61,997 nt of DNA, taken from Verrucomicrobiota bacterium. GTDB lineage: Bacteria; Verrucomicrobiota; Verrucomicrobiia; Palsa-1439. Of the stretch, positions 1 through 61,997 are shown one piece after another. Location of the stretch: contig VHCW01000017.1 of the NCBI GenBank assembly GCA_016871575.1, positions 1-61,997 of the forward strand, in the 5' to 3' direction. Both the position numbers and the translations under genes were made by a program. Numbering within the stretch: the stretch's first letter is position 1; every line of letters begins with the position of its first letter. Below the pieces are notes generated by a model. The model searched no databases. It was not told the origin of the DNA and saw only the letters and a list, made by a program, of their open reading frames with translations.

Positions 1-2
1 CC

Positions 3-2987
3 CGCCCGACGCGGCCTCCGCAGAGGCCGTCGTCCTTTGAAACTGCTGATGACTCTTGGGCAGAGGGTTCAGAGCCTCAATCAAATCGAAAAACCATCAC
101 AACCTTTCGTACGGTGAAACAAATGGGCTATACCTATGGCGACGACGGTTACATGGCCACCAAGACCGATTCGCTGGGGCGCACCACCTCGTACACGTGG
201 ACGCCTTCCGGTAGACCGCTGACGACCACCTACGCCGATGGCGCAACCGAATCGTGGAGTTACAACGAGCTTGGTTCTTTGCTTTCCTACACCGACCCGC
301 TTGGGCGCGTTACGATGTACACGCGCGATTCATCGAATCGCGTCGTTCGGATTGACCGGCCCGATGGTTCTTTTGAGACCTTCGCGTACAACCAGTTCGG
401 GCAGATTGTCTCCCGCCAGCAACGCAACGGTGGCATCGAAACATCCGCCTACGACGCGCGTGGCCTGCTCACCAGCAAGACCGATGCGATGGGCAACGTC
501 ACCGGGTACGGCTACGACGCAAACGACCGGCTTGCCCGTGTCACTGATGCCCGTGGCAACTCTACGTTCATGGAATACAACGAGCGCGGGCTTGTCACCA
601 AAACCACCTACGCCGATGCCTCCTTCAAGACGTGGACATACAACGAATACGGCGACGTGGTTGCAGAAGCCAATGAGCTTGGAAACACCTGGAATTACAC
701 GCGCGATGTCTTCTGCCGCGTCACTTCCGTAACCGACCCGCTTGGTCGCACTGCCACAACCGAATACTTGGCTGACAGCTATGAGGATAAGCCACTCGTG
801 AAAACGTTACCCTCCGGCCGCAAGGCGGCGTTCACCTACGACAAGGCATGGAACACGCTCAACATCACCAACGGCGTAGGCACAGCGGAAGCCGCTGTCA
901 CGAAGTTCACGTACAACAAGGCCGACAAGGTGATCAAGATCACCGACCCGCGCAACAAGGTGACAACCTTTGACTACGATGTTCGCGACCGGCGCATTTC
1001 GGCCACTGATCCACTCGGCAACATTACGCTTTGGAGTTACGACGCCGTGGGCAACGTCCTGTCGGTGACCCGGCCCGATGGCGGCGTGACGACGAACGTT
1101 TATGACGAGATGAACTTCCTCATTTGGACGCGCGACCCGAAGATGCAGGTCACCGAGTTCACCTATGACGTTGCCGACAACCTTGTCGCGTTGAAGGATG
1201 CCCGTGGCAATTCGTATCAGTTCACTTATGACTTCCTGAACCGCCGCACCAGCATGATCTATCCGGACACCTCGCACGAAGATTATTCCTACGATGCCGT
1301 CGGGAATCTATACACGTACCGGAACCGTGACGGCAGCATCCGCACCTTCACCTATGACAACCGCAACCGGGAGACATTAGCTGATTGGAGCGACAGCACA
1401 CCCGATGTGAGCAAGACCTACGACGCAGCAGGTCGCTTGCTGACGTTGAATAACGGAGTCAGCGCGCTGACGTACACGTATGATGCTGCAAATCAATTGC
1501 TGTCGGAGTCATCAGTGGTCAGTGGTCAGTCGTCAGTTGTGGGCTACACCTACGATGCGGACGGCAACCGCGCGAGCATGACCTACCCGGATGGCACCGT
1601 CGTCACTTACGATTACACTGCTCGTAGTCAGCTTGCTTCCGTGTCTTCCGAGTCTTCCGTGATTGCTTCCTATGAGTATGACCTCAATGGCAATCGCACC
1701 GGCAAGACGCTCGGCAACGGTCTCTTTGCCAAGTACACCTATAACGCTGCGAGTTGGTTGACGGCACTGGCACACACCAACATGGCACAAGCGAAGGCGC
1801 TGACCCGGTTCAACTACACGCTCGATTCCGTCGGCAACCGCACCAACAAGACTCAGACGACGCCCAAGCCAACCAGCGGCAACTGGGTGCGCAAGGAACC
1901 TTACGGCTACGACGCTGTTGACCAGATTACGAGCGTTCTATACATTACGAACAACGTGACCACGCGCACTGTCAGCTACCAGTACGACCCGGTCGGTAAC
2001 CGGCAGCAAGTCACCGACAACGGGGAAGTGACTGGCTACACCGTCAACGCGCTGAACCAATACACGGTTGTTGACGGCGCGACGCTCGGCTACGACGCCA
2101 ACGGCAATCTGGCGTCTGCGGTCGGTCCGCCGCCGCTTGGCAACGCGACTGCGCAATACGATGCGCAAAACCGGCTGGTGTCCGCTTCCGGAGGGCCGTC
2201 CTCCGTGACGGCCAGTTTCGCCTACGATGCCCGCAACCGATGTGTTGCCCGCACCATCAACGGCATCACCACCTACCTTGTGTATGACGGCTGGTCGCTG
2301 ATTGAGGAACGTGACGCCACTGGCGCACAACTTGCCGAATATATCCACGGCGCGACGATTGACGAAATCCTATGCCGCACAACGAGCGGAGCCACTCACT
2401 ACTTCCACCACGATGGCCTCGGCAGCACGATTGCCCTGACCGACAGTACCGGCGCATTGCTGGAAAGCTACACCTATGACGTGTTCGGTATGCCGTCGTT
2501 TTGGGACGCAGCGGGAAACTCTCTTCCTTCTTCTCTCTTCGCCAATCGTTTTCTCTTTACCGGCCGCGAATACCTCGCCGACCTCACGCTCTACGACTAC
2601 CGCAACCGATTCTACTCGCCCTTGCTCGGCCGGTTCTTACAGACCGACCCGGTTAGGTTCGATGCGGAGGATGTCAACTTGTATAGATACGTAAGCAATA
2701 ATCCGGCAAGATGGCTTGATTCGATCGGCTTAATGTCACCACCCCGTGCGCGCCCCGACTACTACCGCTGGCAGCCTACATACGGGGGGCCGATAAGTAA
2801 TATGCCGATAGTTTCTGTGCCGTCAGCAAACAATTGGGTCGATATTGGAACCATTTCCGGAACAATTACAAATTTACCGCCGTCGTCTGATTTGACGTCT
2901 ATGTCGTTACGAACGAACGCACCGCCGGACCAACCCGGTCTTTCAAATACAGGAGGTATTACATCTTCTGCATGCTCACGCAGATGA
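3..2987 (+). CDS. Rhs/YD-repeat protein, 5' end probably outside the window
   Basis: This encodes an Rhs-type protein, which in known members forms a shell of YD repeats that encloses a variable C-terminal domain. YD-type repeats (YDYDGNLT-like units such as YDAVGNVLS and YDANGNLAS) run almost end to end. The conserved Rhs core follows near the C-terminus (YDYRNRFYSPLLGRFLQTDP, then LYRYVSNNPARWLDSIGL). After the DSIGL junction only about 85 residues remain. They are rich in Pro, Ser and Thr and match no toxin fold I recognise. The frame is open to the left edge, and the first internal start (GTG at 114) would give a protein with no export signal, so I treat the gene as 5'-partial. A CGGCCTC/GAGGCCG hairpin at 12-29 leaves open that coding begins at 114. 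Four 7-bp repeats lie inside at 1512-1539. The stop overlaps the next gene. The family is certain; the start and role are not. Confidence 0.88.
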   Translation, partial: RPTRPPQRPSSFETADDSWAEGSEPQSNRKTITTFRTVKQMGYTYGDDGYMATKTDSLGRTTSYTWTPSGRPLTTTYADGATESWSYNELGSLLSYTDPLGRVTMYTRDSSNRVVRIDRPDGSFETFAYNQFGQIVSRQQRNGGIETSAYDARGLLTSKTDAMGNVTGYGYDANDRLARVTDARGNSTFMEYNERGLVTKTTYADASFKTWTYNEYGDVVAEANELGNTWNYTRDVFCRVTSVTDPLGRTATTEYLADSYEDKPLVKTLPSGRKAAFTYDKAWNTLNITNGVGTAEAAVTKFTYNKADKVIKITDPRNKVTTFDYDVRDRRISATDPLGNITLWSYDAVGNVLSVTRPDGGVTTNVYDEMNFLIWTRDPKMQVTEFTYDVADNLVALKDARGNSYQFTYDFLNRRTSMIYPDTSHEDYSYDAVGNLYTYRNRDGSIRTFTYDNRNRETLADWSDSTPDVSKTYDAAGRLLTLNNGVSALTYTYDAANQLLSESSVVSGQSSVVGYTYDADGNRASMTYPDGTVVTYDYTARSQLASVSSESSVIASYEYDLNGNRTGKTLGNGLFAKYTYNAASWLTALAHTNMAQAKALTRFNYTLDSVGNRTNKTQTTPKPTSGNWVRKEPYGYDAVDQITSVLYITNNVTTRTVSYQYDPVGNRQQVTDNGEVTGYTVNALNQYTVVDGATLGYDANGNLASAVGPPPLGNATAQYDAQNRLVSASGGPSSVTASFAYDARNRCVARTINGITTYLVYDGWSLIEERDATGAQLAEYIHGATIDEILCRTTSGATHYFHHDGLGSTIALTDSTGALLESYTYDVFGMPSFWDAAGNSLPSSLFANRFLFTGREYLADLTLYDYRNRFYSPLLGRFLQTDPVRFDAEDVNLYRYVSNNPARWLDSIGLMSPPRARPDYYRWQPTYGGPISNMPIVSVPSANNWVDIGTISGTITNLPPSSDLTSMSLRTNAPPDQPGLSNTGGITSSACSRR
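1512..1539 (+). repeat. four heptamer repeats inside the rhs gene (TCAGTGG type)
   Basis: Four tandem 7-bp units: TCAGTGG, TCAGTGG, TCAGTCG, TCAGTTG. They are read in frame as a Ser/Val-rich linker (SVVSGQSSVV) between YD repeats. Neighbouring YD repeats lack this stretch, so it looks like an in-frame expansion or insertion. The unit length and copy number match the other heptamer clusters in this window, but the sequence differs. Confidence 0.7.
2951..2957 (+). promoter_or_regulatory. Shine-Dalgarno site for the TPR gene inside rhs
   Basis: AGGAGGT lies within the last codons of the rhs gene. It is 14 bases before the ATG at 2972 and 26 before the alternative ATG at 2984, which overlaps the rhs stop as ATGA. 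The layout suggests translational coupling of the two genes. Confidence 0.55.
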
Positions 2988-4591
2988 CTAGCAAAAAAAA
3001 ACGCGGCGCATTTGCGTGCCTTGTGGTACTGGCCGGTTTAGGATTGATGTATGCCGTTTCCAGCATCTGGGTTTCGTCCGATGACAAGGCACCCGCTAGC
3101 CAGCGCATCAGCGTTGCTGTATCCACGGACTCGACTGGCGAAAGTTACACGCAAGAACTCCGAGTAAAAACCAGCTTGAGAAATGCATGTGACGCTGTTG
3201 GAACGACCGATTTGGCTGGGGCGGAAAAGATCTTAAAGAGCGCAGTGGTGGCTCATCCGAACTCGGAAATAGCGCAGTTTGGTTTTGGGGCATTGCTGTT
3301 GAGTGCAGGGCAAACAGAGCAATGGAAGACGCGACTGCTCAAGGCAGTAGAGATCATGGCCAAGCATAACAGAGACGATGATGCACACTTCTTGCGACAG
3401 ACCCTAACAAACGCCCACTGTAATGCGCGAGCGGAAATCACTCGGTATTTGGCTCGAAAAGTAACTGCGTCGGAACAATACGGCGATTGGGCTACTACCG
3501 AATTGATGGCGAGACTTTACATTTTATTGGTTCCGCATGATGGGTACGGATGGAGAGCACTCGGTGGAGCTCTGGAAATGCTTCAGCGATTCAATGAAAT
3601 GGAACGAGCGCACCGCAGAGCGGTTGCACTATCGCCAAGTGACCCGCATGCGCTGAATGGATTGGGAGCTGCTTTGTACTTCTTGGGCCGTTACGAGGAG
3701 GCAGAACGCTATCTTCGGGAATCCGTAGAATTGGCGCCATTAGATGCGCAATTGCAGTGCGACTTCGCCGCGTCATTATTCGCGGTAGGACGGATCCAAG
3801 AGTCTGAGAGACACTGTCGCGAAGCGTTGCGGTTGGATCCCAACCTTGGGACTGCACACATTGGATTGGGTGAAATCCTGTTTGCCCGCGGTGAGATGAA
3901 AGAAGCGGAAATCGAGCTACGGAAAGCGGTACAAGTGGATCCACAAAAGTACAAGACTCACAATGCTCTTGGAGTGTTCTTGATGCGGGTGAATCGCCTA
4001 GACGAGGCGGAACGTGCGATTCGGGAAGCCTTGCGGCTACAACCGGATTCGCCGGATGTCCGTTGCAACCTTGGGGCACTTTTTTGGAAACGAAATCAAT
4101 TGGTCGAGGCGGAGCGCGAGTATCGTGAGGCCTTTCGTATTGCTAATGGGTTGGCAAGAGCTAGATTTGATCTCGCGCAATTCTTGATGGGGGGGAAAGC
4201 CAGACATCTGGTTCAGGAGGAGCGGTTTCGTGAAGCGGAGGAGGTACATCGGGAAGTTTTGCGGCTTACCCCGAATTGGGCGTATGCCTATAACGACTAC
4301 GGAAACCTATTGATTTTTCAGTCCAACCGCTGGGAAGAAGCAGAAGTGTTGCTTCGGAAATCGCTGGAGTACGCGCGCACGGAAGAAAGACCTGACTGTT
4401 CGTTTACCCTTGGTTGTCTGTTGGCAAAACAACCGGTAAGACAAGCCGAAGCTGTCAAAGTGTTTCGAGAGGCTCTTGCGGGGTTCTTGGCACTGGGTAA
4501 AACAAATTGGGCCAATGATGTGCAAAACATACTCCACGATCTTAACACACAGATGTCTTATCAACACCTGGTAACGGACGAAGGTAGGTGA
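2972..4591 (+). CDS. TPR-repeat protein with an N-terminal membrane anchor, downstream of rhs
   Basis: 539 residues. A Lys/Arg-rich start (SKKKRG) is followed by one hydrophobic segment at about residues 13-32, which acts as a membrane anchor or uncleaved signal. From about residue 190 to the end there are tandem tetratricopeptide repeats with the usual small/aromatic pattern (ALNGLGAALYFLGRYEEAE, AHIGLGEILFARGEMKEAE). TPRs are protein-binding scaffolds, and no catalytic domain is visible. The start overlaps the rhs stop by 16 bases and uses an SD site inside rhs, so the two are probably made together. Base composition is clearly more AT-rich than in nearly all other genes here, which suggests separate acquisition. 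By position it could be a partner or immunity-like protein for the Rhs protein, but nothing in its sequence shows that. Confidence 0.85.
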   Translation: MLTQMTSKKKRGAFACLVVLAGLGLMYAVSSIWVSSDDKAPASQRISVAVSTDSTGESYTQELRVKTSLRNACDAVGTTDLAGAEKILKSAVVAHPNSEIAQFGFGALLLSAGQTEQWKTRLLKAVEIMAKHNRDDDAHFLRQTLTNAHCNARAEITRYLARKVTASEQYGDWATTELMARLYILLVPHDGYGWRALGGALEMLQRFNEMERAHRRAVALSPSDPHALNGLGAALYFLGRYEEAERYLRESVELAPLDAQLQCDFAASLFAVGRIQESERHCREALRLDPNLGTAHIGLGEILFARGEMKEAEIELRKAVQVDPQKYKTHNALGVFLMRVNRLDEAERAIREALRLQPDSPDVRCNLGALFWKRNQLVEAEREYREAFRIANGLARARFDLAQFLMGGKARHLVQEERFREAEEVHREVLRLTPNWAYAYNDYGNLLIFQSNRWEEAEVLLRKSLEYARTEERPDCSFTLGCLLAKQPVRQAEAVKVFREALAGFLALGKTNWANDVQNILHDLNTQMSYQHLVTDEGR

Positions 4592-4598
4592 CTACAGT

Positions 4599-5408
4599 TC
4601 AGCGCGAGAGCGCATTGGCCAACGTGATCCATTGCTCAATGCTGAGTTCCTCGGCGCGCGCTGTCGGCGACACACCGGCAACGCGCAGTCCCTCCGCCAC
4701 GCCGCCGTAGTTCGCAAGGAGCTTGCGGAGCATCTTGCGGCGCTGGTTGAACCCGATCCGGACAATCTCGTGGAACGGCGCGTTCTTCTCCAGTTTCATT
4801 CGCGTGTCGCGCCGGTCGAGGACGATGATGGCGCTGTCCACGCGCGGTTCGGGATAAAAACAGTGCGGCGAGACGACGTGGACAATGGTGACGTGATAGT
4901 AAAGTTGCGTGAAAACCGTGAGCGCGCTGTAGTCCTTGTGCCGGGGCGTGGCGGCGAGACGGAGCGCGACTTCGCGCTGGATGGTCAGCACCATCATGCG
5001 CGGCTTGTTCGTGCCCTCGACAAAGCACTCGAGGATCGGCGTGGAAATGGAGTAGGGGAGGTTGGAGACGACTTTGAAGGTAGATGGTAGATGGTAGATG
5101 GTAGATGGGGAGAGGATTTTGACGGCGTCACCTTCGATCAACTCCAAGCCGGGGAAACGTTGCTGCAGATAGTCGGCGAGGCGCGGATCTTTTTCGATGG
5201 CAATCAGGCGGCGTGCCTGTTTGAAAAGATCTTCGGTCAACGCGCCGAGGCCCGGTCCAATCTCGATGACGGTTTCGTCGGGACGCACGTCGGCGTGGCG
5301 GAGGATGAGGTCGCGGATGTTCTGGTCGGTGAGGAAATTCTGGCCGAGCGCCTTGCTGGGGCGCAGGCCGAGTTCGGCAATGAGATGACGGACTTCGGTG
5401 AGCGTCAT
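4599..5408 (-). CDS. rsmA: 16S rRNA (adenine1518/1519-N6)-dimethyltransferase RsmA (KsgA)
   Basis: 269 residues, normal length for RsmA/KsgA, which dimethylates A1518 and A1519 of 16S rRNA using S-adenosylmethionine late in 30S assembly. Visible motifs are the entry KALGQNFLTD, the SAM-binding loop VIEIGPGLGALT, the acidic residue region LIAIEKDPRLADYL, and the catalytic NLPYSISTPIL motif. The C-terminal helical domain carries FNQRRKMLRKLL. Its ATG overlaps the stop of pdxA by 4 bases, so it is the last gene of a pckA-surA-pdxA-rsmA run on this strand. The odd point is an in-frame cluster of four 7-bp repeats (5079-5106) that encodes a STIYHLPST stretch just before the NLPY motif, where other family members have a short loop. 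The rest of the fold looks intact, so I expect an active enzyme. Confidence 0.95.
   Translation of the reverse strand: MTLTEVRHLIAELGLRPSKALGQNFLTDQNIRDLILRHADVRPDETVIEIGPGLGALTEDLFKQARRLIAIEKDPRLADYLQQRFPGLELIEGDAVKILSPSTIYHLPSTFKVVSNLPYSISTPILECFVEGTNKPRMMVLTIQREVALRLAATPRHKDYSALTVFTQLYYHVTIVHVVSPHCFYPEPRVDSAIIVLDRRDTRMKLEKNAPFHEIVRIGFNQRRKMLRKLLANYGGVAEGLRVAGVSPTARAEELSIEQWITLANALSR
5079..5106 (+). repeat. four GGTAGAT heptamers inserted in frame in rsmA
   Basis: Four perfect tandem copies of GGTAGAT on the plus strand. On the coding (minus) strand they read as ATCTACC units and give the residues IYHLPST. The cluster is closely related to the two clusters that flank the four-helix-bundle gene at 31.5-32.0 kb. 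Confidence 0.85.
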
Positions 5409-6223
5409 GGCTGGCTGGCCAGTTGCGCGGCGAGGTTGATGGCGGCGATGAGGCTGTCGGGCTTGGCAATGCCTTTGCCGGCGATGTCGGGCGCGGTGCC
5501 GTGGTCGGGCGACGTGCGCACGAACGGAAGGCCGAGCGTGAGGTTCACGCCGGTGTCGAAGGCGATCATCTTGAGCGGGGCGAGTCCTTGGTCGTGGTAC
5601 ATCGCGACGACAGCGTCAAACTCGCCGCGATAATGCCGGTGAAACAGCGTGTCCGCCGGCAAGGGGCCGGTGGCGCGGGTGCATCGGACGGCGGGCGCGA
5701 TGATGCGGCGTTCCTCGTCGCCGAGCAGGCCGCCTTCGCCGGCGTGCGGGTTGAGTCCACAGACGCCGATGCGCGGCTTTCGAATGCCAAGCCGACGGCA
5801 GAACACGTCGGTGAGTTCGATCACGTCGCGCACCCGACGGCCGGTAATGAGTTGTGGAACGCGCCGCAACGGTTCGTGGATGGTGACGAGCGCGACGCGC
5901 AACGGTCCGCCGGTGAGCATCATGGCGAATTTCTTCGTGCGCGCGACGTGGGCGATGAGTTCGGTCTGGCCGGGGAAGGGGGCGACGAGTTCCTTGGTGA
6001 CGGGCGCGGTGACGAGGGCGGCGAGTTCGCCGCGGAGGCAACGCTGGGCGCCCTCGACGAGCCATTTTTTTGCGTTCGCGCGTCGGCGGGTGTATGCGTC
6101 GCCGATGATTTCGTAGTCGAACCGTTTGTCGAGCCGGTCAGACGCGAGGGCCTTGGCGACGATTTCGGGGCCGATGCCGGCCACGTCGCCCAGCGTGATG
6201 CCGATGCGCGGGCGGTGCGTCAT
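5405..6223 (-). CDS. pdxA: 4-hydroxythreonine-4-phosphate dehydrogenase PdxA, unusually short
   Basis: PdxA oxidises 4-phosphohydroxy-threonine in the DXP-dependent route to pyridoxal phosphate. The start MTHRPRIGITLGDVAGIGPEI matches the family N-terminus; a longer frame upstream overlaps surA and is rejected. Conserved blocks are ALVTAPVTKE, GQTELI, the His of TIHEPLR, CGLNPHAGEGG, GPLPADTLF, AMYHDQGLAPLK and TSPDHGTAPD, so the three metal-ligand His positions are present. The protein has only 272 residues against about 320-330 in typical PdxA. Roughly 45 residues are missing between the first strand-helix (EIIGDAY) and ALVTAPV, with smaller gaps near KELVAPF and RCTRATG. The gene starts 5 bases after surA ends and overlaps rsmA by 4 bases, so it is part of the same operon. 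It may still be active, but the deletion makes this uncertain. Confidence 0.92.
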   Translation of the reverse strand: MTHRPRIGITLGDVAGIGPEIVAKALASDRLDKRFDYEIIGDAYTRRRANAKKWLVEGAQRCLRGELAALVTAPVTKELVAPFPGQTELIAHVARTKKFAMMLTGGPLRVALVTIHEPLRRVPQLITGRRVRDVIELTDVFCRRLGIRKPRIGVCGLNPHAGEGGLLGDEERRIIAPAVRCTRATGPLPADTLFHRHYRGEFDAVVAMYHDQGLAPLKMIAFDTGVNLTLGLPFVRTSPDHGTAPDIAGKGIAKPDSLIAAINLAAQLASQP

Positions 6224-6227
6224 GAGG

Positions 6228-7178
6228 TTAGAAGGTGCGGATGTAGGCTTTGGCGCGGAGTTCGCGCGTCCAGTTTTCCACCATGCGGGCGCGTTGTTCC
6301 TGGATGAGAAGCGCCTCGATGGAGTCGCGCATTTCCGCGAGTGTCTTGGTGTGCGCGGGCTTGAAGTCGTCCACTTGGAGGATGTAGTAGCCGTGCTTGG
6401 TTTCGATGACGCGGCTGTACTGGCCTGGTTTGAGGCTGAAGGCGGCGTCGTTGAGTTCCTGCTGGATGGTGTCGCGGACGATCCAGTCGCGTTCGCCGCC
6501 TTTCTTGGCGTCGGCGTCCTCGGAATGTTGTTTGGCGAGGTCTGCGAACTTGGCGCCGGCGTCGAGCTTGGCGACGAGGCTTTCGGCGAAGGCGCGGCGG
6601 GCGGCGTCATCAGCGCCGGTTTTCTTGAGGAAGATCATGCGGAGTTTGACCTGGTCCTTCACTTTGTAGTCGTCGAGGCGCTGTTTGTAGTATTCCTCGA
6701 TGCGATGGGGGGAGACGACGACTTCCTGCTGGGTTTTGCGGCCGCGCATGGCCTGGACGATGGTGCGCTCGCGGATTCTTTCGCGGTATTGGCCGAGGCT
6801 GATTTTTTGCGCCTGGAGGGTCTTGGTGAACGCGGTGCGGTCGCCGCCGAATTCGTTGGCGATGGTCTCGTTGATCTGCTGGTCGAGGATGCTGTCCGGG
6901 ATGGTGTAGCCCTTGGTGTGGAACTCGCTCAGGATCAACGAGCGATCAATGAGGTTCTGCAGGGCGTCTATCCGCGCTGAGCGCGCTTTGTCGCGAAGGT
7001 CGTCGCCGCTGAATTTGCGTTGCAGTTCTTGGAGCACGGGCTGCGCGTATTTTTCGACTTCGCTGTAGGTGATGACGTTGCTGTTGACGATGGCGGCCAC
7101 GCCGTCCAGCACCATGTCGGCGGCGGACGCCGATGCGGCGGTCAGAAGAGCGGCAAGCAGGACGGCGTGGGTTTTCAT
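6228..7178 (-). CDS. surA: SurA-type periplasmic peptidyl-prolyl isomerase/chaperone
   Basis: 316 residues. A signal peptide (MKTHAVLLAALLTAASASA) is followed by a SurA-N-like helical chaperone region (about residues 20-165: DGVAAIVNSNVITYSEVEKY, RSLILSEFHTKGYTI). One parvulin/PpiC rotamase domain follows (about 175-280: LRMIFLKKTG, FADLAKQHSEDADAKKGGERDWI, PGQYSRVIETKHGYYILQVDD). E. coli SurA has two parvulin domains; this shorter form with one is common elsewhere. The role is periplasmic folding of outer-membrane proteins. It sits 11 bases after pckA and 4 bases before pdxA. The surA-pdxA-rsmA order matches E. coli, which supports the symbol, though a more general PpiC-family name would also be safe. 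Confidence 0.85.
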   Translation of the reverse strand: MKTHAVLLAALLTAASASAADMVLDGVAAIVNSNVITYSEVEKYAQPVLQELQRKFSGDDLRDKARSARIDALQNLIDRSLILSEFHTKGYTIPDSILDQQINETIANEFGGDRTAFTKTLQAQKISLGQYRERIRERTIVQAMRGRKTQQEVVVSPHRIEEYYKQRLDDYKVKDQVKLRMIFLKKTGADDAARRAFAESLVAKLDAGAKFADLAKQHSEDADAKKGGERDWIVRDTIQQELNDAAFSLKPGQYSRVIETKHGYYILQVDDFKPAHTKTLAEMRDSIEALLIQEQRARMVENWTRELRAKAYIRTF

Positions 7179-7189
7179 GGTTGTGACTC

Positions 7190-8770
<1,581 letters not shown>

Positions 8771-8878
8771 TATTTGTTTTGCCTTTCGTTGGCCGCCGCA
8801 TTTAGCGTATTTTGCCACTCCAACGCAACATAAAATTGAAGTTTCCGGCGGATTTCGCCGCCGGCAACAACGGGCGGC

Positions 8879-9775
8879 TCAACGGGTCGCCGATTTCAGC
8901 CACGCCGCGCAGGTTTCCGCCACTTTCGCTGCCGTTGCGTCGCCACGGTGGATCAGCAGGCGGTAGCGCAATGTGACGGGCTTGCCCGGTTCAAGAACAG
9001 CGGTTTCGAGCGCGGGCCACGTCGGGTTCAAGACGCCATAGTAGCGCGTCAACCACGTCGTGGGATGACTGGGGTTGTTCGGATGATCGAAAATCGCCGC
9101 GCCGCTGACAGCTTCGCCCGCGCCGAACTTGGCGGAGTAATCCGCCCACGGCGCGCTCACTTGCACGGCATCCTCCGCGATGCGACCGGTGGGCAGGGTA
9201 ATGGAAGCGTCGCGACGCGGCGCAAACCGCAACGTGAAACCGCCGTAACCTTTGTTGCCGGTGGAGCGGCCCCGCAGCGTGACCGGTTCCGTTTCCGCCT
9301 CCAACGTCACGGCCACGTCCATGACGCGCTTCTGTTTGTCGCTGCGAAAAATCGTCGCGCGCACCGTCTCGCGCACGGCGGAACGGTCGCCGATGAACCA
9401 GCCGTTCTCGACTTCGAGCACGGCGCAGTCCGGCTTCGTCTCCCTTGCGATCCATCGCTTGAACCGCTGTTGCATTCCGACGCAGCTCCACGGATCATAC
9501 TTTTGTCCGTCCACGATCACTTCCGGCCAACCCCAGAACAAACCGCGGTGATGATAATGGTCCTTCGGGAAATCATCGGTAATCACCACGCCGTCGAGGT
9601 CATAGATCGGATGAAAGTAATCGGCCCGGCGATATTGTTCCTTGACGCCTTCCTTGAGTTGCAGGCCGTGGTTGAAGACGAGCACGGGCTTTCCGTTCTC
9701 GGTCAACTCCAGCTTGCCGCCGGGTTGTTCGGTCCAGTGAAACGCAGCGAGGACAAGCGCGAGAATCATGTTCAT
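8879..9775 (-). CDS. DUF6807/PmoA-like family protein, probably exported
   Basis: 298 residues. A short hydrophobic start (MNMILALVLAAFHW) could be a signal peptide. The body matches the PmoA-like/DUF6807 family seen in Planctomycetes and Verrucomicrobia carbohydrate clusters: GKPVLVFNHGLQLKEG, YFHPIYDLDGVVITDDFPKDHYHHRGLFWGW, and a C-terminal TTWLTRYYGVLNPTWPALE. The HYHHRGLFW motif is the most diagnostic. No enzymatic activity is established for this family to my knowledge; a galactose-mutarotase-like beta-sandwich is likely. It lies beside another exported protein and a Gfo/Idh oxidoreductase, which fits a sugar-related role. Confidence 0.75.
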   Translation of the reverse strand: MNMILALVLAAFHWTEQPGGKLELTENGKPVLVFNHGLQLKEGVKEQYRRADYFHPIYDLDGVVITDDFPKDHYHHRGLFWGWPEVIVDGQKYDPWSCVGMQQRFKRWIARETKPDCAVLEVENGWFIGDRSAVRETVRATIFRSDKQKRVMDVAVTLEAETEPVTLRGRSTGNKGYGGFTLRFAPRRDASITLPTGRIAEDAVQVSAPWADYSAKFGAGEAVSGAAIFDHPNNPSHPTTWLTRYYGVLNPTWPALETAVLEPGKPVTLRYRLLIHRGDATAAKVAETCAAWLKSATR

Positions 9776-9812
9776 CCGGGTATCAGCTCCATTGTTTTTT
9801 CATTCAGGGTTT

Positions 9813-10772
9813 TCATAACGGTTTCCTTTTTGAATTGACCGCCTCCCATGCGAGTTCTTGCAGGAGGCGGTTCAATTGTGTCTGTTCCGTTTCGGTCAAG
9901 GCGATGGCTTTCGCCCAATCCTCCGGCGAAGGCCGCCAGCCGAGTTTGCGGATGCTGACATCGGAGGTGAAGCGGCGATACGTCGCCAGTTCATCCGGCA
10001 CCGGCAAACCGACGGGACTGCGGCGATAGATCACTGCGAAATGACAGTAGCTCGACAACACCGTGATGGGCGCCTGGGCATGGCCCCAGGGATCGCGAAA
10101 CAAGTCCCACTGCGTCTTCAATCCCGGCGCCTGGCCGGCGGCGAGTTTCTCGCGCAACGCCAGAACGGCCTGCCCGACCGGCACGACGAGCGCAACATCC
10201 TTGCCGAGTTTCTTGTTGATGGCGCGGACGTAATCAGACAGGTCGCGCAGATACTGGCCCTGTTTCTTCCGCAGGTCCGCACGATCAGTGTCGTTATGAT
10301 TCACCGGCTTGCGGGTATCCAAGGGATAGATCGGTTCGTACGTGTCGTTCGGCAGCCAGAATTCCTGCACCAGAACCCGGATGTCCGGATTGTGTTGGAA
10401 GCCGAGCTTGACGAAGTTCTCGATTCCCTCGTCGGGCAGCCAAATCGGCGAAAGCGTGAGCACGTCCACTTGACCGGCTGACAGAGCGGCTTTGGCTTTG
10501 TTTTTCTCGTCGGGCACATCCCAATGCTGGATGACGCGCGACCCGCCGATCGCCGACAAGCCGGCCATTTGATGGTCTGTGATGCCCGCGGCCTTTGCCA
10601 TCTCGGCCACCATGCGATACACGAAAACGTGAAAACTGTGGCCACAGGTGAAAACGCGTTGCCCCTGGATCTTGTCGGACGCAAATAGTACCGGAGCCAG
10701 TGTGGCAGAGACCAATGCGCCAGCGCTCCGGGCGAGAAAGGCGCGTCGAGAGAATGCGCCTTGATCTTGCAT
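9813..10772 (-). CDS. Tat-exported protein of unknown function, SGNH-hydrolase-like features
   Basis: 319 residues from the ATG at 10772, which has a clear AAAGGAGA site just upstream; a longer frame is rejected for that reason. The N-terminus is a twin-arginine signal (FSRRAFLARSAGALVSATLAPVLF), so the protein is exported folded. The mature part begins VFTCGHSFHVFVYRMVAEMAKAAG with a GGSRVIQHW segment. This resembles block I of SGNH hydrolases, with Gly-His-Ser in place of GDS and no clear DxxH block. I cannot assign a reaction. It is divergent from the Gfo/Idh gene across a 164-bp gap that probably holds both promoters. Confidence 0.7.
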   Translation of the reverse strand: MQDQGAFSRRAFLARSAGALVSATLAPVLFASDKIQGQRVFTCGHSFHVFVYRMVAEMAKAAGITDHQMAGLSAIGGSRVIQHWDVPDEKNKAKAALSAGQVDVLTLSPIWLPDEGIENFVKLGFQHNPDIRVLVQEFWLPNDTYEPIYPLDTRKPVNHNDTDRADLRKKQGQYLRDLSDYVRAINKKLGKDVALVVPVGQAVLALREKLAAGQAPGLKTQWDLFRDPWGHAQAPITVLSSYCHFAVIYRRSPVGLPVPDELATYRRFTSDVSIRKLGWRPSPEDWAKAIALTETEQTQLNRLLQELAWEAVNSKRKPL

Positions 10773-10936
10773 GGAATCTCCTTTCGTCAACTGTGCCATC
10801 GGCCGCATTGTCGCCGCCCGGCTGCGGGACGCAAGCGCAAAACTGGGAATCTCCTTGTGCCGCCTTGGCGAGCGGGTCTACAATCACGCCCAACATGCCA
10901 GAGCTTTCTGCAAACCAACCGAAGGAGAGAATCACC

Positions 10937-12271
10937 ATGCAGACAATCAATCGTCGTCAGTTCATCAGGAAATCCGTCGGCGCAGCGGCCGCGTTCGCGG
11001 TGGCAACCGGCCCCAAGGCCGCCACGGCTGCCAATGACAAGATCATCATCGGCGTGATGGGACTCGGCGGGCGCGGATCGTTGGTGACAAAATATTTTGC
11101 CGAGCGCAAGGACGTGGAGATCGCCTACGTGTGCGACCCGAACGCGAAACGATTGGGACCGATTGCCAAGACGATCGAGAGCACGCAGGGCAAACCGGTC
11201 AAACAGGTTCAGGATTTCCGGAAGATGCTCGAAGACAAATCGGTGGACGCGGTCCTCAACGCCACGCCGGACCATTGGCACGTGCTCGGCTCGTTGCTGG
11301 CGTGCCAGGCGGGCAAGGACGTTTATGTGGAAAAACCGATGGCCTACAACATCTTCGAGGGGCGCAAACTGGTCGAGGCGGTCCGCAAATACAAAAGGGT
11401 CCTCACGGTCGGAATGCAGACCCGCAGCGCGCCCTACGTGAAAGCCTGCCGCGACTACATCCAGTCCGGCAAACTCGGCGAGGTGCGGTTGGTGCGCGTG
11501 TTCAACGTGATGCAGCATTCGATGATGAAACCGGGCAAGGAAGAACCCGTGCCGGCGGACCTCGATTACGACATGTGGTGCGGCCCGGCGGCCCGGCTGC
11601 CGTACACGCCGTCGCGGCGCTGGCTGAACATGTGGGAATACAGTTGCGGCCCGATCCCGGGCGACGCAGTCCATCAGATTGACCTGGCGCGCTATTTGAT
11701 GGGCGACCCGCCTTCGCCGAAGACGGTGACGCACACGGGCGGCATCGAGGTGCTCAAGGACGGGCGCGACACGCCGGACACGCAGTACGCGACCTACGAG
11801 TACGACAATTTCACGATGATGTTTCAAGGCGCGCTCTGGATGCCGTACATGCACAAGATCGCCAACGCCATCCGCGAGAGCGATCAATACCCGGACTGGC
11901 CGTGGTGCGCGACACGGGTGGAGATTTGCGGCACCGATGGATTCATGTTCTTTGGCCGGCACGGCGGCGGCTGGCAGGTGTTCGACAAGAACCACAAGAT
12001 CATCGGTGAACTTCCCGGCCGGCCGGCGGACGCGATACACATCGAAAACTTCGTGCAATGCATTCGTTCGCGGCAGATGGCGAATGCCGACGTGGAGCAG
12101 GGCCATCTCTCGTGCGTCGTGTGTCACATGGCGAACATCGCCTGGCGCGTCGGCAACAAGAAACTGGCGTTCGACGGCAAGACGGAGAGGTTCACCGATT
12201 GTCCCGATGCCAATCAGTTCCTCTCACGCCGGCAATATCGCGCGCCGTGGATTGTCCCGGAGAAGGTCTGA
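10937..12271 (+). CDS. Gfo/Idh/MocA family oxidoreductase with Tat signal
   Basis: 444 residues from the ATG at 10937, preceded by GAAGGAGAGA. A twin-arginine signal (NRRQFIRKSVGAAAAFAVATG) directs export. The Rossmann fold follows (KIIIGVMGLGGRGSLVTKYF) with the family markers ATPDHWHVLGSLLACQAGKDVYVEKPMAYNIFEG, in which EKP carries the catalytic Lys. The C-terminal half has GPIPGDAVHQIDLARYLMG. Such exported NAD(P)-dependent sugar dehydrogenases are abundant in Verrucomicrobia and Planctomycetes, and the substrate cannot be read from sequence. The DUF6807 protein and the Tat protein next door suggest a small periplasmic sugar-processing cluster. Confidence 0.9.
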   Translation: MQTINRRQFIRKSVGAAAAFAVATGPKAATAANDKIIIGVMGLGGRGSLVTKYFAERKDVEIAYVCDPNAKRLGPIAKTIESTQGKPVKQVQDFRKMLEDKSVDAVLNATPDHWHVLGSLLACQAGKDVYVEKPMAYNIFEGRKLVEAVRKYKRVLTVGMQTRSAPYVKACRDYIQSGKLGEVRLVRVFNVMQHSMMKPGKEEPVPADLDYDMWCGPAARLPYTPSRRWLNMWEYSCGPIPGDAVHQIDLARYLMGDPPSPKTVTHTGGIEVLKDGRDTPDTQYATYEYDNFTMMFQGALWMPYMHKIANAIRESDQYPDWPWCATRVEICGTDGFMFFGRHGGGWQVFDKNHKIIGELPGRPADAIHIENFVQCIRSRQMANADVEQGHLSCVVCHMANIAWRVGNKKLAFDGKTERFTDCPDANQFLSRRQYRAPWIVPEKV

Positions 12272-12291
12272 CCGACGGACTCGAATGGCAT

Positions 12292-13419
12292 TTACTTCGT
12301 AAACGCGATTGTTTGTCCGGTCAGCAGGAAGTCTTCGCCCCAAAGCATCGGCATCATCTGCCGGTTGTTGAAGAGCTTTCGGTTGTTGCCGCCGAGCAGA
12401 TGTCCAGTGCGATTGCCGCCGTGGTCATGTGTCATTTCGTATTCGTGCAGCGGCAGCCAGAAAAGCGGTTTTACCGCCTGCAATGCCGCCCGCAAGGAGC
12501 GTTCGCCTTGGAACTGTCCGAGCGACAAACGCACATTGGGCTTGAAACCGGCGGCGATGCCTCGTTGCAGCCATGCGTCGGCGGGAATGTGATTCTCCGC
12601 GCCGTGGATGAAGACAATTCCGCCGGCACGGAAGAGATACACTACCGTTTCGGAGTCCTTTGAGGGGTCGTCCTTGTTTGGGATGCCGATGCGCTCGGAG
12701 CCGGCGCCCGATGGCGCATTCTTTGAGTATTGGCATCCGAGCATGGTGAAAATTTCAACCGGGCCGAACTGTTGCGCAGTGCCATAGGTCGGCACGGTGA
12801 TGTTGCCGGCGAGGTCTTTCCAAAGCTCCTTCAATTGCGCCGGGCCGACAACGGTTTTGTGTTGGGCGATGAGCCGTCGGGAGAGTGAATAATCGGCGTG
12901 GTCGTGATGGCGGTGTGTGATGAGCGAGACGTCCACCAGCCGCGCAAGCCGGTCGCGCTGGACCGGTGTCAGGTGAAACCCGCTGCGGTACTGGTCGCGT
13001 GTTTCCGGTTCGCCGCCGTTGTTGATTGGGCCTTGGCAGAAATCCACTGCCACCACACCCTGTGCTGTCTTGAGCACGAATGACGACGAATAGAACTTGA
13101 AGACATGAACGCCGCTGGCCACCGTCGTTTTCTCCAACTTGTCCAGCGCGGCGTCCACGCGTTTCAGGTGGAACTCATGGAGCGGTTTGAGCCGGGCGCG
13201 GTCCTCATCGGTAAGGTTTTTGTTGATCTGGATGTTGATGTGTTGATCGAGCGACGCCATGATTTTGGCGCGCTCGTCGCCGTATTGCCAGCGGGGCGGA
13301 TACGCTTCGAGCGCGGCGGCGATTTCCCCGAGCGACATGGACTCGGAGAGGCGCGGTTTGTCAGCGCCCAACACCGGCAGCGCCAGCATCAACGCCAACA
13401 CAAGCGTCTTGCGGCTCAT
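12292..13419 (-). CDS. exported MBL-fold metallo-hydrolase
   Basis: 375 residues from the ATG at 13419 (MSRKTLVLALMLALPVLG), which begins a signal peptide; an extension to 13446 adds only non-conserved residues. After a helical N-terminal part (about residues 20-95) comes the metallo-beta-lactamase fold with FVLKTAQGVVAVDFCQG and the metal motif SLITHRHHDHADY (HxHxDH). Later comes IVFIHGAENH and a His-rich YEMTHDHGGN. This resembles UlaG-type or other distant MBL hydrolases; the substrate is unknown. It converges on the Gfo/Idh gene with 20 bases between their stops, and is followed on its own strand by nothing co-directional nearby. Confidence 0.8.
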   Translation of the reverse strand: MSRKTLVLALMLALPVLGADKPRLSESMSLGEIAAALEAYPPRWQYGDERAKIMASLDQHINIQINKNLTDEDRARLKPLHEFHLKRVDAALDKLEKTTVASGVHVFKFYSSSFVLKTAQGVVAVDFCQGPINNGGEPETRDQYRSGFHLTPVQRDRLARLVDVSLITHRHHDHADYSLSRRLIAQHKTVVGPAQLKELWKDLAGNITVPTYGTAQQFGPVEIFTMLGCQYSKNAPSGAGSERIGIPNKDDPSKDSETVVYLFRAGGIVFIHGAENHIPADAWLQRGIAAGFKPNVRLSLGQFQGERSLRAALQAVKPLFWLPLHEYEMTHDHGGNRTGHLLGGNNRKLFNNRQMMPMLWGEDFLLTGQTIAFTK

Positions 13420-13483
13420 GGTTGTCGTTTCCAATGTTGCACGCATTCGCGTTTCACCGGCGCGACGGGCGCGGAAAGCGCCG

Positions 13484-14692
13484 TTATTTTTCGCTCAACG
13501 CCGCGACGCCGGGCAGTTCCCTGCCTTCGAGGTATTCCAGGGAGGCGCCGCCGCCGGTGCTGACGAAGCTGACTTTGTCGGCGAGCTTGGCTTTTTTGAC
13601 GGCCTTGGCGCTGTCGCCGCCGCCGATGATGGTGATGGCGCCGTTGTTCTGCGTCACGTCGGCCACGGCTTGGGCGACTTCAAACGTGCCCTTGGCGAAA
13701 TCGGGGATCTCAAACACGCCCATCGGGCCGTTCCAGACAACCAACTTCGCAGTGGAGACAACCTTCTTGTACTCCTCAATCGTCTTCGGGCCGATGTCCA
13801 CGCCCTGCCAGCCGTCGGTGATGTTCGGGTCCTGGGTGATCTGCGTCGGCGCGCCGGCTTCGATCTTGGTGGTCTGAAGCTGGTCGGACGGTAGGTAGAA
13901 TTTTTTGCCCTTGGCTTTTTCGAGGAGCGACTTGGCGAGGTCGAGCTTGTCGAGTTCGCAGAGCGAGCCGCCGACGTTGAAGCCTTGGGCTTTGCGGAAG
14001 GTGTAGGCCATCGCGCCGCCGATGAGGATGACGTCGGCGATCTTCAGGAGGTTCTCGATGACGTTGATTTTGTCGGACACTTTTGCGCCGCCGAGGATGC
14101 AGACGAACGGGCGCGCCGGGTTGGCAAGCGCCTGGCCGAGGTATTTGAGTTCCTTTTCCATGAGGAACCCGGCGGCACACTGGCCGCCGCGTTTCTTGAT
14201 GAGTTGCGCGACGCCCTCCGTGGAGGCATGGGCGCGATGCGCGGTGCCGAAGGCGTCGTTGATATAAACGTCGGCGTTCCTGGCGAGTTTTTCGCTGAAC
14301 GCCGGGTCGTTCTTCTCTTCCTCGGCGTAGAAACGCAGGTTTTCGAGCAAGAGGATGTCGCCGTCCTTGAGCGCGGCGACGGCGGCGTCCACTTTGTCGC
14401 CGATGCAGTCATCCACGAAAGCGACGGGTTTGTTGAGCAGTTTGCCGAGGGCGACAGCGCACGGTTTGAGGCTTTGTTTCGGGTCGCGCTTGCCCTTGGG
14501 CCGTCCGAGGTGGGAGCAGAGGATGATTTTCGCGCCCGCCTGAATGAGATGGTCAATGCTGGGTTTGGTGGCTTTGATCCGTTTTTCGTCGGTGATGGCG
14601 CCGGTTTCGTCGAGCGGGACGTTGTAGTCCACGCGCATCAGGACGCGCTTGGCGCAGAGGTCTTTCAAGTCGGTGATGGATAGCTTTGCCAT
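13484..14692 (-). CDS. pgk: phosphoglycerate kinase
   Basis: 402 residues, standard length. It catalyses 1,3-bisphosphoglycerate + ADP to 3-phosphoglycerate + ATP in glycolysis. Visible blocks are KRVLMRVDYNVPLDE, LCSHLGRPKG, LLLENLRFYAEEE, the hinge KELKYLGQALANPARPFVCILGGAKVSDKI, DIGPKTIEEYK, WNGPMGVFE and the C-terminal nucleotide site IIGGGDSAKAVKKA...VSFVSTGGGASLEYLEG. The start ATG at 14692 is preceded by AGGAGA. It is divergent from the glycosyltransferase gene across about 165 bases, and no gapA or other glycolytic gene is beside it. Confidence 0.97.
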   Translation of the reverse strand: MAKLSITDLKDLCAKRVLMRVDYNVPLDETGAITDEKRIKATKPSIDHLIQAGAKIILCSHLGRPKGKRDPKQSLKPCAVALGKLLNKPVAFVDDCIGDKVDAAVAALKDGDILLLENLRFYAEEEKNDPAFSEKLARNADVYINDAFGTAHRAHASTEGVAQLIKKRGGQCAAGFLMEKELKYLGQALANPARPFVCILGGAKVSDKINVIENLLKIADVILIGGAMAYTFRKAQGFNVGGSLCELDKLDLAKSLLEKAKGKKFYLPSDQLQTTKIEAGAPTQITQDPNITDGWQGVDIGPKTIEEYKKVVSTAKLVVWNGPMGVFEIPDFAKGTFEVAQAVADVTQNNGAITIIGGGDSAKAVKKAKLADKVSFVSTGGGASLEYLEGRELPGVAALSEK

Positions 14693-14859
14693 GGTTCAAT
14701 CTCCTGGGTTTTGGTAGGCGGAGAGTAGCGAATCGCTTCGTCGAGTCAAACTCAAAAGATGTTCCGCGCGATGGAGAACAATTGGATTGCGGCAGGCCGC
14801 GGGAATTGTGTACCAATGTGCGGAAGTTGCAGACCGTTGCGACGGATGCGCGATTGACC

Positions 14860-17040
14860 ATGAGCGACATTCATCTTTGTTTTTGCGGTGACGATCATTT
14901 CGCGGCGCACCTGCGTCCGCTCCTGTGGTCTGTGGCGCGGCATCACGGGGACGTTCCGATTCAACTGCATTTTGTGCACACCGGTCCTGCTGGTTCTCCT
15001 TTCCCGTCGCGCGTGCGCGAGACGGCGGCGCGTTACGGATTGCGTTGTGCCAGCTACGAGCTTGGTTCGACGTTGCAGCAGGCCATACCGACGATGTTAT
15101 CGCACCCGTGGTCAGCGGGGCTGCCACGCGGCACTTTTGGACGATGGTTTTTGCCGGACGTGCTTCCCGGCGACGTCACGCGAGCCATTTACACGGACAC
15201 GGACGTGCTCTTCTGCGGTTCGCTCTTGCCGCTCTGGGAGGTTTCTTTGGAAGGCAACCCGGTTGGCGCGACTCGGGATCTGGTTGCGTGCTGCGCGGAT
15301 GAAGTCACGTACAATCAGATTTTCGCTCCGCACTTGAAAGAGATTGGCCTGGCGGAACGGCGAAATGAGTTCTTCAATGCCGGCGTGCTGGTTCTGGACA
15401 TGGAACAGTGGCGGCGGGACAAGCTGAAAGCGAGGTTGGTGGCAGCTTACAATCGGCTGGCGGCGAAAGGCGTCAAACTCTGGTTGCCGGATCAGGACGT
15501 GCTGAACATGGAGTTGCAGGGGCGCATCACCCCCTTGGCTGCCGGGTGGAATGTCATCACCCATGAATGGCTGCCGGATTCGTGTTGGGAGAACAGGGAA
15601 CTTTCAGCGGCGCGAATCTGCCATTTTTGCGGCCCGAAGCCGTGGCACGGGCAGTGTTGGGCTGCGTTGCCTGCGCCGGCAGCGCGCGCGTATCTCGAAG
15701 CGTGCCGGGCATCTTCCACTGCCGACGAGGAGCAACGATGTTGGCGGATTCGCGAAACGCTTTATGAAACGCTTCTCGACGGCGGGAGTCCGCGTCTCCC
15801 GTATGCCCGTTGTCAGGCGCTCATGGCGTTCGCTGCCTTGTGCCCCGCTGACAACCGCGATTGGCCGGGGCAAGGCGGTGACGTTCTGGAGTGGGCCGCC
15901 CGCCACGCTGCGCCCGCAACCACCGTTTCCGTGGCGCGACGCTGCCTGGCAACGGCGCTGATGCAGAACAGCCGGTCCACAACGCGCGCCGGCGGGCGGG
16001 TCACGACATCCTGCATCGTCAGCAATTACAACTACGGCAGTTATGTCCAACAAGCAGTTGAGAGCGCGCTCGCCCAAACACTGCCTTTCGATGAAGTGAT
16101 TGTTGTGGACGACGGCTCAACGGATGGTTCGCGCGAACTGTTGCAGCGTCTGTACGGCGGCCATCCGGCCGTGCGGTTGGTGTTCAAGGAAAATGGCGGG
16201 CAACTATCCGCGTTTCACGCGGGGATCGCAGCGGCAACCGGAGAAATCCTTTTCTTTCTGGATGCCGACGACTACTACGCCCCGTCCCGGGTGGAGGAGA
16301 CGGTGGCCACGTTTGCCAGTCAGCCGGACTGCGAAATCATTTATTGCCCGGTGATTTTGTTCGGCCGGCTGAATGGTTTCGATTTTCTCCGGGGCGGGCG
16401 CAGCCGTCAAGTTGTGCTGCCTGCCATGCAAGGGATGGAGAGTGCGTTTGCCCGGGCCGGGCAGAGCATGGGACTGGGTCGGGGCAGAGTGGAAGCGTTG
16501 GTCGGCAGGGAGTGGAAAGGCGCCGCGACCTCTGGCATTGCATTGAAGCGCGAGTTGGCGACCCGTCTTCTTCCGTTGCGGGACCTCGAAAGCCAATGGA
16601 AAGTGCGGGCGGACGATTGCCTGGTGTACGGGGCGGCGATTGCTGACGTGCCGCGCTACTACCTGCACCGGCCGCTGGTGCACTACCGTGTTCACGACGG
16701 GAACGCGTGGTTTGGGCAGGCGAACCACAAGAGCGAAGTGCGCGCCTACAATCTGGCCGTGCGCGCACTCACGATCCAGCTCTGCCAGCGTTTGGGGATT
16801 GACTGGCGCGCGGCCATCGAAACGGGAATGATGCAGCGCTGCAAGGAAATGTGGGACTCCCGCCAGTATGGCGCCTTCAAAACATTCCGCCGATCATGGC
16901 GGATGCCCCGTCAACTCAAAGTCTCCCATTCCGTTCGATGGCGATTCCGTTGGAAACTGATCCAGCACGCATGGAGGATGAGAGTTTCTTCCCGATTGTC
17001 GTCGCCATCCACAACGCACATTGCTAGAATCATGGCATGA
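14860..17040 (+). CDS. two-domain glycosyltransferase, GT8-like plus GT2
   Basis: 726 residues from the ATG at 14860. The N-terminal half (about residues 1-330) is GT8-like: IHLCFCGDDHFAAHLRPLLWS, the DxD motif in AIYTDTDVLFCG, FFNAGVLVLDMEQWR, and LPDQDVLNMELQG. The C-terminal half (from about 385) is a GT2 domain: TSCIVSNYNYGSYVQQAVES, VIVVDDGSTDGSRELLQRL, and the metal-binding FLDADDYYAPSRVEE. Both catalytic centres look intact, so one chain could add two sugars in sequence. No transmembrane segment is visible, so it is likely cytoplasmic and acts on a surface polysaccharide or glycoprotein; the acceptor is unknown. It overlaps the next gene by 4 bases (ATGA). The SD site before the chosen start is weak, so the exact start is less sure. 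Confidence 0.85.
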   Translation: MSDIHLCFCGDDHFAAHLRPLLWSVARHHGDVPIQLHFVHTGPAGSPFPSRVRETAARYGLRCASYELGSTLQQAIPTMLSHPWSAGLPRGTFGRWFLPDVLPGDVTRAIYTDTDVLFCGSLLPLWEVSLEGNPVGATRDLVACCADEVTYNQIFAPHLKEIGLAERRNEFFNAGVLVLDMEQWRRDKLKARLVAAYNRLAAKGVKLWLPDQDVLNMELQGRITPLAAGWNVITHEWLPDSCWENRELSAARICHFCGPKPWHGQCWAALPAPAARAYLEACRASSTADEEQRCWRIRETLYETLLDGGSPRLPYARCQALMAFAALCPADNRDWPGQGGDVLEWAARHAAPATTVSVARRCLATALMQNSRSTTRAGGRVTTSCIVSNYNYGSYVQQAVESALAQTLPFDEVIVVDDGSTDGSRELLQRLYGGHPAVRLVFKENGGQLSAFHAGIAAATGEILFFLDADDYYAPSRVEETVATFASQPDCEIIYCPVILFGRLNGFDFLRGGRSRQVVLPAMQGMESAFARAGQSMGLGRGRVEALVGREWKGAATSGIALKRELATRLLPLRDLESQWKVRADDCLVYGAAIADVPRYYLHRPLVHYRVHDGNAWFGQANHKSEVRAYNLAVRALTIQLCQRLGIDWRAAIETGMMQRCKEMWDSRQYGAFKTFRRSWRMPRQLKVSHSVRWRFRWKLIQHAWRMRVSSRLSSPSTTHIARIMA

Positions 17041-18056
17041 AAGCGTTGGGATTTCTTCTGTTGCTGACGGCCTTCGTCCGCGCCGAGACGACGCCGATGA
17101 ATCAGGCGTTGCCGGAAGAAAAGGAAATCACCATCACCTGCCAGTTGATCGCCGTCACGAACCCGCAGGACATTCCCGTCTTCAACACTGCGAAGGACAG
17201 CGAAGCCGCCAAGGGCACCTACCACTACACGCTCTGGCTCCCCAAAGGCTATCACGCCGACCCGCAACGCCGTTGGCCGTGCCTGTTCATCGCCTCTGCC
17301 ATCGGCAACGCGAAGATGGGTAAGATGGCCCCGTGGCTCAAGGCCAACGGCTATATCGCTGTCATGCTCGTCGAGTCCAAAAACGGCCCGTGGGAACCGA
17401 TCGTCGGCAACTTCCTCGCTGCCCACGACGACGTCGTCCGCCGGGTCCGCATTCAGGAGGGACTCAAGTTCGCCACCGGCATGAGCGGCGGGGCGCGCGC
17501 TTGTTCTGTCTTCGTCCAAATCCGTCCCGGTTTCTCCGGCCTCATCCTCCAAGGCGCCGGCGGCGCGTTCGACAGCAAAGGCAACTACCACGTCGCCGGG
17601 CTGAAGCGCAACACCTCGCTCTGCGTCGCGATGACAATGGGCGAGACCGACAACAACAAAGGCGAAGTCGCCCGCGTCAAGACCGCGCTCGGCTCGATGA
17701 AGTTTCTGCCGCTCATGTTCAACGGCGGCCACACATGGGCGCCGCAGGAAACCTTTGAGCAAGCCATCGCGTGGATCGAGCACAACGTCTATGACGAAGG
17801 CCCCGTCAATTCCGCGTTGAGGCCGATTTACTTTCAGCGATTCAAGGCGCAGGTGGAGAAGTTACCTTCCGTGACCGACCCGCTGGAGCGCTACCGAACC
17901 GCCAACAACCTCCTGAAGCTCGCCCAGAACCGCAACCTCAACACCGATCCCGCCGTCGCTCCCATTCTCACCGGCTTGCAGGCCGAGATCGCCAAACTCC
18001 GAACCAACCCAAAAGTCGCCAACGAAATCATGGCGGAAATGACCCGCCGTCGTTGA
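17037..18056 (+). CDS. exported alpha/beta-hydrolase-like protein (esterase/PHB-depolymerase type)
   Basis: 339 residues with a signal peptide (MKALGFLLLLTAFVRAE). The layout of the middle part fits an alpha/beta hydrolase: YTLWLPKGYHADPQRRWPCLFIAS, a nucleophile elbow GMSGGARACSVFVQ (GxSxG), an acidic residue region near MTMGETDNNKG, and a His in FNGGHTWAPQ. That is the order Ser-Asp/Glu-His expected for a catalytic triad. The closest look-alikes are PHB-depolymerase or feruloyl-esterase-like secreted enzymes. The start overlaps the stop of the glycosyltransferase gene by 4 bases, so it is co-transcribed with it. The substrate is not known. Confidence 0.72.
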   Translation: MKALGFLLLLTAFVRAETTPMNQALPEEKEITITCQLIAVTNPQDIPVFNTAKDSEAAKGTYHYTLWLPKGYHADPQRRWPCLFIASAIGNAKMGKMAPWLKANGYIAVMLVESKNGPWEPIVGNFLAAHDDVVRRVRIQEGLKFATGMSGGARACSVFVQIRPGFSGLILQGAGGAFDSKGNYHVAGLKRNTSLCVAMTMGETDNNKGEVARVKTALGSMKFLPLMFNGGHTWAPQETFEQAIAWIEHNVYDEGPVNSALRPIYFQRFKAQVEKLPSVTDPLERYRTANNLLKLAQNRNLNTDPAVAPILTGLQAEIAKLRTNPKVANEIMAEMTRRR

Positions 18057-18073
18057 CCCAACCCCGAGCCACC

Positions 18074-19129
18074 ATGAAACTCATTGTCCTTGCCTCCATT
18101 ATTGCCAGCACGGTTTGCGCAGGCCCGACTGTGTTGTATGTCTCCGAAGGCGGAGACAAACGCATCGCCGTTTACACGATAAACGAAACCACGGGCGACC
18201 TGACCCGCGCCGGCGCGCTCGATCTTCCCGGCGCGCCGGGCAGCCTCGACATCAGCAAGGACCGCGCGCGCCTCTACGCCGCGGTGCGTTCGTCAAAACA
18301 GTTCGCGACCATGTCGGTGGACCGCAAGACCGGCTTGCTCTCCAATCCCGTCCTCAGTCCCGCCGGGTTCAACGCCGCCTACGTGCACGTGGACAAAACC
18401 GGCAACTGGCTCCTGGCCGCCTCGTACGGCGAGGGAATGGCCGGGTTGAGCCGGATCAAGAACGGCGTGGTCGAGGGGCCGCCCGTCGTCACGCTCGAAA
18501 CCGGCAAGAAAGCCCACTGCATCCAGACCGACCCGGCCAACCGATTCGCGTTCGTGCCGCACGTCGGCGAGCTGAACAAAGTCGAGCAACTCCGCTTCGA
18601 CCCCGTCGCCGGCACGCTCAAGTCCAACACGCCGCCCTCGATGCCCGGCGGCGAGGGACAAGGGCCGCGTCACATGCAGTTTCATCCCAGCGGACGCTGG
18701 GTCTATCTCGTCAACGAACAGGGCAAGAGCGTGACGTTGTGCGATTACGACAAGCAGACAGGGACGTTGAAGATTCGCCAGACCGTCACGACGATTCCCG
18801 CTGACTGGGACAAGACCAAGGGTTCCTGCGCCGACATCCACGTCAGCGCCGACGGGCGTTTCGTCTATGCCTCGAATCGCGGGCACGACAGTCTCGCCGT
18901 CTTCTCGGTCAACCCAAGCTCTGGCGAACTGAAGTCGCTCGGCCAGACGCCGACGGAAAAGACTCCGCGTTCCTTTTGTTTGATTCACAACTTCGTCGTC
19001 TCCGCCGGTGAAGGCTCCCATCGCCTCATCGTGTTTCGTCGCAACCCGCAAACCGGCGCGCTCACGCCGCTCAAGACCTACGACTGCGGCAAAGGACCGG
19101 GATGGACGCTGGGCGTGAAGTTTGAGTGA
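18074..19129 (+). CDS. exported lactonase-family beta-propeller protein
   Basis: 351 residues from the ATG at 18074. It has a signal peptide (MKLIVLASIIASTVCAG) followed by a seven-bladed propeller of the 6-phosphogluconolactonase (Pgl/YbhE) family. Markers are LYVSEGGDKRIAVYTINETTGDL, GLSRIKNG, GEGQGPRHMQFHPSGRWVYLVNEQ, ADIHVSADGRFVYASNRGHDSLAVFSV and the closing GEGSHRLIVFRRNPQTG. Cytoplasmic Pgl hydrolyses 6-phosphogluconolactone, but the signal peptide here points to a periplasmic lactone substrate instead. It is 17 bases after the hydrolase gene and probably in the same transcript. Confidence 0.85.
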   Translation: MKLIVLASIIASTVCAGPTVLYVSEGGDKRIAVYTINETTGDLTRAGALDLPGAPGSLDISKDRARLYAAVRSSKQFATMSVDRKTGLLSNPVLSPAGFNAAYVHVDKTGNWLLAASYGEGMAGLSRIKNGVVEGPPVVTLETGKKAHCIQTDPANRFAFVPHVGELNKVEQLRFDPVAGTLKSNTPPSMPGGEGQGPRHMQFHPSGRWVYLVNEQGKSVTLCDYDKQTGTLKIRQTVTTIPADWDKTKGSCADIHVSADGRFVYASNRGHDSLAVFSVNPSSGELKSLGQTPTEKTPRSFCLIHNFVVSAGEGSHRLIVFRRNPQTGALTPLKTYDCGKGPGWTLGVKFE

Positions 19130-19153
19130 GTGAAACTTCAAGGAGAACTTACA

Positions 19154-21118
19154 ATGAAAGTAAAATTTGGATGGCCTCGGGATGCCGCGACAACTCTACG
19201 GCGTGTAGTTGTGCTCGCGCTTGTCACCGTAATCTTAACCGGCACTGCATCCGGTTTTACGCTGTCCAAGGGTCAGGAGTGCGTCATTGTCATTCCGCGC
19301 AAACCAAGCATGACGGAAGAGTTTGCAGCCAACGAATTATGCCGGTATTTCGCGAGAATAACGAATAGCAAGGATGTCGCGGTCAAGCGTGAGGATGGGC
19401 AGAGAATCCAGGACAAGTGCATTTATGTGGGTACTACTGATCCGAGCCGGGAACCGGCAAAACAACTTGCGGGAAAAGACATGGAGTCTTTCGTTGTTTC
19501 CGTCCATGACGACAAGATCATTCTGGCCGGGAATTGTGATCGGGCCACTTTGTATGCCGTGTACACTTTGTTGGAGCAGCTTGGGTGCCGCTGGCTGGCG
19601 CCCGGAATAGATCACGTTCCCCAGCAAGAGCGAATTGCGATTGCGACTGGCTGCCAGATGCATTCGCCGGGGATGAAATACCGGGTATTGCGGTACATCA
19701 AAACATCAACATCCTCGGAGTCTGAAATCCAATGCACGGACTGGGCGGTAAAAAACAAAATCAACATGATTACGGAGCGAAAACTGGAAACCCAGTTTTC
19801 GCGGGAAATCATGCAACGGGGAAGTGTTCGAGGAATCAACAACACCCATATTTCCGGGTACATCCTGACAAACGAATTATACAAGAAACATCCCGAAGTC
19901 TTTGCCCGGGACACGAACGGCAAGGCGGTGTTGTCCGCGCACTCGCAACAATTCTGTTTTTCGGCGCCACAGGCTATTTCGGTGTACGCCGACACGATTG
20001 GCAAATACATCAACGTCCATCCCGATGTGGAGCTTTTCCCGATCACCCAAGCCGATGGCACGCGATTCTGCCAATGTTCCGATTGCCTGAAGTTGTACGG
20101 CAAGATGACGTTGTATGATGAATCGAGCGGAATCAGCGGCCAACCGAATGTGACGAAAGCATGGATGTCTTTTGTCAACAAAACCGCCGAAAAGATCACC
20201 CGAAATCGGCCGGGCAAGAAATTTTACACGCTGGCCTACAGCTCGGCCTCGGACCCTGCGGGCATGGACTTTGAAATGAACAAGAGCGTCATCGTGGTGT
20301 ATGTCCATAGCATCAGCTTGTTTGATCAGTTTCACGAATACCAGAAGAGCCTGTCGAAACATCGGTTTCTGGACCTGTATAAGAAGTGGAGTGAGTCGGT
20401 GCCGGGTGGAGTCGGGGTGTACGATTACTATCCGTTCTCAAAGTACCGCTCCCTGCCGCTTGTGGCCATCGAGAAAGTGTCATCGGACATTCGAGCCGTG
20501 CATGCTTTGAATTGTCCGTATTTTGAATTGCAGTCCGGCACCTCCCCCGGGATGTATCTGCCCGTTTACTATGCCGGCGCCCGGACGATGTGGAATCCTG
20601 CCCTGAATTTGAGGAAGGAGATGGAATTGTTCTATAACGGAATGTACGGCAGCGCAGCGACTCACGTGGAACGTTTCTTCCAAGTATTGGAGAAGGCAAG
20701 GGAACGATATCCACATCCTTACAAGCACGACACACGTCCGACGGATCTCGCCGATGTATTGTCGTACCTGACAAAAGAGGTGGTTGACGAGGCGGAGACT
20801 CTCATGGAGAAGGCCCGGACAGCCGCCGCCGGGTCTCGGGAAACACAGGAACGACTGCAACCCATCGTGGATCACTTCAATTACGCCAAGTATTTGCGAA
20901 GAGGACGCGATGCATTCTCGGTATTTAAGACCACGGGTGACGTCAAGTTTTTGACAGAAGCTGTCAATTGTGGCAACGAAATCAAACGACTGGCGGAGGA
21001 AGCCGAAAAATCCGGTGGTGCTCGGCGCGCTCTTGGAATGATCCGGTCCGGCATATTGAACAGCGGTAGAAGCGGTGTGGGATACGAACTGGGAAGTTGG
21101 AAGTCAGTGCGACAGTAA
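19154..21118 (+). CDS. DUF4838 protein, exported, glycoside-hydrolase-like
   Basis: 654 residues from the ATG at 19154, with AAGGAGA upstream; an earlier GTG at 19130 is less likely. A hydrophobic segment near residues 17-37 is a signal peptide. The N-terminal part has the alpha-glucuronidase/hexosaminidase-N-like fold (TEEFAANELCRYFARIT, FVVSVHDDKIILAGNCDRATLYAVYTLLEQLGCRWL). The DUF4838 region follows with HPDVELFPITQADGTRFCQCSDC, FVNKTAEKI and YDYYPFSKY. This domain pair is common in Bacteroidota and Verrucomicrobiota polysaccharide loci, and the catalytic activity is unproven. Base composition here is lower in GC than in the two genes before it. Confidence 0.8.
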   Translation: MKVKFGWPRDAATTLRRVVVLALVTVILTGTASGFTLSKGQECVIVIPRKPSMTEEFAANELCRYFARITNSKDVAVKREDGQRIQDKCIYVGTTDPSREPAKQLAGKDMESFVVSVHDDKIILAGNCDRATLYAVYTLLEQLGCRWLAPGIDHVPQQERIAIATGCQMHSPGMKYRVLRYIKTSTSSESEIQCTDWAVKNKINMITERKLETQFSREIMQRGSVRGINNTHISGYILTNELYKKHPEVFARDTNGKAVLSAHSQQFCFSAPQAISVYADTIGKYINVHPDVELFPITQADGTRFCQCSDCLKLYGKMTLYDESSGISGQPNVTKAWMSFVNKTAEKITRNRPGKKFYTLAYSSASDPAGMDFEMNKSVIVVYVHSISLFDQFHEYQKSLSKHRFLDLYKKWSESVPGGVGVYDYYPFSKYRSLPLVAIEKVSSDIRAVHALNCPYFELQSGTSPGMYLPVYYAGARTMWNPALNLRKEMELFYNGMYGSAATHVERFFQVLEKARERYPHPYKHDTRPTDLADVLSYLTKEVVDEAETLMEKARTAAAGSRETQERLQPIVDHFNYAKYLRRGRDAFSVFKTTGDVKFLTEAVNCGNEIKRLAEEAEKSGGARRALGMIRSGILNSGRSGVGYELGSWKSVRQ

Positions 21119-21142
21119 TTCCACGAATCCAAGGAGAGAAAA

Positions 21143-21622
21143 ATGCAATATCTGATTCTCAGCATGGTGTTGTTCGTCACAAGTGTCACCGCTGCGGAGC
21201 AGTCGGGAAAAACATTCACCGTTTATCCCATCGGACAAATCCAAAAGCAGGACGGACGGATGGTGATCGTGCTCGACAAGAAATACCAGGACGGCCTGCT
21301 CGGCTTGGAGCAGTGGTCGCACGTGCAAGTCTTCTGGTGGTTTGACAAGAACGACACGCCGCACCACCGGGCCATGCTGCAAGTCCATCCGCGGGACGAC
21401 AAGAACAAACCGCTCACCGGCGTGTTTGCCTGTCGCGCCCCGGTTCGCCCGAACCTGATCGCGCTGAGCCTCTGCAAAATCGTTTCGGTCAAAGGCAACG
21501 TCGTCGAGGTGGACAAGATTGACGCTTTCGAGGGCACTCCAGTGCTCGACCTCAAACCATACGCCCCCGGCCAAGACGCCGCTTCAAAGGTCAAGGTTCC
21601 AAAGTGGGCGGGACCGAAGTGA
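21143..21622 (+). CDS. TsaA/TrmO-like protein with a signal peptide
   Basis: 159 residues from the ATG at 21143, preceded by AAGGAGAG. The family (UPF0066/TsaA, including E. coli TrmO that N-methylates t6A37 in tRNA with SAM) is recognised by the YPIGQIQKQ start of the barrel, GLEQWSHVQVFWWFDKN, HPRDDKNKPLTGVFACRAPVRPNLIALS and IDAFEGTPVLDLKPYAP. Unusually, these are preceded by a typical signal peptide (MQYLILSMVLFVTSVTAAEQ), which would send the protein to the periplasm, where tRNA is absent. A secreted role unlike TrmO, or a mis-set start, are the alternatives; no internal ATG precedes the domain. It converges on the TonB receptor gene. Confidence 0.8.
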   Translation: MQYLILSMVLFVTSVTAAEQSGKTFTVYPIGQIQKQDGRMVIVLDKKYQDGLLGLEQWSHVQVFWWFDKNDTPHHRAMLQVHPRDDKNKPLTGVFACRAPVRPNLIALSLCKIVSVKGNVVEVDKIDAFEGTPVLDLKPYAPGQDAASKVKVPKWAGPK

Positions 21623-21626
21623 ATGT

Positions 21627-23705
21627 TCAGAACCGCACGTCGGCGGCCACGATGAAGTTGCGGCCCGGCTCGTTTACGCCGGAACCGTGGACACGGTAGT
21701 CTTTGTCGGCGATGTTCTCCAGCGCGACGGTCAGGTTGGCGTATTGGTTGATCCGCCAGCCGCCGCGCACGGTAAACACGGCGTAGCCCGGCGTGCCGCC
21801 GGGCGGGATGCGATTGTCGGTCAGGTCGCCGGAGGCGAGTTTGTCGGCGGTGTCGGCCATCAACGTCACGGCCTCGGCCCAGAATCTCCTGTTCTCCGTC
21901 TCCCAGCGCACACCGATTTCGCCGCTCAATGGCATCACGCGGCTCAGGTACTCGGTCTGTGCCGTCGCTGACGACGTCGGGTAACCGTCCACCTTGCCTT
22001 CCATCCAGCTCACCCAACCGAACACCGACCACTGCGGCAGGAACCGGTACCGCGCGCTCAACTCGATGCCGTGCAGGTAGCCGGAATCGGCGTTGCGCTT
22101 GATGACCTCGTAGGTGGTGGGGTCAATCATGTTACCCGTGGGAGCGCGCACAATCATGTCCTCGATGGCACTGTAGTAGTACGATAGCTCCGCTTCGAAT
22201 TTGTCATAGCGCGTCTTCAGGCCGATTTCGCCGGTGATGAATTGCTCGGGGCGCAGTCCCGGTGAGGGAACTTCGCCCTCTGTGCCGCCGCGCGCGACAT
22301 CGAAACGGGTCAGGTCGGAGAGGTTCGGCGCGCGGAAACCTTGCGAGACGCCGGCGAAAATGTGCCAGTGGTTTTTCTCGTCCAACTGATAGATGACCCG
22401 TCCGCTGCCGACGCCGGAATGCCACTCATCGCTGATTGACATTCGAGTTTGTGTGACCGTGTTGGAGACTTTGCCGGCGTCAACGCCGGCGAAGGTGTAG
22501 CGGCCGCCGACAATGAGTTTCCAGCGCGCGGTGATGTCTAGCTCATTCTGCACATACAGGCCGAAGAGATCGTACGTGGCATCGTCGGCGACGGGACCTT
22601 GATAACTGACGGCTCTGAGCGTGCCGTTGCTGTTGTAGGTGGTCTGGCCGGAGTTGACCCAATCGCGGTAGAACTCGACGCCGTATGTCCATGTCCCGAC
22701 CGGGCTGGGCGAGACCAATTGCGCCGACAATCCCATCGTGTGGACGTCCACCACCGACAACTCGCGGCGGTAATTGCTGCGCAACCGGTTCATGTCCTCG
22801 CCTTGGAACTGATACGACCCGCTGAGCTTGAACGAGTCCACCACGCCGCCGATGTCGTCGGCGTGATATTGGAGGTAGGCGAGGTCGCGTTTCTGGTCGT
22901 AAATCACCTCGCGTTCAGCGCCGATGGCGGTGCCGTGAAACGGAACAGCGTAAATCGTCCGATGCGTCCGCCACGCATCGTCCTGAACCACATGTTGCCA
23001 CGCGGCAACCAGCTTGTGGCTGTCACTGATGCGGTACTCCGCCTTCAAGTCGGTGTCCCACTCGTCGTAGCCGGTTTTCGGCTGGTCGTTGAGGTCGCCG
23101 TATGATTTTACCGATACCCCGGCCAGCAAGCTGAACGGCCCGGCCTTGCCGCCGCCTTCGGCGCGGCCTGTGTGCGAATCTTCGGCGCTCGCAAACCGGT
23201 AGTAGGCGCGCCCGCTCAGGTGATCTGGCGGCGCGAGCGTCAGTGCGTTGACCGTGCCGCCGATGGCGTCGCTGCCGTACAGAACCGAACTTGGCCCTTT
23301 CACCAATTCGAGCCGTTCGACTGAGAACGGGTCAACGGTGTTCCAGTATTGGTTTGGCCCATCGCGGAACGTCGAGTTGTTCAGCCGGATCCCATCAATC
23401 AGCATCAGCGTCCGAAACCCCGTGAAGCCGCGAATGTACGGCGACCCCTGTCCGTGCGCCGTCTTCTGGATCATCACGCCCGGCACCTCCCGCAACGCTT
23501 CCGGCACCGTGCGCGAGAGGTGTTCATCCTGAATCACGTCGCGCGACAGCGACAGCGTCGAGTGTGGCAGGTCAAACGCCATGCTCTCCGAGCGCGTCGC
23601 AGTCACAACGACTTCCGGCAACCGCGCCGGCAAATTGGTCTGCGCCACGGCGGCTACCGCCGAGGCGACAAACATCAGGACAACAATCAAGGTTCTGCCG
23701 AGCAT
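21627..23705 (-). CDS. TonB-dependent outer-membrane receptor
   Basis: 692 residues. A signal peptide (MLGRTLIVVLMFVASAVAAVAQ) is followed by a TonB-box-like PEVVVTATRSES. The plug domain has VPEALREVPGVMIQKT, SPYIRGFTGFRTLMLIDGIRLNN and VERLELVKGPSSVLYGSDAIGGTVNAL, and a 22-strand barrel ends in a terminal aromatic (NFIVAADVRF). Such receptors import iron chelates, cobalamin or sugars with energy from TonB-ExbBD, none of which is in the window. The plug is close to the BtuB/CirA group, but the ligand cannot be named. There is no adjoining siderophore or cobalamin gene. Confidence 0.92.
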   Translation of the reverse strand: MLGRTLIVVLMFVASAVAAVAQTNLPARLPEVVVTATRSESMAFDLPHSTLSLSRDVIQDEHLSRTVPEALREVPGVMIQKTAHGQGSPYIRGFTGFRTLMLIDGIRLNNSTFRDGPNQYWNTVDPFSVERLELVKGPSSVLYGSDAIGGTVNALTLAPPDHLSGRAYYRFASAEDSHTGRAEGGGKAGPFSLLAGVSVKSYGDLNDQPKTGYDEWDTDLKAEYRISDSHKLVAAWQHVVQDDAWRTHRTIYAVPFHGTAIGAEREVIYDQKRDLAYLQYHADDIGGVVDSFKLSGSYQFQGEDMNRLRSNYRRELSVVDVHTMGLSAQLVSPSPVGTWTYGVEFYRDWVNSGQTTYNSNGTLRAVSYQGPVADDATYDLFGLYVQNELDITARWKLIVGGRYTFAGVDAGKVSNTVTQTRMSISDEWHSGVGSGRVIYQLDEKNHWHIFAGVSQGFRAPNLSDLTRFDVARGGTEGEVPSPGLRPEQFITGEIGLKTRYDKFEAELSYYYSAIEDMIVRAPTGNMIDPTTYEVIKRNADSGYLHGIELSARYRFLPQWSVFGWVSWMEGKVDGYPTSSATAQTEYLSRVMPLSGEIGVRWETENRRFWAEAVTLMADTADKLASGDLTDNRIPPGGTPGYAVFTVRGGWRINQYANLTVALENIADKDYRVHGSGVNEPGRNFIVAADVRF

Positions 23706-23783
23706 GGGAACGGGAAAATAACCGCGTCCCTGCCGATTATGCCATCACAAACTCGGTGCCCTTACGCAACCATCGCGCGGCGA

Positions 23784-24365
23784 TTATTGCTGGCGGCCTT
23801 CGATGGCGCAGAGCAGGATCGCGGCGGCCAAGCCGAGGCGTCGGTCGAGCAGGTTCATCGTGTCCGGCGCGAAATCGAGAGCGATCTTCATCACGAACGG
23901 GTTGAAATTCTGCTTGAAGGCGCAGACCGTCTGGCCACGGATGGTACCGTGGTATTTTTGCGGGATGAGGTTGGATAGCAGCCGCCGCAAAGTGGCCAGC
24001 AGCCAACTGTCCTCCTGAATCAACCCCACCTCATTGTCGGCGGTGTCCAGCAACAGCCATTCGTCGCGGAGCACGGACTTCAATCCCTTGCGACGGAGCG
24101 CGCCGACCTTCTGGCCGGTGGTGGAGTCGAAGACGTCGTAAGTGGCGGAGATGTCGAGGACTTGGCGGGCTTTGATGCTGAGCAACTCGGTCTGTTTGTC
24201 CTCGCCGGTGTAGAGGCGGATGTCTTCCTTGAGCTTGAACGCTTTCATGTCGGCGAACAGGACCACTTGGCCGGTGGGGTCGAAGATGTGGAACGCGCCG
24301 CCGAACAGTTTGAACACCTTGCGTCGGACCACGTAGTGGGAGTGCTGGTAACGATGGTCAATCAT
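23784..24365 (-). CDS. LURP-one/Tubby-C-like protein
   Basis: 193 residues from the ATG at 24365, which has AAAGGAGAC just upstream; a longer frame adds non-conserved residues. The pattern VRRKVFKLFGGAFHIFDPTGQVVLFADMKAF, IKARQVLDISATYDVFDSTTGQKVGALRRKG and ALDFAPDTMNLLDRRLGLAAAILLCAIEG fits the LURP-one-related/scramblase (Tubby-C) beta-barrel with a central C-terminal hydrophobic helix. In eukaryotes such folds bind lipid or act as scramblases; bacterial members are uncharacterised. No signal peptide is seen. It stands alone between the TonB receptor and an exported SGNH-like protein. Confidence 0.65.
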   Translation of the reverse strand: MIDHRYQHSHYVVRRKVFKLFGGAFHIFDPTGQVVLFADMKAFKLKEDIRLYTGEDKQTELLSIKARQVLDISATYDVFDSTTGQKVGALRRKGLKSVLRDEWLLLDTADNEVGLIQEDSWLLATLRRLLSNLIPQKYHGTIRGQTVCAFKQNFNPFVMKIALDFAPDTMNLLDRRLGLAAAILLCAIEGRQQ

Positions 24366-24431
24366 GGCTTGTCTCCTTTGATTTGTCGCAGTGTGCTCTC
24401 CAGACGCAAGAACTTCAAGCACGTCTGCGAG

Positions 24432-25517
24432 TCACGGCTTGGCGAACCACGGTTTCGCGAGCGGGTCAGTGGTCAGGAAATCCAACAACAAGTTGGCCAC
24501 TTTCATCCGACCAGAATCGCTGGGGTGGATGCCGTCGCCGCCGAAATCGCTCCGCTCCCAAACGAGCTTGTCGAGCTTGCGACCTTTTGTGCCCTCGGCC
24601 CAGAGATACGGACCCCAGAGCAGCAGCGGCGACTTGGATTCGGAAAGTTCGGGATCACCCTTGATCTGGCGTTGGATCAGCCAGCGGGCGGCGTAGGCGC
24701 TTTCGTAAGCGTACGGTTCGGGATTGAGCGCGCCACCGTAACCGCCATAGGTGCGGCTGCCGAGATAGGCGATGCGAAGATTCGGGAACAATGCGCGGGC
24801 GTTGTGCAAGACGGCCAGCGTGTCGCGTTCGAGCTTGCGTCCGTGCTCCTGCAACGAACCGCCCGGCGTTTTGTTGGCGAGCTTGATCCACGCAACCTGC
24901 ACTTGTTGTGGCGAAACGCGCGCAGCCTCCAAGCGCCGCTTCGCTTCCGCCCACGGACGCGCATCGGGTGGCGCCCACTCGGCCATCGCCTGGCCGCCTT
25001 GCGCGCAGTCAACAATGGTCACCTTCGGTGATTTGCGCGGCGACTGGTCGGCGACTTGTTTGAACTTGGAGAACTCCTGCGTCGCGTTCGACATGCTGAT
25101 GGCGACGAACCCGATCGTGCCCTTGTCGTCAGGCTGCCCGGCGGCATTGAGCGGACGGATGCGGCTGAGTTGCGCAAGTGCGGCTTTGCGATGCGCGTCG
25201 GGTGGCGTGTTTTGGCCCGCGCCATAGAGGCCGCCGTCTTCGCCTTCGTAACGGTCGGCAGCGGTCATGTCGCAGAGCGGCGGGAGACGTTCGGGCGCCT
25301 TGCGTTGGTTGGCGGGTCGGGCGCCGCTGCGACCGGCGCGCGCGGCCAAGGCGCGCTGAAGGTAGGCTTGTTCCTCGGCGGTCAACGTTTCGCCCTGTTG
25401 CCGTCGCTGGTGAAGCCGTTTGGCTTTCCCAAAATCAATCGGTTCGTTGACGGATTGGCCGCACAAGGAGCCGAGGCCGATGACGAGAAACAGGGCAAGA
25501 AGGGCGGAGAGTTTCAT
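24432..25517 (-). CDS. exported SGNH-hydrolase-like protein
   Basis: 361 residues from the ATG at 25517. A signal peptide (MKLSALLALFLVIGLGSLCGQS) leads into a basic, Gln/Arg-rich linker (FGKAKRLHQRRQQGETLTAEEQAYLQRALAA). The rest looks like a degenerate SGNH/GDSL fold: GFVAISMSNATQEFSKF in the block I position, VDCAQGGQAMAEW, IAYLGSRTYGGYGG, and a good block V FGGDGIHPSDSGRMKVANLLLDFL (DxxH). The block V Asp-His pair supports a hydrolase, but the Ser in block I is less typical. The linker EEQAYLQRALAAR recurs in Verrucomicrobial exported proteins, as far as I recall. Substrate unknown. Confidence 0.68.
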   Translation of the reverse strand: MKLSALLALFLVIGLGSLCGQSVNEPIDFGKAKRLHQRRQQGETLTAEEQAYLQRALAARAGRSGARPANQRKAPERLPPLCDMTAADRYEGEDGGLYGAGQNTPPDAHRKAALAQLSRIRPLNAAGQPDDKGTIGFVAISMSNATQEFSKFKQVADQSPRKSPKVTIVDCAQGGQAMAEWAPPDARPWAEAKRRLEAARVSPQQVQVAWIKLANKTPGGSLQEHGRKLERDTLAVLHNARALFPNLRIAYLGSRTYGGYGGALNPEPYAYESAYAARWLIQRQIKGDPELSESKSPLLLWGPYLWAEGTKGRKLDKLVWERSDFGGDGIHPSDSGRMKVANLLLDFLTTDPLAKPWFAKP

Positions 25518-25641
25518 GCAGGATGAAACACCGGGCGCGCGCATCGGTTGCGCCAAAGCTCAACTTTCCCATTCAACTTCAAGAATTGGCTTGACCTCAC
25601 GGCGCGTTGAGGGTTGACTTTGGACGCAAGGGGATTTGTTT

Positions 25642-28600
25642 GTGACCACACATGGGCATTCAACAACGGAGGCGTTGACGGAGCGCGAACGCCGGTTATT
25701 GGCTTTGCTGGAAAAGGCCTCGGAAATCCTTGCCATCATGGATGCCAACGGCAAGATCGTTCAGGAAAGTCCCAATCAAGTTCCCCTGCTGGGCTATTCC
25801 GAAGGAGACCTGCTTGGCCGCGATGCCTTCGAACTGCTTCATCCCGACGACAAGGACAAGGCGCTTGCCGCATTTCAAGGCCTCACTGCCCACCCCGATG
25901 CGAAACGGCAAATGGAAGTCCGGCTGCGAACCAAACAAGGGGAGTGGCGCTGGATGGACGTCAGCGCGACCAATTGCCTGAATGACGCTGCCGTCAACGG
26001 CATCATTTTCAACACGCGCGACATCAACGAACGCAAGCAGGCCGAGAGAGCCTTGCAATACCGGCTCGCGCTCGAACAACTCGTGGCGAGCACTTCCAGC
26101 CGGCTCGCCAACGTTTCCGCAGCCGAGCTGGACACGGTTACCAACGACGTGCTGGCCGGCGTTGGCCAGCTTCTCGAAGCGGACCGCTGTTACCTGTTCC
26201 AAATCTCTGACGACTTTGCCACCGCCGACAACACCCACGAATGGTGTGCGGCCGGCGTCCAGCCCCAGATCGCCGGCCTCCACGACGTTCCCACCGCCTC
26301 GTTCCCGTGGCTGCGACGACAGGTGCTCAAGGGGGAACCGGTGCACATCAGCAGCGCTGCGAATCTGCCCGCACAAGCGACAGCCACCCGTCGCCTCATG
26401 GAAGCAGGGCGCGTCCGGTCGGTGATTATCGTTCCCATCCGCCAAGCCGGCAAACTGACCGGCTTCGTCGGATGCGATGCTGTCACCGCCGAGCGCCGCT
26501 GGCTGGAGGAAGACGTCCGCCTGTTGCGGACAATCGGCGAAATCCTCGCCGATGCCCAAGCCCGCCGCCGGGCTGAACAGGCGTTGCGGGAATCCGAGGA
26601 ACGTTACCGGCGACTGGTGGAAAATCTCAAGGGACATCATTTCATCTACCGGCACGACGCGCAGGGCAAGTTCACATACATCAGCGAAACCGTCACCGCC
26701 GTCCTCGGATTCACCCCGGCTGAATTCCTGGCTCATTACAGCACGTATATGACGGATCATCCTGTCAATCAGGCCGTGAAACAGCATACCGACTTGAGTC
26801 TCCAAGGGATTCGTCAGCCGTCGTACGAACTGAACATCTGGCACAAGGACGGGACGGACCGCTGGCTGGAAGTGCAGGAAGTGCCGATCTTCGACCCGGC
26901 GGGAAACGTCATCGCCGTCGAGGGTGTCGCGCAAGACATTACCGGGCGCAAACAGATTGAGGAAGCGTTGCAGAAGAACGAGGCGATGTTGCGGTCGGCG
27001 TTTGACAATGCGCCGTTCGAGTTCTGGGTCCGCGACCGCAACGGCGCGGTCATCTTCGAGAATGCGGCCTTGGTGAAACAATGGGGCAGCATCCACGGCT
27101 TGCGCCCCGAAGAGGCGCAGATCGCGCCGGAAACATTGGCCATCTGGCAGGAGAACAACCGCCGCGCCATCGCAGGCGAAATCGTCCAAGGCAAAGTCCA
27201 GTACACCCAACACGGCGTCACGCGCACCTTCCATAATGTTGTCGCTCCCTTCCGCGTCGGAGAGGAAATCCAAGGCATCCTCGGATTCAATATTGACATC
27301 ACCGAACGCAAACAGACGGAGGAAGCGTTGCGGGAGTCGGAGACCAAGTACCGGCGGTTGCATGAGAGCATGACCGACGCGTTTGTCTCCGTGGACATGG
27401 CCGGGCGCATTCTCGAATTCAATACGGCCTACCACGCCATGCTCGGCTACTCCGCCGATGAACTGCGCCGCCTGACCTACGTGGATCTCACGCCGGAAAA
27501 ATGGCGCTCGTTCGAGACGCGCATCGTGGCCGAACAAATCCTGCCGCGCGGACACTCGGATGTCTATGAGAAGGAATACCGGCGCAAAGACGGCACCATT
27601 TTCCCGGTCGAACTTCGCACCTTCCTGCTGTGCGACGACAAAGGCCAGCCTGCCGTCATGTGGGCCATCGTCCGCGACATCACCGAGCGCAAGCAGGCCG
27701 AAACAGCGTTACAGGAAAGCGAACGACGCTATCGTGAACTGGTCGAGAACGCCAACAGCGCCATCATCCGTTGGAAGCGTGACGGCACCATTGCGTTCTT
27801 CAACGAATACGCCCAGAAACTATTTGGCTACCGCGCCGATGAAGTGGTCGGCCAGCACGTCGGCATCATCGTGCCGGCAAGGGAATCCACCGGGAGCGAT
27901 CTGAGTGCGCTCGTTGAGGAGGTCGCCGCGCACCCCGAACGCTTCGTCACCAACATCAACGAAAACGTCTGCCGCGATGGCCGTCGCATCTGGATGGCAT
28001 GGACGAACAAACCGATCCATGACGACAAGGGACAGGTTTCGGAAATTCTCGCCATCGGTTCCGACATCACCCTGCGCAAACAGGCGGAGGATGAATTGGC
28101 GCACCAGGAGAAACTGCTCCGGAGCATGGGTGACAACCTGCCGGATGGAGTCACGTACCGGCTCATCAGCGTCCCGGACGGTCGGACGTATTTTGAATAT
28201 GTGAGCGCGGGCTTCGAACAACTGTTTGAGTTGCGACAAGACATGATGCTCCAAGACGCCACCTCTCTGTACGCCATGCTTCATCCCGATGACAGCGACG
28301 AAGCGATGAAGGCGCAGCAACACTCCGCTGAGACCTTGACCCCGTTTCGTCACGAATGTTGTTTCAACCTGCCGAGCGGCAAGACACGTTGGGTTCGCTG
28401 GCATTCCATGCCGGAGCCGCTACCGGATGGCGGCATCGCATGGAACGGCGTGGCCATTGACATCACCGAGCGCAAGCTGACCGAGGAAGCGTTGCTCGAA
28501 AGCGAGGAACAGTTCCGCACGATGGCCGAGGCTGTTCCGCAACAAATCTGCGTCATGGGACAGGACTCGCGTCCCGAATACGCCAACCGGCAGCGTCTCG

Positions 28601-29601
28601 ATTACACGGGAATCTCATTGGAACACGCGCAAGCCGTCGGTGGTTGGTGGGAAGCTGTTCATCCCGATGACCGGTCATCGTTGACACAGGTCTGGGACCA
28701 ATCCCGGAAAACCGGCCTGCCGTTTGCCAGCGAATACCGGCTCCGCTGCGCGTCGGACGGCCAGTACCGATGGTTCCTCGGACGCGGCGTCCCGCTCAAG
28801 GATCCACAGGGACAGGTGCTCAAGTGGTTCGTGAGCGCCACGGACATTGACGAGCAGAAGCAACTCGAAACCATTTTGGAACAGCGCGTCAAACAGCGCA
28901 CCGCCCAGTTGCAGGAGGAAACGCGCCAGCGCCGGCACCTCGAACAACAAATCCTCGAAATCACCGAGCGCGAACAACGCCGCATCAGCCAGGACCTCCA
29001 TGACAGCGTCGGCCAACGCCTCGCCGGCGCCAAGTTCCTCACCAGCTCCCTCGGACGCCGGTTGGCCCGCGCCAAAAGCCCCGGCGCCTCGACCGCCGTC
29101 CGCATCCGCCGCGAACTCGACACAGCGATTGAGGAAGTGCGTGCCATCGCCCGTGGCCTGCACCCAGTGCGCCACGATCCGGAAGGCCTGGTGGCCGCTC
29201 TGTTCGACTTGACCAACAGTACCACGAGGCTTTTCCACGTCCGTTGCCGTTTCGAATGTCCGCGAACGATTCTTGTCCCTGACCAGGCCGTCGCGATGCA
29301 CCTGTACCACGTCGCACAGGAAGCCGTCAGCAACGCCGTCCGCCACGCCAAAGCCAAACAGATTGTCATCAGCCTTCGCAAGGTTGACGCCGGGATTGAA
29401 CTCCAAGTCCGCGACAACGGTCGCGGCCTGCCGTCGCCCTCGCGCCGCCGCAAGGGAATGGGGCTGGAAATCATGAAACACCGCGCCTCCGTCATCGGCG
29501 CCAGCATCACAATCAGCCGCGCCCGCAATGGCGGCACGATTCTCAATTGCCTCTTGCCGCGCCAGCAACAAGGACCCCGACATCATGAGCAAACTCACTG
29601 A
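25642..29601 (+). CDS. soluble multi-PAS/GAF sensor histidine kinase (NarL/LuxR partner type)
   Basis: 1319 residues. A GTG at 25642 is chosen because an AAGGGG site lies 8 bases upstream; the TTG at 25636 would leave only 2 bases. No transmembrane segment is visible, so the kinase is probably cytoplasmic. Domain order by the repeated ITERKQ-type linkers: PAS1 (about 20-135), GAF (about 145-310), PAS2 (325-445), PAS3 (445-565), PAS4 (565-690), PAS5 (690-815), PAS6 (815-945) and PAS7 (945-1075). A coiled coil follows, then HisKA_3 with the phospho-acceptor His in RRISQDLHDSVGQRLAG, and an HATPase (VAQEAVSNAVRHAKA, VRDNGRGL, GMGLEIMKHRA). The response regulator follows with a 17-base overlap. 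The sensed signal is unknown. Confidence 0.93.
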   Translation: MTTHGHSTTEALTERERRLLALLEKASEILAIMDANGKIVQESPNQVPLLGYSEGDLLGRDAFELLHPDDKDKALAAFQGLTAHPDAKRQMEVRLRTKQGEWRWMDVSATNCLNDAAVNGIIFNTRDINERKQAERALQYRLALEQLVASTSSRLANVSAAELDTVTNDVLAGVGQLLEADRCYLFQISDDFATADNTHEWCAAGVQPQIAGLHDVPTASFPWLRRQVLKGEPVHISSAANLPAQATATRRLMEAGRVRSVIIVPIRQAGKLTGFVGCDAVTAERRWLEEDVRLLRTIGEILADAQARRRAEQALRESEERYRRLVENLKGHHFIYRHDAQGKFTYISETVTAVLGFTPAEFLAHYSTYMTDHPVNQAVKQHTDLSLQGIRQPSYELNIWHKDGTDRWLEVQEVPIFDPAGNVIAVEGVAQDITGRKQIEEALQKNEAMLRSAFDNAPFEFWVRDRNGAVIFENAALVKQWGSIHGLRPEEAQIAPETLAIWQENNRRAIAGEIVQGKVQYTQHGVTRTFHNVVAPFRVGEEIQGILGFNIDITERKQTEEALRESETKYRRLHESMTDAFVSVDMAGRILEFNTAYHAMLGYSADELRRLTYVDLTPEKWRSFETRIVAEQILPRGHSDVYEKEYRRKDGTIFPVELRTFLLCDDKGQPAVMWAIVRDITERKQAETALQESERRYRELVENANSAIIRWKRDGTIAFFNEYAQKLFGYRADEVVGQHVGIIVPARESTGSDLSALVEEVAAHPERFVTNINENVCRDGRRIWMAWTNKPIHDDKGQVSEILAIGSDITLRKQAEDELAHQEKLLRSMGDNLPDGVTYRLISVPDGRTYFEYVSAGFEQLFELRQDMMLQDATSLYAMLHPDDSDEAMKAQQHSAETLTPFRHECCFNLPSGKTRWVRWHSMPEPLPDGGIAWNGVAIDITERKLTEEALLESEEQFRTMAEAVPQQICVMGQDSRPEYANRQRLDYTGISLEHAQAVGGWWEAVHPDDRSSLTQVWDQSRKTGLPFASEYRLRCASDGQYRWFLGRGVPLKDPQGQVLKWFVSATDIDEQKQLETILEQRVKQRTAQLQEETRQRRHLEQQILEITEREQRRISQDLHDSVGQRLAGAKFLTSSLGRRLARAKSPGASTAVRIRRELDTAIEEVRAIARGLHPVRHDPEGLVAALFDLTNSTTRLFHVRCRFECPRTILVPDQAVAMHLYHVAQEAVSNAVRHAKAKQIVISLRKVDAGIELQVRDNGRGLPSPSRRRKGMGLEIMKHRASVIGASITISRARNGGTILNCLLPRQQQGPRHHEQTH

Positions 29602-30271
29602 GATCATCAAACGCGCCAAACTCCGCGTTTTCCTCGTGGACGACCATCCGCTCGTTCGCAAAGGCATCGCCGACTGCATTCGCGATGAGCCGAACATGGC
29701 CGTCTGCGGCCAAGCCAGCACGGCCGCCGAGGCGCTCCCGGAAATCGCCTCGCAAAAACCGGACGTGGCCCTGGTGGACATCACGCTTCCCGGCCGGGAC
29801 GGAATTGAGTTGACCAAGGACATCAAAACGCACAGTCCCCAGACACAGGTGTTGGTGCTTTCGATGCACGATGAATCGTTGTACGCGCTGCGCGCGCTGC
29901 GCGCCGGTGCGGGCGGCTACCTGATGAAGAACGCGTCGGCTTCGACATTGATCAGGGCCATTCGCAGTGTTTGCGAAGGCCAAGTCGTTGTCAGCCCCGC
30001 CATGAAGGATCAGTTGCTCATGCGCGTCGTGAACAACGGAAAACAGTCGCTACTGGAGACGTTGAGCGACCGCGAGATTCAGGTGGTGCGGATGTACGGC
30101 GAAGGCAAGACGCGCGGCCAGATTGCCACCCAGTTGAACCTCAGCGTCAAGACCATCGAAACCCACCGCAGCAACATCTGCCAAAAGCTCGGCCTGCGGA
30201 ATTCCACCGAGCTGTTGCGGTACGCCATGGAATTGGTCCGCAGCGAAAACCAAAACCCGCCCGCATCGTAG
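29585..30271 (+). CDS. NarL/LuxR-family response regulator
   Basis: 228 residues from the ATG at 29585, with an AAGGA site upstream. The receiver domain shows acidic pair VDDHP, phospho-acceptor Asp in VALVDITLPGRDG, Thr/Ser near VLVLSMH, and Lys in GYLMKNAS. The C-terminal LuxR-type helix-turn-helix has LSDREIQVVRMYGEGKTRGQIATQLNLSVKTIETHRSNICQKLGL. It overlaps the histidine kinase gene by 17 bases, so the two form a cognate two-component system. The HisKA_3 class of kinase typically pairs with this regulator class. Targets are unknown, and the next operon (Bat) lies 250 bases downstream on the same strand, so it is one candidate target. Confidence 0.94.
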   Translation: MSKLTEIIKRAKLRVFLVDDHPLVRKGIADCIRDEPNMAVCGQASTAAEALPEIASQKPDVALVDITLPGRDGIELTKDIKTHSPQTQVLVLSMHDESLYALRALRAGAGGYLMKNASASTLIRAIRSVCEGQVVVSPAMKDQLLMRVVNNGKQSLLETLSDREIQVVRMYGEGKTRGQIATQLNLSVKTIETHRSNICQKLGLRNSTELLRYAMELVRSENQNPPAS

Positions 30272-30273
30272 GA

Positions 30274-30302
30274 GCGCCCTTCCGGACGCGACCGGAAGGC
30301 GG
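30274..30302 (+). terminator. GC-rich hairpin directly after the response regulator
   Basis: CGCCCTTCCGG and CCGGAAGGCG pair around an ACGCGA loop three bases after the stop codon. No T-run follows, so it may be a terminator, an RNA-stability element or a REP-like unit. Confidence 0.4.
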
Positions 30303-30430
30303 GACTTGGGCGCGTTTGTAGTCACGCACGCAGTCCCGCGCCGTTTCGGGACGGAGTGCGGTTTGCCACGTAACGCCACTTCGCTTCGCTGCGTGGCTCA
30401 CTACGAACTGGGAGCCGGCAGTGCTTGAAA

Positions 30431-30460
30431 GCGCCGTTCCGAAGGCGCATCTGATTTTTT
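30431..30460 (+). terminator. possible rho-independent terminator before moxR
   Basis: GCGCC/GGCGC stem around GTTCCGAA at 30431-30448, followed 6 bases later by a run of six T. The stem is short. It would separate the two-component operon from the Bat operon. Confidence 0.35.
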
Positions 30461-30519
30461 GAACTGAATTGGCGCGAAAGTGTCTGTAGAATTGTCTCAC
30501 AGTCAACCCAGGAGAACCC

Positions 30520-31509
<990 letters not shown>

Positions 31510-31514
31510 GGAGG

Positions 31515-31542
31515 AGTAGGTAGTAGGTAGTAGATGGTAGAT
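31515..31542 (+). repeat. heptamer cluster to the left of the four-helix-bundle gene
   Basis: Four 7-bp units: AGTAGGT, AGTAGGT, AGTAGAT, GGTAGAT. They lie between the moxR stop and the SD site of the next gene. The right-hand cluster at 31937-31964 is the same type in inverted orientation. Confidence 0.8.
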
Positions 31543-31555
31543 AGGAGGAAAGACG

Positions 31556-31918
31556 ATGGCGATTCAGAACTTTGAACAATTGGAAGTCTGGCAAAAGGCA
31601 CACGCGCTGACGCTGGAAGTGTATCGCCTGACTGGCAAATTCCCGGCGGAAGAGAAATTCGGGTTGGTTTCACAGATGCGCCGGGCCGCGGTGGCCGTTC
31701 CGGCCAACATCGCGGAAGGATTCAAACGCTCCGGCAAGCCCGACAAGGCCCGCTTCTACAACATCGCCCACGCTTCGCTTGAAGAACTGCGTTACTACTT
31801 CATTCTCTCGCAGGACTTGGGACTGATAAAAGACGCCACCACCTTGAAGGCCGAGGCCGACGCTATCGGCAGAATGTTGACCGCCCTCAGCCGTGCCGTT
31901 CTCTCAAGCGCAAACTGA
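31556..31918 (+). CDS. four-helix-bundle protein (S23/23S rRNA intervening-sequence type)
   Basis: 120 residues from an ATG preceded by AGGAGG. The family is recognised by FEQLEVWQKAHALTLEVYRLTGKFPAEEKFGLVSQMRRAAVAVPANIAEGFKR and the later FYNIAHASLEELRYYFILSQDLG. Members form small pentameric four-helix bundles; they were first seen in intervening sequences of 23S rRNA genes, and a diversity-generating-retroelement relative (Avd) is known. Their general function is not established. It interrupts the otherwise standard moxR-DUF58 junction and is flanked by inverted heptamer clusters (31515-31542, 31937-31964), which suggests it arrived as a small cassette. It ends 7 bases before the DUF58 start, so the operon remains readable. 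Confidence 0.92.
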   Translation: MAIQNFEQLEVWQKAHALTLEVYRLTGKFPAEEKFGLVSQMRRAAVAVPANIAEGFKRSGKPDKARFYNIAHASLEELRYYFILSQDLGLIKDATTLKAEADAIGRMLTALSRAVLSSAN

Positions 31919-31925
31919 CGCCGCC

Positions 31926-32825
31926 ATGCCAACCCCACCTACCACCTACCACCTGCCACCTACCGTCGTTCGCCGCATCCGCCAGATCGAGATCCGCACG
32001 AACCGGGAAGTCACCGACGTGCTCGGCGGCCAATACCATTCCGTGTTCAAGGGGCGCGGCATGGAGTTCGAGGAAGTCCGCGAGTACATGCCCGGCGACG
32101 AAGTCCGCTCGATTGACTGGAACGTCACCGCGCGGTTCGGCCATCCGTACGTCAAGAAGTTCAAGGAAGAACGCGAGTTGACCGTTGTGCTCATCGTGGA
32201 CGTAAGCGCCTCCGGCCAATTCGGCAGCGTGCAGCAGACGAAGAACGAACTCGCCGCCGAACTCGCCGCCGTGCTGGCGTTCTCCGCCATCCGCAACAAC
32301 GACAAGGTCGGCCTCATCATGTTCACCGACCAGATCGAGAAGTTCGTCGCGCCGAAAAAAGGCCGCCGGCACGTGTTGCGCGTCATCCGCGAGATTCTGG
32401 CTTTTCAGCCGAAGGGGCGCGGCACGGACCTCGGGGCGGCGCTCGATTACCTCAACAGCGTCGTACCCCGGCGCGCCGTCTGTTTCCTGATCTCGGATTT
32501 CCAGGACAAGGATTACGAAAAGAAACTGCGCGTCACCAGCCAGCATCACGACCTGGTAGCCCTGAGCCTGCGCGACCCTCGCGAGGAAGAACTGCCAGCA
32601 GTCGGCTTGGTGGAACTGCGCGATGCCGAGACGGGGGCGCGGGCGCTGGTGGACACGTTCGACGGCTCCGTGCGCAAATCATTTGTCGCGAAAGCGAAGG
32701 CGCGGCTGGAATTGTTGCGAGTCGCGCTCCGCTCCGCCGGTGTTGACCACGTGGAAATCCGTTGCGACACCGACTACATGCTGCCGCTGATCAAGTTCTT
32801 CCGGATGCGAGGCCGGCGGATATGA
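31926..32825 (+). CDS. DUF58 domain protein of the Bat operon
   Basis: 299 residues from the ATG at 31926. The family core is complete: VRRIRQIEIRTNREVTDVLGGQYHSVFKGRGMEFEEVREYMPGDEVRSIDWNVTARFGHPYVKKFKEERELTV, followed by a VWA-like fold (LIVDVSASGQFGS, DxSxS). DUF58 proteins are partners of MoxR ATPases. The N-terminus is odd: the first 13 residues (MPTPPTTYHLPPT) come from a four-unit heptamer repeat that starts 11 bases after the ATG. Normal members go from the start nearly straight into the V-R-x-I-R-x-I-E-I motif. The stop overlaps the next start as ATGA. The gene is expected to be functional. Confidence 0.93.
   Translation: MPTPPTTYHLPPTVVRRIRQIEIRTNREVTDVLGGQYHSVFKGRGMEFEEVREYMPGDEVRSIDWNVTARFGHPYVKKFKEERELTVVLIVDVSASGQFGSVQQTKNELAAELAAVLAFSAIRNNDKVGLIMFTDQIEKFVAPKKGRRHVLRVIREILAFQPKGRGTDLGAALDYLNSVVPRRAVCFLISDFQDKDYEKKLRVTSQHHDLVALSLRDPREEELPAVGLVELRDAETGARALVDTFDGSVRKSFVAKAKARLELLRVALRSAGVDHVEIRCDTDYMLPLIKFFRMRGRRI
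31937..31964 (+). repeat. heptamer cluster to the right of the four-helix-bundle gene, inside DUF58
   Basis: Four 7-bp units: ACCTACC, ACCTACC, ACCTGCC, ACCTACC. The reverse complement (GGTAGGT) is the same type as the left cluster at 31515-31542, so the two form inverted ends around the small gene. It encodes the TTYHLPPT stretch of the DUF58 protein. Confidence 0.82.
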
Positions 32826-33373
32826 ACCCAACCAACATGCCCAACGATATTCTGGACATTAAGCCGGCGGTGCCTATCCCGCTCGACTGGTGGTGGTGGG
32901 CGGCGGCGCTGACGTCAGTCGCAATTGGTGCCGCGCTGTTCTGGTGGTGGAAACGACAGCAGCCGCAGGTTGTGACGCCGGCGGTTGCGCCGCTGACGCC
33001 GTACGAGATCGCAATGCGCGCGCTCCAGCAACTCCGCGAGGAGAACCCGGTAATCGAGATCTTCTACACGCGGCTCTCCGACATCGTGCGGCACTACATC
33101 GAGGAGCGGTTCGGCTTGCGCGCTCCGGAACGCACGACGGAGGAGTTCCTCGCCGAGGCGAACCTGCCGGCGGGGCAGATGGCGTTGTTGGGCGCGTTCC
33201 TGCAGGAGTGCGACTTGGTGAAGTTCGCGCGTCACCAGCCGGACGCCAGCGACCGGCAACGGGCGTTTGCGGCTGCTGAGAAATTTGTGGAGGAAACAAA
33301 GCCAATTGTAGCCGCGAATCTTATTCGCGGCGCTGAGGAAGGAGGCCGCGAGAAAGTCTCGCGGCTACAATGA
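32822..33373 (+). CDS. DUF4381-like membrane protein of the Bat operon
   Basis: 183 residues; the ATG overlaps the DUF58 stop by 4 bases. After a short N-terminus there is one transmembrane segment (about residues 22-46: WWWWAAALTSVAIGAALFWWW), then a cytoplasmic domain with YEIAMRALQQLREENPVIEIFYTRLSDIVRHYIEERFGLRAPERTTEEFL and QECDLVKFARHQP. This fits the DUF4381 family found between DUF58 and BatA genes. The last 22 residues (from about IVAANLIRG) are encoded by a REP-like inverted repeat (33306-33370) and look added. The stop overlaps batA by 4 bases. Confidence 0.8.
   Translation: MNPTNMPNDILDIKPAVPIPLDWWWWAAALTSVAIGAALFWWWKRQQPQVVTPAVAPLTPYEIAMRALQQLREENPVIEIFYTRLSDIVRHYIEERFGLRAPERTTEEFLAEANLPAGQMALLGAFLQECDLVKFARHQPDASDRQRAFAAAEKFVEETKPIVAANLIRGAEEGGREKVSRLQ
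33306..33370 (+). repeat. REP-like double hairpin at the DUF4381/batA junction
   Basis: Outer 12-bp inverted arms TTGTAGCCGCGA (33306-33317) and TCGCGGCTACAA (33359-33370) enclose two hairpins: GCCGCGAA/TTCGCGGC with a 5-base loop and GCCGCGAGA/TCTCGCGGC with a 3-base loop. It forms the 3' coding end of the DUF4381 gene, and the last base of the right arm is the A of the batA ATG. A half-size relative sits in batD (36024-36051). Confidence 0.8.
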
Positions 33374-34347
33374 AGTTCGCCTCCCCATGGCTGCTGTTGT
33401 TGCTGCTGGCGATCCCGATCTGGTTGTGGTGGGAGCGGCGGATGGCACAGCGCGGCGGACTGAAGTTCTCGTCGGTGACGGCAGCGCGTTCGCTGGCGTC
33501 GGTGTGGACGCGGCTCGGTCCGTTGCTGTTGCTGGCGCTGCGCGGCGTTGCATTGGCGCTGTTCATCGTGGCGCTGGCGCGCCCGCAAGTCGGCCAGCGC
33601 GAGAGCAAGGTCAAGGCGGAAGGCATTGACATCGTGCTGGTTGTGGATGTTTCGGGGAGCATGCAAACAACGGACTACGAGAAAGGGCGACAGCGGGTCT
33701 CGCGCCTCGACGCGGTAAAGGATGTCGTGCGCGAGTTCATTCGCGCACGGACCAACGACCGCATCGGCATGGTCGTGTTCGGCACGCGCGCGTACGTGGC
33801 CAGCCCGTTGACGCTCGATCATGACTGGCTGGAACAGAATCTCGACCGGATCCGCCTCGGCCTCGTCGAGGGCAACACCGCCGTCGGCGCCGGCCTCGGC
33901 ACGGCGGCCAACCGCCTCCGCGACACGAAGGCCAAGAGCAAGGTGATCGTGCTGTTGACCGATGGCCGCGAGAACGTGCCGACGCCGCCGGCGATGGAGG
34001 CCGCGAAGGCGGCAAAGGAATTCCAGATTCGCGTGTACACCATCGGGGCCGGTTTGCCGCAACGGTTTGTCAGCGTCATGGGTCAGACGATTGCGGCGCC
34101 GAGCGACCTCGACGAGGAATTGCTCAAGCAGATCGCCGCCATGACCGGCGGACAATATTTCCGCGCCGCCGACACGGCGTCGTTGAAGAAAACCTACGCG
34201 CAGATTGACAAGATGGAGAAACAAAAGGTCGAGACCATCGTCTATGAAGAATGGCGCGAACTGTTCCCGTGGACGTTGCTGCCGGGGTTGGGTTGTTTGC
34301 TGGCGGCGGTCGCGCTGGGACACACACGATTGCGGAGGTTGCCGTAA
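33370..34347 (+). CDS. batA: BatA-like VWA membrane protein
   Basis: 325 residues. An N-terminal Bat-type membrane hairpin (about residues 1-75: FASPWLLLLLLAIPIWLWWERR, then PLLLLALRGVALALFIVALARPQVGQ) precedes a VWA domain with an intact MIDAS (VLVVDVSGSMQTTDYEKG, DxSxS; later TNDRIGMVVFGTRAYV and VIVLLTDGRENVP). A C-terminal transmembrane segment follows (LFPWTLLPGLGCLLAAVALG). Bat proteins are linked by context to MoxR ATPases and to envelope stress or oxygen tolerance. The start overlaps the DUF4381 stop by 4 bases, and the stop shares a base with batB (TAATG). Confidence 0.88.
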   Translation: MKFASPWLLLLLLAIPIWLWWERRMAQRGGLKFSSVTAARSLASVWTRLGPLLLLALRGVALALFIVALARPQVGQRESKVKAEGIDIVLVVDVSGSMQTTDYEKGRQRVSRLDAVKDVVREFIRARTNDRIGMVVFGTRAYVASPLTLDHDWLEQNLDRIRLGLVEGNTAVGAGLGTAANRLRDTKAKSKVIVLLTDGRENVPTPPAMEAAKAAKEFQIRVYTIGAGLPQRFVSVMGQTIAAPSDLDEELLKQIAAMTGGQYFRAADTASLKKTYAQIDKMEKQKVETIVYEEWRELFPWTLLPGLGCLLAAVALGHTRLRRLP

Positions 34348-35348
34348 TGCAGTTCGGAGCCCCCACCTCCTTCTGGTTGCTCGCGCTCGTCCCGGCGCTG
34401 GCGCTCTTCCTCATCTGGGCGTTCCGCGCCCGGCGGCGCGCGCTGGAACAATTCGCGGCGGAACCGTTGGCGCAACGCCTCGCGGAGTCGGTCCGCCCCG
34501 TGGCGCGGCGCTGGAAGGCGGCACTCATCGTGGCAACGGTGTTGTTTGCCGTGCTGGCATTGGCGCAGCCGCGCTGGGGATTCGAGTGGCGCGAAGTGAA
34601 ATACCGCGGCGTGGACATTGCCGTATTGCTCGATGTCTCCAAGAGCATGTTGACCGAGGACGTGCGTCCGAACCGGCTCGCGCAGGCGAAGTACGCCGTG
34701 CAGGATTTGCTGGAGAACCTGCGCGGCGACCGCATCGGGCTGGTCGCATTTGCCGGGACGGCGTTCCTGCAATGCCCGTTGACGGTGGACTACGAGGCGT
34801 TCCGGCTGACGTTGAAGGATGCCGACCCGCGGATCATCCCGCGCGGCGGCACGGCCATCGGCACGGCGATTCGCACGGCGTTGAAAGCGTTCGAAGCCGG
34901 CGAAGGCCGCGACCGGGCCATCGTGTTGATCACCGACGGCGAACAGACGGAAAGCGACGCGCTGGCCGCCGCCGAGGAAGCCGCGGAGGCCGGCGTGAAG
35001 ATTTTTGCCATCGGCGTCGGCACCACCGACGGTGAGTTGATTCCGGTGCGCGAGGAAGGGAAGGGGATGGATTTCCTCAAGGACAAGGACGGCGCGGTCG
35101 TGAAGTCGCGCCTTGACGAGGAGACGCTCAAGCAACTTGCCCTGAAGACGGGCGGCATCTACGTGCGCAGCGCCGCCGGCGATTTCGGGATGGACACGAT
35201 CTACCGCAAGGGCATCGGGCAACTGCAAGGCCAGGAGCAGGACACCCAGTTGCGGAAACGATACTTCGAGCGGTTCCAGTGGCCGCTCGGCCTTGCGCTG
35301 GCGCTGTTGCTGGTCGAATGTTTCGTCACTGACCGGAGGAAAACATGA
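34347..35348 (+). CDS. batB: BatB-like VWA membrane protein
   Basis: 333 residues. The start ATG at 34347 shares one base with the batA stop and has GGAGG upstream. Hydrophobic segments at about residues 5-25 and 50-70 precede a VWA domain with MIDAS DxSxS in IAVLLDVSKSMLTEDVRPNRL, GLVAFAGTAFLQCPLTVDY, and VLITDGEQTESDA. A final transmembrane segment lies near FQWPLGLALALLLVECFV. It is a paralogue of BatA, as expected in this operon. BatA and BatB probably form a complex in the inner membrane with their VWA domains facing the periplasm or cytoplasm; which side cannot be told here. Confidence 0.88.
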   Translation: MQFGAPTSFWLLALVPALALFLIWAFRARRRALEQFAAEPLAQRLAESVRPVARRWKAALIVATVLFAVLALAQPRWGFEWREVKYRGVDIAVLLDVSKSMLTEDVRPNRLAQAKYAVQDLLENLRGDRIGLVAFAGTAFLQCPLTVDYEAFRLTLKDADPRIIPRGGTAIGTAIRTALKAFEAGEGRDRAIVLITDGEQTESDALAAAEEAAEAGVKIFAIGVGTTDGELIPVREEGKGMDFLKDKDGAVVKSRLDEETLKQLALKTGGIYVRSAAGDFGMDTIYRKGIGQLQGQEQDTQLRKRYFERFQWPLGLALALLLVECFVTDRRKT

Positions 35349-35995
35349 ACGTGGCGCTCTGTCTTGTTCTGGCTGCCGCAGCGCCGTGGCCGCTGCGTTA
35401 CAACGACGGCGTGAAGGCCTACCGGAGCAACGATTTCGCGACGGCGACATCGTCGTTCGAGCAGGCGCTGGCCGCGTCCGATCGTTTGCTCCAGCAGCGC
35501 GCCTACTACAATCTTGGCAATGCCAGTTACCGTCAGGGCGAAGCAGAGCAAGCACAGGCGCAGCCGCTCTGGCAACGCGCCATCAAGAGTTACGAGAGCG
35601 CGCTGGCGCTCGACCCGAAGGACGCCGACGCGAAGTTCAACCTCGACTTTGTGAAGAAGAAACTCGAGGAACTGGAGAAGAAGCAGCAGGAGCAACAACA
35701 GCAGGACAAGAAACAGGACCAGAAGAAAGAGGACAAGCAACAACAGGATCAACAGCAACAACAGCAAGACCAACAAAAACAAGACCAGCAACAACAGCAG
35801 CAAGACCAGAAGTCAAAGGACCAACAACAGCAACAGCAGCAACAACAGGCCGAATCTCAATCCGACAAGCTCGACAAACAGCAGGCCCAGGCGTTGCTCG
35901 ACAATCTCCGCGAGAATGAACAGAACTGGAATTTCTTCCCCGAAGTGCAGATGAAAGACTTGAAAGATCAAGGCCCACCGGTGAAAGATTGGTGA
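35345..35995 (+). CDS. batC: BatC-like TPR protein with a Gln/Lys/Asp-rich tract
   Basis: 216 residues, start overlapping batB by 4 bases. A short hydrophobic N-terminus (MNVALCLVLAAAAPW) may be a signal peptide. TPR units follow at about residues 15-110 (YNDGVKAYRSNDFATATSSFEQAL, YNLGNASYRQGEAEQA, SYESALALDPKDADAKFNLDFVKKKLEELEKKQ). From about 115 to 175 there is a low-complexity tract dominated by Gln with Lys and Asp, and the C-terminus has WNFFPEVQMKDLKDQGPPVKDW. This TPR plus charged/Gln-rich layout is typical of BatC. The CAA-rich tract is prone to slippage and to length variation between strains. Confidence 0.82.
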   Translation: MNVALCLVLAAAAPWPLRYNDGVKAYRSNDFATATSSFEQALAASDRLLQQRAYYNLGNASYRQGEAEQAQAQPLWQRAIKSYESALALDPKDADAKFNLDFVKKKLEELEKKQQEQQQQDKKQDQKKEDKQQQDQQQQQQDQQKQDQQQQQQDQKSKDQQQQQQQQQAESQSDKLDKQQAQALLDNLRENEQNWNFFPEVQMKDLKDQGPPVKDW

Positions 35996-37710
35996 TGATG
36001 CGGACCACCATGAATCAAGCGCGTTGTAGCTGCGCTTCTGTGAAGCGCAGCGGCGGCATTTTGTTGGTCGCGCTCTTGTTTCCCCTCGCCGCCTTCGCCC
36101 AAGTCTCCGTCACGGCGACGGTGGACCGCCCCCGGATCGGGTTCGGTGAATCGTTGTCGTTCACCATCACCGTTCAAGGCTCGCAAAGCACGCCGTCACC
36201 GGCGATTCCGAAAGTGGACGGACTGGTCTTCGCCGGGCCGGCGGTCAATACCAGCATGAGCATCGTGAACGGCGTCATGAGCCAGTCGGTCGGCTTGGCC
36301 TACCAAGTCACGCCCACGCGCACCGGCGAGTTCGTCATTCCCGCCATCGAAGTCAAACTCGGCGACAACGCGTACCGCACCGAGCCGATCAAAATCGTCG
36401 TCGAAAAAGGCGCGCCACAAACGGACTTGAGCCAGAAGGTTGCCGTGCGCATCCAGACCGCCTCGCAGCAGGTTTATCTCGGACAGACCGCTTCATTGAA
36501 CGTGTTGGTCTTCGCGCGCGCCGACGTGCCGCTGAAAGGATTCGCCGGGTTCAACCACGAAGCCGACGGCCTCGGCTACAAATACGACCCCAACGTGAAA
36601 TCCGGCACCCACGTCGAGGGGGGCGTCAGCTACAACGTCTTCATCATCGAGGGCGTTATTTCACCGACGCGCACCGGCAAACTGAACTTCGGCCCGTGCG
36701 TCGTGAAGGGGCAGTTGGCCGCCGAGCGACGCAGCCGGAGCGGCGATTTGTTCGAGCGGTTCTTCGGGCGGGTCGAGGTCAGCGAGGTGCCGTTCACGAT
36801 GGACGCGGTCCCGATCGAGGTGCTGCCGCTGCCCGGCGAAGGCCGGCCGGCGGATTTCAGCGGGGCGGTGGGTGAATGGAAACTCGACGTCACGGCCAAG
36901 CCCGGCGATGTCAACGTCGGCGACCCGATCACCCTCACCATCAAAGTCAGCGGCAACGGCAACATTGACCTCGTGCCGGCGCCGAAGCTCACCGGGCTGG
37001 ACGAGTTCAAGACCTACGACCCGACCACGAAGACAACAAAAAACGAACTCAACTCCGCCGGCGAACGCGTCATCCAGCAGGTGCTCGTCCCGAAGAGCGC
37101 CGGCGTGAAACGGCTTCCCGATGTGCGCCTCAGCTATTTCGATCCTGTCGCCAAGCAATACAAGACCGCGGCGCATCCGCCGCTCCAAGTCAACGTCAAG
37201 CCCGGCGCCGGCGGCCAGGCGGCAATTGTCAGCGGCGGGGGGCGCGTGCGGCCGGAAGAGAAACTCGGCCACGACATCGTGTATGTGAAAGGCGCGCCCG
37301 GTCCGATCGCATTGGTCTTTCCGCCGGTGGCATTCTGGTTGTTCAACGCGACACCGGTGGTCGCGCTGCTCGGCGCGCTGGCGTGGAAACGGCGCGTGGA
37401 CAGGCTGCGCGGCGACATTGCGTATGCACGCCGCAGCCGCGCGGCGCGCAATGCGCGCAAGCAACTTGTCGCAGCCAGCGACTGCCAGCAAGTCCAACAC
37501 GCGTTGCAGGCATATCTCGGCGACCGCCTGAACATCCCCGCGTCCGGCATCACCGCGTCGGTGGCCGGCGAGCGCGGGTTGCCGGGCGCGGTGCGCGAGA
37601 TTTTCGAGGCGTGCGACGCCGCGCGTTTTGCCGGCGCATCGGCGGACGTGGCGTCGTTGAAACAACAAGTGGAGCAGGTGATTGATGAATTGGAAAACGC
37701 TGATCGTTAA
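35995..37710 (+). CDS. batD: BatD-like protein
   Basis: 571 residues from the ATG at 35995, which shares a base with the batC stop (TGATG); an ATG at 36010 is also possible. A signal peptide (GGILLVALLFPLAAFAQ) follows an odd N-terminus encoded by a REP-like hairpin (36029-36051). The exported part shows repeated immunoglobulin-like BatD units (VTATVDRPRIGFGESLSFTITVQG; LDVTAKPGDVNVGDPITLTIKVSGNGNIDLVPAPKL). A transmembrane segment (IALVFPPVAFWLFNATPVVALLGALAW) and a basic cytoplasmic tail follow. BatD is the large periplasmic member of the system. It overlaps batE by 26 bases. Confidence 0.86.
   Translation: MMRTTMNQARCSCASVKRSGGILLVALLFPLAAFAQVSVTATVDRPRIGFGESLSFTITVQGSQSTPSPAIPKVDGLVFAGPAVNTSMSIVNGVMSQSVGLAYQVTPTRTGEFVIPAIEVKLGDNAYRTEPIKIVVEKGAPQTDLSQKVAVRIQTASQQVYLGQTASLNVLVFARADVPLKGFAGFNHEADGLGYKYDPNVKSGTHVEGGVSYNVFIIEGVISPTRTGKLNFGPCVVKGQLAAERRSRSGDLFERFFGRVEVSEVPFTMDAVPIEVLPLPGEGRPADFSGAVGEWKLDVTAKPGDVNVGDPITLTIKVSGNGNIDLVPAPKLTGLDEFKTYDPTTKTTKNELNSAGERVIQQVLVPKSAGVKRLPDVRLSYFDPVAKQYKTAAHPPLQVNVKPGAGGQAAIVSGGGRVRPEEKLGHDIVYVKGAPGPIALVFPPVAFWLFNATPVVALLGALAWKRRVDRLRGDIAYARRSRAARNARKQLVAASDCQQVQHALQAYLGDRLNIPASGITASVAGERGLPGAVREIFEACDAARFAGASADVASLKQQVEQVIDELENADR
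36024..36051 (+). repeat. REP-like single hairpin in the 5' end of batD
   Basis: TTGTA followed by GCTGCGCTTC-TGT-GAAGCGCAGC, a 10-bp stem with a 3-base loop. The TTGTAGCyGCG start matches the outer arms of the double hairpin at 33306-33370. It is read as CSCASVKRSG before the signal peptide. Confidence 0.65.
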
Positions 37711-38401
37711 TCTGCTCATCGCCCTGCCGGTGCTGGCCAATGATTTCAAGACGGCCAACGCGCTCTACGATGCCGGCCGGTTCGCCGAGGCGGCCTCGGC
37801 TTACGAGAGGCTCACGCCAAAATCCGCCGGCGTTTATTTCAACCTCGGCAACGCATGGTTCCGTCAGGACAAACTCGGCCTAGCCATTCTCAACTACGAG
37901 CGCGCGCAGCGGCTCGCGCCGCGCGACCCGGATATTCTGGCGAACCTGAAGTTCGCGCAGCAACGGCTTGGTGTTGTCGAAATCAATCAGCCGCCGCAAC
38001 CGCTCCGACGGTTTTGGGCGAACGCGGTCCGCAGTCGGACGCTCGTGGAATGGAGCTGGATCGAAATCGTGACGTTGTGGCTGGCGTTGCTGGCCGTGGC
38101 CGGCTGCATCTGGTTGCCCAAATGGCGGACGGGGTTCATCATCGCTGCCGTTGCCGTGGCGTGCGTCTGGGTGACGGCGACAGTGGCATTGATTGATCGC
38201 GTGTCGTCGCCGCCGGAAGCCATCGTGCTGGTGGCGAAATCGGAAGCGCGCTCGGCGCCGTTGCCGTTGGCCACCGTGCTCTTCAATCTGACCGAAGGCG
38301 CGCGCGTGGCGATCCGCGAGGATCGCGGCGAGTGGCTGTTCGTCGAGCGCGCCGACGGCAAACAAGGCTGGGTGAATCGCGCCGCCGTGGCCGGCGTCTG
38401 A
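37685..38401 (+). CDS. batE: BatE-like TPR/SH3 membrane protein
   Basis: 238 residues from the ATG at 37685 inside the end of batD. A signal-like start (MNWKTLIVNLLIALPVLA) leads to TPR units (FKTANALYDAGRFAEAASAYERL, YFNLGNAWFRQDKLGLAILNYERA), two transmembrane segments (about residues 120-165) and a C-terminal SH3-like domain (TVLFNLTEGARVAIREDRGEWLFVERADGKQGWVNRAAV). This TPR-TM-SH3 arrangement is that of BatE, the last gene in many Bat operons. The operon here is complete: moxR, DUF58, DUF4381, batA, batB, batC, batD, batE. Confidence 0.82.
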   Translation: MNWKTLIVNLLIALPVLANDFKTANALYDAGRFAEAASAYERLTPKSAGVYFNLGNAWFRQDKLGLAILNYERAQRLAPRDPDILANLKFAQQRLGVVEINQPPQPLRRFWANAVRSRTLVEWSWIEIVTLWLALLAVAGCIWLPKWRTGFIIAAVAVACVWVTATVALIDRVSSPPEAIVLVAKSEARSAPLPLATVLFNLTEGARVAIREDRGEWLFVERADGKQGWVNRAAVAGV

Positions 38402-38412
38402 GGAATACGAAG

Positions 38413-39243
38413 ATGAACATCACTCGTCGTCAGTTTCTGAAACAGACCACCGTGGCTTGCGCCGCCGCATCGTTGGCGCGCGCGGAGGAGGAGTTGGATT
38501 TTCCGCTGGTGGATTTTCACGTCCACCTCGACAACAGCACGATTGACAAGGTGCTGGCCTTGCCCCAGGCGGGCTCGGTCAAGTTCGGCATCGTCGAGCA
38601 CGCGGGCACGAAGGAGAACCAGTATCCCATCGTGCTCAGCAACGACGCGGAGTTGGCCGCGTACGTCAAGATGCTCGAAGGAAAACCGGTGTACAAAGGC
38701 GTGCAGGCGGAGTTCAGCGATTGGGCGAGCGGCTTCACGAAGGCGGGACTGGCGCAACTGGATTACGTGCTCATTGACGCGATGACGATGCCGGACAAAA
38801 ACGGCAAGCGCGTGAAACTCTGGACGAAGGAAGCCGAGATCGGCGAGGCGCAACGGTTCATGGACCGGTACGTGGACTGGCACGTCGAGATTTTGTCGAG
38901 CGGCCCGATCAACATCCTCGCCAACGTGTCGTGGTTGCCGGCGGCGTTGATGCCGGACTACGACCGTCTCTGGACGGAAGCGCGGATGCGGAAGGTGATC
39001 GAGGCGGCGGTCAAGCGCGGCGTCGCCATTGAGATCAGCGCGAGTTACAAGCTGCCGCGGATGCCGTTCCTGAAACTGTCACAGGCGGCCGGCGCGAAGT
39101 TCACGTTCGGTTCGAACGGGCGCTACCCGAAGATGGGGCTGCTGGAGCACTCCATCCAAACGGCCAAACAACTCGGTTTGAAACGGCGCGACATGTTCCG
39201 CCCTGTCCGCCAGAATTTTTCTTCCCGGCGCGCCACCGGTTGA
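38413..39243 (+). CDS. Tat-exported PHP-like metal-dependent hydrolase
   Basis: 276 residues from the ATG at 38413. A twin-arginine signal (ITRRQFLKQTTVACAAASLARA) precedes a PHP-type metal-binding start (FPLVDFHVHLDNSTIDKVL, HxH) and later GIVEHAG, KRGVAIEISASYKLPRMPFLKLSQAAGAKFTFGSNGRYPKMGLLEHSI, consistent with a short TIM-barrel phosphoesterase/hydrolase. The last 25 residues or so (MFRPVRQNFSSRRATG) are not conserved in character. It lies 11 bases after batE on the same strand and could be read with that operon. Substrate unknown. Confidence 0.75.
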   Translation: MNITRRQFLKQTTVACAAASLARAEEELDFPLVDFHVHLDNSTIDKVLALPQAGSVKFGIVEHAGTKENQYPIVLSNDAELAAYVKMLEGKPVYKGVQAEFSDWASGFTKAGLAQLDYVLIDAMTMPDKNGKRVKLWTKEAEIGEAQRFMDRYVDWHVEILSSGPINILANVSWLPAALMPDYDRLWTEARMRKVIEAAVKRGVAIEISASYKLPRMPFLKLSQAAGAKFTFGSNGRYPKMGLLEHSIQTAKQLGLKRRDMFRPVRQNFSSRRATG

Positions 39244-39244
39244 T

Positions 39245-39250
39245 TATAGT
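39245..39250 (+). promoter_or_regulatory. possible -10 box for the 33-codon peptide gene
   Basis: TATAGT, five of six bases of the sigma70 -10 consensus, lies 34 bases before the ATG at 39279. No convincing -35 box was found. It sits just after the stop of the PHP-like gene and would give the small gene its own transcript. Confidence 0.35.
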
Positions 39251-39278
39251 CTGTGCCACTCGGAAGGAGACGCCGTTC

Positions 39279-39380
39279 ATGGAGACAAACAAAAAACCGT
39301 ACATTGAGCCGACACTGGAAAAACGCGAGCCGATCACCTCGGTCACAGAGGGGCTTGTTCCAGTTTCCGTTCTGCCCTGA
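39279..39380 (+). CDS. 33-codon peptide with RiPP/lasso-leader-like motif
   Basis: ATG at 39279 with a good SD site (AAGGAG at 39264-39269, 9-base spacing). The peptide begins METNKKPYIEPTLEKREPI and continues TSVTEG, then LVPVSVLP. The Y-x-x-P-x-L pattern followed about ten residues later by T is the recognition-leader pattern known from lasso peptides and similar RiPP precursors (YxxPxLxxxGxxxxxT). Here Glu replaces the usual Gly, and the short tail lacks the Asp/Glu needed for a lasso ring. It converges on asnB with 21 bases between the two stops. AsnB-like enzymes close lasso rings, but this one looks like a normal asparagine synthetase. No RRE or leader-peptidase gene is nearby. A real small gene is likely; its role is open. 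Confidence 0.55.
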   Translation: METNKKPYIEPTLEKREPITSVTEGLVPVSVLP

Positions 39381-39401
39381 AGCCCTGCACAAAGCCGCCG
39401 C

Positions 39402-41180
39402 TCAGTTGATTGTCATTTTCGGCAGCCAGCCGGTGTAGATTTGTTGCATCAACGGCACGGCTGCGGCGCGCCAGACAAACAGGCGGTTTACCAAGGATGG
39501 TGTCGCGCATTCCAATAGCTGCAACGCCTGCCGTTTTCCTTCCGGGGCGAGCAGGTGGTTGTTGTGAATCGCTTCCACCAGCCGGCGGCGATTTTCGGGC
39601 GCGGTAATGAACGGCGCGGTGTTGACGGTAAATGGCACCTTGTGTTTGTTGCGCCACAAGGCCTCGCAGCCGTGCTTGCGCAGGATGCGCCGGAGGATCG
39701 CTTTCGAACCTTCGGGGCCGACCTTGGATGACATGGGCAATCGTCGCGTCCACTCGACGACGCGATAATCCAAGAACGGCGACCGCGATTCGACTGAACA
39801 GGCCATGGGCAACCGGTCAAAGTTTCTCAGGATAATCGGGAGGGTGTCGCGTTCAAATCCCCGCCGCAAACTCTTCTCGAACTGGTCCCGGTCGAGCCGT
39901 CGGATGTCCCCTGCACCGGCCTTGAGAAATCGCAGCCAGAGGGGGGTTCGATGGGGGCGCTTCGTTTTCAGGTCGGGATGATACAGTTCCTGCCAGTAAC
40001 AAAACATCTCAAACGCAGCCCGCAGGCGGCCGCGCGCCAGCAGCGTGTGCCAGGCCGCGCGCACGTGGAACGGATAGCCGCCCAGCAATTCATCGCCGCC
40101 GTGCCCTTCGAGCACCACCTTGCACCCGGCGGCTTGAATGGCGCGGTACACCTTCAGGTAGGCCGGCGGCGAGTGGTTCCAGACGGGAAACTCCAGCCAG
40201 TACAGCGAGTCCATCACGTCGTCCCACGACAAGTCGGCGGGACAGGCGACAGGTGTCGCCTCGTCGCCATAACGGGCAGCCAACGCGCGGGCGTTGTTGG
40301 ATTCATCTTCGAGGAAACCTTCCCGCACGAGGGTGAACGGATGCAGCCGTGCCTGAAGATGTTCCTTGGCGAGCACGTAGATCGTGGTGGAATCGAGGCC
40401 GCCACTGAGCGTGATGGCGACCGGCACATCAGACCGCAATCGCACGCGGACGGCATCCGTCAGCAGTTCCTCAAAACAGGCATCGGCGTCCGCCGGCGAG
40501 CGCAGCGCCGCAGGATCCGGAGGCGCGTCGGCGCCGTGATACCAGCGGAACGTCTCCGCATGGCCGACGCGGAACCGCACGTAGTGGCCCGGCGGCACTT
40601 GAAAAATGTTTTCGGCAAACGTGCGGTGGTTGTGATCGGTGACGCCGCTGTCGAGGTACGTGCGAATCATTTCCTCGTCCCAGCGGAGCCGCTCTTGCAG
40701 GAGCAGCAGCGGTTTGATCTCCGACGCGAACGCGAAACCATTTCCCTGCGGCGTCCAGTAGAGCGGCTTGACGCCGAAACGGTCGCGCACCAGATGAAGC
40801 GCGGATTCGGCGCGGTTGTACCAGGCAAACGCGAACATGCCGTTGAGCTGGTTCAGGATCGCCAGGCCGTGGCGGTCGAGCAGATGCAGCAACACCTCGG
40901 TGTCGGACGCGGATTTGAGTTGCGCATCGGCGAGGTGGACGGTTCGGAGTTCCTTGTAGTTGTAAATCTCACCGTTGAAGATCAGCCAATTGCCATGCAG
41001 TTCCATTGGCTGGCGGGCCGCTGGCGAGAGGTCAATGATGGAAAGGCGTTGATGGAGCAACACCCAGTCGTCCACCACGACGCTGCCTTCCGCATCCGGG
41101 CCGCGATGGCGCATCAAATTCATAAACGCGTGATTGAGCGCGGGACGCTCCGGAAGATTGTAACCGGCGATGGAACACAT
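39402..41180 (-). CDS. asnB: asparagine synthase (glutamine-hydrolysing)
   Basis: 592 residues from the ATG at 41180, which puts the catalytic N-terminal Cys at position 2 (MCSIAGYN); longer frames are rejected because the Ntn-amidotransferase needs this Cys exposed. The glutaminase domain has HRGPDAEGS, LLHQRLSIIDLS and LIFNGEIYNYKELR. The synthetase domain has the PP-loop VAITLSGGLDSTTIYVLAKEH and EGHGGDELLGGYPFH. It makes asparagine from aspartate, glutamine and ATP; many such genes in GC-rich bacteria instead serve exopolysaccharide or peptide modification. It is divergent from waaA across 124 bases and converges on the small peptide gene. Confidence 0.9.
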   Translation of the reverse strand: MCSIAGYNLPERPALNHAFMNLMRHRGPDAEGSVVVDDWVLLHQRLSIIDLSPAARQPMELHGNWLIFNGEIYNYKELRTVHLADAQLKSASDTEVLLHLLDRHGLAILNQLNGMFAFAWYNRAESALHLVRDRFGVKPLYWTPQGNGFAFASEIKPLLLLQERLRWDEEMIRTYLDSGVTDHNHRTFAENIFQVPPGHYVRFRVGHAETFRWYHGADAPPDPAALRSPADADACFEELLTDAVRVRLRSDVPVAITLSGGLDSTTIYVLAKEHLQARLHPFTLVREGFLEDESNNARALAARYGDEATPVACPADLSWDDVMDSLYWLEFPVWNHSPPAYLKVYRAIQAAGCKVVLEGHGGDELLGGYPFHVRAAWHTLLARGRLRAAFEMFCYWQELYHPDLKTKRPHRTPLWLRFLKAGAGDIRRLDRDQFEKSLRRGFERDTLPIILRNFDRLPMACSVESRSPFLDYRVVEWTRRLPMSSKVGPEGSKAILRRILRKHGCEALWRNKHKVPFTVNTAPFITAPENRRRLVEAIHNNHLLAPEGKRQALQLLECATPSLVNRLFVWRAAAVPLMQQIYTGWLPKMTIN

Positions 41181-41304
41181 AACGGTGCGGCGATTCTGCC
41201 GGGAAGAAAGCGAGGTGGCAAGTTTTTCCCTTTGGGACGAAGCGCTTGCGGGGTGAGGATTGTGCTTGGCGCGCCGTGCCTTTTGGCGGTTTAATGGCGC
41301 CGAC

Positions 41305-42576
41305 ATGCAATGGTGGTACACAATTTGTTACTCGCTCGGTTTCGTGCTGCTCAGCCCGGTCTTCCTGTACAAGATGTGGAAACGGGGAAAGTACCGGGAG
41401 AATTTCTTCCAGCGGTTCGGCTGTTATGCGCCGGATCTGTTCCGGCGGCTCGGCGCGAAGAACGAACAACGATGCTGGCTTCAAGCGGTGAGCGTCGGCG
41501 AGGTGAACCTCGCGTTCACCTTCATCGCCGCGTTGCGGAAACGGTTCCCCGCGCTGCGCATCATCCTGACCACGACGACTTCGACCGGCTACGCGCTGGC
41601 GAAGCAGCGGTTGCCGAAGGAAATCGAGCTTCTCTATTTCCCGCAGGATTTCCCGTGGATCGTCCGGCGCACCTACAACCTGATCCAGCCGGATGTGGTG
41701 GCGCTGATGGAGTCCGAACTCTGGCCGAACCACATCTGGGAAGCGGCGCGGCGCAACGTGCCGGTGTTTCTCGTCAACGCCCGGATGTCGCCGCGCTCCG
41801 CCGCGCGCCACGCGCGGTTCCGCTGGCCGTTCTGCCGCATCTGGCCGTGTTTGCGGCTGGTGTGCGTCCAGAGCCAGCCGGACTTCGAGCATTACCTTGC
41901 CGCCGGCGTGCCGCGCGAAAAACTCCGGCTCACCGGCAATCTCAAGTTTGACGCTTCCTTGTCCCCGACGGGCGAGCACGCGCCGTTGCCGCGCGTGGGC
42001 GACGGGCGGCCGGTGTTGGTCGCCGGCAGCACGTGGCCGGGCGAGGAGGAGATGCTGTTCGATTTGGTGAAACAAATCCCAAACCTGTTTTTGGTGCTCG
42101 TGCCGCGCCACGTGGAGCGGACGCCGGAAATCGTGGAACTGGCGCAGCGCAAGGGCGTGACGGTGGCGTTGCGCAAGGGCGAGCCGTCGGGCGGCGGCGA
42201 TTGTTTGCTGGTGAACACCACCGGCGAATTGAAACGCTTTTACGAGATGGCCACCGTGATTTTTGTCGGGAAGAGCCTTGCGGGAAACATCGGCGGCCAG
42301 AACATCGTCGAGGCGGCGGCGAGCGGGCATCCGGTCCTGTTCGGCCCGCACATGGAAAACTTCAAGGAGATCTCGCGCCAGTTTATCGAGGCGGGCGCGT
42401 GCCGTCAGGTCACTGATGCCGATGGATTGCGCCGGGCCGTGATGGAGTTGCTTGGTGACGCCGCCGGCCGTGAACGAATGACGGCAGCCGCGCGCCAGGT
42501 GATTGCCGCCAATGCCGGGGCGACAGAGCGAACGGTGGACTTAATCGCCGCGTCCATGAAGCAGTTAAAGGTGTAA
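41305..42576 (+). CDS. waaA: 3-deoxy-D-manno-octulosonic acid (Kdo) transferase
   Basis: 423 residues from the ATG at 41305. A membrane segment at the N-terminus (WYTICYSLGFVLLSPVFLYK) is followed by the GT30 acceptor domain with the catalytic-base Glu in WLQAVSVGEVNLAFTFI, TTTTSTGYALAKQ, and MESELWPNHIWEAARRNVPVFLVNARMS. The donor domain has LVAGSTWPGEEEML and FVGKSLAGNIGGQNIVEAAASGHPVLFGPHMENFKEI. WaaA/KdtA adds Kdo to lipid A precursor at the inner membrane, so this organism makes lipopolysaccharide. The stop codon is inside a 38-bp perfect palindrome. A lone downstream region converges on degP. Confidence 0.93.
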   Translation: MQWWYTICYSLGFVLLSPVFLYKMWKRGKYRENFFQRFGCYAPDLFRRLGAKNEQRCWLQAVSVGEVNLAFTFIAALRKRFPALRIILTTTTSTGYALAKQRLPKEIELLYFPQDFPWIVRRTYNLIQPDVVALMESELWPNHIWEAARRNVPVFLVNARMSPRSAARHARFRWPFCRIWPCLRLVCVQSQPDFEHYLAAGVPREKLRLTGNLKFDASLSPTGEHAPLPRVGDGRPVLVAGSTWPGEEEMLFDLVKQIPNLFLVLVPRHVERTPEIVELAQRKGVTVALRKGEPSGGGDCLLVNTTGELKRFYEMATVIFVGKSLAGNIGGQNIVEAAASGHPVLFGPHMENFKEISRQFIEAGACRQVTDADGLRRAVMELLGDAAGRERMTAAARQVIAANAGATERTVDLIAASMKQLKV

Positions 42577-42610
42577 ACTCTTTTGAGACGATCGTCTCAA
42601 AAGAGTTTAC
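42573..42610. terminator. 38-bp perfect palindrome between convergent waaA and degP
   Basis: Each half is 19 bases (GTAAACTCTTTTGAGACGA and its exact complement), with a GATC centre. It includes the waaA stop codon. As RNA it folds into a long hairpin on either strand, so a bidirectional terminator between converging genes is the simplest role. There is no T-run after it, and a protein-binding palindrome is the alternative. Confidence 0.6.
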
Positions 42611-42660
42611 AGTACGACACTTAATTGCCCCGAAGGCAAAGCAGGCTCAGGCGTAACGGA

Positions 42661-44136
42661 TCACTTCGCAGCTTTCAACTTAACGATGACGAAACGGCTG
42701 GCGCCCTGGCTCTTCACCAGCATGAGGACGGTCTCTTTGCCCTTGGCTTTCTTGAGGGCGGCCTGGAAGTCTTTCGGCCCGGTGACCTTCTCGCGGTTGA
42801 CCTCGGTGATGAGATCGCCGATGCGCAAACCGGCAAGGGCGGCGGGACCGTTGTCCTCGACTTCGCGCACGAGCGCGCCCTGCTCGCCCTTGTCCAGGCT
42901 GAATTGCTTGGCGGTGGCGGCCGTCACGGCTTCGACCGTGATACCGAGCGCGGCTGCCGATGCTTCATCTGCCGCAGCGGCCGCTTCCTCTTCGCTTTCG
43001 TCGGGCTTCAATTCGCCAAGCTGGGCCGTGAGTGTTCGCTCTTTGCCGTCGCGCAGGACGACGAGGTTGACCTTGGTGCCGGGCGCGGTGCCGGCGACGG
43101 CGTTGCGCAGGGCGCGGACGTCTTCGACTTCCTTGCCGTTGTAGCGCACGATCACGTCGCCGACCTTGACGCCGGCTTTCTCGGCTGCGGAATCTTTGTT
43201 GACTTGGGAAACCAGCGCGCCCTTGGTCGTCTTCAACTTGAACTGGTCTTTGATGTCGGGATCAATGTTCTGGATGATGACGCCGAGCATTCCGCGGGAG
43301 ATTTTGCCGCCCTTGGCGAGCGTGGGCCAGATGCTCTTGACCATGTTGCTGGGAATGGCGAAGCCGACGCCGGCAAATTGCCCGATGCGGGTGGCGATGG
43401 CGGAATTGATGCCGATGATTTTGCCGTCGAGGTTGACGAGCGGGCCGCCGGAGTTGCCGGGATTGATGGCGGCGTCGGTTTGGATGAAGTCTTCGTAGTT
43501 GTCGCTGCTGCTGAAGGTGGAGCGGCCGGTGGCGCTGATGATGCCTTGTGTGACGGTCTGCGCGTAGCCGAACGGCGCGCCGATGGCGAGGACCATTTCA
43601 CCGATGCGAACCGCGTCGGAATCGCCAAGCTCGGCGATGGGCAGGTCGGCGGGGACCTTGCCTTTGATTTTGATGACGGCGAGGTCGGTCTTCGGGTCGG
43701 TGCCGATGACCGTGGCCTCAAAGGTGCGCTTGTCGGCGAGGGTCACCTTGATTTCGTCCACGTTGTCAACGACGTGGTTGTTGGTGATGATGTAGCCTTC
43801 CTTGTCAATGATGATGCCGGATCCCATGCCGCCCTGGTGGTAGCGGAACTCGCGTTGGCGCGGCTGCTGGGGTTGCTGACGGCGCGGCGATTGGTTCCCC
43901 TGATCGCCGAAGTAACGGAAAAATTCCTCGAAGGGCAGATTGAATTCCGGCCGGCGGAGCTTGATGACTTTCTCGGAGTAGATGCTGACGACGGCGGGGC
44001 GGACGCGCTCGGCAACGGAGACGAAGGCTTCGTTGAGCTGGCGCGCCGTGGCCAGCGCCGCATCGGGCTTGTCGGCGGCGAGAGTCAGTTGGGTGGCGAT
44101 GACGAACGCAGCAGCGAGGATCGGGAGTGTTTTCAT
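42661..44136 (-). CDS. degP: Do/HtrA-family periplasmic serine protease
   Basis: 491 residues from the ATG at 44136 (MKTLPILAAAFVIATQLTLAA signal peptide). The trypsin-like domain has the full triad: His in GYIITNNHVV, Asp in PKTDLAVIK, Ser in AAINPGNSGGPLVN. A Gln/Arg-rich loop (RRQQPQQPRQREF) lies before the His, as in DegP/DegQ. Two PDZ domains follow (ISRGMLGVIIQNIDPDI...AEKAGVKVGDVIVRYNGKEV; ALVREVEDNGPAALAGLRIGDLITEVNREKV). It degrades or refolds misfolded envelope proteins. The symbol is by family; DegQ is equally possible. An AAAGGA site lies 12 bases upstream. Confidence 0.93.
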   Translation of the reverse strand: MKTLPILAAAFVIATQLTLAADKPDAALATARQLNEAFVSVAERVRPAVVSIYSEKVIKLRRPEFNLPFEEFFRYFGDQGNQSPRRQQPQQPRQREFRYHQGGMGSGIIIDKEGYIITNNHVVDNVDEIKVTLADKRTFEATVIGTDPKTDLAVIKIKGKVPADLPIAELGDSDAVRIGEMVLAIGAPFGYAQTVTQGIISATGRSTFSSSDNYEDFIQTDAAINPGNSGGPLVNLDGKIIGINSAIATRIGQFAGVGFAIPSNMVKSIWPTLAKGGKISRGMLGVIIQNIDPDIKDQFKLKTTKGALVSQVNKDSAAEKAGVKVGDVIVRYNGKEVEDVRALRNAVAGTAPGTKVNLVVLRDGKERTLTAQLGELKPDESEEEAAAAADEASAAALGITVEAVTAATAKQFSLDKGEQGALVREVEDNGPAALAGLRIGDLITEVNREKVTGPKDFQAALKKAKGKETVLMLVKSQGASRFVIVKLKAAK

Positions 44137-44326
44137 GTTCAATGTTGGTTTCCTTTCTATAACTTCACACCATCTGACACCGCAAACGGATTGAGTGTTG
44201 AATTGAAAGTGAAGTTCTGCCATATTGGGCGCGGAGTGTGAACGGGACAATGCGATTCAAGCTCGAGAAGCGGAAAGTCCAAAACGTCAACCAGCCGCAC
44301 GACACGGCGCAACACGCTCCCCAACC

Positions 44327-44334
44327 CCAAGGAG
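44327..44334 (+). promoter_or_regulatory. strong Shine-Dalgarno site of the eRF1-like gene
   Basis: AAGGAGGT lies about 10 bases before the ATG at 44345. It fixes the start and excludes a longer upstream frame. Confidence 0.6.
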
Positions 44335-44344
44335 GTCGTCTCTT

Positions 44345-45478
44345 ATGATCACCCGCCAGCAAGTGGACCAATTGCTTCAATTCCAAAATGGACGATACCT
44401 GGTCACCAGTTGTTACCTCAATCTTGACCGGACCAGGGTTTCGCCGCAGGCGCTCAAAATCCGCATCAAGGATCTGATCCAATCCGCGCGCCACAGTCTT
44501 CAGGGAAAATCCGGCACCCACGAGCAACGCCAGTCGTTGCAGCGCGACTTCGAGCGGATCGAGGCATTTGTGCAACAGGACATTCTCGGCAACCGGCACA
44601 AGGCGCTCGCGTTGTTTTCGTGCGACGGCGAAAAATTCTGGCAGGCATACCGGCTGCCGCGCGTCGTCCGCAACATTCTCATTGCCGACCACGCGCCGTA
44701 CATCCGCCCGTTGAAAGTGATGCTCGCGCAACAGCGGCGTTATTGCGTCGCGCTCGTGGACCGCGCGCACGGCCAGGTCTTCGAGATTTACATGGGCGAG
44801 ATTGTGGAACACAAGGAGTTGCCCGTCGATCTGCCGCGCTGGGCAAGCGAGGGCGGCCAGGGCGGCCGCGAGGAACGCAACATCGAGCGCAGTTACATCG
44901 CCGCGGTGCACCAGCATTTCCAGCGCGTCGCGGATGCGGCGTTCCACTTGTTCAAGCAGCATCAATTCGACGCCTTGCTGCTCGGCGGCCACCGCGAGGT
45001 GCTGCTCGACTTCAAGGAACATCTCCACGCCTACCTGAGGGAACGGCTCGCGGGCGAGTTCACCGCCGACCCGGGACGCACCAGCGCCAGCGAGGTGTTG
45101 CAGCAGACCGAACTGATCGAGCGGCGCATCGTTGCCGACCATGAACAACGAATGGCCGGGGAACTGGCCCGCAACGCCCCGTCGGGGCGCGCTGTCAGCG
45201 GCATGGCGGCCACATTGGCGGCGCTCCGCCGGGGCGAGGCGCAATTGCTGCTCGTCGAGGAGGGGTTCGAATCGCCGGGCTACGTTTGCCGCGGCTGCCG
45301 GCATCTGAGTCTTGATGCGGCCACCTGTCCGCATTGCGAGCAGCCTTCCGAGCCGTGCGCCGATGTTGTGGACGAAGCGGTTGCGCTGGCCCTGGCCCAC
45401 AACTGCCGCATCGAACACGTGCAAGGCGCCACGCCGTTGCGGGACGCCGGGCGCATCGGCGCGCTGTTGCGCTATTGA
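44345..45478 (+). CDS. bacterial eRF1-like (baeRF/Vms1-type) protein with GGQ motif and zinc ribbon
   Basis: 377 residues. The start is set by AAGGAGGT about ten bases upstream. The protein fits the archaeo-eukaryotic release-factor superfamily in bacteria: an N-terminal domain (about 1-125: RYLVTSCYLNLDRTRV, KALALFSCDGEKFWQAYRLP), a middle domain with CVALVDRAHGQVFEIYMGEI and a GGQ at residues 170-172 (WASEGGQGGREERNIERSY), and a third domain with FDALLLGGHREVLLDFKEHL. GGQ is the peptidyl-tRNA hydrolysis motif of release factors and Vms1. A C-terminal zinc ribbon (CRGC...CPHC, about 315-331) and a small domain end it. A role in ribosome rescue or hibernation is inferred from the family only. 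It stands next to a ferredoxin and a DciA-like gene. Confidence 0.75.
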   Translation: MITRQQVDQLLQFQNGRYLVTSCYLNLDRTRVSPQALKIRIKDLIQSARHSLQGKSGTHEQRQSLQRDFERIEAFVQQDILGNRHKALALFSCDGEKFWQAYRLPRVVRNILIADHAPYIRPLKVMLAQQRRYCVALVDRAHGQVFEIYMGEIVEHKELPVDLPRWASEGGQGGREERNIERSYIAAVHQHFQRVADAAFHLFKQHQFDALLLGGHREVLLDFKEHLHAYLRERLAGEFTADPGRTSASEVLQQTELIERRIVADHEQRMAGELARNAPSGRAVSGMAATLAALRRGEAQLLLVEEGFESPGYVCRGCRHLSLDAATCPHCEQPSEPCADVVDEAVALALAHNCRIEHVQGATPLRDAGRIGALLRY

Positions 45479-45539
45479 TTGCCATTGAACCGCGCGGCGG
45501 GCGGGCGTATAGTCGCGCCCACAACAACCGAGGTGCCCG

Positions 45540-45773
45540 ATGGCGGATGTCGCCAACAAATATCCCGACAACATTCCCGGCCAATTCTACGTGGACAGCC
45601 AGTGCATTGACTGCGATTTGTGCCGCGAGACCGCGCCGAACAATTTCACGCGCAACGAAGAGGGCGGCTACAGTTACGTCGCCAAGCAACCCGACACGCC
45701 CGCCGAGGAATTCCAGTGCCAACAGGCCAAGGTGGATTGTCCCGTCGAGGCCATTGGCGACAACGGCGCTTGA
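45540..45773 (+). CDS. single-cluster ferredoxin
   Basis: 77 residues. The cluster ligands are in CIDCDLCRETAPNNF (CxxCxxC) and the distant Cys of KVDCPVEAIGDNGA, the pattern of monocluster [4Fe-4S] ferredoxins of the Fer4_13/Fer4_15 type. A fifth Cys (FQC) is also present. It probably carries electrons in the cytoplasm; the redox partner is not in view. It lies 61 bases after the eRF1-like gene and 4 bases before the DciA-like gene. Confidence 0.9.
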   Translation: MADVANKYPDNIPGQFYVDSQCIDCDLCRETAPNNFTRNEEGGYSYVAKQPDTPAEEFQCQQAKVDCPVEAIGDNGA

Positions 45774-45777
45774 ACGC

Positions 45778-46128
45778 ATGACGCCCTCCCTTCGATCCCA
45801 GGTTGTTCGCGAGTGGCAGCCGTTCGCCGCCGAACCGCCTCCGGCCGCGCCGGCGCTCGCCCAGATCGTGCCCGGCGTCATGAAACGGCTCGGCCTGCAC
45901 CAGCGTCTCTGGGAATCGCAACTGTTCACGCGCTGGACCGAGATGGTCGGCGAGTTCAACGCCCGGATCTGCCAACCCACCTCGCTCCGCAAGGGCCGCC
46001 TCACCATCACGGTCTCGCACCCCGCCTACATTCTGGAACTCCGCCCGCACAAGGCGCTCTTTCTCCAGAAAATCCACCAGCATCTCGGCAGCAATTCCGT
46101 CCGCGACATCATCTTCCGCGTCGGCTGA
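45778..46128 (+). CDS. DUF721/DciA-like protein
   Basis: 116 residues from the ATG at 45778, 4 bases after the ferredoxin. The family pattern is MKRLGLHQRLWESQLFTRWTEMVGEFNARICQPTSLRKGRLTITVSHPAYILELRPHKALFLQKIHQHLG. DUF721 includes DciA, which assists loading of the replicative helicase DnaB in bacteria lacking DnaC/DnaI. The short domain here lacks the long variable tail of some DciA proteins. It is directly followed by the lipoprotein peptidase gene with one base between. Confidence 0.75.
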   Translation: MTPSLRSQVVREWQPFAAEPPPAAPALAQIVPGVMKRLGLHQRLWESQLFTRWTEMVGEFNARICQPTSLRKGRLTITVSHPAYILELRPHKALFLQKIHQHLGSNSVRDIIFRVG

Positions 46129-46129
46129 T

Positions 46130-47107
46130 ATGCGCGTGACCCTGCTCGCTCTTGTTCTCGCTGCCGGTTGTTCCACGCTCCCTGCGCCGCGCCCGTCACT
46201 GCCGGTGCCATTTGTTGCGCAACAACCTCAGTATTGCGGTCCTGCTGCGCTCGCGATGATCGCGAACTACTACGGGCACCGCGCCACGCAAGACGAAATC
46301 GCCGCCGCGATTCATGAACGGGGTTTGCGCGGCGTCCTCACCACCGACCTCGCGGAGCACGCCCAACGCCTCGGTTTCTGGGCGCGCGCGTATCGCGGCA
46401 ACAGCGCCGACCTCCGTCAAAAACTCGCCGCCGGCGCGCCGTTGATTCTCCATACGCAGTTCGGAGAACGCGATCATTTCCTCGTCGCCATCGGCGCTGA
46501 TCAATTCAACCGTACCATCACCGTCCACACTGACGCGCGTCCCGCGTTGACGCTTTCGCAGGATGAGTTTCTCCGGCGCTGGGAGCGCAGCGGACGATGG
46601 ACGCTCCTGGTCTGCCCGCCGGAGCGCGCGAACTGGCGGCTCAACGCTGACGAACACAACAGCCTTGGTGTTTTTCTCGAACGCACCGGCCGGCACATGG
46701 CCGCCGCCGGGCGCTACCAACTGGCCGCACAGATCGAGCCGCAGAACGCCACCTTCCACTTCAACCTCGGCAACGCGTTCCTCAAACAAAAACTCTTCGC
46801 CGAGGCCGCCGCCGCTTTCCGTCGCGCAGCCGATCTTGCGCCGGACAACGCCGACGCGCTGAACAACCTCGCGTGGGCTTGGTGCGAGTTGGGCGCGAAC
46901 CTCGATGAGGCCGCCGCGCTCTGCCGCCGGGCCGCCGCGTTGCGCCCGTCACAGCGCGCCTATTATCTCGACACGCTGGGCAGCGTGTTGTTGCGGCAGG
47001 GCAAGCGTGACGAAGCGCGCGCCGCGTTTCAAGAAGCGCTCGATGCCACGACCGACCGGCAATCGGTGTTGCGCGAAACAATTCGCAAACGTCTCGCCTC
47101 GCCCTGA
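46130..47107 (+). CDS. PA2778-type lipoprotein: C39-like cysteine peptidase plus TPR
   Basis: 325 residues. A lipoprotein signal (MRVTLLALVLAAGC, lipid Cys at 14) anchors it in the envelope. A C39/papain-like domain at about residues 25-165 has the Cys in QPQYCGPAALAMIANYYG (Cys36), GLRGVLTTDLAEHAQRLGF, and the His in ERDHFLVAIGAD. TPR units follow (about 180-320: HFNLGNAFLKQKLFAEAAAAFRRAADLAPDNADALNNLAWAWCEL). This combination defines the PA2778 family cysteine peptidases, whose target is not known. It sits in one transcript with the ferredoxin and DciA-like genes and converges on the sigma factor gene. Confidence 0.82.
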   Translation: MRVTLLALVLAAGCSTLPAPRPSLPVPFVAQQPQYCGPAALAMIANYYGHRATQDEIAAAIHERGLRGVLTTDLAEHAQRLGFWARAYRGNSADLRQKLAAGAPLILHTQFGERDHFLVAIGADQFNRTITVHTDARPALTLSQDEFLRRWERSGRWTLLVCPPERANWRLNADEHNSLGVFLERTGRHMAAAGRYQLAAQIEPQNATFHFNLGNAFLKQKLFAEAAAAFRRAADLAPDNADALNNLAWAWCELGANLDEAAALCRRAAALRPSQRAYYLDTLGSVLLRQGKRDEARAAFQEALDATTDRQSVLRETIRKRLASP

Positions 47108-47112
47108 CACCA

Positions 47113-47844
47113 TCAGACGGCAAACGCGGCGAACAACGCGCGGAGTTCTTCCTCGACTTGCGCCGGGTCGGCCAGCGTCTGCGCGATCTCGTCGCGCAGC
47201 AGGTGCCGGTAACGCTGGCGAAGCCGGTGAACGGCGGTGCGGACGGCGCCTTCGTTCATGCCGAGTCTTGCCGCGACGTCGGGGTACGGAATCGCGCTTT
47301 TGCCGACCATCAGGAACGGACGCAACTGCTCGAACAATAGTGCTTTGCCATCGGCAACGCATTCGTCGCGGAGCCGGATGATGACACGTTCGAGCAACGT
47401 CACCGCCCACGCGCGGTCGTAGAGTTTGTCGGGAGTGAGGTTGTCCGGTGGATCAATCTGGTAACGCGAGTCGGCGTCCTGCCAGTCGAGCGAGAGCGGT
47501 GTCATGCCGCCGCCGCGTTTCTGGCGTTGGGATTTGTCCCATTCGTTGGCGAGGAAATGTTTGAGGGCGGCGAGCAGGAAGGCGCGGAACTTGCCGCGTT
47601 CGCGGTCGAGACCGTCGAGGTAGTTCTTTTCGAGAAACCGCGCGAAGAATGCCTGCGTCAAATCCTCGGCGTCTTCCTTCGACCGGCCATGCCGGCGGAC
47701 GTAGGCGTAAAGCGGGAACCAGTAGGTCCGGCAGAGTTCTCCCAGCGCCGCTCTGGCTTGCGGAGCGCGTCGTTGTCCGGCGGCCAGCACGACGGTCCAG
47801 CGTGTCGTGGCAAAAACATCCTGCGATGAAAAAGGCTTCGTCAT
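47113..47844 (-). CDS. RNA polymerase sigma factor, ECF-like
   Basis: 243 residues from the ATG at 47844. It starts KPFSSQDVFATTRWTVVLAAGQRRA, then region 2 (AALGELCRTYWFPLYAYVRRHGRSKEDAEDLTQAFFARFLEK...RGKFRAFLLAALKHFLANEWDK) and region 4 (FLMVGKSAIPYPDVAARLGMNEGAVRTAVHRLRQRYRHLLRDEIAQTL). The TTRWTVVxAAG start and the DLTQxFFAxFLEK motif are typical of the large sigma group that neighbours Ser/Thr kinases in Planctomycetes and Verrucomicrobia. It is on the same strand as, and downstream of, a Ser/Thr kinase gene, which fits, though a DUF4143 ATPase and a sigma remnant lie between. Confidence 0.88.
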   Translation of the reverse strand: MTKPFSSQDVFATTRWTVVLAAGQRRAPQARAALGELCRTYWFPLYAYVRRHGRSKEDAEDLTQAFFARFLEKNYLDGLDRERGKFRAFLLAALKHFLANEWDKSQRQKRGGGMTPLSLDWQDADSRYQIDPPDNLTPDKLYDRAWAVTLLERVIIRLRDECVADGKALLFEQLRPFLMVGKSAIPYPDVAARLGMNEGAVRTAVHRLRQRYRHLLRDEIAQTLADPAQVEEELRALFAAFAV

Positions 47845-47881
47845 GACGGTGTTCCGACAATTGTGCCAGAGCGTAACGATG

Positions 47882-49051
47882 CTATGCAGTGGCCAGATTG
47901 CCGAGTTGTTTCCATGGCAACACCGTGATGGTTTGGCGCGTCTGTGCGCTGTTGCCGCCATAAACGAGATACGCCGGCCCGGCCCGTTTGCCGGCAAGCG
48001 ACCACCAGTTCTCCAGTCCATCGAAGAAACTGGCATTGACCGTTTCACCGGACTTGATCTCCAGCGGCAACAAGGCGGAGGCGTTCTCGATGAGCACGTC
48101 CACCTCGTTGCCGGTGCGGTCACGCCAGAAAAAGAGGTTCGACGGCAGTGCCCGGTTGTAGCGGAACTTCAACAACTCACCGATCACCCATGTCTCGAAC
48201 AAAGCGCCCCGGTGGGCGTGGACACGCAACGTGGCGGCGTCCTTGATGCCCAGCAACCACGCCGCGAGGCCGGTATCGAAGAAATAAAGCTTCGGCGTCT
48301 TGATCAGCCGCTTGTTGAAATTGCGATGGTGCGGCGGCAGGAGATGGACGAGGTAACTGGCTTCGAGGACAGAAATCCAAGCCTTGGCGGTGTTGTGGGT
48401 GATGCCGCAGTCATTGGCCAGCGCCGAGAGGTTGAGCAACTGGCCGGTCCGTCCTGCACAGAGCCGCAGGAACCGTTGGAAGCTCGACAAGTCGCGCACA
48501 TTGACCATTCGTCGGACATCGCGCTCGATGTAGGTGCTGACGTAATTGCCATACCACAGCCCCGGCTCCAACTGACGGTCGTAGATGGGCGGGTACGAGC
48601 CGGTGACCAACTGCTCATCAAGCCGGCTGGGAGCGCGTTTTGCTGTGGCCAGTTCATCCCGCGTGAAGGGCAACAACGGCAACAGCGCCACGCGACCGGC
48701 CAGGCTTTGTGTGATGTGCGCGTGCAGGTCGAACTGTTGCGACCCTGTCAGGATAAACTGGCCGGGCTGGCGCGCCTCATCCACGCGCGATTGCAGATAG
48801 GACAGCAGGTCGGGGCAGCGCTGCACCTCATCCAGAATCGCGCCATCGGGATACTGCGCGAGGAACCCGCGCGGATCGTGGCTGGCGAACTCGCGTTGGT
48901 CGAGTTCCTCCAGCGAGACATACGCTTTGCTGGCAAAACAGTTCCGCACCAGCGTCGTCTTGCCCGATTGGCGCGGTCCGGTCACGGCCACGACCGGATA
49001 ACCGGCCGCGAGTTTTTGCAACGTCATTTCGGCTTCACGCGGAACGAGCAT
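47882..49051 (-). CDS. ATP-binding protein, AAA_14/DUF4143 family
   Basis: 389 residues from the ATG at 49051. The AAA_14 domain has Walker A VVAVTGPRQSGKTTLVRN, Walker B PDGAILDEVQRCPDLL and sensor QFILTGSQQFDL. The DUF4143 domain follows with LWYGNYVSTYIERDVRRMVNVRDLSSFQRFLRLCAGRTGQLLNLSALANDCGITHNTAKAW and the nuclease-like end GNEVDVLIENASALLPLEIKSGETVNASFFDGLENW. Such genes are very widespread, often mobile, and of unproven function. It lies between a sigma-factor fragment and an intact sigma gene, suggesting insertion into a sigma-kinase region. The SD site is weak. Confidence 0.88.
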   Translation of the reverse strand: MLVPREAEMTLQKLAAGYPVVAVTGPRQSGKTTLVRNCFASKAYVSLEELDQREFASHDPRGFLAQYPDGAILDEVQRCPDLLSYLQSRVDEARQPGQFILTGSQQFDLHAHITQSLAGRVALLPLLPFTRDELATAKRAPSRLDEQLVTGSYPPIYDRQLEPGLWYGNYVSTYIERDVRRMVNVRDLSSFQRFLRLCAGRTGQLLNLSALANDCGITHNTAKAWISVLEASYLVHLLPPHHRNFNKRLIKTPKLYFFDTGLAAWLLGIKDAATLRVHAHRGALFETWVIGELLKFRYNRALPSNLFFWRDRTGNEVDVLIENASALLPLEIKSGETVNASFFDGLENWWSLAGKRAGPAYLVYGGNSAQTRQTITVLPWKQLGNLATA

Positions 49052-49099
49052 GGGTGAGATTAACGCCGGGTTGTGGCTGATTGTCAATTCAATTTCCAA

Positions 49100-49273
49100 T
49101 CAGTCGCACCGGCGGCTCGACCGTGGGATTGAATGCGGACGCGCTTGCTGCGTCTGCCGTTTGCCGGCGGCAAACACGACGGTCCAGCGGGTTGTTGCAA
49201 AGATGTCACCTGGTTCGCCACTCGACTGGGTGGAATCCTGTGTGATCGAATCAATTGTTTGCGTTTTCTTCAT
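49100..49273 (-). pseudogene. truncated sigma-factor gene (N-terminal fragment)
   Basis: 57 codons from an ATG at 49273 with a CGGAG site upstream. The segment GDIFATTRWTVVFAAGKRQTQQAR matches the start of the intact sigma gene nearby (DVFATTRWTVVLAAGQRRAPQAR), but then runs into PHSIPRSSRRCD and stops; regions 2 and 4 are missing. It starts 58 bases after the kinase stop on the same strand, the position expected for a sigma partner. The deletion end is close to the DUF4143 ATPase start, so the ATPase may have replaced the rest. Confidence 0.7.
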
Positions 49274-49330
49274 CAACTCCGCTGGGCGCATTGCTTGGTA
49301 TGGAGGATAGATCTGGGGGATAGTGCCAGT

Positions 49331-51514
49331 TCAAGTTCCAATGGAAAGGTTTAGTGTGGGTAATTCTGCACCCTTTATATCCCAAATCCCCAAGACGATT
49401 GCCACGAGCACGACTGTTAGAGCGAGCGCGACTTTTCCTCCATTGCCCGTCCGTTGGTCATTCGGTGCAGCAGCACTTGTTTTGTTCGAGTTCACTCCAA
49501 AGATGTCTTCGTAGGCATACACCAGCGCAGCCATGGTGACGGGGATAGTGGCAATAAGGCCGACGTAGCACAACATGTAACCAAGCACGTTGAGCAAACC
49601 CAGCACAATCAGGAATCCAAGGAGCTTCCACCAGTGTTTGCGTACTGTTCGACGGCTCAACTTCATGGCCGATGAGAAACTCAGTCCTCTGTCCGCTGCA
49701 AGCGGGATGGCAAATGTCCATGCCACAAAGAAGTAAATGCCCGGTAGGATCAAACAACAAAATGCCAATAGCTTCAGCAAACCCATGACGAGATAGGTCA
49801 AGCACAACGAAACGAAGGTGTTGCCAAAACCGGAAAACGCTGTATTCAGCGTGGAGTGTTCACCGCGTACTCGTTTCAGATAGTACACCCAGAGTCCGCC
49901 CATCAATGGTCCGACCACAAAGGAGCCAATCACGGTGCTAAATGCCGCTTGTGACAGCAACTCGATCAACAGTGTCACTCCGGCCACACGCCAAAAGTCT
50001 TTCATCACGAGGTTCCATCCGCGTTGGAGACAGGAGCTGATATTCAACTCGTAATCGCGGGAAAGAATGGCCTTGGAATATGCCTCCGCTTCCGTGGAAG
50101 ACACCGGTGATCCCTCATGTGACGGCGGTGTCGTTGCTTTGGGAAGGTTGCCCGAAGCAGGAACATCAACGACCGGAGGAGGTGATGACCTGCCGGAGGC
50201 GGGTCTCGCGTGGCGATCCAGTTCGCAACCGCACTTGGGACACGTCCAGCCGCCCCGTAGCGCCTGCGATATCGTTCTTGGGATCCTGATTTTTGGCAAC
50301 TGCGCGCGGCATTGCCAGCAGAATTGTTTGGGACACAAGAGAACGAAAATGAGGAAGAACAGTCCCACCCCTACGCCACTTGCGATTCCCGAAATTCCCA
50401 CAATCAAGTTCCAAGGACGGGGTAAAACCAATGCCAACATGCCCACCACGAGTAACACTGCGAGCACAACTGCACCCAAACCCCACATGAACCACTGAAC
50501 CTCCTTCGTCGGTGTGGTGGAATGCAATCTTTGTGCTGCGTCCACACAAGACGGGGAACCACCCGTCGGTGTCCCAACTTCAGGAGGCGCTGTCGTTACG
50601 ATCGTCTCCACCACAGTCTTCACATCAGCGGCGGTCTGGTAGCGGAGTTCTGGCTTCTTCTCCAGCGCTCGCAACACCACTGCATCAAGACGCACATCAA
50701 TGACAACTTTCTTTGATGGCGGATCGAGCTTCTTGCCAGGCAACTCGCCGGTAAGCATCTGGTAGAGGACGACGCCAAGCGAATAAATGTCGGCGCGATG
50801 ATCCACATCCGCCGGGTTGTCGCGTTGTTCCGGCGCCATGTACTGCGGCGTGCCCATCACCTGACCCGCTTCTGTCGTTGCCGTGGTCGGTGCCGTTGCG
50901 CCGGGGGCGGGTGGTTCCGCTGTTCCCATCAACTTCGCCAGTCCGAAGTCCGCCACTTTTACGCGGCCTTGCCGGTCGAGCAGGATGTTTTCCGGTTTGA
51001 TGTCGCGGTGGACGATGCCGGCATCGTGGGCATATTGAAGCGCATCACAAATCTGCGGCACAATCGCCAGCGCCTCCCGCGGCGCGACACGACCGGTGTG
51101 GAGTAATTGCCGGAGATTCACGCCGTCCACGAACTCCATCACGAAATAGAACAAGCCATCGGCGCGCCCGAAATCGTGAATGGCGACGATGTTCGGATGA
51201 TTGAGCTTGGCCAGCGCCTTTGCCTCGCGGGCGAACCGTTCGGCAAACGCCGGGTCGTCGCTGACGACGGGCGGCAGGATTTTCACTGCGACAAGCCGGT
51301 CGAGTTCTCTCTGGCGCGCCTTATAGACCGCGCCCATGCCGCCTTTGCCGATGAGTTCGAGAATCTCCAGTTGCGGGAAAAAACGGCTGAGTTCTGACGG
51401 TGTCGGCGGAATGAATTTGGCGGCGGGTTCTGGCCCGGAATCCACCGAGCCTTGTTGGAGCAGGCAGGCAGGACAAAGCCCTGACAACGCGCCGGCCGGC
51501 CAGGGCAGACGCAT
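49331..51514 (-). CDS. Ser/Thr protein kinase with C-terminal membrane domain, 5' end displaced by an IS
   Basis: The current frame has 727 codons. The kinase domain (about residues 50-310) has LIGKGGMGAVYKARQRELDRLVAVKIL, IVHRDIKPENILLDRQGRVKVADFGLAKL and MGTPQYMAPEQRDNPADVDHRADIYSLGVVLYQML. Two transmembrane segments follow near 335-385, then a zinc ribbon (CWQCRAQLPKI...CPKCGCEL) and a multi-span domain (about 485-690) ending in DIFGVNSNK. The first eight residues (MRLPWPAG) come from the IS end and target duplication. The true N-terminus (MPDAKKCPQCGAALPAG) is on the far side of the IS at 52798-52848, so a CPQC...CPAC ribbon has been split. The new ATG follows the transposase stop directly (TAG-ATG), so translation might restart there. 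Otherwise the gene is dead. Confidence 0.88.
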   Translation of the reverse strand: MRLPWPAGALSGLCPACLLQQGSVDSGPEPAAKFIPPTPSELSRFFPQLEILELIGKGGMGAVYKARQRELDRLVAVKILPPVVSDDPAFAERFAREAKALAKLNHPNIVAIHDFGRADGLFYFVMEFVDGVNLRQLLHTGRVAPREALAIVPQICDALQYAHDAGIVHRDIKPENILLDRQGRVKVADFGLAKLMGTAEPPAPGATAPTTATTEAGQVMGTPQYMAPEQRDNPADVDHRADIYSLGVVLYQMLTGELPGKKLDPPSKKVVIDVRLDAVVLRALEKKPELRYQTAADVKTVVETIVTTAPPEVGTPTGGSPSCVDAAQRLHSTTPTKEVQWFMWGLGAVVLAVLLVVGMLALVLPRPWNLIVGISGIASGVGVGLFFLIFVLLCPKQFCWQCRAQLPKIRIPRTISQALRGGWTCPKCGCELDRHARPASGRSSPPPVVDVPASGNLPKATTPPSHEGSPVSSTEAEAYSKAILSRDYELNISSCLQRGWNLVMKDFWRVAGVTLLIELLSQAAFSTVIGSFVVGPLMGGLWVYYLKRVRGEHSTLNTAFSGFGNTFVSLCLTYLVMGLLKLLAFCCLILPGIYFFVAWTFAIPLAADRGLSFSSAMKLSRRTVRKHWWKLLGFLIVLGLLNVLGYMLCYVGLIATIPVTMAALVYAYEDIFGVNSNKTSAAAPNDQRTGNGGKVALALTVVLVAIVLGIWDIKGAELPTLNLSIGT
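51491..51500 (+). repeat. target-site duplication, left copy
   Basis: GCCGGCCGGC, identical to 52798-52807 on the other side of the IS. It codes for Pro-Ala-Gly in the kinase. Confidence 0.9.
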
Positions 51515-51518
51515 CTAA
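51501..51518 (+). repeat. terminal inverted repeat, left end of the IS
   Basis: CAGGGCAGACGCATCTAA. On the minus strand it holds both the transposase stop (TAG) and the new ATG of the kinase frame. Confidence 0.93.
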
Positions 51519-52672
51519 ACTCCGAGCACACGCAGGAGATAGGCGTGATCCCAGCCCGCGTTGAGTTGTTTGCCTTTGATGCCGCGTTTCTTCGTTTTCT
51601 CTCGTCGCAACAAGTTCAACGCCAGCCGTCGCAACGTCGCCAAGTTCTCCGCCGCGTACCCCGCCCGCGCCCGACTCTGATCTTCCCGAAAGCACACGTC
51701 CAGCACCCAGTGCAGTTTGTTCTCCACTCCCCAATGCCCCCGCACCGCCCGCGCAAACGTCTCCACCCCCAACGCCAAACTCGACAAATAGAAACGCCGC
51801 TCCACCGTCCGCGTTACGCCCACCTCTCGAATGCTTTCCACCATCCCCACCGAGCGCAGCCCTTCCCATTGCTTCCGATCCGCAAACCATTCCAACGCCG
51901 TGCTCTGATAGTAACGTCGCGTCTCGATGCGCCCGTGGTCTTTCTCCGTCGTCTCCCACACCCCCAGACTGGCGGCCGGCGCCGAAAGCGCCACACCCTT
52001 GCGCGGCGGCGCCAATCGCTCCGCCACCACGGCTTGCAGAAACGTTTTGACCTCTTCATGCGCCACTTCGTGATTGCCCTTCAGCGCCAACACATAATCC
52101 GCATCCGCTTCGATGATCTCCCGCGCAATCTTCTTCTGGCAACCCATCGCGTCCACCGTCACGATGCAGCCGCTCAATTCCAGCATGCGCAACAACTGCG
52201 GCAGCGCGGTGATCTCGTTGCTCTTGTCGGCCACCTTGAGTTGGCCCAGCACCAAGTGGTTGCTCTCCGCCCAGGCGCTGACGACGTACTTCACGCTCTG
52301 GCCCGCCGCCAGCGCACGGCGCAGCGCCTTGCCATCCAGCGCGACGATTTCTTGGGAAACGGCTTGGCGCAGGCTTTGAGTCCAGCGCAGGAAACAGTCC
52401 AGAAACTCCTTCGGATCAAGGGCGGCGAAGAGGCGATTGAAGGTGTCGTGGGAGGGGATGCCGTTGCGCAGGGAAAGGAAGGTTTTGAACCAGTCGAGTT
52501 TGGAGTGGCCAAAGTCCTCCATGTCATTGAAGGTTTCGCCGCCGCAAATCAAGGTGCAGACGGCGATGATCAGAATGTCAATCAACGCATGCTCCTTGGT
52601 GCGCTCGACGCGGGGGTCCGTGATGGATTGGAAGTGTTTGATCAGACTGAGTTGGGGATGTTGGTTTTGCAT
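51515..52672 (-). CDS. ISAs1-family DDE transposase
   Basis: 385 residues from the ATG at 52672; a GTG at 52678 is possible. The N-terminus LSLIKHFQSITDPRVERTKEHALIDILIIAVCTLICGGETFNDM is the DDE_Tnp_1-associated region of ISAs1 elements. Catalytic positions are the Asp of EIVALDGKALRRAL, the Asp of CIVTVDAMGCQKKIAREI, and the Glu in the RGHWGVENKLHWVLDVCFREDQSRARAGYAAENLATLRRLALNLLRREK block. The frame is full length with no stop, so the element may be active. Its stop codon immediately precedes the ATG of the disrupted kinase. Confidence 0.95.
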   Translation of the reverse strand: MQNQHPQLSLIKHFQSITDPRVERTKEHALIDILIIAVCTLICGGETFNDMEDFGHSKLDWFKTFLSLRNGIPSHDTFNRLFAALDPKEFLDCFLRWTQSLRQAVSQEIVALDGKALRRALAAGQSVKYVVSAWAESNHLVLGQLKVADKSNEITALPQLLRMLELSGCIVTVDAMGCQKKIAREIIEADADYVLALKGNHEVAHEEVKTFLQAVVAERLAPPRKGVALSAPAASLGVWETTEKDHGRIETRRYYQSTALEWFADRKQWEGLRSVGMVESIREVGVTRTVERRFYLSSLALGVETFARAVRGHWGVENKLHWVLDVCFREDQSRARAGYAAENLATLRRLALNLLRREKTKKRGIKGKQLNAGWDHAYLLRVLGV

Positions 52673-52779
52673 CCCCACGTTAAATCACAACGGCGCGATT
52701 TCCGGAATCAAAATCTTTCTCCGGCAAGTCATTGTGACCGACTTGCTTACAAAGCATTCCCCATTTCGCTTCCCCAAAA

Positions 52780-52797
52780 TTAGATGCGTCTGCCCTG
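52780..52797 (+). repeat. terminal inverted repeat, right end of the IS
   Basis: TTAGATGCGTCTGCCCTG, the exact reverse complement of 51501-51518. Confidence 0.93.
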
Positions 52798-52848
52798 GCC
52801 GGCCGGCAAGGCCGCGCCGCATTGCGGGCACTTCTTCGCATCAGGCAT
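52798..52848 (-). pseudogene. detached 5' end of the Ser/Thr kinase gene
   Basis: ATG at 52848 reads MPDAKKCPQCGAALPAG and stops at the IS boundary. It joins in frame to ALSGLCPACLLQQG on the other side after removal of the IS and one target copy, giving the CxxC...CxxC zinc ribbon typical of the N-terminus of these kinases. Confidence 0.85.
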
Positions 52849-53125
52849 GGACGTATTCATACACCCACCCCAGAAGCAAAGCCGAGATTTTGTTACAGGA
52901 AAAAATCCACAACTCCCAACCAATCCGTTTCAAGTTCGTCCACGATATGAAACACGCCCATTGCAGCTCCGCCTTGTCGTGGCGCGCCGGCGCAAGATCG
53001 CAAGCGGCTTCTCAAGCTCTGGTGCCGGGAACCGGGGACGAACCCGTTGCTGTTCGATCCGCCCAGCTCCTGCGCATCGAAATCGCCGGTGTTCCCCTCG
53101 CTGTCGCCCGGAGCAAGAAATACGT
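52849..53125. other. intergenic region upstream of the split kinase gene
   Basis: About 280 bases between the detached kinase start and the SYLF gene stop. It should contain the original kinase promoter (reading left), now separated from most of the gene by the IS. A 60-codon frame on the plus strand (52947-53129, starting MKHAHCSSALSWRAG) has no SD site or family match. I see no clear promoter, repeat or RNA. Confidence 0.4.
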
Positions 53126-53686
53126 TTAGTAAAGCGCCGGCTTGCGCAGCGGTGTGAACCGGAATTTCTGGCCGCCGATGCTGGCCTCGAACATCAGGCC
53201 GCCCTTTGCGATGGTAAACACGGCCACGCCTTTCTGGTAATCGGCGTCGGCGGAGGCGCCTGCAGAGGCGGCGACTGCGGTGGCTTGCGCGCTAAAGGTG
53301 AATTGGTTGGCGGCAAACTGATCCAGCGTGGTTTTGTCCTGAAAAAAGATGACCTCGGAATACTCCTGGCCGCCCAGTTGCAGGCCGATGGTGACTTGGG
53401 TCATCGTGGCGGTGCCGATCTGTTTGCTCTTGGCGAATACCACGCCGTCGCCGTGCGCCGCGCCAATGCCAATGCCGCCCTTGGTGACGGTCGGGAAGAC
53501 GACGTACCCGGCGGAGTTGTTGAAGAATTTCTCCATGTCAGGATCCATCCGCTTGAACAACGCGATGGCCGCAGCCGTTTCCCGGTCGAGCGTGCCTCCG
53601 GTCATGTAGGGTTCCGTGGCGCACCCCCCCAACAGCGAAGCCAACGCGACACTAACAATCAATCCTGCAAAGCAACGACGATTCAT
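53126..53686 (-). CDS. SYLF-domain (YSC84-like) lipoprotein
   Basis: 186 residues with a strong SD site (AAGGAGGT) before the ATG. A lipoprotein signal (VALASLLGGC, lipid Cys about 22) is followed by the SYLF domain: NNSAGYVVFPTVTKGGIGIGAAHGDGVVF, TMTQVTIGLQLGGQEYSEVIFFQ, and VFTIAKGGLMFEASIGGQKFRF. SYLF domains bind lipids and, in eukaryotes, actin. The bacterial lipoproteins are widespread envelope proteins without a settled role. The gene is alone, with the disrupted kinase upstream region on one side and the OGG1-like gene on the other. Confidence 0.92.
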   Translation of the reverse strand: MNRRCFAGLIVSVALASLLGGCATEPYMTGGTLDRETAAAIALFKRMDPDMEKFFNNSAGYVVFPTVTKGGIGIGAAHGDGVVFAKSKQIGTATMTQVTIGLQLGGQEYSEVIFFQDKTTLDQFAANQFTFSAQATAVAASAGASADADYQKGVAVFTIAKGGLMFEASIGGQKFRFTPLRKPALY

Positions 53687-53743
53687 GGTGTGACCTCCTT
53701 GAGCTGCATTCTAAAACAATCCGCCCAAAAGTCCAGCACAGTT

Positions 53744-54499
53744 CTACGGGTGGCGCTCGGCGTGGAAAAGATACTGTTGCGCCCAGCCGGCGTACGGGCC
53801 GAAGTCAGTGCGTCTTTTCACGCGCTGTAACGCGCGTTTCATCCACACATCCACGGGGAACGCCTCGTTGTGACCGCAAGAAAATAGCAACACGCAGTTT
53901 GCAATCTTCTCGCCGACGCCGTGTAGCTTCAGCAACTCCTCCCGCGCTCGCTCATACTCCATCGTCCGCAACGCCGCGAGGTCAAGTTGGCCGTCGGCTA
54001 CGCGACGCGCTGCCGCGTGCAGGTACGCAGCACGGAACCCAAGCTTGCAGGCGCGCAAGTCCGCGAGGGTCGTCCGCGCGATTGCCTCCGCCGACGGGAA
54101 CGCGCGCGCTGCGCCGATGGGTTCGCCGAAACGCTTGGCCAGCAACTCGACGATTTGACGTATCTGGACAATCTGCTTCGTCGAACTGGCGATGAACGAG
54201 GCGAGCGTCTCCCACGGCTCTTGCCGCAATACGCGCAAGCCCCAGTGCCGCTCAACGGCATCGCGTAACGCCGGGTCCGGCGGAAACGTGGCGACGATTT
54301 TGCGAAGCGAAACATCGAGCGCGAGGTAATGCCGGTCCACGTCGCCTTCGAGCGCGTTGCCGGTTTGCCGGAGACGGAGCACGCGTTTGGCGACGACGCC
54401 GGTGAACCAGCCGTCGGCATCGTGACGCCAGCGGAACGCCTGGCCGCATTCGAGCGTGGCGGTGAGATTGAAATCTGTGACGTTGATTCGCGAGGGCAT
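53744..54499 (-). CDS. OGG1-like 8-oxoguanine DNA glycosylase/AP lyase
   Basis: 251 residues. The N-terminal OGG_N-like domain (INVTDFNLTATLECGQAFRWRHDADGWFTGVV) precedes the HhH-GPD domain with ASFIASSTKQIVQIRQIVELLAKRFG, then the helix-hairpin-helix LLKLHGVGEKIANCVLLFSCGHNEAFPVDVWMKRAL. By comparison with human OGG1, the Lys of GVGEKIA and the Asp of FPVDVWM are the catalytic pair. It removes 8-oxoguanine paired with C during base excision repair. Eukaryote-type OGG1 proteins are found in some bacteria, so this is not unique. It is divergent from mpl across 20 bases. Confidence 0.85.
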   Translation of the reverse strand: MPSRINVTDFNLTATLECGQAFRWRHDADGWFTGVVAKRVLRLRQTGNALEGDVDRHYLALDVSLRKIVATFPPDPALRDAVERHWGLRVLRQEPWETLASFIASSTKQIVQIRQIVELLAKRFGEPIGAARAFPSAEAIARTTLADLRACKLGFRAAYLHAAARRVADGQLDLAALRTMEYERAREELLKLHGVGEKIANCVLLFSCGHNEAFPVDVWMKRALQRVKRRTDFGPYAGWAQQYLFHAERHP

Positions 54500-54519
54500 T
54501 TCTGGTACGAACGCTAGCC

Positions 54520-55857
54520 GTGTTGACCAAGGAGGTCAAATCGGTTCATTTCGTCGGCATCTGCGGCACCGCCATGGCGGGCGTCGCAGCGATGTGCCGC
54601 GACCGCGGTTACTTCGTCACCGGCAGCGACCAGAACGTTTATCCGCCGATGTCAACGTTCCTCGAATCGCGCGGCATCCGGATCCTCAACGGCTACCGCG
54701 CCGAGAATCTCGACCACCGGCCCGACCTCATCGTCATCGGCAACGCGATGAAACGCGGCAACCCGGAAGTCGAACGCGTCCTCGACGAGCGGCTGAACTT
54801 CTGTTCTGTTTCGGATTTCCTCCGCGAGTTTTTTATCCGCGGCAAACACAGCGTCGTCGTGGCGGGGACGCACGGCAAGACGACGACCACGTCGTTGCTG
54901 GCGTGGGTCTTGGAGTCTGCGGGGTTCGCGCCGGGGTTTTTGATCGGCGGCATCCCGAACAACTTCGGCACCGGTGCGCGGGTGGGGAAGGGGCCGCACT
55001 TCGTCATCGAGGGCGACGAGTACGACACGGCATTCTTCGACAAGCGGAGCAAGTTCGTCCATTACCTGCCGGACACGGTCATCCTGAACAACATCGAGTT
55101 CGATCACGCCGACATCTTTCCCGATCTCGCCGCCGTCAAGCGCGCGTTCCGGCAACTGGTCGCCGTGGTGCCGCGGCGCGGCTTGATCGTGGCGAACGGC
55201 GACGACGCGAACACGCGCGAAGTTGTCGCCGGTTGCCAGAGCCGGGTCCGGTTCTTCACACTGACTGACTTCGCGGGTTACACGATTCCTTTGGCGGGTG
55301 AACACAACCAACGCAACGCGGCTGCGGTCGCGGTCTGCTGCGTCGAACTCGGTTTGACGCGCGAGCAGATCCAGCGCGGTTTCGACACGTTTGCCGGCGT
55401 CAAGCGCCGGATGGAAGTGCGCGGCGAGGCGGCGGGCGTGACCGTGCTGGATGATTTCGCGCATCACCCGACGGCGTTGGCGGAGACGATCCGCGCAATC
55501 CGCGCGAAATACCCCGGCCGGCGGTTGTGGGCGTTGTTCGAGCCGCGCAGCAACACGACGCGTCGGAACATTTTCCAGCGCGAACTGACGGAGGCGCTGG
55601 CGCTGGCCGACGGCGTGTTTGTGGCGCGCGTGGACCGGTTGAACGAGTTGCCGGAGTCGGAGCGGCTCAACCCCGAGCGGCTGGTGGCCGAGTTGGTGGC
55701 GCGCGGCAAGCCGGCGATTTACGCCCCCGGCGCGGACGAGATTGTGGCGGCGGTTGGGCCGCAGTTGCGGAGCGGCGACGTGGTGGCGGTGTTTTCGAAT
55801 GGTGGATTCGGCGGTGTGCACGACAAGCTGCTGGCGCGGCTGCGTCAAAGCTCTTGA
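54520..55857 (+). CDS. mpl: UDP-N-acetylmuramate:L-Ala-D-Glu-meso-DAP ligase Mpl (murein peptide ligase)
   Basis: 445 residues. Mpl re-attaches recycled murein tripeptide to UDP-MurNAc. Mur-ligase markers are VHFVGICGTAMAGVAAM, the ATP loop VVVAGTHGKTTTTSLLAWVLE, EGDEYDTAFFDKRSKFVHYLPD and NNIEFDHADIFPD, then the DFAHHPTALAETI and FEPRSNTTRRNIFQ blocks. VIGNAMKRGNPEVE and the EGDEYDTAFFDKRSKF motif mark Mpl rather than MurC. Start codons are non-standard: GTG at 54520 or TTG at 54523; an AAGGAGG lies inside the frame after them with no good start beyond it. The tRNA-Glu gene follows on the same strand. Confidence 0.9.
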   Translation: MLTKEVKSVHFVGICGTAMAGVAAMCRDRGYFVTGSDQNVYPPMSTFLESRGIRILNGYRAENLDHRPDLIVIGNAMKRGNPEVERVLDERLNFCSVSDFLREFFIRGKHSVVVAGTHGKTTTTSLLAWVLESAGFAPGFLIGGIPNNFGTGARVGKGPHFVIEGDEYDTAFFDKRSKFVHYLPDTVILNNIEFDHADIFPDLAAVKRAFRQLVAVVPRRGLIVANGDDANTREVVAGCQSRVRFFTLTDFAGYTIPLAGEHNQRNAAAVAVCCVELGLTREQIQRGFDTFAGVKRRMEVRGEAAGVTVLDDFAHHPTALAETIRAIRAKYPGRRLWALFEPRSNTTRRNIFQRELTEALALADGVFVARVDRLNELPESERLNPERLVAELVARGKPAIYAPGADEIVAAVGPQLRSGDVVAVFSNGGFGGVHDKLLARLRQSS

Positions 55858-55881
55858 TTTCCGTCGGTCGGCGGGTATTCT
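55854..55881 (+). promoter_or_regulatory. putative sigma70-type promoter of the tRNA-Glu gene
   Basis: TTGATT (55854-55859) and TATTCT (55876-55881) are separated by 16 bases, and the tRNA starts 17 bases after the -10 box. The -35 box overlaps the mpl stop codon. Each box matches four of six consensus bases. Confidence 0.45.
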
Positions 55882-55897
55882 ACGGGACGTTCTCGGT

Positions 55898-55973
55898 GCC
55901 CTCATCGTCTAGTGGCCTAGGACATCAGATTCTCAATCTGAGAACAGGGGTTCGATTCCCCTTGGGGGTACCA
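55898..55973 (+). tRNA. tRNA-Glu (anticodon CTC)
   Basis: 76 nt with a genomically encoded CCA. The D-arm region TCGTCTAGTGGCCTAGGACA, anticodon stem TCAGA/TCTGA around the loop TTCTCAA, and T-arm AGGGG-TTCGATT-CCCCT are all present. The anticodon CTC reads GAG. The acceptor stem has two G-T pairs (1-72 and 5-68), unremarkable for tRNA-Glu. No mobile-element junction is visible at its 3' end. Confidence 0.96.
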
Positions 55974-56077
55974 ATTCATTTTCCCCGTAAGTGTAAAGAA
56001 ATTGAGGCTGGTGACTCTATTGCATAACACACACCCGTATTTACGGCTATCCACAGGTATCTGTTAGCGTTTCAACG

Positions 56078-56803
56078 ATGCAACTGGATTTCCTTTTCAA
56101 CCCATTGCGGACAGTTGGGACATCGCCGCACAAGCTCAATGTTGCCGGCCGGGAAGTTCCAATTCTCTTTGTCCGGAATCATCGAGCCAAGCGTTACATT
56201 CTCCGTGTCAAGAGCGGCTCCGTACGGGCAACTGTACCTCGTGGTGGTTCTGTTGAGAAAGCCAGACGATTTGCTGAGCAGAACTTCGCATGGATTGCCA
56301 AGCAACTTCAGAAACCACAACCGACACCGTCTCACGCATGGCAACACGGCACGGAGTTCTTCTATCGTGGAGATGTCGTTGCGCTGCATGTTGAACCAAG
56401 TCACAACGGCAACATCGTGACGTTTGGGGATCAGATCATTCGAGTCGCTCACGCTATTGATCTACGGGCGGCAGTGGAGTGTCATCTGTGGCGGTTGGCC
56501 GCCAAGGAACTGTATCAACGGACGATGGAACTGGCAAAGCTGCACAACGTCATCATCCACCGAATTACAGTCCGCAACCAACGTTCTCGATGGGGTTCAT
56601 GTTCAAGACGCGGGACAATCTCGTTGAACTGGCGATTGATTCAGGCGCCGGTATTTGTTCGAGACTACATCATCCAGCACGAACTGATGCATCGCCGTGA
56701 AGCGAATCATTCCAAGCGATACTGGCAACATGTGGAGGAAGTCTGTCCCGGTTACGAGAAGGCTGAAGCTTGGCTGAAGCAGCATCGTCGGTTGTTGCGG
56801 TGA
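56078..56803 (+). CDS. YgjP-like zinc metallopeptidase (M48/DUF45)
   Basis: 241 residues. The YgjP/DUF45 pattern is LFVRNHRAKRYILRVKSGSVRATVPRGGS, ITVRNQRSRWGSCSRRGTISLNWRLI, and the metal site IIQHELMHRREANHSKRYWQHVE (HExxH-like HELMH with a distal His). Cytoplasmic proteins of this kind are often neighbours of restriction-modification or toxin-antitoxin genes. None is seen here. The gene follows the tRNA-Glu by about 100 bases and has slightly lower GC than genes to the left, so the stretch from 56 to 58 kb could be accessory. Confidence 0.9.
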   Translation: MQLDFLFNPLRTVGTSPHKLNVAGREVPILFVRNHRAKRYILRVKSGSVRATVPRGGSVEKARRFAEQNFAWIAKQLQKPQPTPSHAWQHGTEFFYRGDVVALHVEPSHNGNIVTFGDQIIRVAHAIDLRAAVECHLWRLAAKELYQRTMELAKLHNVIIHRITVRNQRSRWGSCSRRGTISLNWRLIQAPVFVRDYIIQHELMHRREANHSKRYWQHVEEVCPGYEKAEAWLKQHRRLLR

Positions 56804-56864
56804 CTCTTCACTCATGATGGCAGACACTTGCCACTGCATTTGGTTTCCATTACCCTCCTGACCA

Positions 56865-57413
56865 ATGAAAACCAATTTGACGGATCTGATTGCACGCCGA
56901 GTAAGTTGTCGGGCTTACAAACCTGACCTGGTGCCGCAAGAACATATCCAGCAGATCTTGGAAGCTGCCCGGCTGGCTCCCTCTGCCTGCAACCAACAAC
57001 CGTGGCGGTTTGCCGTAGTACAAGACCCGACTTTGCGACGGCGGATTGTCGAGGATGGTTTCCTGCCGGGACTCAGCATGACGTGGGCAACTGTTGCGCC
57101 TGTCCACATTGTTATCGGAATGGAATTGTCCTTCCTGCCGCACCGTTTTGGAAAAGAGGTGTCCGGGGTGGATTATCCGTGGATTGACATTGGCATTGCT
57201 GGTGAACATCTGATTCTAGCCGCCACGGAACTTGGCCTAGGCACCTGCTGGATTGGCTGGACCAATGCCCAGGCTATAGCCAGGATTGTGGGCTGGCCGA
57301 AGTCAATCAAACCGGTGATTGTGATAACGGTTGGCTATCCTGATCCTTCGGAGGAACGACCACTTCCAGCATCCCGACGCAAGTCGCTTGATGAACTGGC
57401 GAAGTGGCTGTAG
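56865..57413 (+). CDS. nitroreductase-family protein
   Basis: 182 residues. FMN-dependent nitroreductase markers are LIARRVSCRAYKPDLVPQEHIQQILEAARLAPSACNQQPWRFAVVQ at the N-terminus and DIGIAGEHLILAATELGLGTCWIGW with ITVGYPDPSEERPLPASRRKSLDEL towards the C-terminus. The insertion between them is short, giving a compact member of the family. It reduces a nitro, quinone or similar compound with NAD(P)H; the substrate cannot be inferred. It follows the YgjP-like gene by 61 bases on the same strand. Confidence 0.92.
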   Translation: MKTNLTDLIARRVSCRAYKPDLVPQEHIQQILEAARLAPSACNQQPWRFAVVQDPTLRRRIVEDGFLPGLSMTWATVAPVHIVIGMELSFLPHRFGKEVSGVDYPWIDIGIAGEHLILAATELGLGTCWIGWTNAQAIARIVGWPKSIKPVIVITVGYPDPSEERPLPASRRKSLDELAKWL

Positions 57414-57429
57414 AGATCTGCGAATCACA

Positions 57430-57744
57430 ATGTTTCTTCCTGGCGAAAAAGTTGTCTGCGTTGATGACGTCTTCAGTGAGGCCATCAAGAAGTTCTATTG
57501 GAAGCTGCCGGTTAACGGTGTCACCTATACCGTTCGCGACTTGATCCCCGGCATTGATCCGAGTGGTGAGCCGGGGGAGATGTGCGTTTACCTCGTCGAA
57601 CTGATCAACCCGTGCAGCGACAAGCCGCCGTATCCAGAGCGGGGCTTCAAGGCTGAGCGGTTTCGCCCACTGCAGACCGACACCGAAACTGAGTCGCTGT
57701 TGGATGATGTGCCGAAGGAAATGCCAGAAGTGGTTGCGATTTGA
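57430..57744 (+). CDS. conserved-looking hypothetical protein
   Basis: 104 residues from the ATG at 57430. The start MFLPGEKVVCVDDVFSEAIKKFYWKLPVNGVTYTVRDLIPGID and the acidic C-terminus (TESLLDDVPKEMPEV) suggest a small SH3-like barrel (VVCVDD...YTVRDL). Short proteins with this pattern are found near prophage or accessory genes, from memory. I do not recognise a named family. It is 16 bases after the nitroreductase stop, with no strong SD site. Confidence 0.6.
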   Translation: MFLPGEKVVCVDDVFSEAIKKFYWKLPVNGVTYTVRDLIPGIDPSGEPGEMCVYLVELINPCSDKPPYPERGFKAERFRPLQTDTETESLLDDVPKEMPEVVAI

Positions 57745-58165
57745 GGCGGACACTCATCAACCTTCGTCTCCATCGCTATTGACTAGCCCAGATGCCTGTG
57801 GCAAACAACCACGCAATTGATGTCGGCTCATGGTTGAGTGAGCATTCCTAATGTCATGACACCGGAACGAAAAGCTAAACTGGCCGAAAGCAGCATGGGA
57901 CGCATTGTCCTCCACCTGCTCACTATGCATCGGAGCGGAGAATTCCGATGGCATTGTGCCGGTGTATGGCGTGAGCTTCGTGATTGGCTCTTCTAATCCA
58001 CCCGTAGATCACGTTGGAATACAGGCAGGTCCTGTGGCTGTGCTGACGCTTGCAGATTGATCAAAAGACCGGAGACTCAGCAAATCTCTTTGAACTGATC
58101 CCGTTGCGGGTGTCCTTTGCGGTCAAACGATAGCTTGCCCAAAACGATGGTGGTTTTGCCGGCTC
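57745..58165. other. 421-bp region with one possible 46-codon gene
   Basis: No recognisable gene. A 46-codon frame at 57856-57996 (MTPERKAKLAESSMGRIVLHL...) has no SD site. No RNA, repeat or promoter stands out. Near 58140-58165 an imperfect GGTTTT/AAAACC pairing follows the stop of the UroD-like gene on the minus strand and might be its terminator. Confidence 0.4.
57856..57996 (+). CDS. possible small hypothetical protein
   Basis: 46 codons: a basic start (MTPERKAKLAESSMGRIVLHLL) and a Trp/Arg-rich end (FRWHCAGVWRELRDWLF). There is no SD site and no family match. It lies alone in a 421-bp gap between the 104-residue hypothetical and the UroD-like gene. The residue pattern is not random-looking, but support is weak. 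Confidence 0.25.
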   Translation: MTPERKAKLAESSMGRIVLHLLTMHRSGEFRWHCAGVWRELRDWLF

Positions 58166-59332
58166 TCAATAAAAACCGGCCTCGTAGGCGGCGTCGTACA
58201 TTGCGACGATGTTTTTCGCCGGGACGCCAGCCTGGATGTTGTGGACGTTGTTGAAGATGTAGCCGCCACCCTGCTTGAAAAGCTCGACGTTGCGGCGGAC
58301 GTGCCGGGCGACTTCCTTGGGCGCGGCCACCGGGAGAACATGCTGTGAGTCGCAGCCGCCGCCCCAGAAAACAATCTGTTTCCCGAACTGCGCTTTCAGC
58401 CTGGCCGGGTCCATGTGGGCGGCGCTGATCTGGACGGGGTTGAGCGCGTGGATGCCGTTGTCGAGCAGTTCCGGAATGTACGCGTTGCAGTTTCCGCAGG
58501 TGTGGTACCAGATTTTTGCCTTCGTTCGGGATCGGATGTATTGAACGAGTTTCTTGTGCCGGGGCTTGACGATATCCCGGTACAGTTCCGGATTGAACAG
58601 CGGCCCGTCCTGCCCGGCCAGATCGTCGCCGATCATGATGACGTCCACCACGTCGCCGGCTTCGTCGAGGAACAACCGGAACCAGTCCATCCAGAATTTC
58701 AGCGTCTGGTCAATGAGCGCCTCGCAGAACGGTTGGTCGGTGAGCAGGTCGCAGAACCATTGCTCCAAGCCGCGCATGTACCAGCAGATTTCATAGACAA
58801 CGCCGGAAATGCCGCTGACAACGGCATAGGGCGTTTCCTTTTTCAGCGCAAGCGCGCGCTCGCGCACCCCGTCGAACCGCGTCGGGTCATCGCCCTTCGG
58901 GAACGGATACTTCTTGATGTCCTCAATGCCGGCATTGGCGAGTGGATGATGGCTGATGTCCATGTACAGCGGCGAATCGCCGCACATGGACCACGTGACG
59001 CCGAATTCATCGGTGAGATCGTGCCAGAGTTTGCCGGCGCGCCGGTTCTTGACGATGCCGCCCTTCCAACTGGCCGGTGCGCCGGCGGCGATGTAACGGG
59101 TGTCAATGTGGAATCGCTCCAGCACCGCCTCGCACGGCTTGGCAAGCTGCTGGACGGCGTCCATCAGGACAATTTCGTCCTTCAACTTCAGGTGTTTCAG
59201 GAGATTGGCGTAGGCGACGCGATGAATGCCGGTTTGGTTGCCGCCGAGGTCCATCGGCACGCGGTCGGGGATTTCATGGTTGAGCGCCGCGAGGACGCGC
59301 TGGCGCGATGTCATCGTTTCCCGTTTGGTCAT
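58166..59332 (-). CDS. uroporphyrinogen-decarboxylase-family protein (MtaA/CmuA-like)
   Basis: 388 residues; an internal ATG at 59314 is an equal choice. The UroD fold is seen in ALNHEIPDRVPMDLGGNQTGIH, VYEICWYMRGLEQWF, DVIMIGDDLAGQDGPLFNPELYRDIVKPRHKKL, and VFWGGGCDSQHVLP. KIWYHTCGNCNAYIPELLDNG matches the His-x-Cys zinc site of MtaA/CmuA-type methyltransferases. Members of this branch, common in Verrucomicrobia and Planctomycetes, act on methylated or other small compounds rather than on haem precursors. The neighbouring sugar kinase and transporter suggest a catabolic context, but the reaction is unknown. Confidence 0.82.
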   Translation of the reverse strand: MTKRETMTSRQRVLAALNHEIPDRVPMDLGGNQTGIHRVAYANLLKHLKLKDEIVLMDAVQQLAKPCEAVLERFHIDTRYIAAGAPASWKGGIVKNRRAGKLWHDLTDEFGVTWSMCGDSPLYMDISHHPLANAGIEDIKKYPFPKGDDPTRFDGVRERALALKKETPYAVVSGISGVVYEICWYMRGLEQWFCDLLTDQPFCEALIDQTLKFWMDWFRLFLDEAGDVVDVIMIGDDLAGQDGPLFNPELYRDIVKPRHKKLVQYIRSRTKAKIWYHTCGNCNAYIPELLDNGIHALNPVQISAAHMDPARLKAQFGKQIVFWGGGCDSQHVLPVAAPKEVARHVRRNVELFKQGGGYIFNNVHNIQAGVPAKNIVAMYDAAYEAGFY

Positions 59333-59362
59333 GGCGTGAGGATACCGTCAACCGGTCGATTC

Positions 59363-60304
59363 TCAATCTGAAACTTGGGACACAGGTTGGTTGCCGATTG
59401 ACCGGTGCGTTTTCAGAAACCGCTCGATTTCCCGCCGTGTTGGGGCTGACGGCTGCGCGCCGAGTCGCGTGACGGAGATGGCAGCAGCGGCGTTCGCAAA
59501 ACGAACCGCCTCCTCCAACGGCTTGCCTTCCGCCAACGCAACGGCCACCGAACCGTTGAAGATGTCGCCGGCGGCGGTGGTGTCCACGGCTTTCACTTTG
59601 AAGCCGGGCACCAGTCGCGTGCCGCTGGCGTCGGCGATCAACGCGCCGCGCGCGCCAAGCGTCAGGATGACCGTTGCCACACCTCGCGCGCGGAGTTTCG
59701 CCGCAGCGGCTTCGCCCGTTCTCCCGGTCAGCAATTCGGCTTCCGTCTCGTTCGGCGTGATGATCGAGATGCGTTTCAGCAACGCGTCCGGCAATGGCTG
59801 CGCCGGCGCAGGATTGAGAATCACGCGGACACCGGCTTTCGCAGCTAGGTCAGCGGCGGCCTGCACCGTCTCCAGTGGCGTTTCAAGCTGCATCACAAGC
59901 ACGCTCGCGCCGGTGAAAGCGGCTTTCGCCTTTCGCACGTCGGCGGGCGACAGTTTTGCATTTGCCCCACCGGCCACGGCGATGCTGTTCTCGCCGTCCT
60001 TGGCAACGAAGATGAGAGCGACGCCGGACGGGCTGGTCTTGTCGCGGGAAATGTGCTTCACGTTGATGCCGTCGCGCACAAAACCCGCAACAGCCTGCTC
60101 GCCGAACATGTCCTGGCCGACGCGCGCGATGAACGTGACCTGTCCGCCGGCGCGCGCGGCGCCGACGGCTTGGTTGGCGCCTTTGCCTCCGGCGGCGGTG
60201 ACGAATGCGCCGCCGAGAATCGTTTCGCCGGGCCGCGGTATCCGGTCGAGCTTGATGATCATGTCGGTGTTGCTGCTGCCGAGGACGAGGATGCGCGGTT
60301 TCAT
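59363..60304 (-). CDS. rbsK: ribokinase
   Basis: 313 residues from the ATG at 60304, which overlaps the permease stop by 4 bases and has GGAAGG before it. PfkB-family blocks are VLGSSNTDMIIKLDRIPRPGETILGGAFVTAAGGKGANQAVGAARAG near the N-terminus, LNPAPAQPLPDALL, TPNETEAELLTG, and the C-terminal site VKAVDTTAAGDIFNGSVAVALAEG with the catalytic Asp. It phosphorylates ribose (or a related sugar) at O5 with ATP in the cytoplasm. It is the third gene of the rbsA-rbsC-rbsK set, so its sugar is the one that transporter imports. No RbsB or RbsD is in the window. Confidence 0.9.
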   Translation of the reverse strand: MKPRILVLGSSNTDMIIKLDRIPRPGETILGGAFVTAAGGKGANQAVGAARAGGQVTFIARVGQDMFGEQAVAGFVRDGINVKHISRDKTSPSGVALIFVAKDGENSIAVAGGANAKLSPADVRKAKAAFTGASVLVMQLETPLETVQAAADLAAKAGVRVILNPAPAQPLPDALLKRISIITPNETEAELLTGRTGEAAAAKLRARGVATVILTLGARGALIADASGTRLVPGFKVKAVDTTAAGDIFNGSVAVALAEGKPLEEAVRFANAAAAISVTRLGAQPSAPTRREIERFLKTHRSIGNQPVSQVSD

Positions 60305-61254
60305 GAAGCCTTCCATTTCGCGCCGAGCCGATGACGGTATTGGTCCAGAATCACCGCCGCAATGATGACGAGGCCGGTGATCAGACGCTTGGTTTCGTCC
60401 TTCGCGCCGACGGCCGCCAGACCGGTGTTGAGCACGGCAATGATGAGCACGCCGAAAAGCGTCGGGACAACCGAGCCGCGTCCGCCCATGAGGCTGGTGC
60501 CGCCGATGACCGCCGCTGCGATGGCCTGTAATTCAAAACCGGTCCCGGCATTGGGATTGGCGGATTGGAAACGCGAGGTGTCAATGATGGCCGCGAGCGC
60601 CACGAGCAACCCGGCCAGCAGAAACACGGCGAGCTTGATTGGCCGCGGGTCAATCCCGCTGAGCCGCACGGCTTCCTCGTTGGTGCCGATGGCGACGAGG
60701 TAGCGTCCGAACACCGTGCGTGTCAGCACCAATTGGGCGACGACTACGATCACCATCGCGAGCAGGAACGGCAACGACAGCCCGAAGATCGAGGTGCCGG
60801 CGATGGCTTCGACACTGGAGCCGATGTACTGGGTCTGCGAGCGCGTGACAGCGTGCGCCGCGCCGCGCCCCATTTCCAACATGCCGAGCGTGACGATGAA
60901 CGAGGGCAAGCGCCAGCGTAGCGAAACCAATCCGTTAAACGCGCCGCAGACGAGGCCCGTGCCCACCGCGGCGAGGATCGCCAGCGGAAGCGGCCAATGC
61001 CATTGCGTCATTGCCACGCCGAGCACCGCGGTGCAAAAGCCCAGCACGGAGCCGACCGATAAGTCAATCTCCGCGATCACCAGCAGATACGTCATCGCCG
61101 TGGCAACGAGCACTGCGGACGGAATCTGGTTGGCAATGGTGCGGAAGGTGGTGGCGCTGAAGAAGTGGTCCGTGATGAGGCTGAAGACCAGCACCAGCGC
61201 CGCAAGGGCGAGTGTCAGGCCAAGATATTCAGTCGGGAGAGCACGCTTGTTCAT
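60301..61254 (-). CDS. rbsC: ribose-type ABC transporter permease
   Basis: 317 residues. Eight or more hydrophobic segments and the BPD_transp_2 pattern are clear: VATAMTYLLVIAEIDLSVGSVLGF, LRWRLPSFIVTLGMLEMGRGAAHAVTRSQ, GRYLVAIGTNEEAVRLSGID, and AIAAAVIGGTSLMGGRGSVVPTLFGVLII near the C-terminus. It is the inner-membrane channel of a ribose/xylose/galactose-type importer. The ATPase gene (rbsA) lies upstream across a 182-bp gap that carries repeats, and rbsK follows with a 4-base overlap. The substrate is inferred only from the kinase. Confidence 0.9.
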   Translation of the reverse strand: MNKRALPTEYLGLTLALAALVLVFSLITDHFFSATTFRTIANQIPSAVLVATAMTYLLVIAEIDLSVGSVLGFCTAVLGVAMTQWHWPLPLAILAAVGTGLVCGAFNGLVSLRWRLPSFIVTLGMLEMGRGAAHAVTRSQTQYIGSSVEAIAGTSIFGLSLPFLLAMVIVVVAQLVLTRTVFGRYLVAIGTNEEAVRLSGIDPRPIKLAVFLLAGLLVALAAIIDTSRFQSANPNAGTGFELQAIAAAVIGGTSLMGGRGSVVPTLFGVLIIAVLNTGLAAVGAKDETKRLITGLVIIAAVILDQYRHRLGAKWKAS

Positions 61255-61436
61255 TGATTACCCTTGGTTCGGCGCAGGTCTCCAGACCGCGCCGTAGCAT
61301 CTGACCGTAAGGTCTCCTCGACCGGCGCGCAGTGGGAGACCTTCGGTCGAAAGTTGTGCGCGGTCAGGAGACCTGCGCACAACAAGACCTGCGCACAACA
61401 ACGGAGACCTGCGCACAACAACGTTGGAAGTCGTGT
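61255..61436 (+). repeat. repeat-rich gap between rbsA and rbsC
   Basis: 182 bases. Three direct copies of GACCTGCGCACAACAA lie at 61370-61385, 61386-61401 and 61406-61421; the first two are directly adjacent. Around 61270-61365 there are further partial copies of GGAGACCT/AGGTCTCC in both orientations. No gene is seen. The position inside a transporter operon suggests a REP-type insertion. Confidence 0.7.
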
Positions 61437-61997
61437 TCATTGATTGAGGTAGCCGCTCAACGCGGCGGTCATGATTTTGTCCTGCGTCCACTCGCCGCGT
61501 CGGAACGTGGCCGCGATGCGCCCGCCCGACATCACGGCGATCCGGTCGCACAACGCCAACAGTTCCTTGAGATCGGACGACACCACGATGACGGCCTTGC
61601 CCTGCGCCGCGAGGTCAGCGAGCAACTGGTAAATCTCGAACTTCGCGCCGACATCAATCCCGCGCGTCGGTTCGTCGAAGATGAGGATGTCGCAATTGCG
61701 GAACAGCCATTTGGCGATCATCACCTTCTGCTGGTTGCCGCCGCTGAGTTCCGCCACGCGTTGCTCGTACGAATGACAGCGCACCGACAACGCCTGTCCC
61801 CAGCGCGTGGCTTCAGCCAGTTCGGCGGCGGCGCGAATCCAGCCGCCCGCGCGGCTCAGTTGGTCGAGGCAGAGAAACGTGATGTTGGCGCGAATCGGCA
61901 GCGGCAGCAACAACCCTTCCTCCTTGCGATTCTCGGTCAACAGCGCGATGCCACGGCGGACGGCGTCGCGCGGCGAACGAATTCGCGCGGGCTGTTT
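61437..61997 (-). CDS. rbsA: ribose-type ABC transporter ATP-binding protein, C-terminal part
   Basis: The frame stays open to the right edge of the window, so the start is missing. The visible 186 residues are the end of the second ABC domain of RbsA-type proteins: PARIRSPRDAVRRGIALLTENRKEEGLL, RVAELSGGNQQKVMIAKWLF (signature), CDILIFDEPTRGIDVGAKFEIYQLL (Walker B) and VVSSDLKELLALCDRIAVMSGGRI (H-loop replaced by the Ser-Asp typical of this family). It powers the permease encoded next to it. Confidence 0.88.
   Translation of the reverse strand, partial: KQPARIRSPRDAVRRGIALLTENRKEEGLLLPLPIRANITFLCLDQLSRAGGWIRAAAELAEATRWGQALSVRCHSYEQRVAELSGGNQQKVMIAKWLFRNCDILIFDEPTRGIDVGAKFEIYQLLADLAAQGKAVIVVSSDLKELLALCDRIAVMSGGRIAATFRRGEWTQDKIMTAALSGYLNQ

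Follow-up and report, generated by a model that had tools for sequence, protein, structure and literature searches.

The window, by which we mean the whole stretch of 61,997 nucleotides analysed here (contig VHCW01000017.1 of a Verrucomicrobiota genome), contains a small gene of the S23/IVP four-helix-bundle type located between a moxR-type AAA ATPase gene and a DUF58 gene, outside any 16S or 23S rRNA gene. The features of this locus, together with two solo arrays elsewhere in the window, are listed in Table 1. The predicted product matches PF05635 (23S_rRNA_IVP, E 1e-36) and TIGR02436 ("four helix bundle protein", 2e-34), and there are weaker matches to the Avd profiles PF22296 (2.2e-06) and NF033474 (1.1e-08), both below their cut-offs. 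The nearest solved structure is 2gsc (E 1.5e-20), which has five chains, and the solved Xanthomonas S23 protein is described as a homopentamer (PMC4990558).

Table 1 Positions of the S23 cassette, its neighbours and the solo arrays in the window
Feature	Position	Strand	Basis
Solo array TCAGTNN, in an ORF that is RHS/YD-repeat-like by eye; resembles the arms of S23 locus L001	1512..1540	+	
Solo array of the window heptamer family, inside rsmA (ksgA), in frame	5076..5108	+	
moxR-type AAA ATPase gene, upstream neighbour	30520..31509	+	
Left heptamer array, four degenerate GTAGGTN units, outer cassette end	31516..31545	+	sequence, shuffle test
AGGAGGA, ribosome-binding-site-like, between left arm and S23 start	31543..31549	+	read from sequence
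S23/IVP four-helix-bundle gene, 120 aa	31556..31918	+	PF05635, TIGR02436; weaker DGR Avd match
Likely DUF58 ATG, inside the cassette	31926..31928	+	read from sequence
DUF58 gene, downstream neighbour	31926..32825	+	
Right heptamer array, mirroring the left arm; codes for part of the DUF58 N-terminus	31934..31963	-	

The left arm of the window cassette consists of the units GTAGGTA, GTAGGTA, GTAGATG and GTAGATAGG, and the right arm of the inverted family ACCTACC, ACCTACC, ACCTGCC and ACCTACC. The initial annotation had counted four heptamers on each side, a count that holds once degeneracy is allowed, two of the left units and one of the right being variants. Its description of the gene as bounded by inverted heptamer arrays was borne out, as the two arms align in inverted orientation with a score of 18 and a lag-7 identity of 0.85, and no shuffle out of 1000, made of the bases in the outer 130 nt of each side, reached this score. 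The moxR gene stops just left of the cassette. The ATG of DUF58 sits between the S23 stop codon and the right arm, so that, on our reading of the start, the arm encodes approximately residues 3 to 13 of the DUF58 protein, in agreement with the original observation that the right cluster supplies residues near the DUF58 start and that the ATG lies within the cassette; the open frame of DUF58 extends back to a GTG at 31893.

Exact occurrences of the pattern GTAGGT-N0-3-GTAGGT were confined to the two window arms in the 5.19-Mb genome. The same pattern read backwards, used as a control, occurred 3 + 3 times, so the GTAGGT motif alone is not unusual. When GTAGRT was allowed, solo arrays were also detected in the 1.09 Mb read, one within rsmA, where a solo copy had already been noted, and one on contig C8 (L234:16591-16620). 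Apart from such solo arrays, a genome-wide scatter of GGTAG heptamers with no link to S23 genes was not seen. The idea that GGTAGGT is itself a shared mark of S23 genes was rejected, because the inverted arrays at other S23 genes are built from different heptamers.

Seven PF05635 matches were found in the genome of the window, and inverted arrays of approximately 7 to 8 bp are visible at six of these genes, with a unit that differs from gene to gene. Besides the window copy, these are TCAGTTN at L001 (31 nt, 90%), GACTTTA/GTCTNNN at L003, a weak GGTAAGC at L004, the 8-bp unit TTGGAGTG/TCCATCAC at L005 and GATAGCC at L006, and reading of the flanks of the remaining gene (L007) gave no clear arms. 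A strict arm test, the one that selected the loci for the anatomy given below, was passed by three of the six genes that entered it. Multi-copy identical elements were not found among the S23 copies of this genome, each having its own unit. A gene-agnostic array scan of 1.09 Mb of the same genome, in which the S23 loci were included on purpose, recovered seven inverted and three direct near pairs of period-7 arrays, with five inverted pairs among 383 distant pairs as the control. Four of the seven inverted near pairs are located at S23 genes and three are gene-less, the latter with the unit GAAATCC, which is unlike the S23 arms of this genome; the L005 gene was marked in the same scan by a period-8 array pair.

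Flank statistics were obtained from 138 S23 loci, comprising 58 from the same phylum (the top-scoring matches and the next 20) and 80 from many phyla (the best 80 of at least 584 confirmed stretches), a sample that leans towards the best-scoring S23 matches. After removal of domains below 30 bits (including L007), identical cores and flanks shorter than 150 bases, 145 S23 domains from 135 loci were available. Upstream flanks paired with the downstream flanks of other loci served as the control, and the 99th percentile of this control was used as the cut. Inverted flank similarity exceeded the cut in 73 of the 145 domains (1.45 expected), made up of 31 of 56 in the phylum set and 42 of 89 in the many-phyla set, and the other 72 failed the test. 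The mean autocorrelation of the flanks peaked at lags 7, 14 and 21, and the best period among the 73 armed domains was 7 in 54, 8 in 12, 9 in five, 6 in one and 10 in one. Under a strict test requiring a score of at least 15 and a period of 7 to 9, periodic inverted arms were found at 39 of 78 S23 genes versus nine of 1724 other ORFs of the same sequence; at least three of these nine (L123, L167 and L170) adjoin or overlap S23 arms, and one encodes a GxxExxY nuclease. Period-7 arrays numbered 261 in 1.29 Mb (the window together with the many-phyla S23 loci), compared with 10 to 93 for each of the other periods from 4 to 13, and formed 89 inverted and 60 direct pairs. Ten extra, mostly weaker S23 loci, which together with L054 were kept outside the 145-domain statistics, had inverted arms in two cases and direct arrays in one (L199, by eye). 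With 73 of 145 domains armed and two of ten in the weaker loci, the association of S23 genes with arms therefore applies to about half of them and is not universal. The family itself is common, an S23/TIGR02436 match being present in 100 of the 145 genomes of the phylum sample and above the family cut-off in 93. No S23 gene inside rRNA was found among the 135 loci with five 23S primer patterns at one mismatch or fewer, and the single stray primer match lay 1.8 kb from its S23 gene.

The anatomy of the arms was derived from 66 loci with strictly defined arms. The left arm is rich in G (0.33, against 0.12 for C), with G exceeding C in 55 of the 66 loci, and the median number of units per arm is 4.4 on one side and 4.3 on the other (51 period-7 loci). 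The units share a weak common core, R-G-N-A-R-T-N, with 3.72 bits against at most 3.02 bits in 20 column shuffles. In most loci one arm begins a short way beyond the ribosome-binding site and the other a short way beyond the stop codon, at a median distance of 11.5 nt from the latter; in the Nostoc unit pC052_D the right array overlaps the end of the S23 ORF. The layout of the cassette is a left array, a ribosome-binding site, the S23 gene and an inverted array, in about 410 to 510 bp, and the window feature is a real and typical member of a widespread set of such heptamer-armed S23 cassettes.

The sequence of the arms follows that of the protein. S23 identity and arm similarity were correlated with a Mantel r of 0.287 (0 of 2000 permutations), and for cross-phylum pairs, with arm composition allowed for and with the phylum label of the same-phylum genome set assigned by our own inference, the partial r was 0.245 (0 of 1000 permutations). 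Mean cross-phylum arm similarity was 0.17 below 40% protein identity and 0.39 above 60% (27 pairs). Part of this correlation could stem from the common descent of entire cassettes and not from recognition of the array by the protein. Solo arrays were also compared with S23 arms, using 18 arrays from the genome of the window with a lag score of at least 14 that lie outside S23 arms; their mean similarity was 0.444 to the arms of their own genome versus 0.341 to those of other genomes (0 of 500 draws), with only four of the 18 close to an own S23 arm. Two of these four (in rsmA and at L234:16591) are close to the window unit, and two (the array at the left end of the window, Table 1, and L248:15677) to the L001 unit. 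A replicate with 29 solo arrays from 13 many-phyla loci gave 12 of 2000, the own arm being ranked first in four of 13. Such likeness would be the expected trace of a repeat-reading protein that spreads its repeat, although part of it would also arise from co-inheritance of entire cassettes.

Filled and empty sites were found in closely related replicons of cyanobacteria. In Nostoc, the S23 unit of pC052_D is a 417-bp insertion between two genes when compared with pC052_B (96.1% identical), and the same insertion is seen against p057_H (92.0%) and against the corresponding junction of pNsp_c (96.1%). An insertion of the pC052_D type also separates pNsp_a from pNsp_b (92.1%), where the aligner broke it into pieces of 391 and 27 bp. 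One gene downstream of the pC052_D-type site, pNsp_c has a 506-bp insertion that consists of a different S23 gene with GGGAAAA arms and is seen against both pC052_B (95.0%) and pC052_D (94.9%). Both Nostoc insertions are located at gene junctions, include the arms and remove no target base, and the empty sites have no arrays. As aligned, the pC052_D insertion splits a stop codon between TA and G, and the unit restores TAA. The Nostoc inserts have no known gene besides S23, and a consistent target duplication was not visible at their ends, which share 3 to 4 letters at most. Between cas10 and a cmr3-family gene, Picosynechococcus PCC 7003 has a unit of approximately 424 bp that PCC 7002 lacks (93.7% identity across the aligned bases); the left end of this unit is approximate because the 3' end of cas10 aligns poorly. 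In Pseudanabaena (89.2%) an S23 unit lies between cas6 and cas4 with ends that are not sharp, and the relative has a solo ATTACGA array at this place. The mobility of the S23 cassette set is well supported by these close filled and empty pairs, with side support from an Arthrospira whose 24 strain-unique genes include two of the four helix bundle type (PMC8700078).

The junction occupied in the window was compared in 13 genomes, namely that of the window and 12 chosen by us from 53 matched. It had been proposed that moxR and DUF58 are usually uninterrupted neighbours, and a bare junction of 17 to 26 bp was present in four of the 13; the remaining relatives carry different inserts. These are a different S23 gene with ACGTGAA arms (G044), an HNH gene (PF01844, 1.3e-06) with GCAGAAT-type arms in a member of the same genus as the window (G001), gene-less TTTGGAT pairs in three genomes (G013, G020 and G052), two weaker hairpins in two genomes (G008 and G028) and one other insert (G002); the HNH gene thus also has mirrored ends. 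Comparison of relatives, which the initial annotation had looked to for a decision, gave bare junctions at this site, and the clean insertions at 92 to 96% identity came from other copies. Mobility of the window copy itself is suggested by the empty junctions, in relatives at 76 to 85% identity.

A second site with several states occurs before a gatB-like gene in genus g9, where S23 with GGAGAGT-type arrays is present in three genomes, two of whose contigs end inside the array, and where S23 looks decayed in at least four genomes. In two further cases a different interior lies between GGAGAGT-type arms, and this swapped interior also follows a duplicated gene elsewhere. A multi-copy MITE transposing in this genus was considered and rejected, because most copies, judged by their upstream flanks, follow the same duplicated gene; for that reason the site is read as a possible exchange of cassettes through their arms.

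Taken together, these data probably mean that the window holds one copy of a small mobile S23 cassette, whose protein binds and spreads its own arrays in a RAYT-like manner and in which another enzyme does the cutting. An S23 oligomer would bind its own array unit by unit, in 7-bp register, would carry or mark array DNA for copying elsewhere, and would recruit host cutting, copying or repair functions. Whole cassettes, gene-less pairs and solo arrays would all be dispersed by it in this way, in line with the role proposed for RAYT in the spread of REP and REPIN sequences. Insertion between the stop and start codons of an operon would be a tolerated outcome, after which the arm could provide the neighbours with a new stop, a new start or a new N-terminus. 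As the cassette encodes S23 alone, cutting and joining would have to come from another enzyme, and recruitment of host enzymes by S23 oligomers is proposed because S23 does not belong to the HUH transposases and no other known gene is present in the insert. A catalytic partner was not found, 58 of the 100 S23 genomes having no RVT_1 match. RVT_1 was present in the other 42, versus eight of 45 genomes counted as S23-free for want of a listed match (Fisher p 0.0047, uncorrected for ancestry or genome size, and with the same 145 genomes assumed in both searches). A resident reverse transcriptase is not supported as a requirement, given the 58 genomes, and may help the movement of the cassette in some hosts.

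A variant of this explanation, in which a reverse transcriptase acting in trans moves the cassette through RNA and S23 acts like Avd, is conceivable but on the unlikely side. The relationship of S23 to Avd, seen in the PF22296 and NF033474 matches and described in PMC10053308, would fit it, as would the enrichment of RVT_1 in S23 genomes; the majority of S23 genomes without an RVT_1 match does not, and the three RVT_1 genes in the genome of the window all lie outside the window contig. More doubtful is the reading of the arrays as independent short tandem repeats, already present at gene junctions, into which S23 genes insert or between which they are exchanged by homologous recombination. The solo arrays and gene-less pairs would fit it, as would the g9 site, where similar GGAGAGT arms enclose S23 in three genomes and other sequence in two, and the solo ATTACGA array at the S23-free Pseudanabaena site. 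Against such a reading speak the Nostoc empty sites, from which the whole unit including its arms is absent, and the tracking of arm sequence with the protein across phyla.

We regard it as improbable that the arms act as RNA, forming a stem that encloses the S23 ORF, is cleaved by RNase III like the stems of ribosomal intervening sequences (IVSs) and is conserved for folding. The Coxiella IVS offers a precedent, as it combines S23 and tandem heptamers with a 28-bp stem at which RNase III cuts (PMC4990558), and the window arms do pair in the predicted fold. The z-score of that fold is only -1.32, with 11 of 100 shuffles folding equally well, and the arm mismatches on the coding strand comprise 89 that are G-U-compatible versus 112 of the opposite kind, the lack of an excess arguing against selection on an RNA stem; with no wobble bias and a weak z-score, conservation of the stem at the RNA level was rejected. 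Orientation to the neighbours is likewise not strict, S23 being co-directional with both in 38 of 55 testable armed loci and 52 of 68 armless ones, and so does not distinguish the armed copies. Chance, or an ordinary operon gene with low-complexity flanks, would agree with the absence of clear arms at about half of the S23 loci, and is scarcely credible in view of the strict arm counts at S23 genes and other ORFs and of the clean insertions.

Similar ends were observed in another family. Flank tests of the best 30 loci each for PF13366 and GIY-YIG (29 usable in both) gave inverted arms above the control's 99th percentile in 19 of 29 GxxExxY (PF13366) nuclease loci, each arm having about three units of 9 to 10 bp of the CAC[AG][AG]A type, and the counts of GxxExxY and S23 genes per genome are correlated (Spearman 0.67, 79 genomes); these arms and the parallel counts suggest a wider class. 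GIY-YIG genes were rejected as heptamer payloads, as seven of 29 had long inverted flanks and these were not 7-periodic. Two gene-less hairpins picked by eye were also set aside, that at L046 having failed a split test (the hairpin lies in one half) and that at L052 being weak (23/1000).

The suggestion that the window contains a transposase-free mobile unit tied to its S23 protein has thus gained support from the inverted arms of S23 genes, their correlation with the protein, the solo arrays and the Nostoc insertions, and we conclude that many S23 genes are probably mobile cassettes, REP/RAYT-like but without a transposase. The chances seem to us evenly balanced for a broader proposal, in which S23 cassettes, and probably those of GxxExxY, form a class of transposase-free mobile elements that is distinct and spans phyla. 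An oligomeric four-helix-bundle protein would read its own tandem arrays and spread them as cassettes, gene-less hairpins and solo arrays; the ribosomal IVSs would be special cases of this class, and the long-unexplained heptanucleotide repeats known from cyanobacteria, from Xanthomonas and from Beggiatoaceae would be its by-products. The evidence ties very common genes with no assigned function to heptamer arrays and mobility and offers a link to two old puzzles, the ribosomal IVSs and the bacterial heptanucleotide repeats. This link is testable, because a binding site of its own can be predicted for every S23 protein. A transposase-free mover built on an Avd-like protein would, if true, represent a novel mode of DNA dispersal.

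No description of heptamer-ended mobile S23 cassettes outside rRNA was found in searches of the open-licence PMC literature, a body of text that leaves subscription journals mostly uncovered. The closest known element is the ribosomal IVS; that of Coxiella, described as selfish, is approximately 430 nt long and contains S23, with GACAGAT heptamers upstream of the ORF and a terminal 28-bp stem (PMC4990558). The window cassette shares with it the S23 ORF, a similar size and terminal inverted repeats with heptamers, whereas S23 cassettes lie between protein genes, their heptamers make up both arms, vary from copy to copy and follow the protein sequence, and solo arrays and gene-less pairs occur as well. 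S23 loci resemble REP/REPIN systems with their RAYT in what defines the latter, a gene flanked by covarying cognate repeats, and in the genome of the window gene-less inverted pairs and solo repeats are present as well (PMC3116915, PMC8266576). RAYT, in contrast, is an HUH/Y1 transposase, of which no gene is present in the S23 insert, where S23 is the sole gene and a four-helix bundle without known catalytic activity, and REP repeats are palindromes whereas those of S23 are tandem heptamers. The Avd protein of diversity-generating retroelements (DGRs) is related, PF05635 being reported to resemble it (PMC10053308), but the S23 cassette lacks a reverse transcriptase as well as the template and variable repeats. 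Terminal inverted ends and presence or absence at sites are shared with MITEs and insertion sequences, from which the S23 cassettes differ in having no transposase inside and no long target duplication that could be seen. Arrays of the heptanucleotide TAACTGA have been described in Beggiatoaceae and cyanobacteria (PMC4679880) and of GGGAATC in Xanthomonas and Nostoc, with 70 to 75 inverted pairs in Xanthomonas (PMC4692102); like the arrays at S23 genes, they have 7-bp units, lie at gene junctions and in part form inverted pairs, and they have been assigned no function. The words "S23" and "four helix" are absent from the main text of both papers, and the likeness suggests that the published heptanucleotide arrays may derive from S23 units.

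Inverted arms were found at GxxExxY nuclease genes in 19 of the 29 usable PF13366 loci compared (L252-L281 set). These genes have arms of their own, made up of about three CAC[AG][AG]A units of 9-10 bp each, and the genes with their arms probably form a cassette family parallel to that of the S23/IVP four-helix-bundle genes.

Coordinates of a putative GxxExxY nuclease cassette
Feature	Coordinates
GxxExxY nuclease gene with inverted arms	L114:2519-2950

The moxR-DUF58 junction that holds S23 in the window is occupied in G001, a genome of the same genus, by an HNH endonuclease gene (L044:187-954), and the ends of this insert are inverted, 18 nt in length and of GCAGAAT-type heptamers. S23 cassettes are also hosted by CRISPR operons (L410, L409; gene pairs cas10/cmr3-family and cas6/cas4). 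At L082, L097, L099, L101 and L111 the S23 domain lies within a stop-to-stop open frame of approximately 270-680 aa, possibly by read-through or in-frame fusion. The GAGATGA arrays on both sides of the S23 gene at L199 (genome G131) are direct, not inverted, and in Nostoc pNPM1 (L423) a nested insertion, adjoining further CTGAATT/CTGACTC heptamers, appears to break the S23 gene at the same junction as in other Nostoc plasmids.

The window's rsmA/ksgA carries a heptamer array in frame at 5076-5108, immediately ahead of the NLPY motif; the array codes for a repeat-derived segment of the product. Two different heptamers, GGTGAGT and CTTTCTG, form adjoining arrays at two places in the window's genome (L202:10747-10835, L230:15157-15248). 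Expansion of CTCCACT, the right-arm unit in genus g9, has brought it to roughly a dozen copies or more; the unit likewise makes up long arrays that stand alone, some of them at the end of a contig (L342-L344, L354-L357).

Long inverted flanks surrounded GIY-YIG genes, all small, at 7 of the 29 usable PF01541 loci (L282-L311 set), and none of the six UvrC-sized genes in this set. These flanks are without 7-periodicity and look REP-like.
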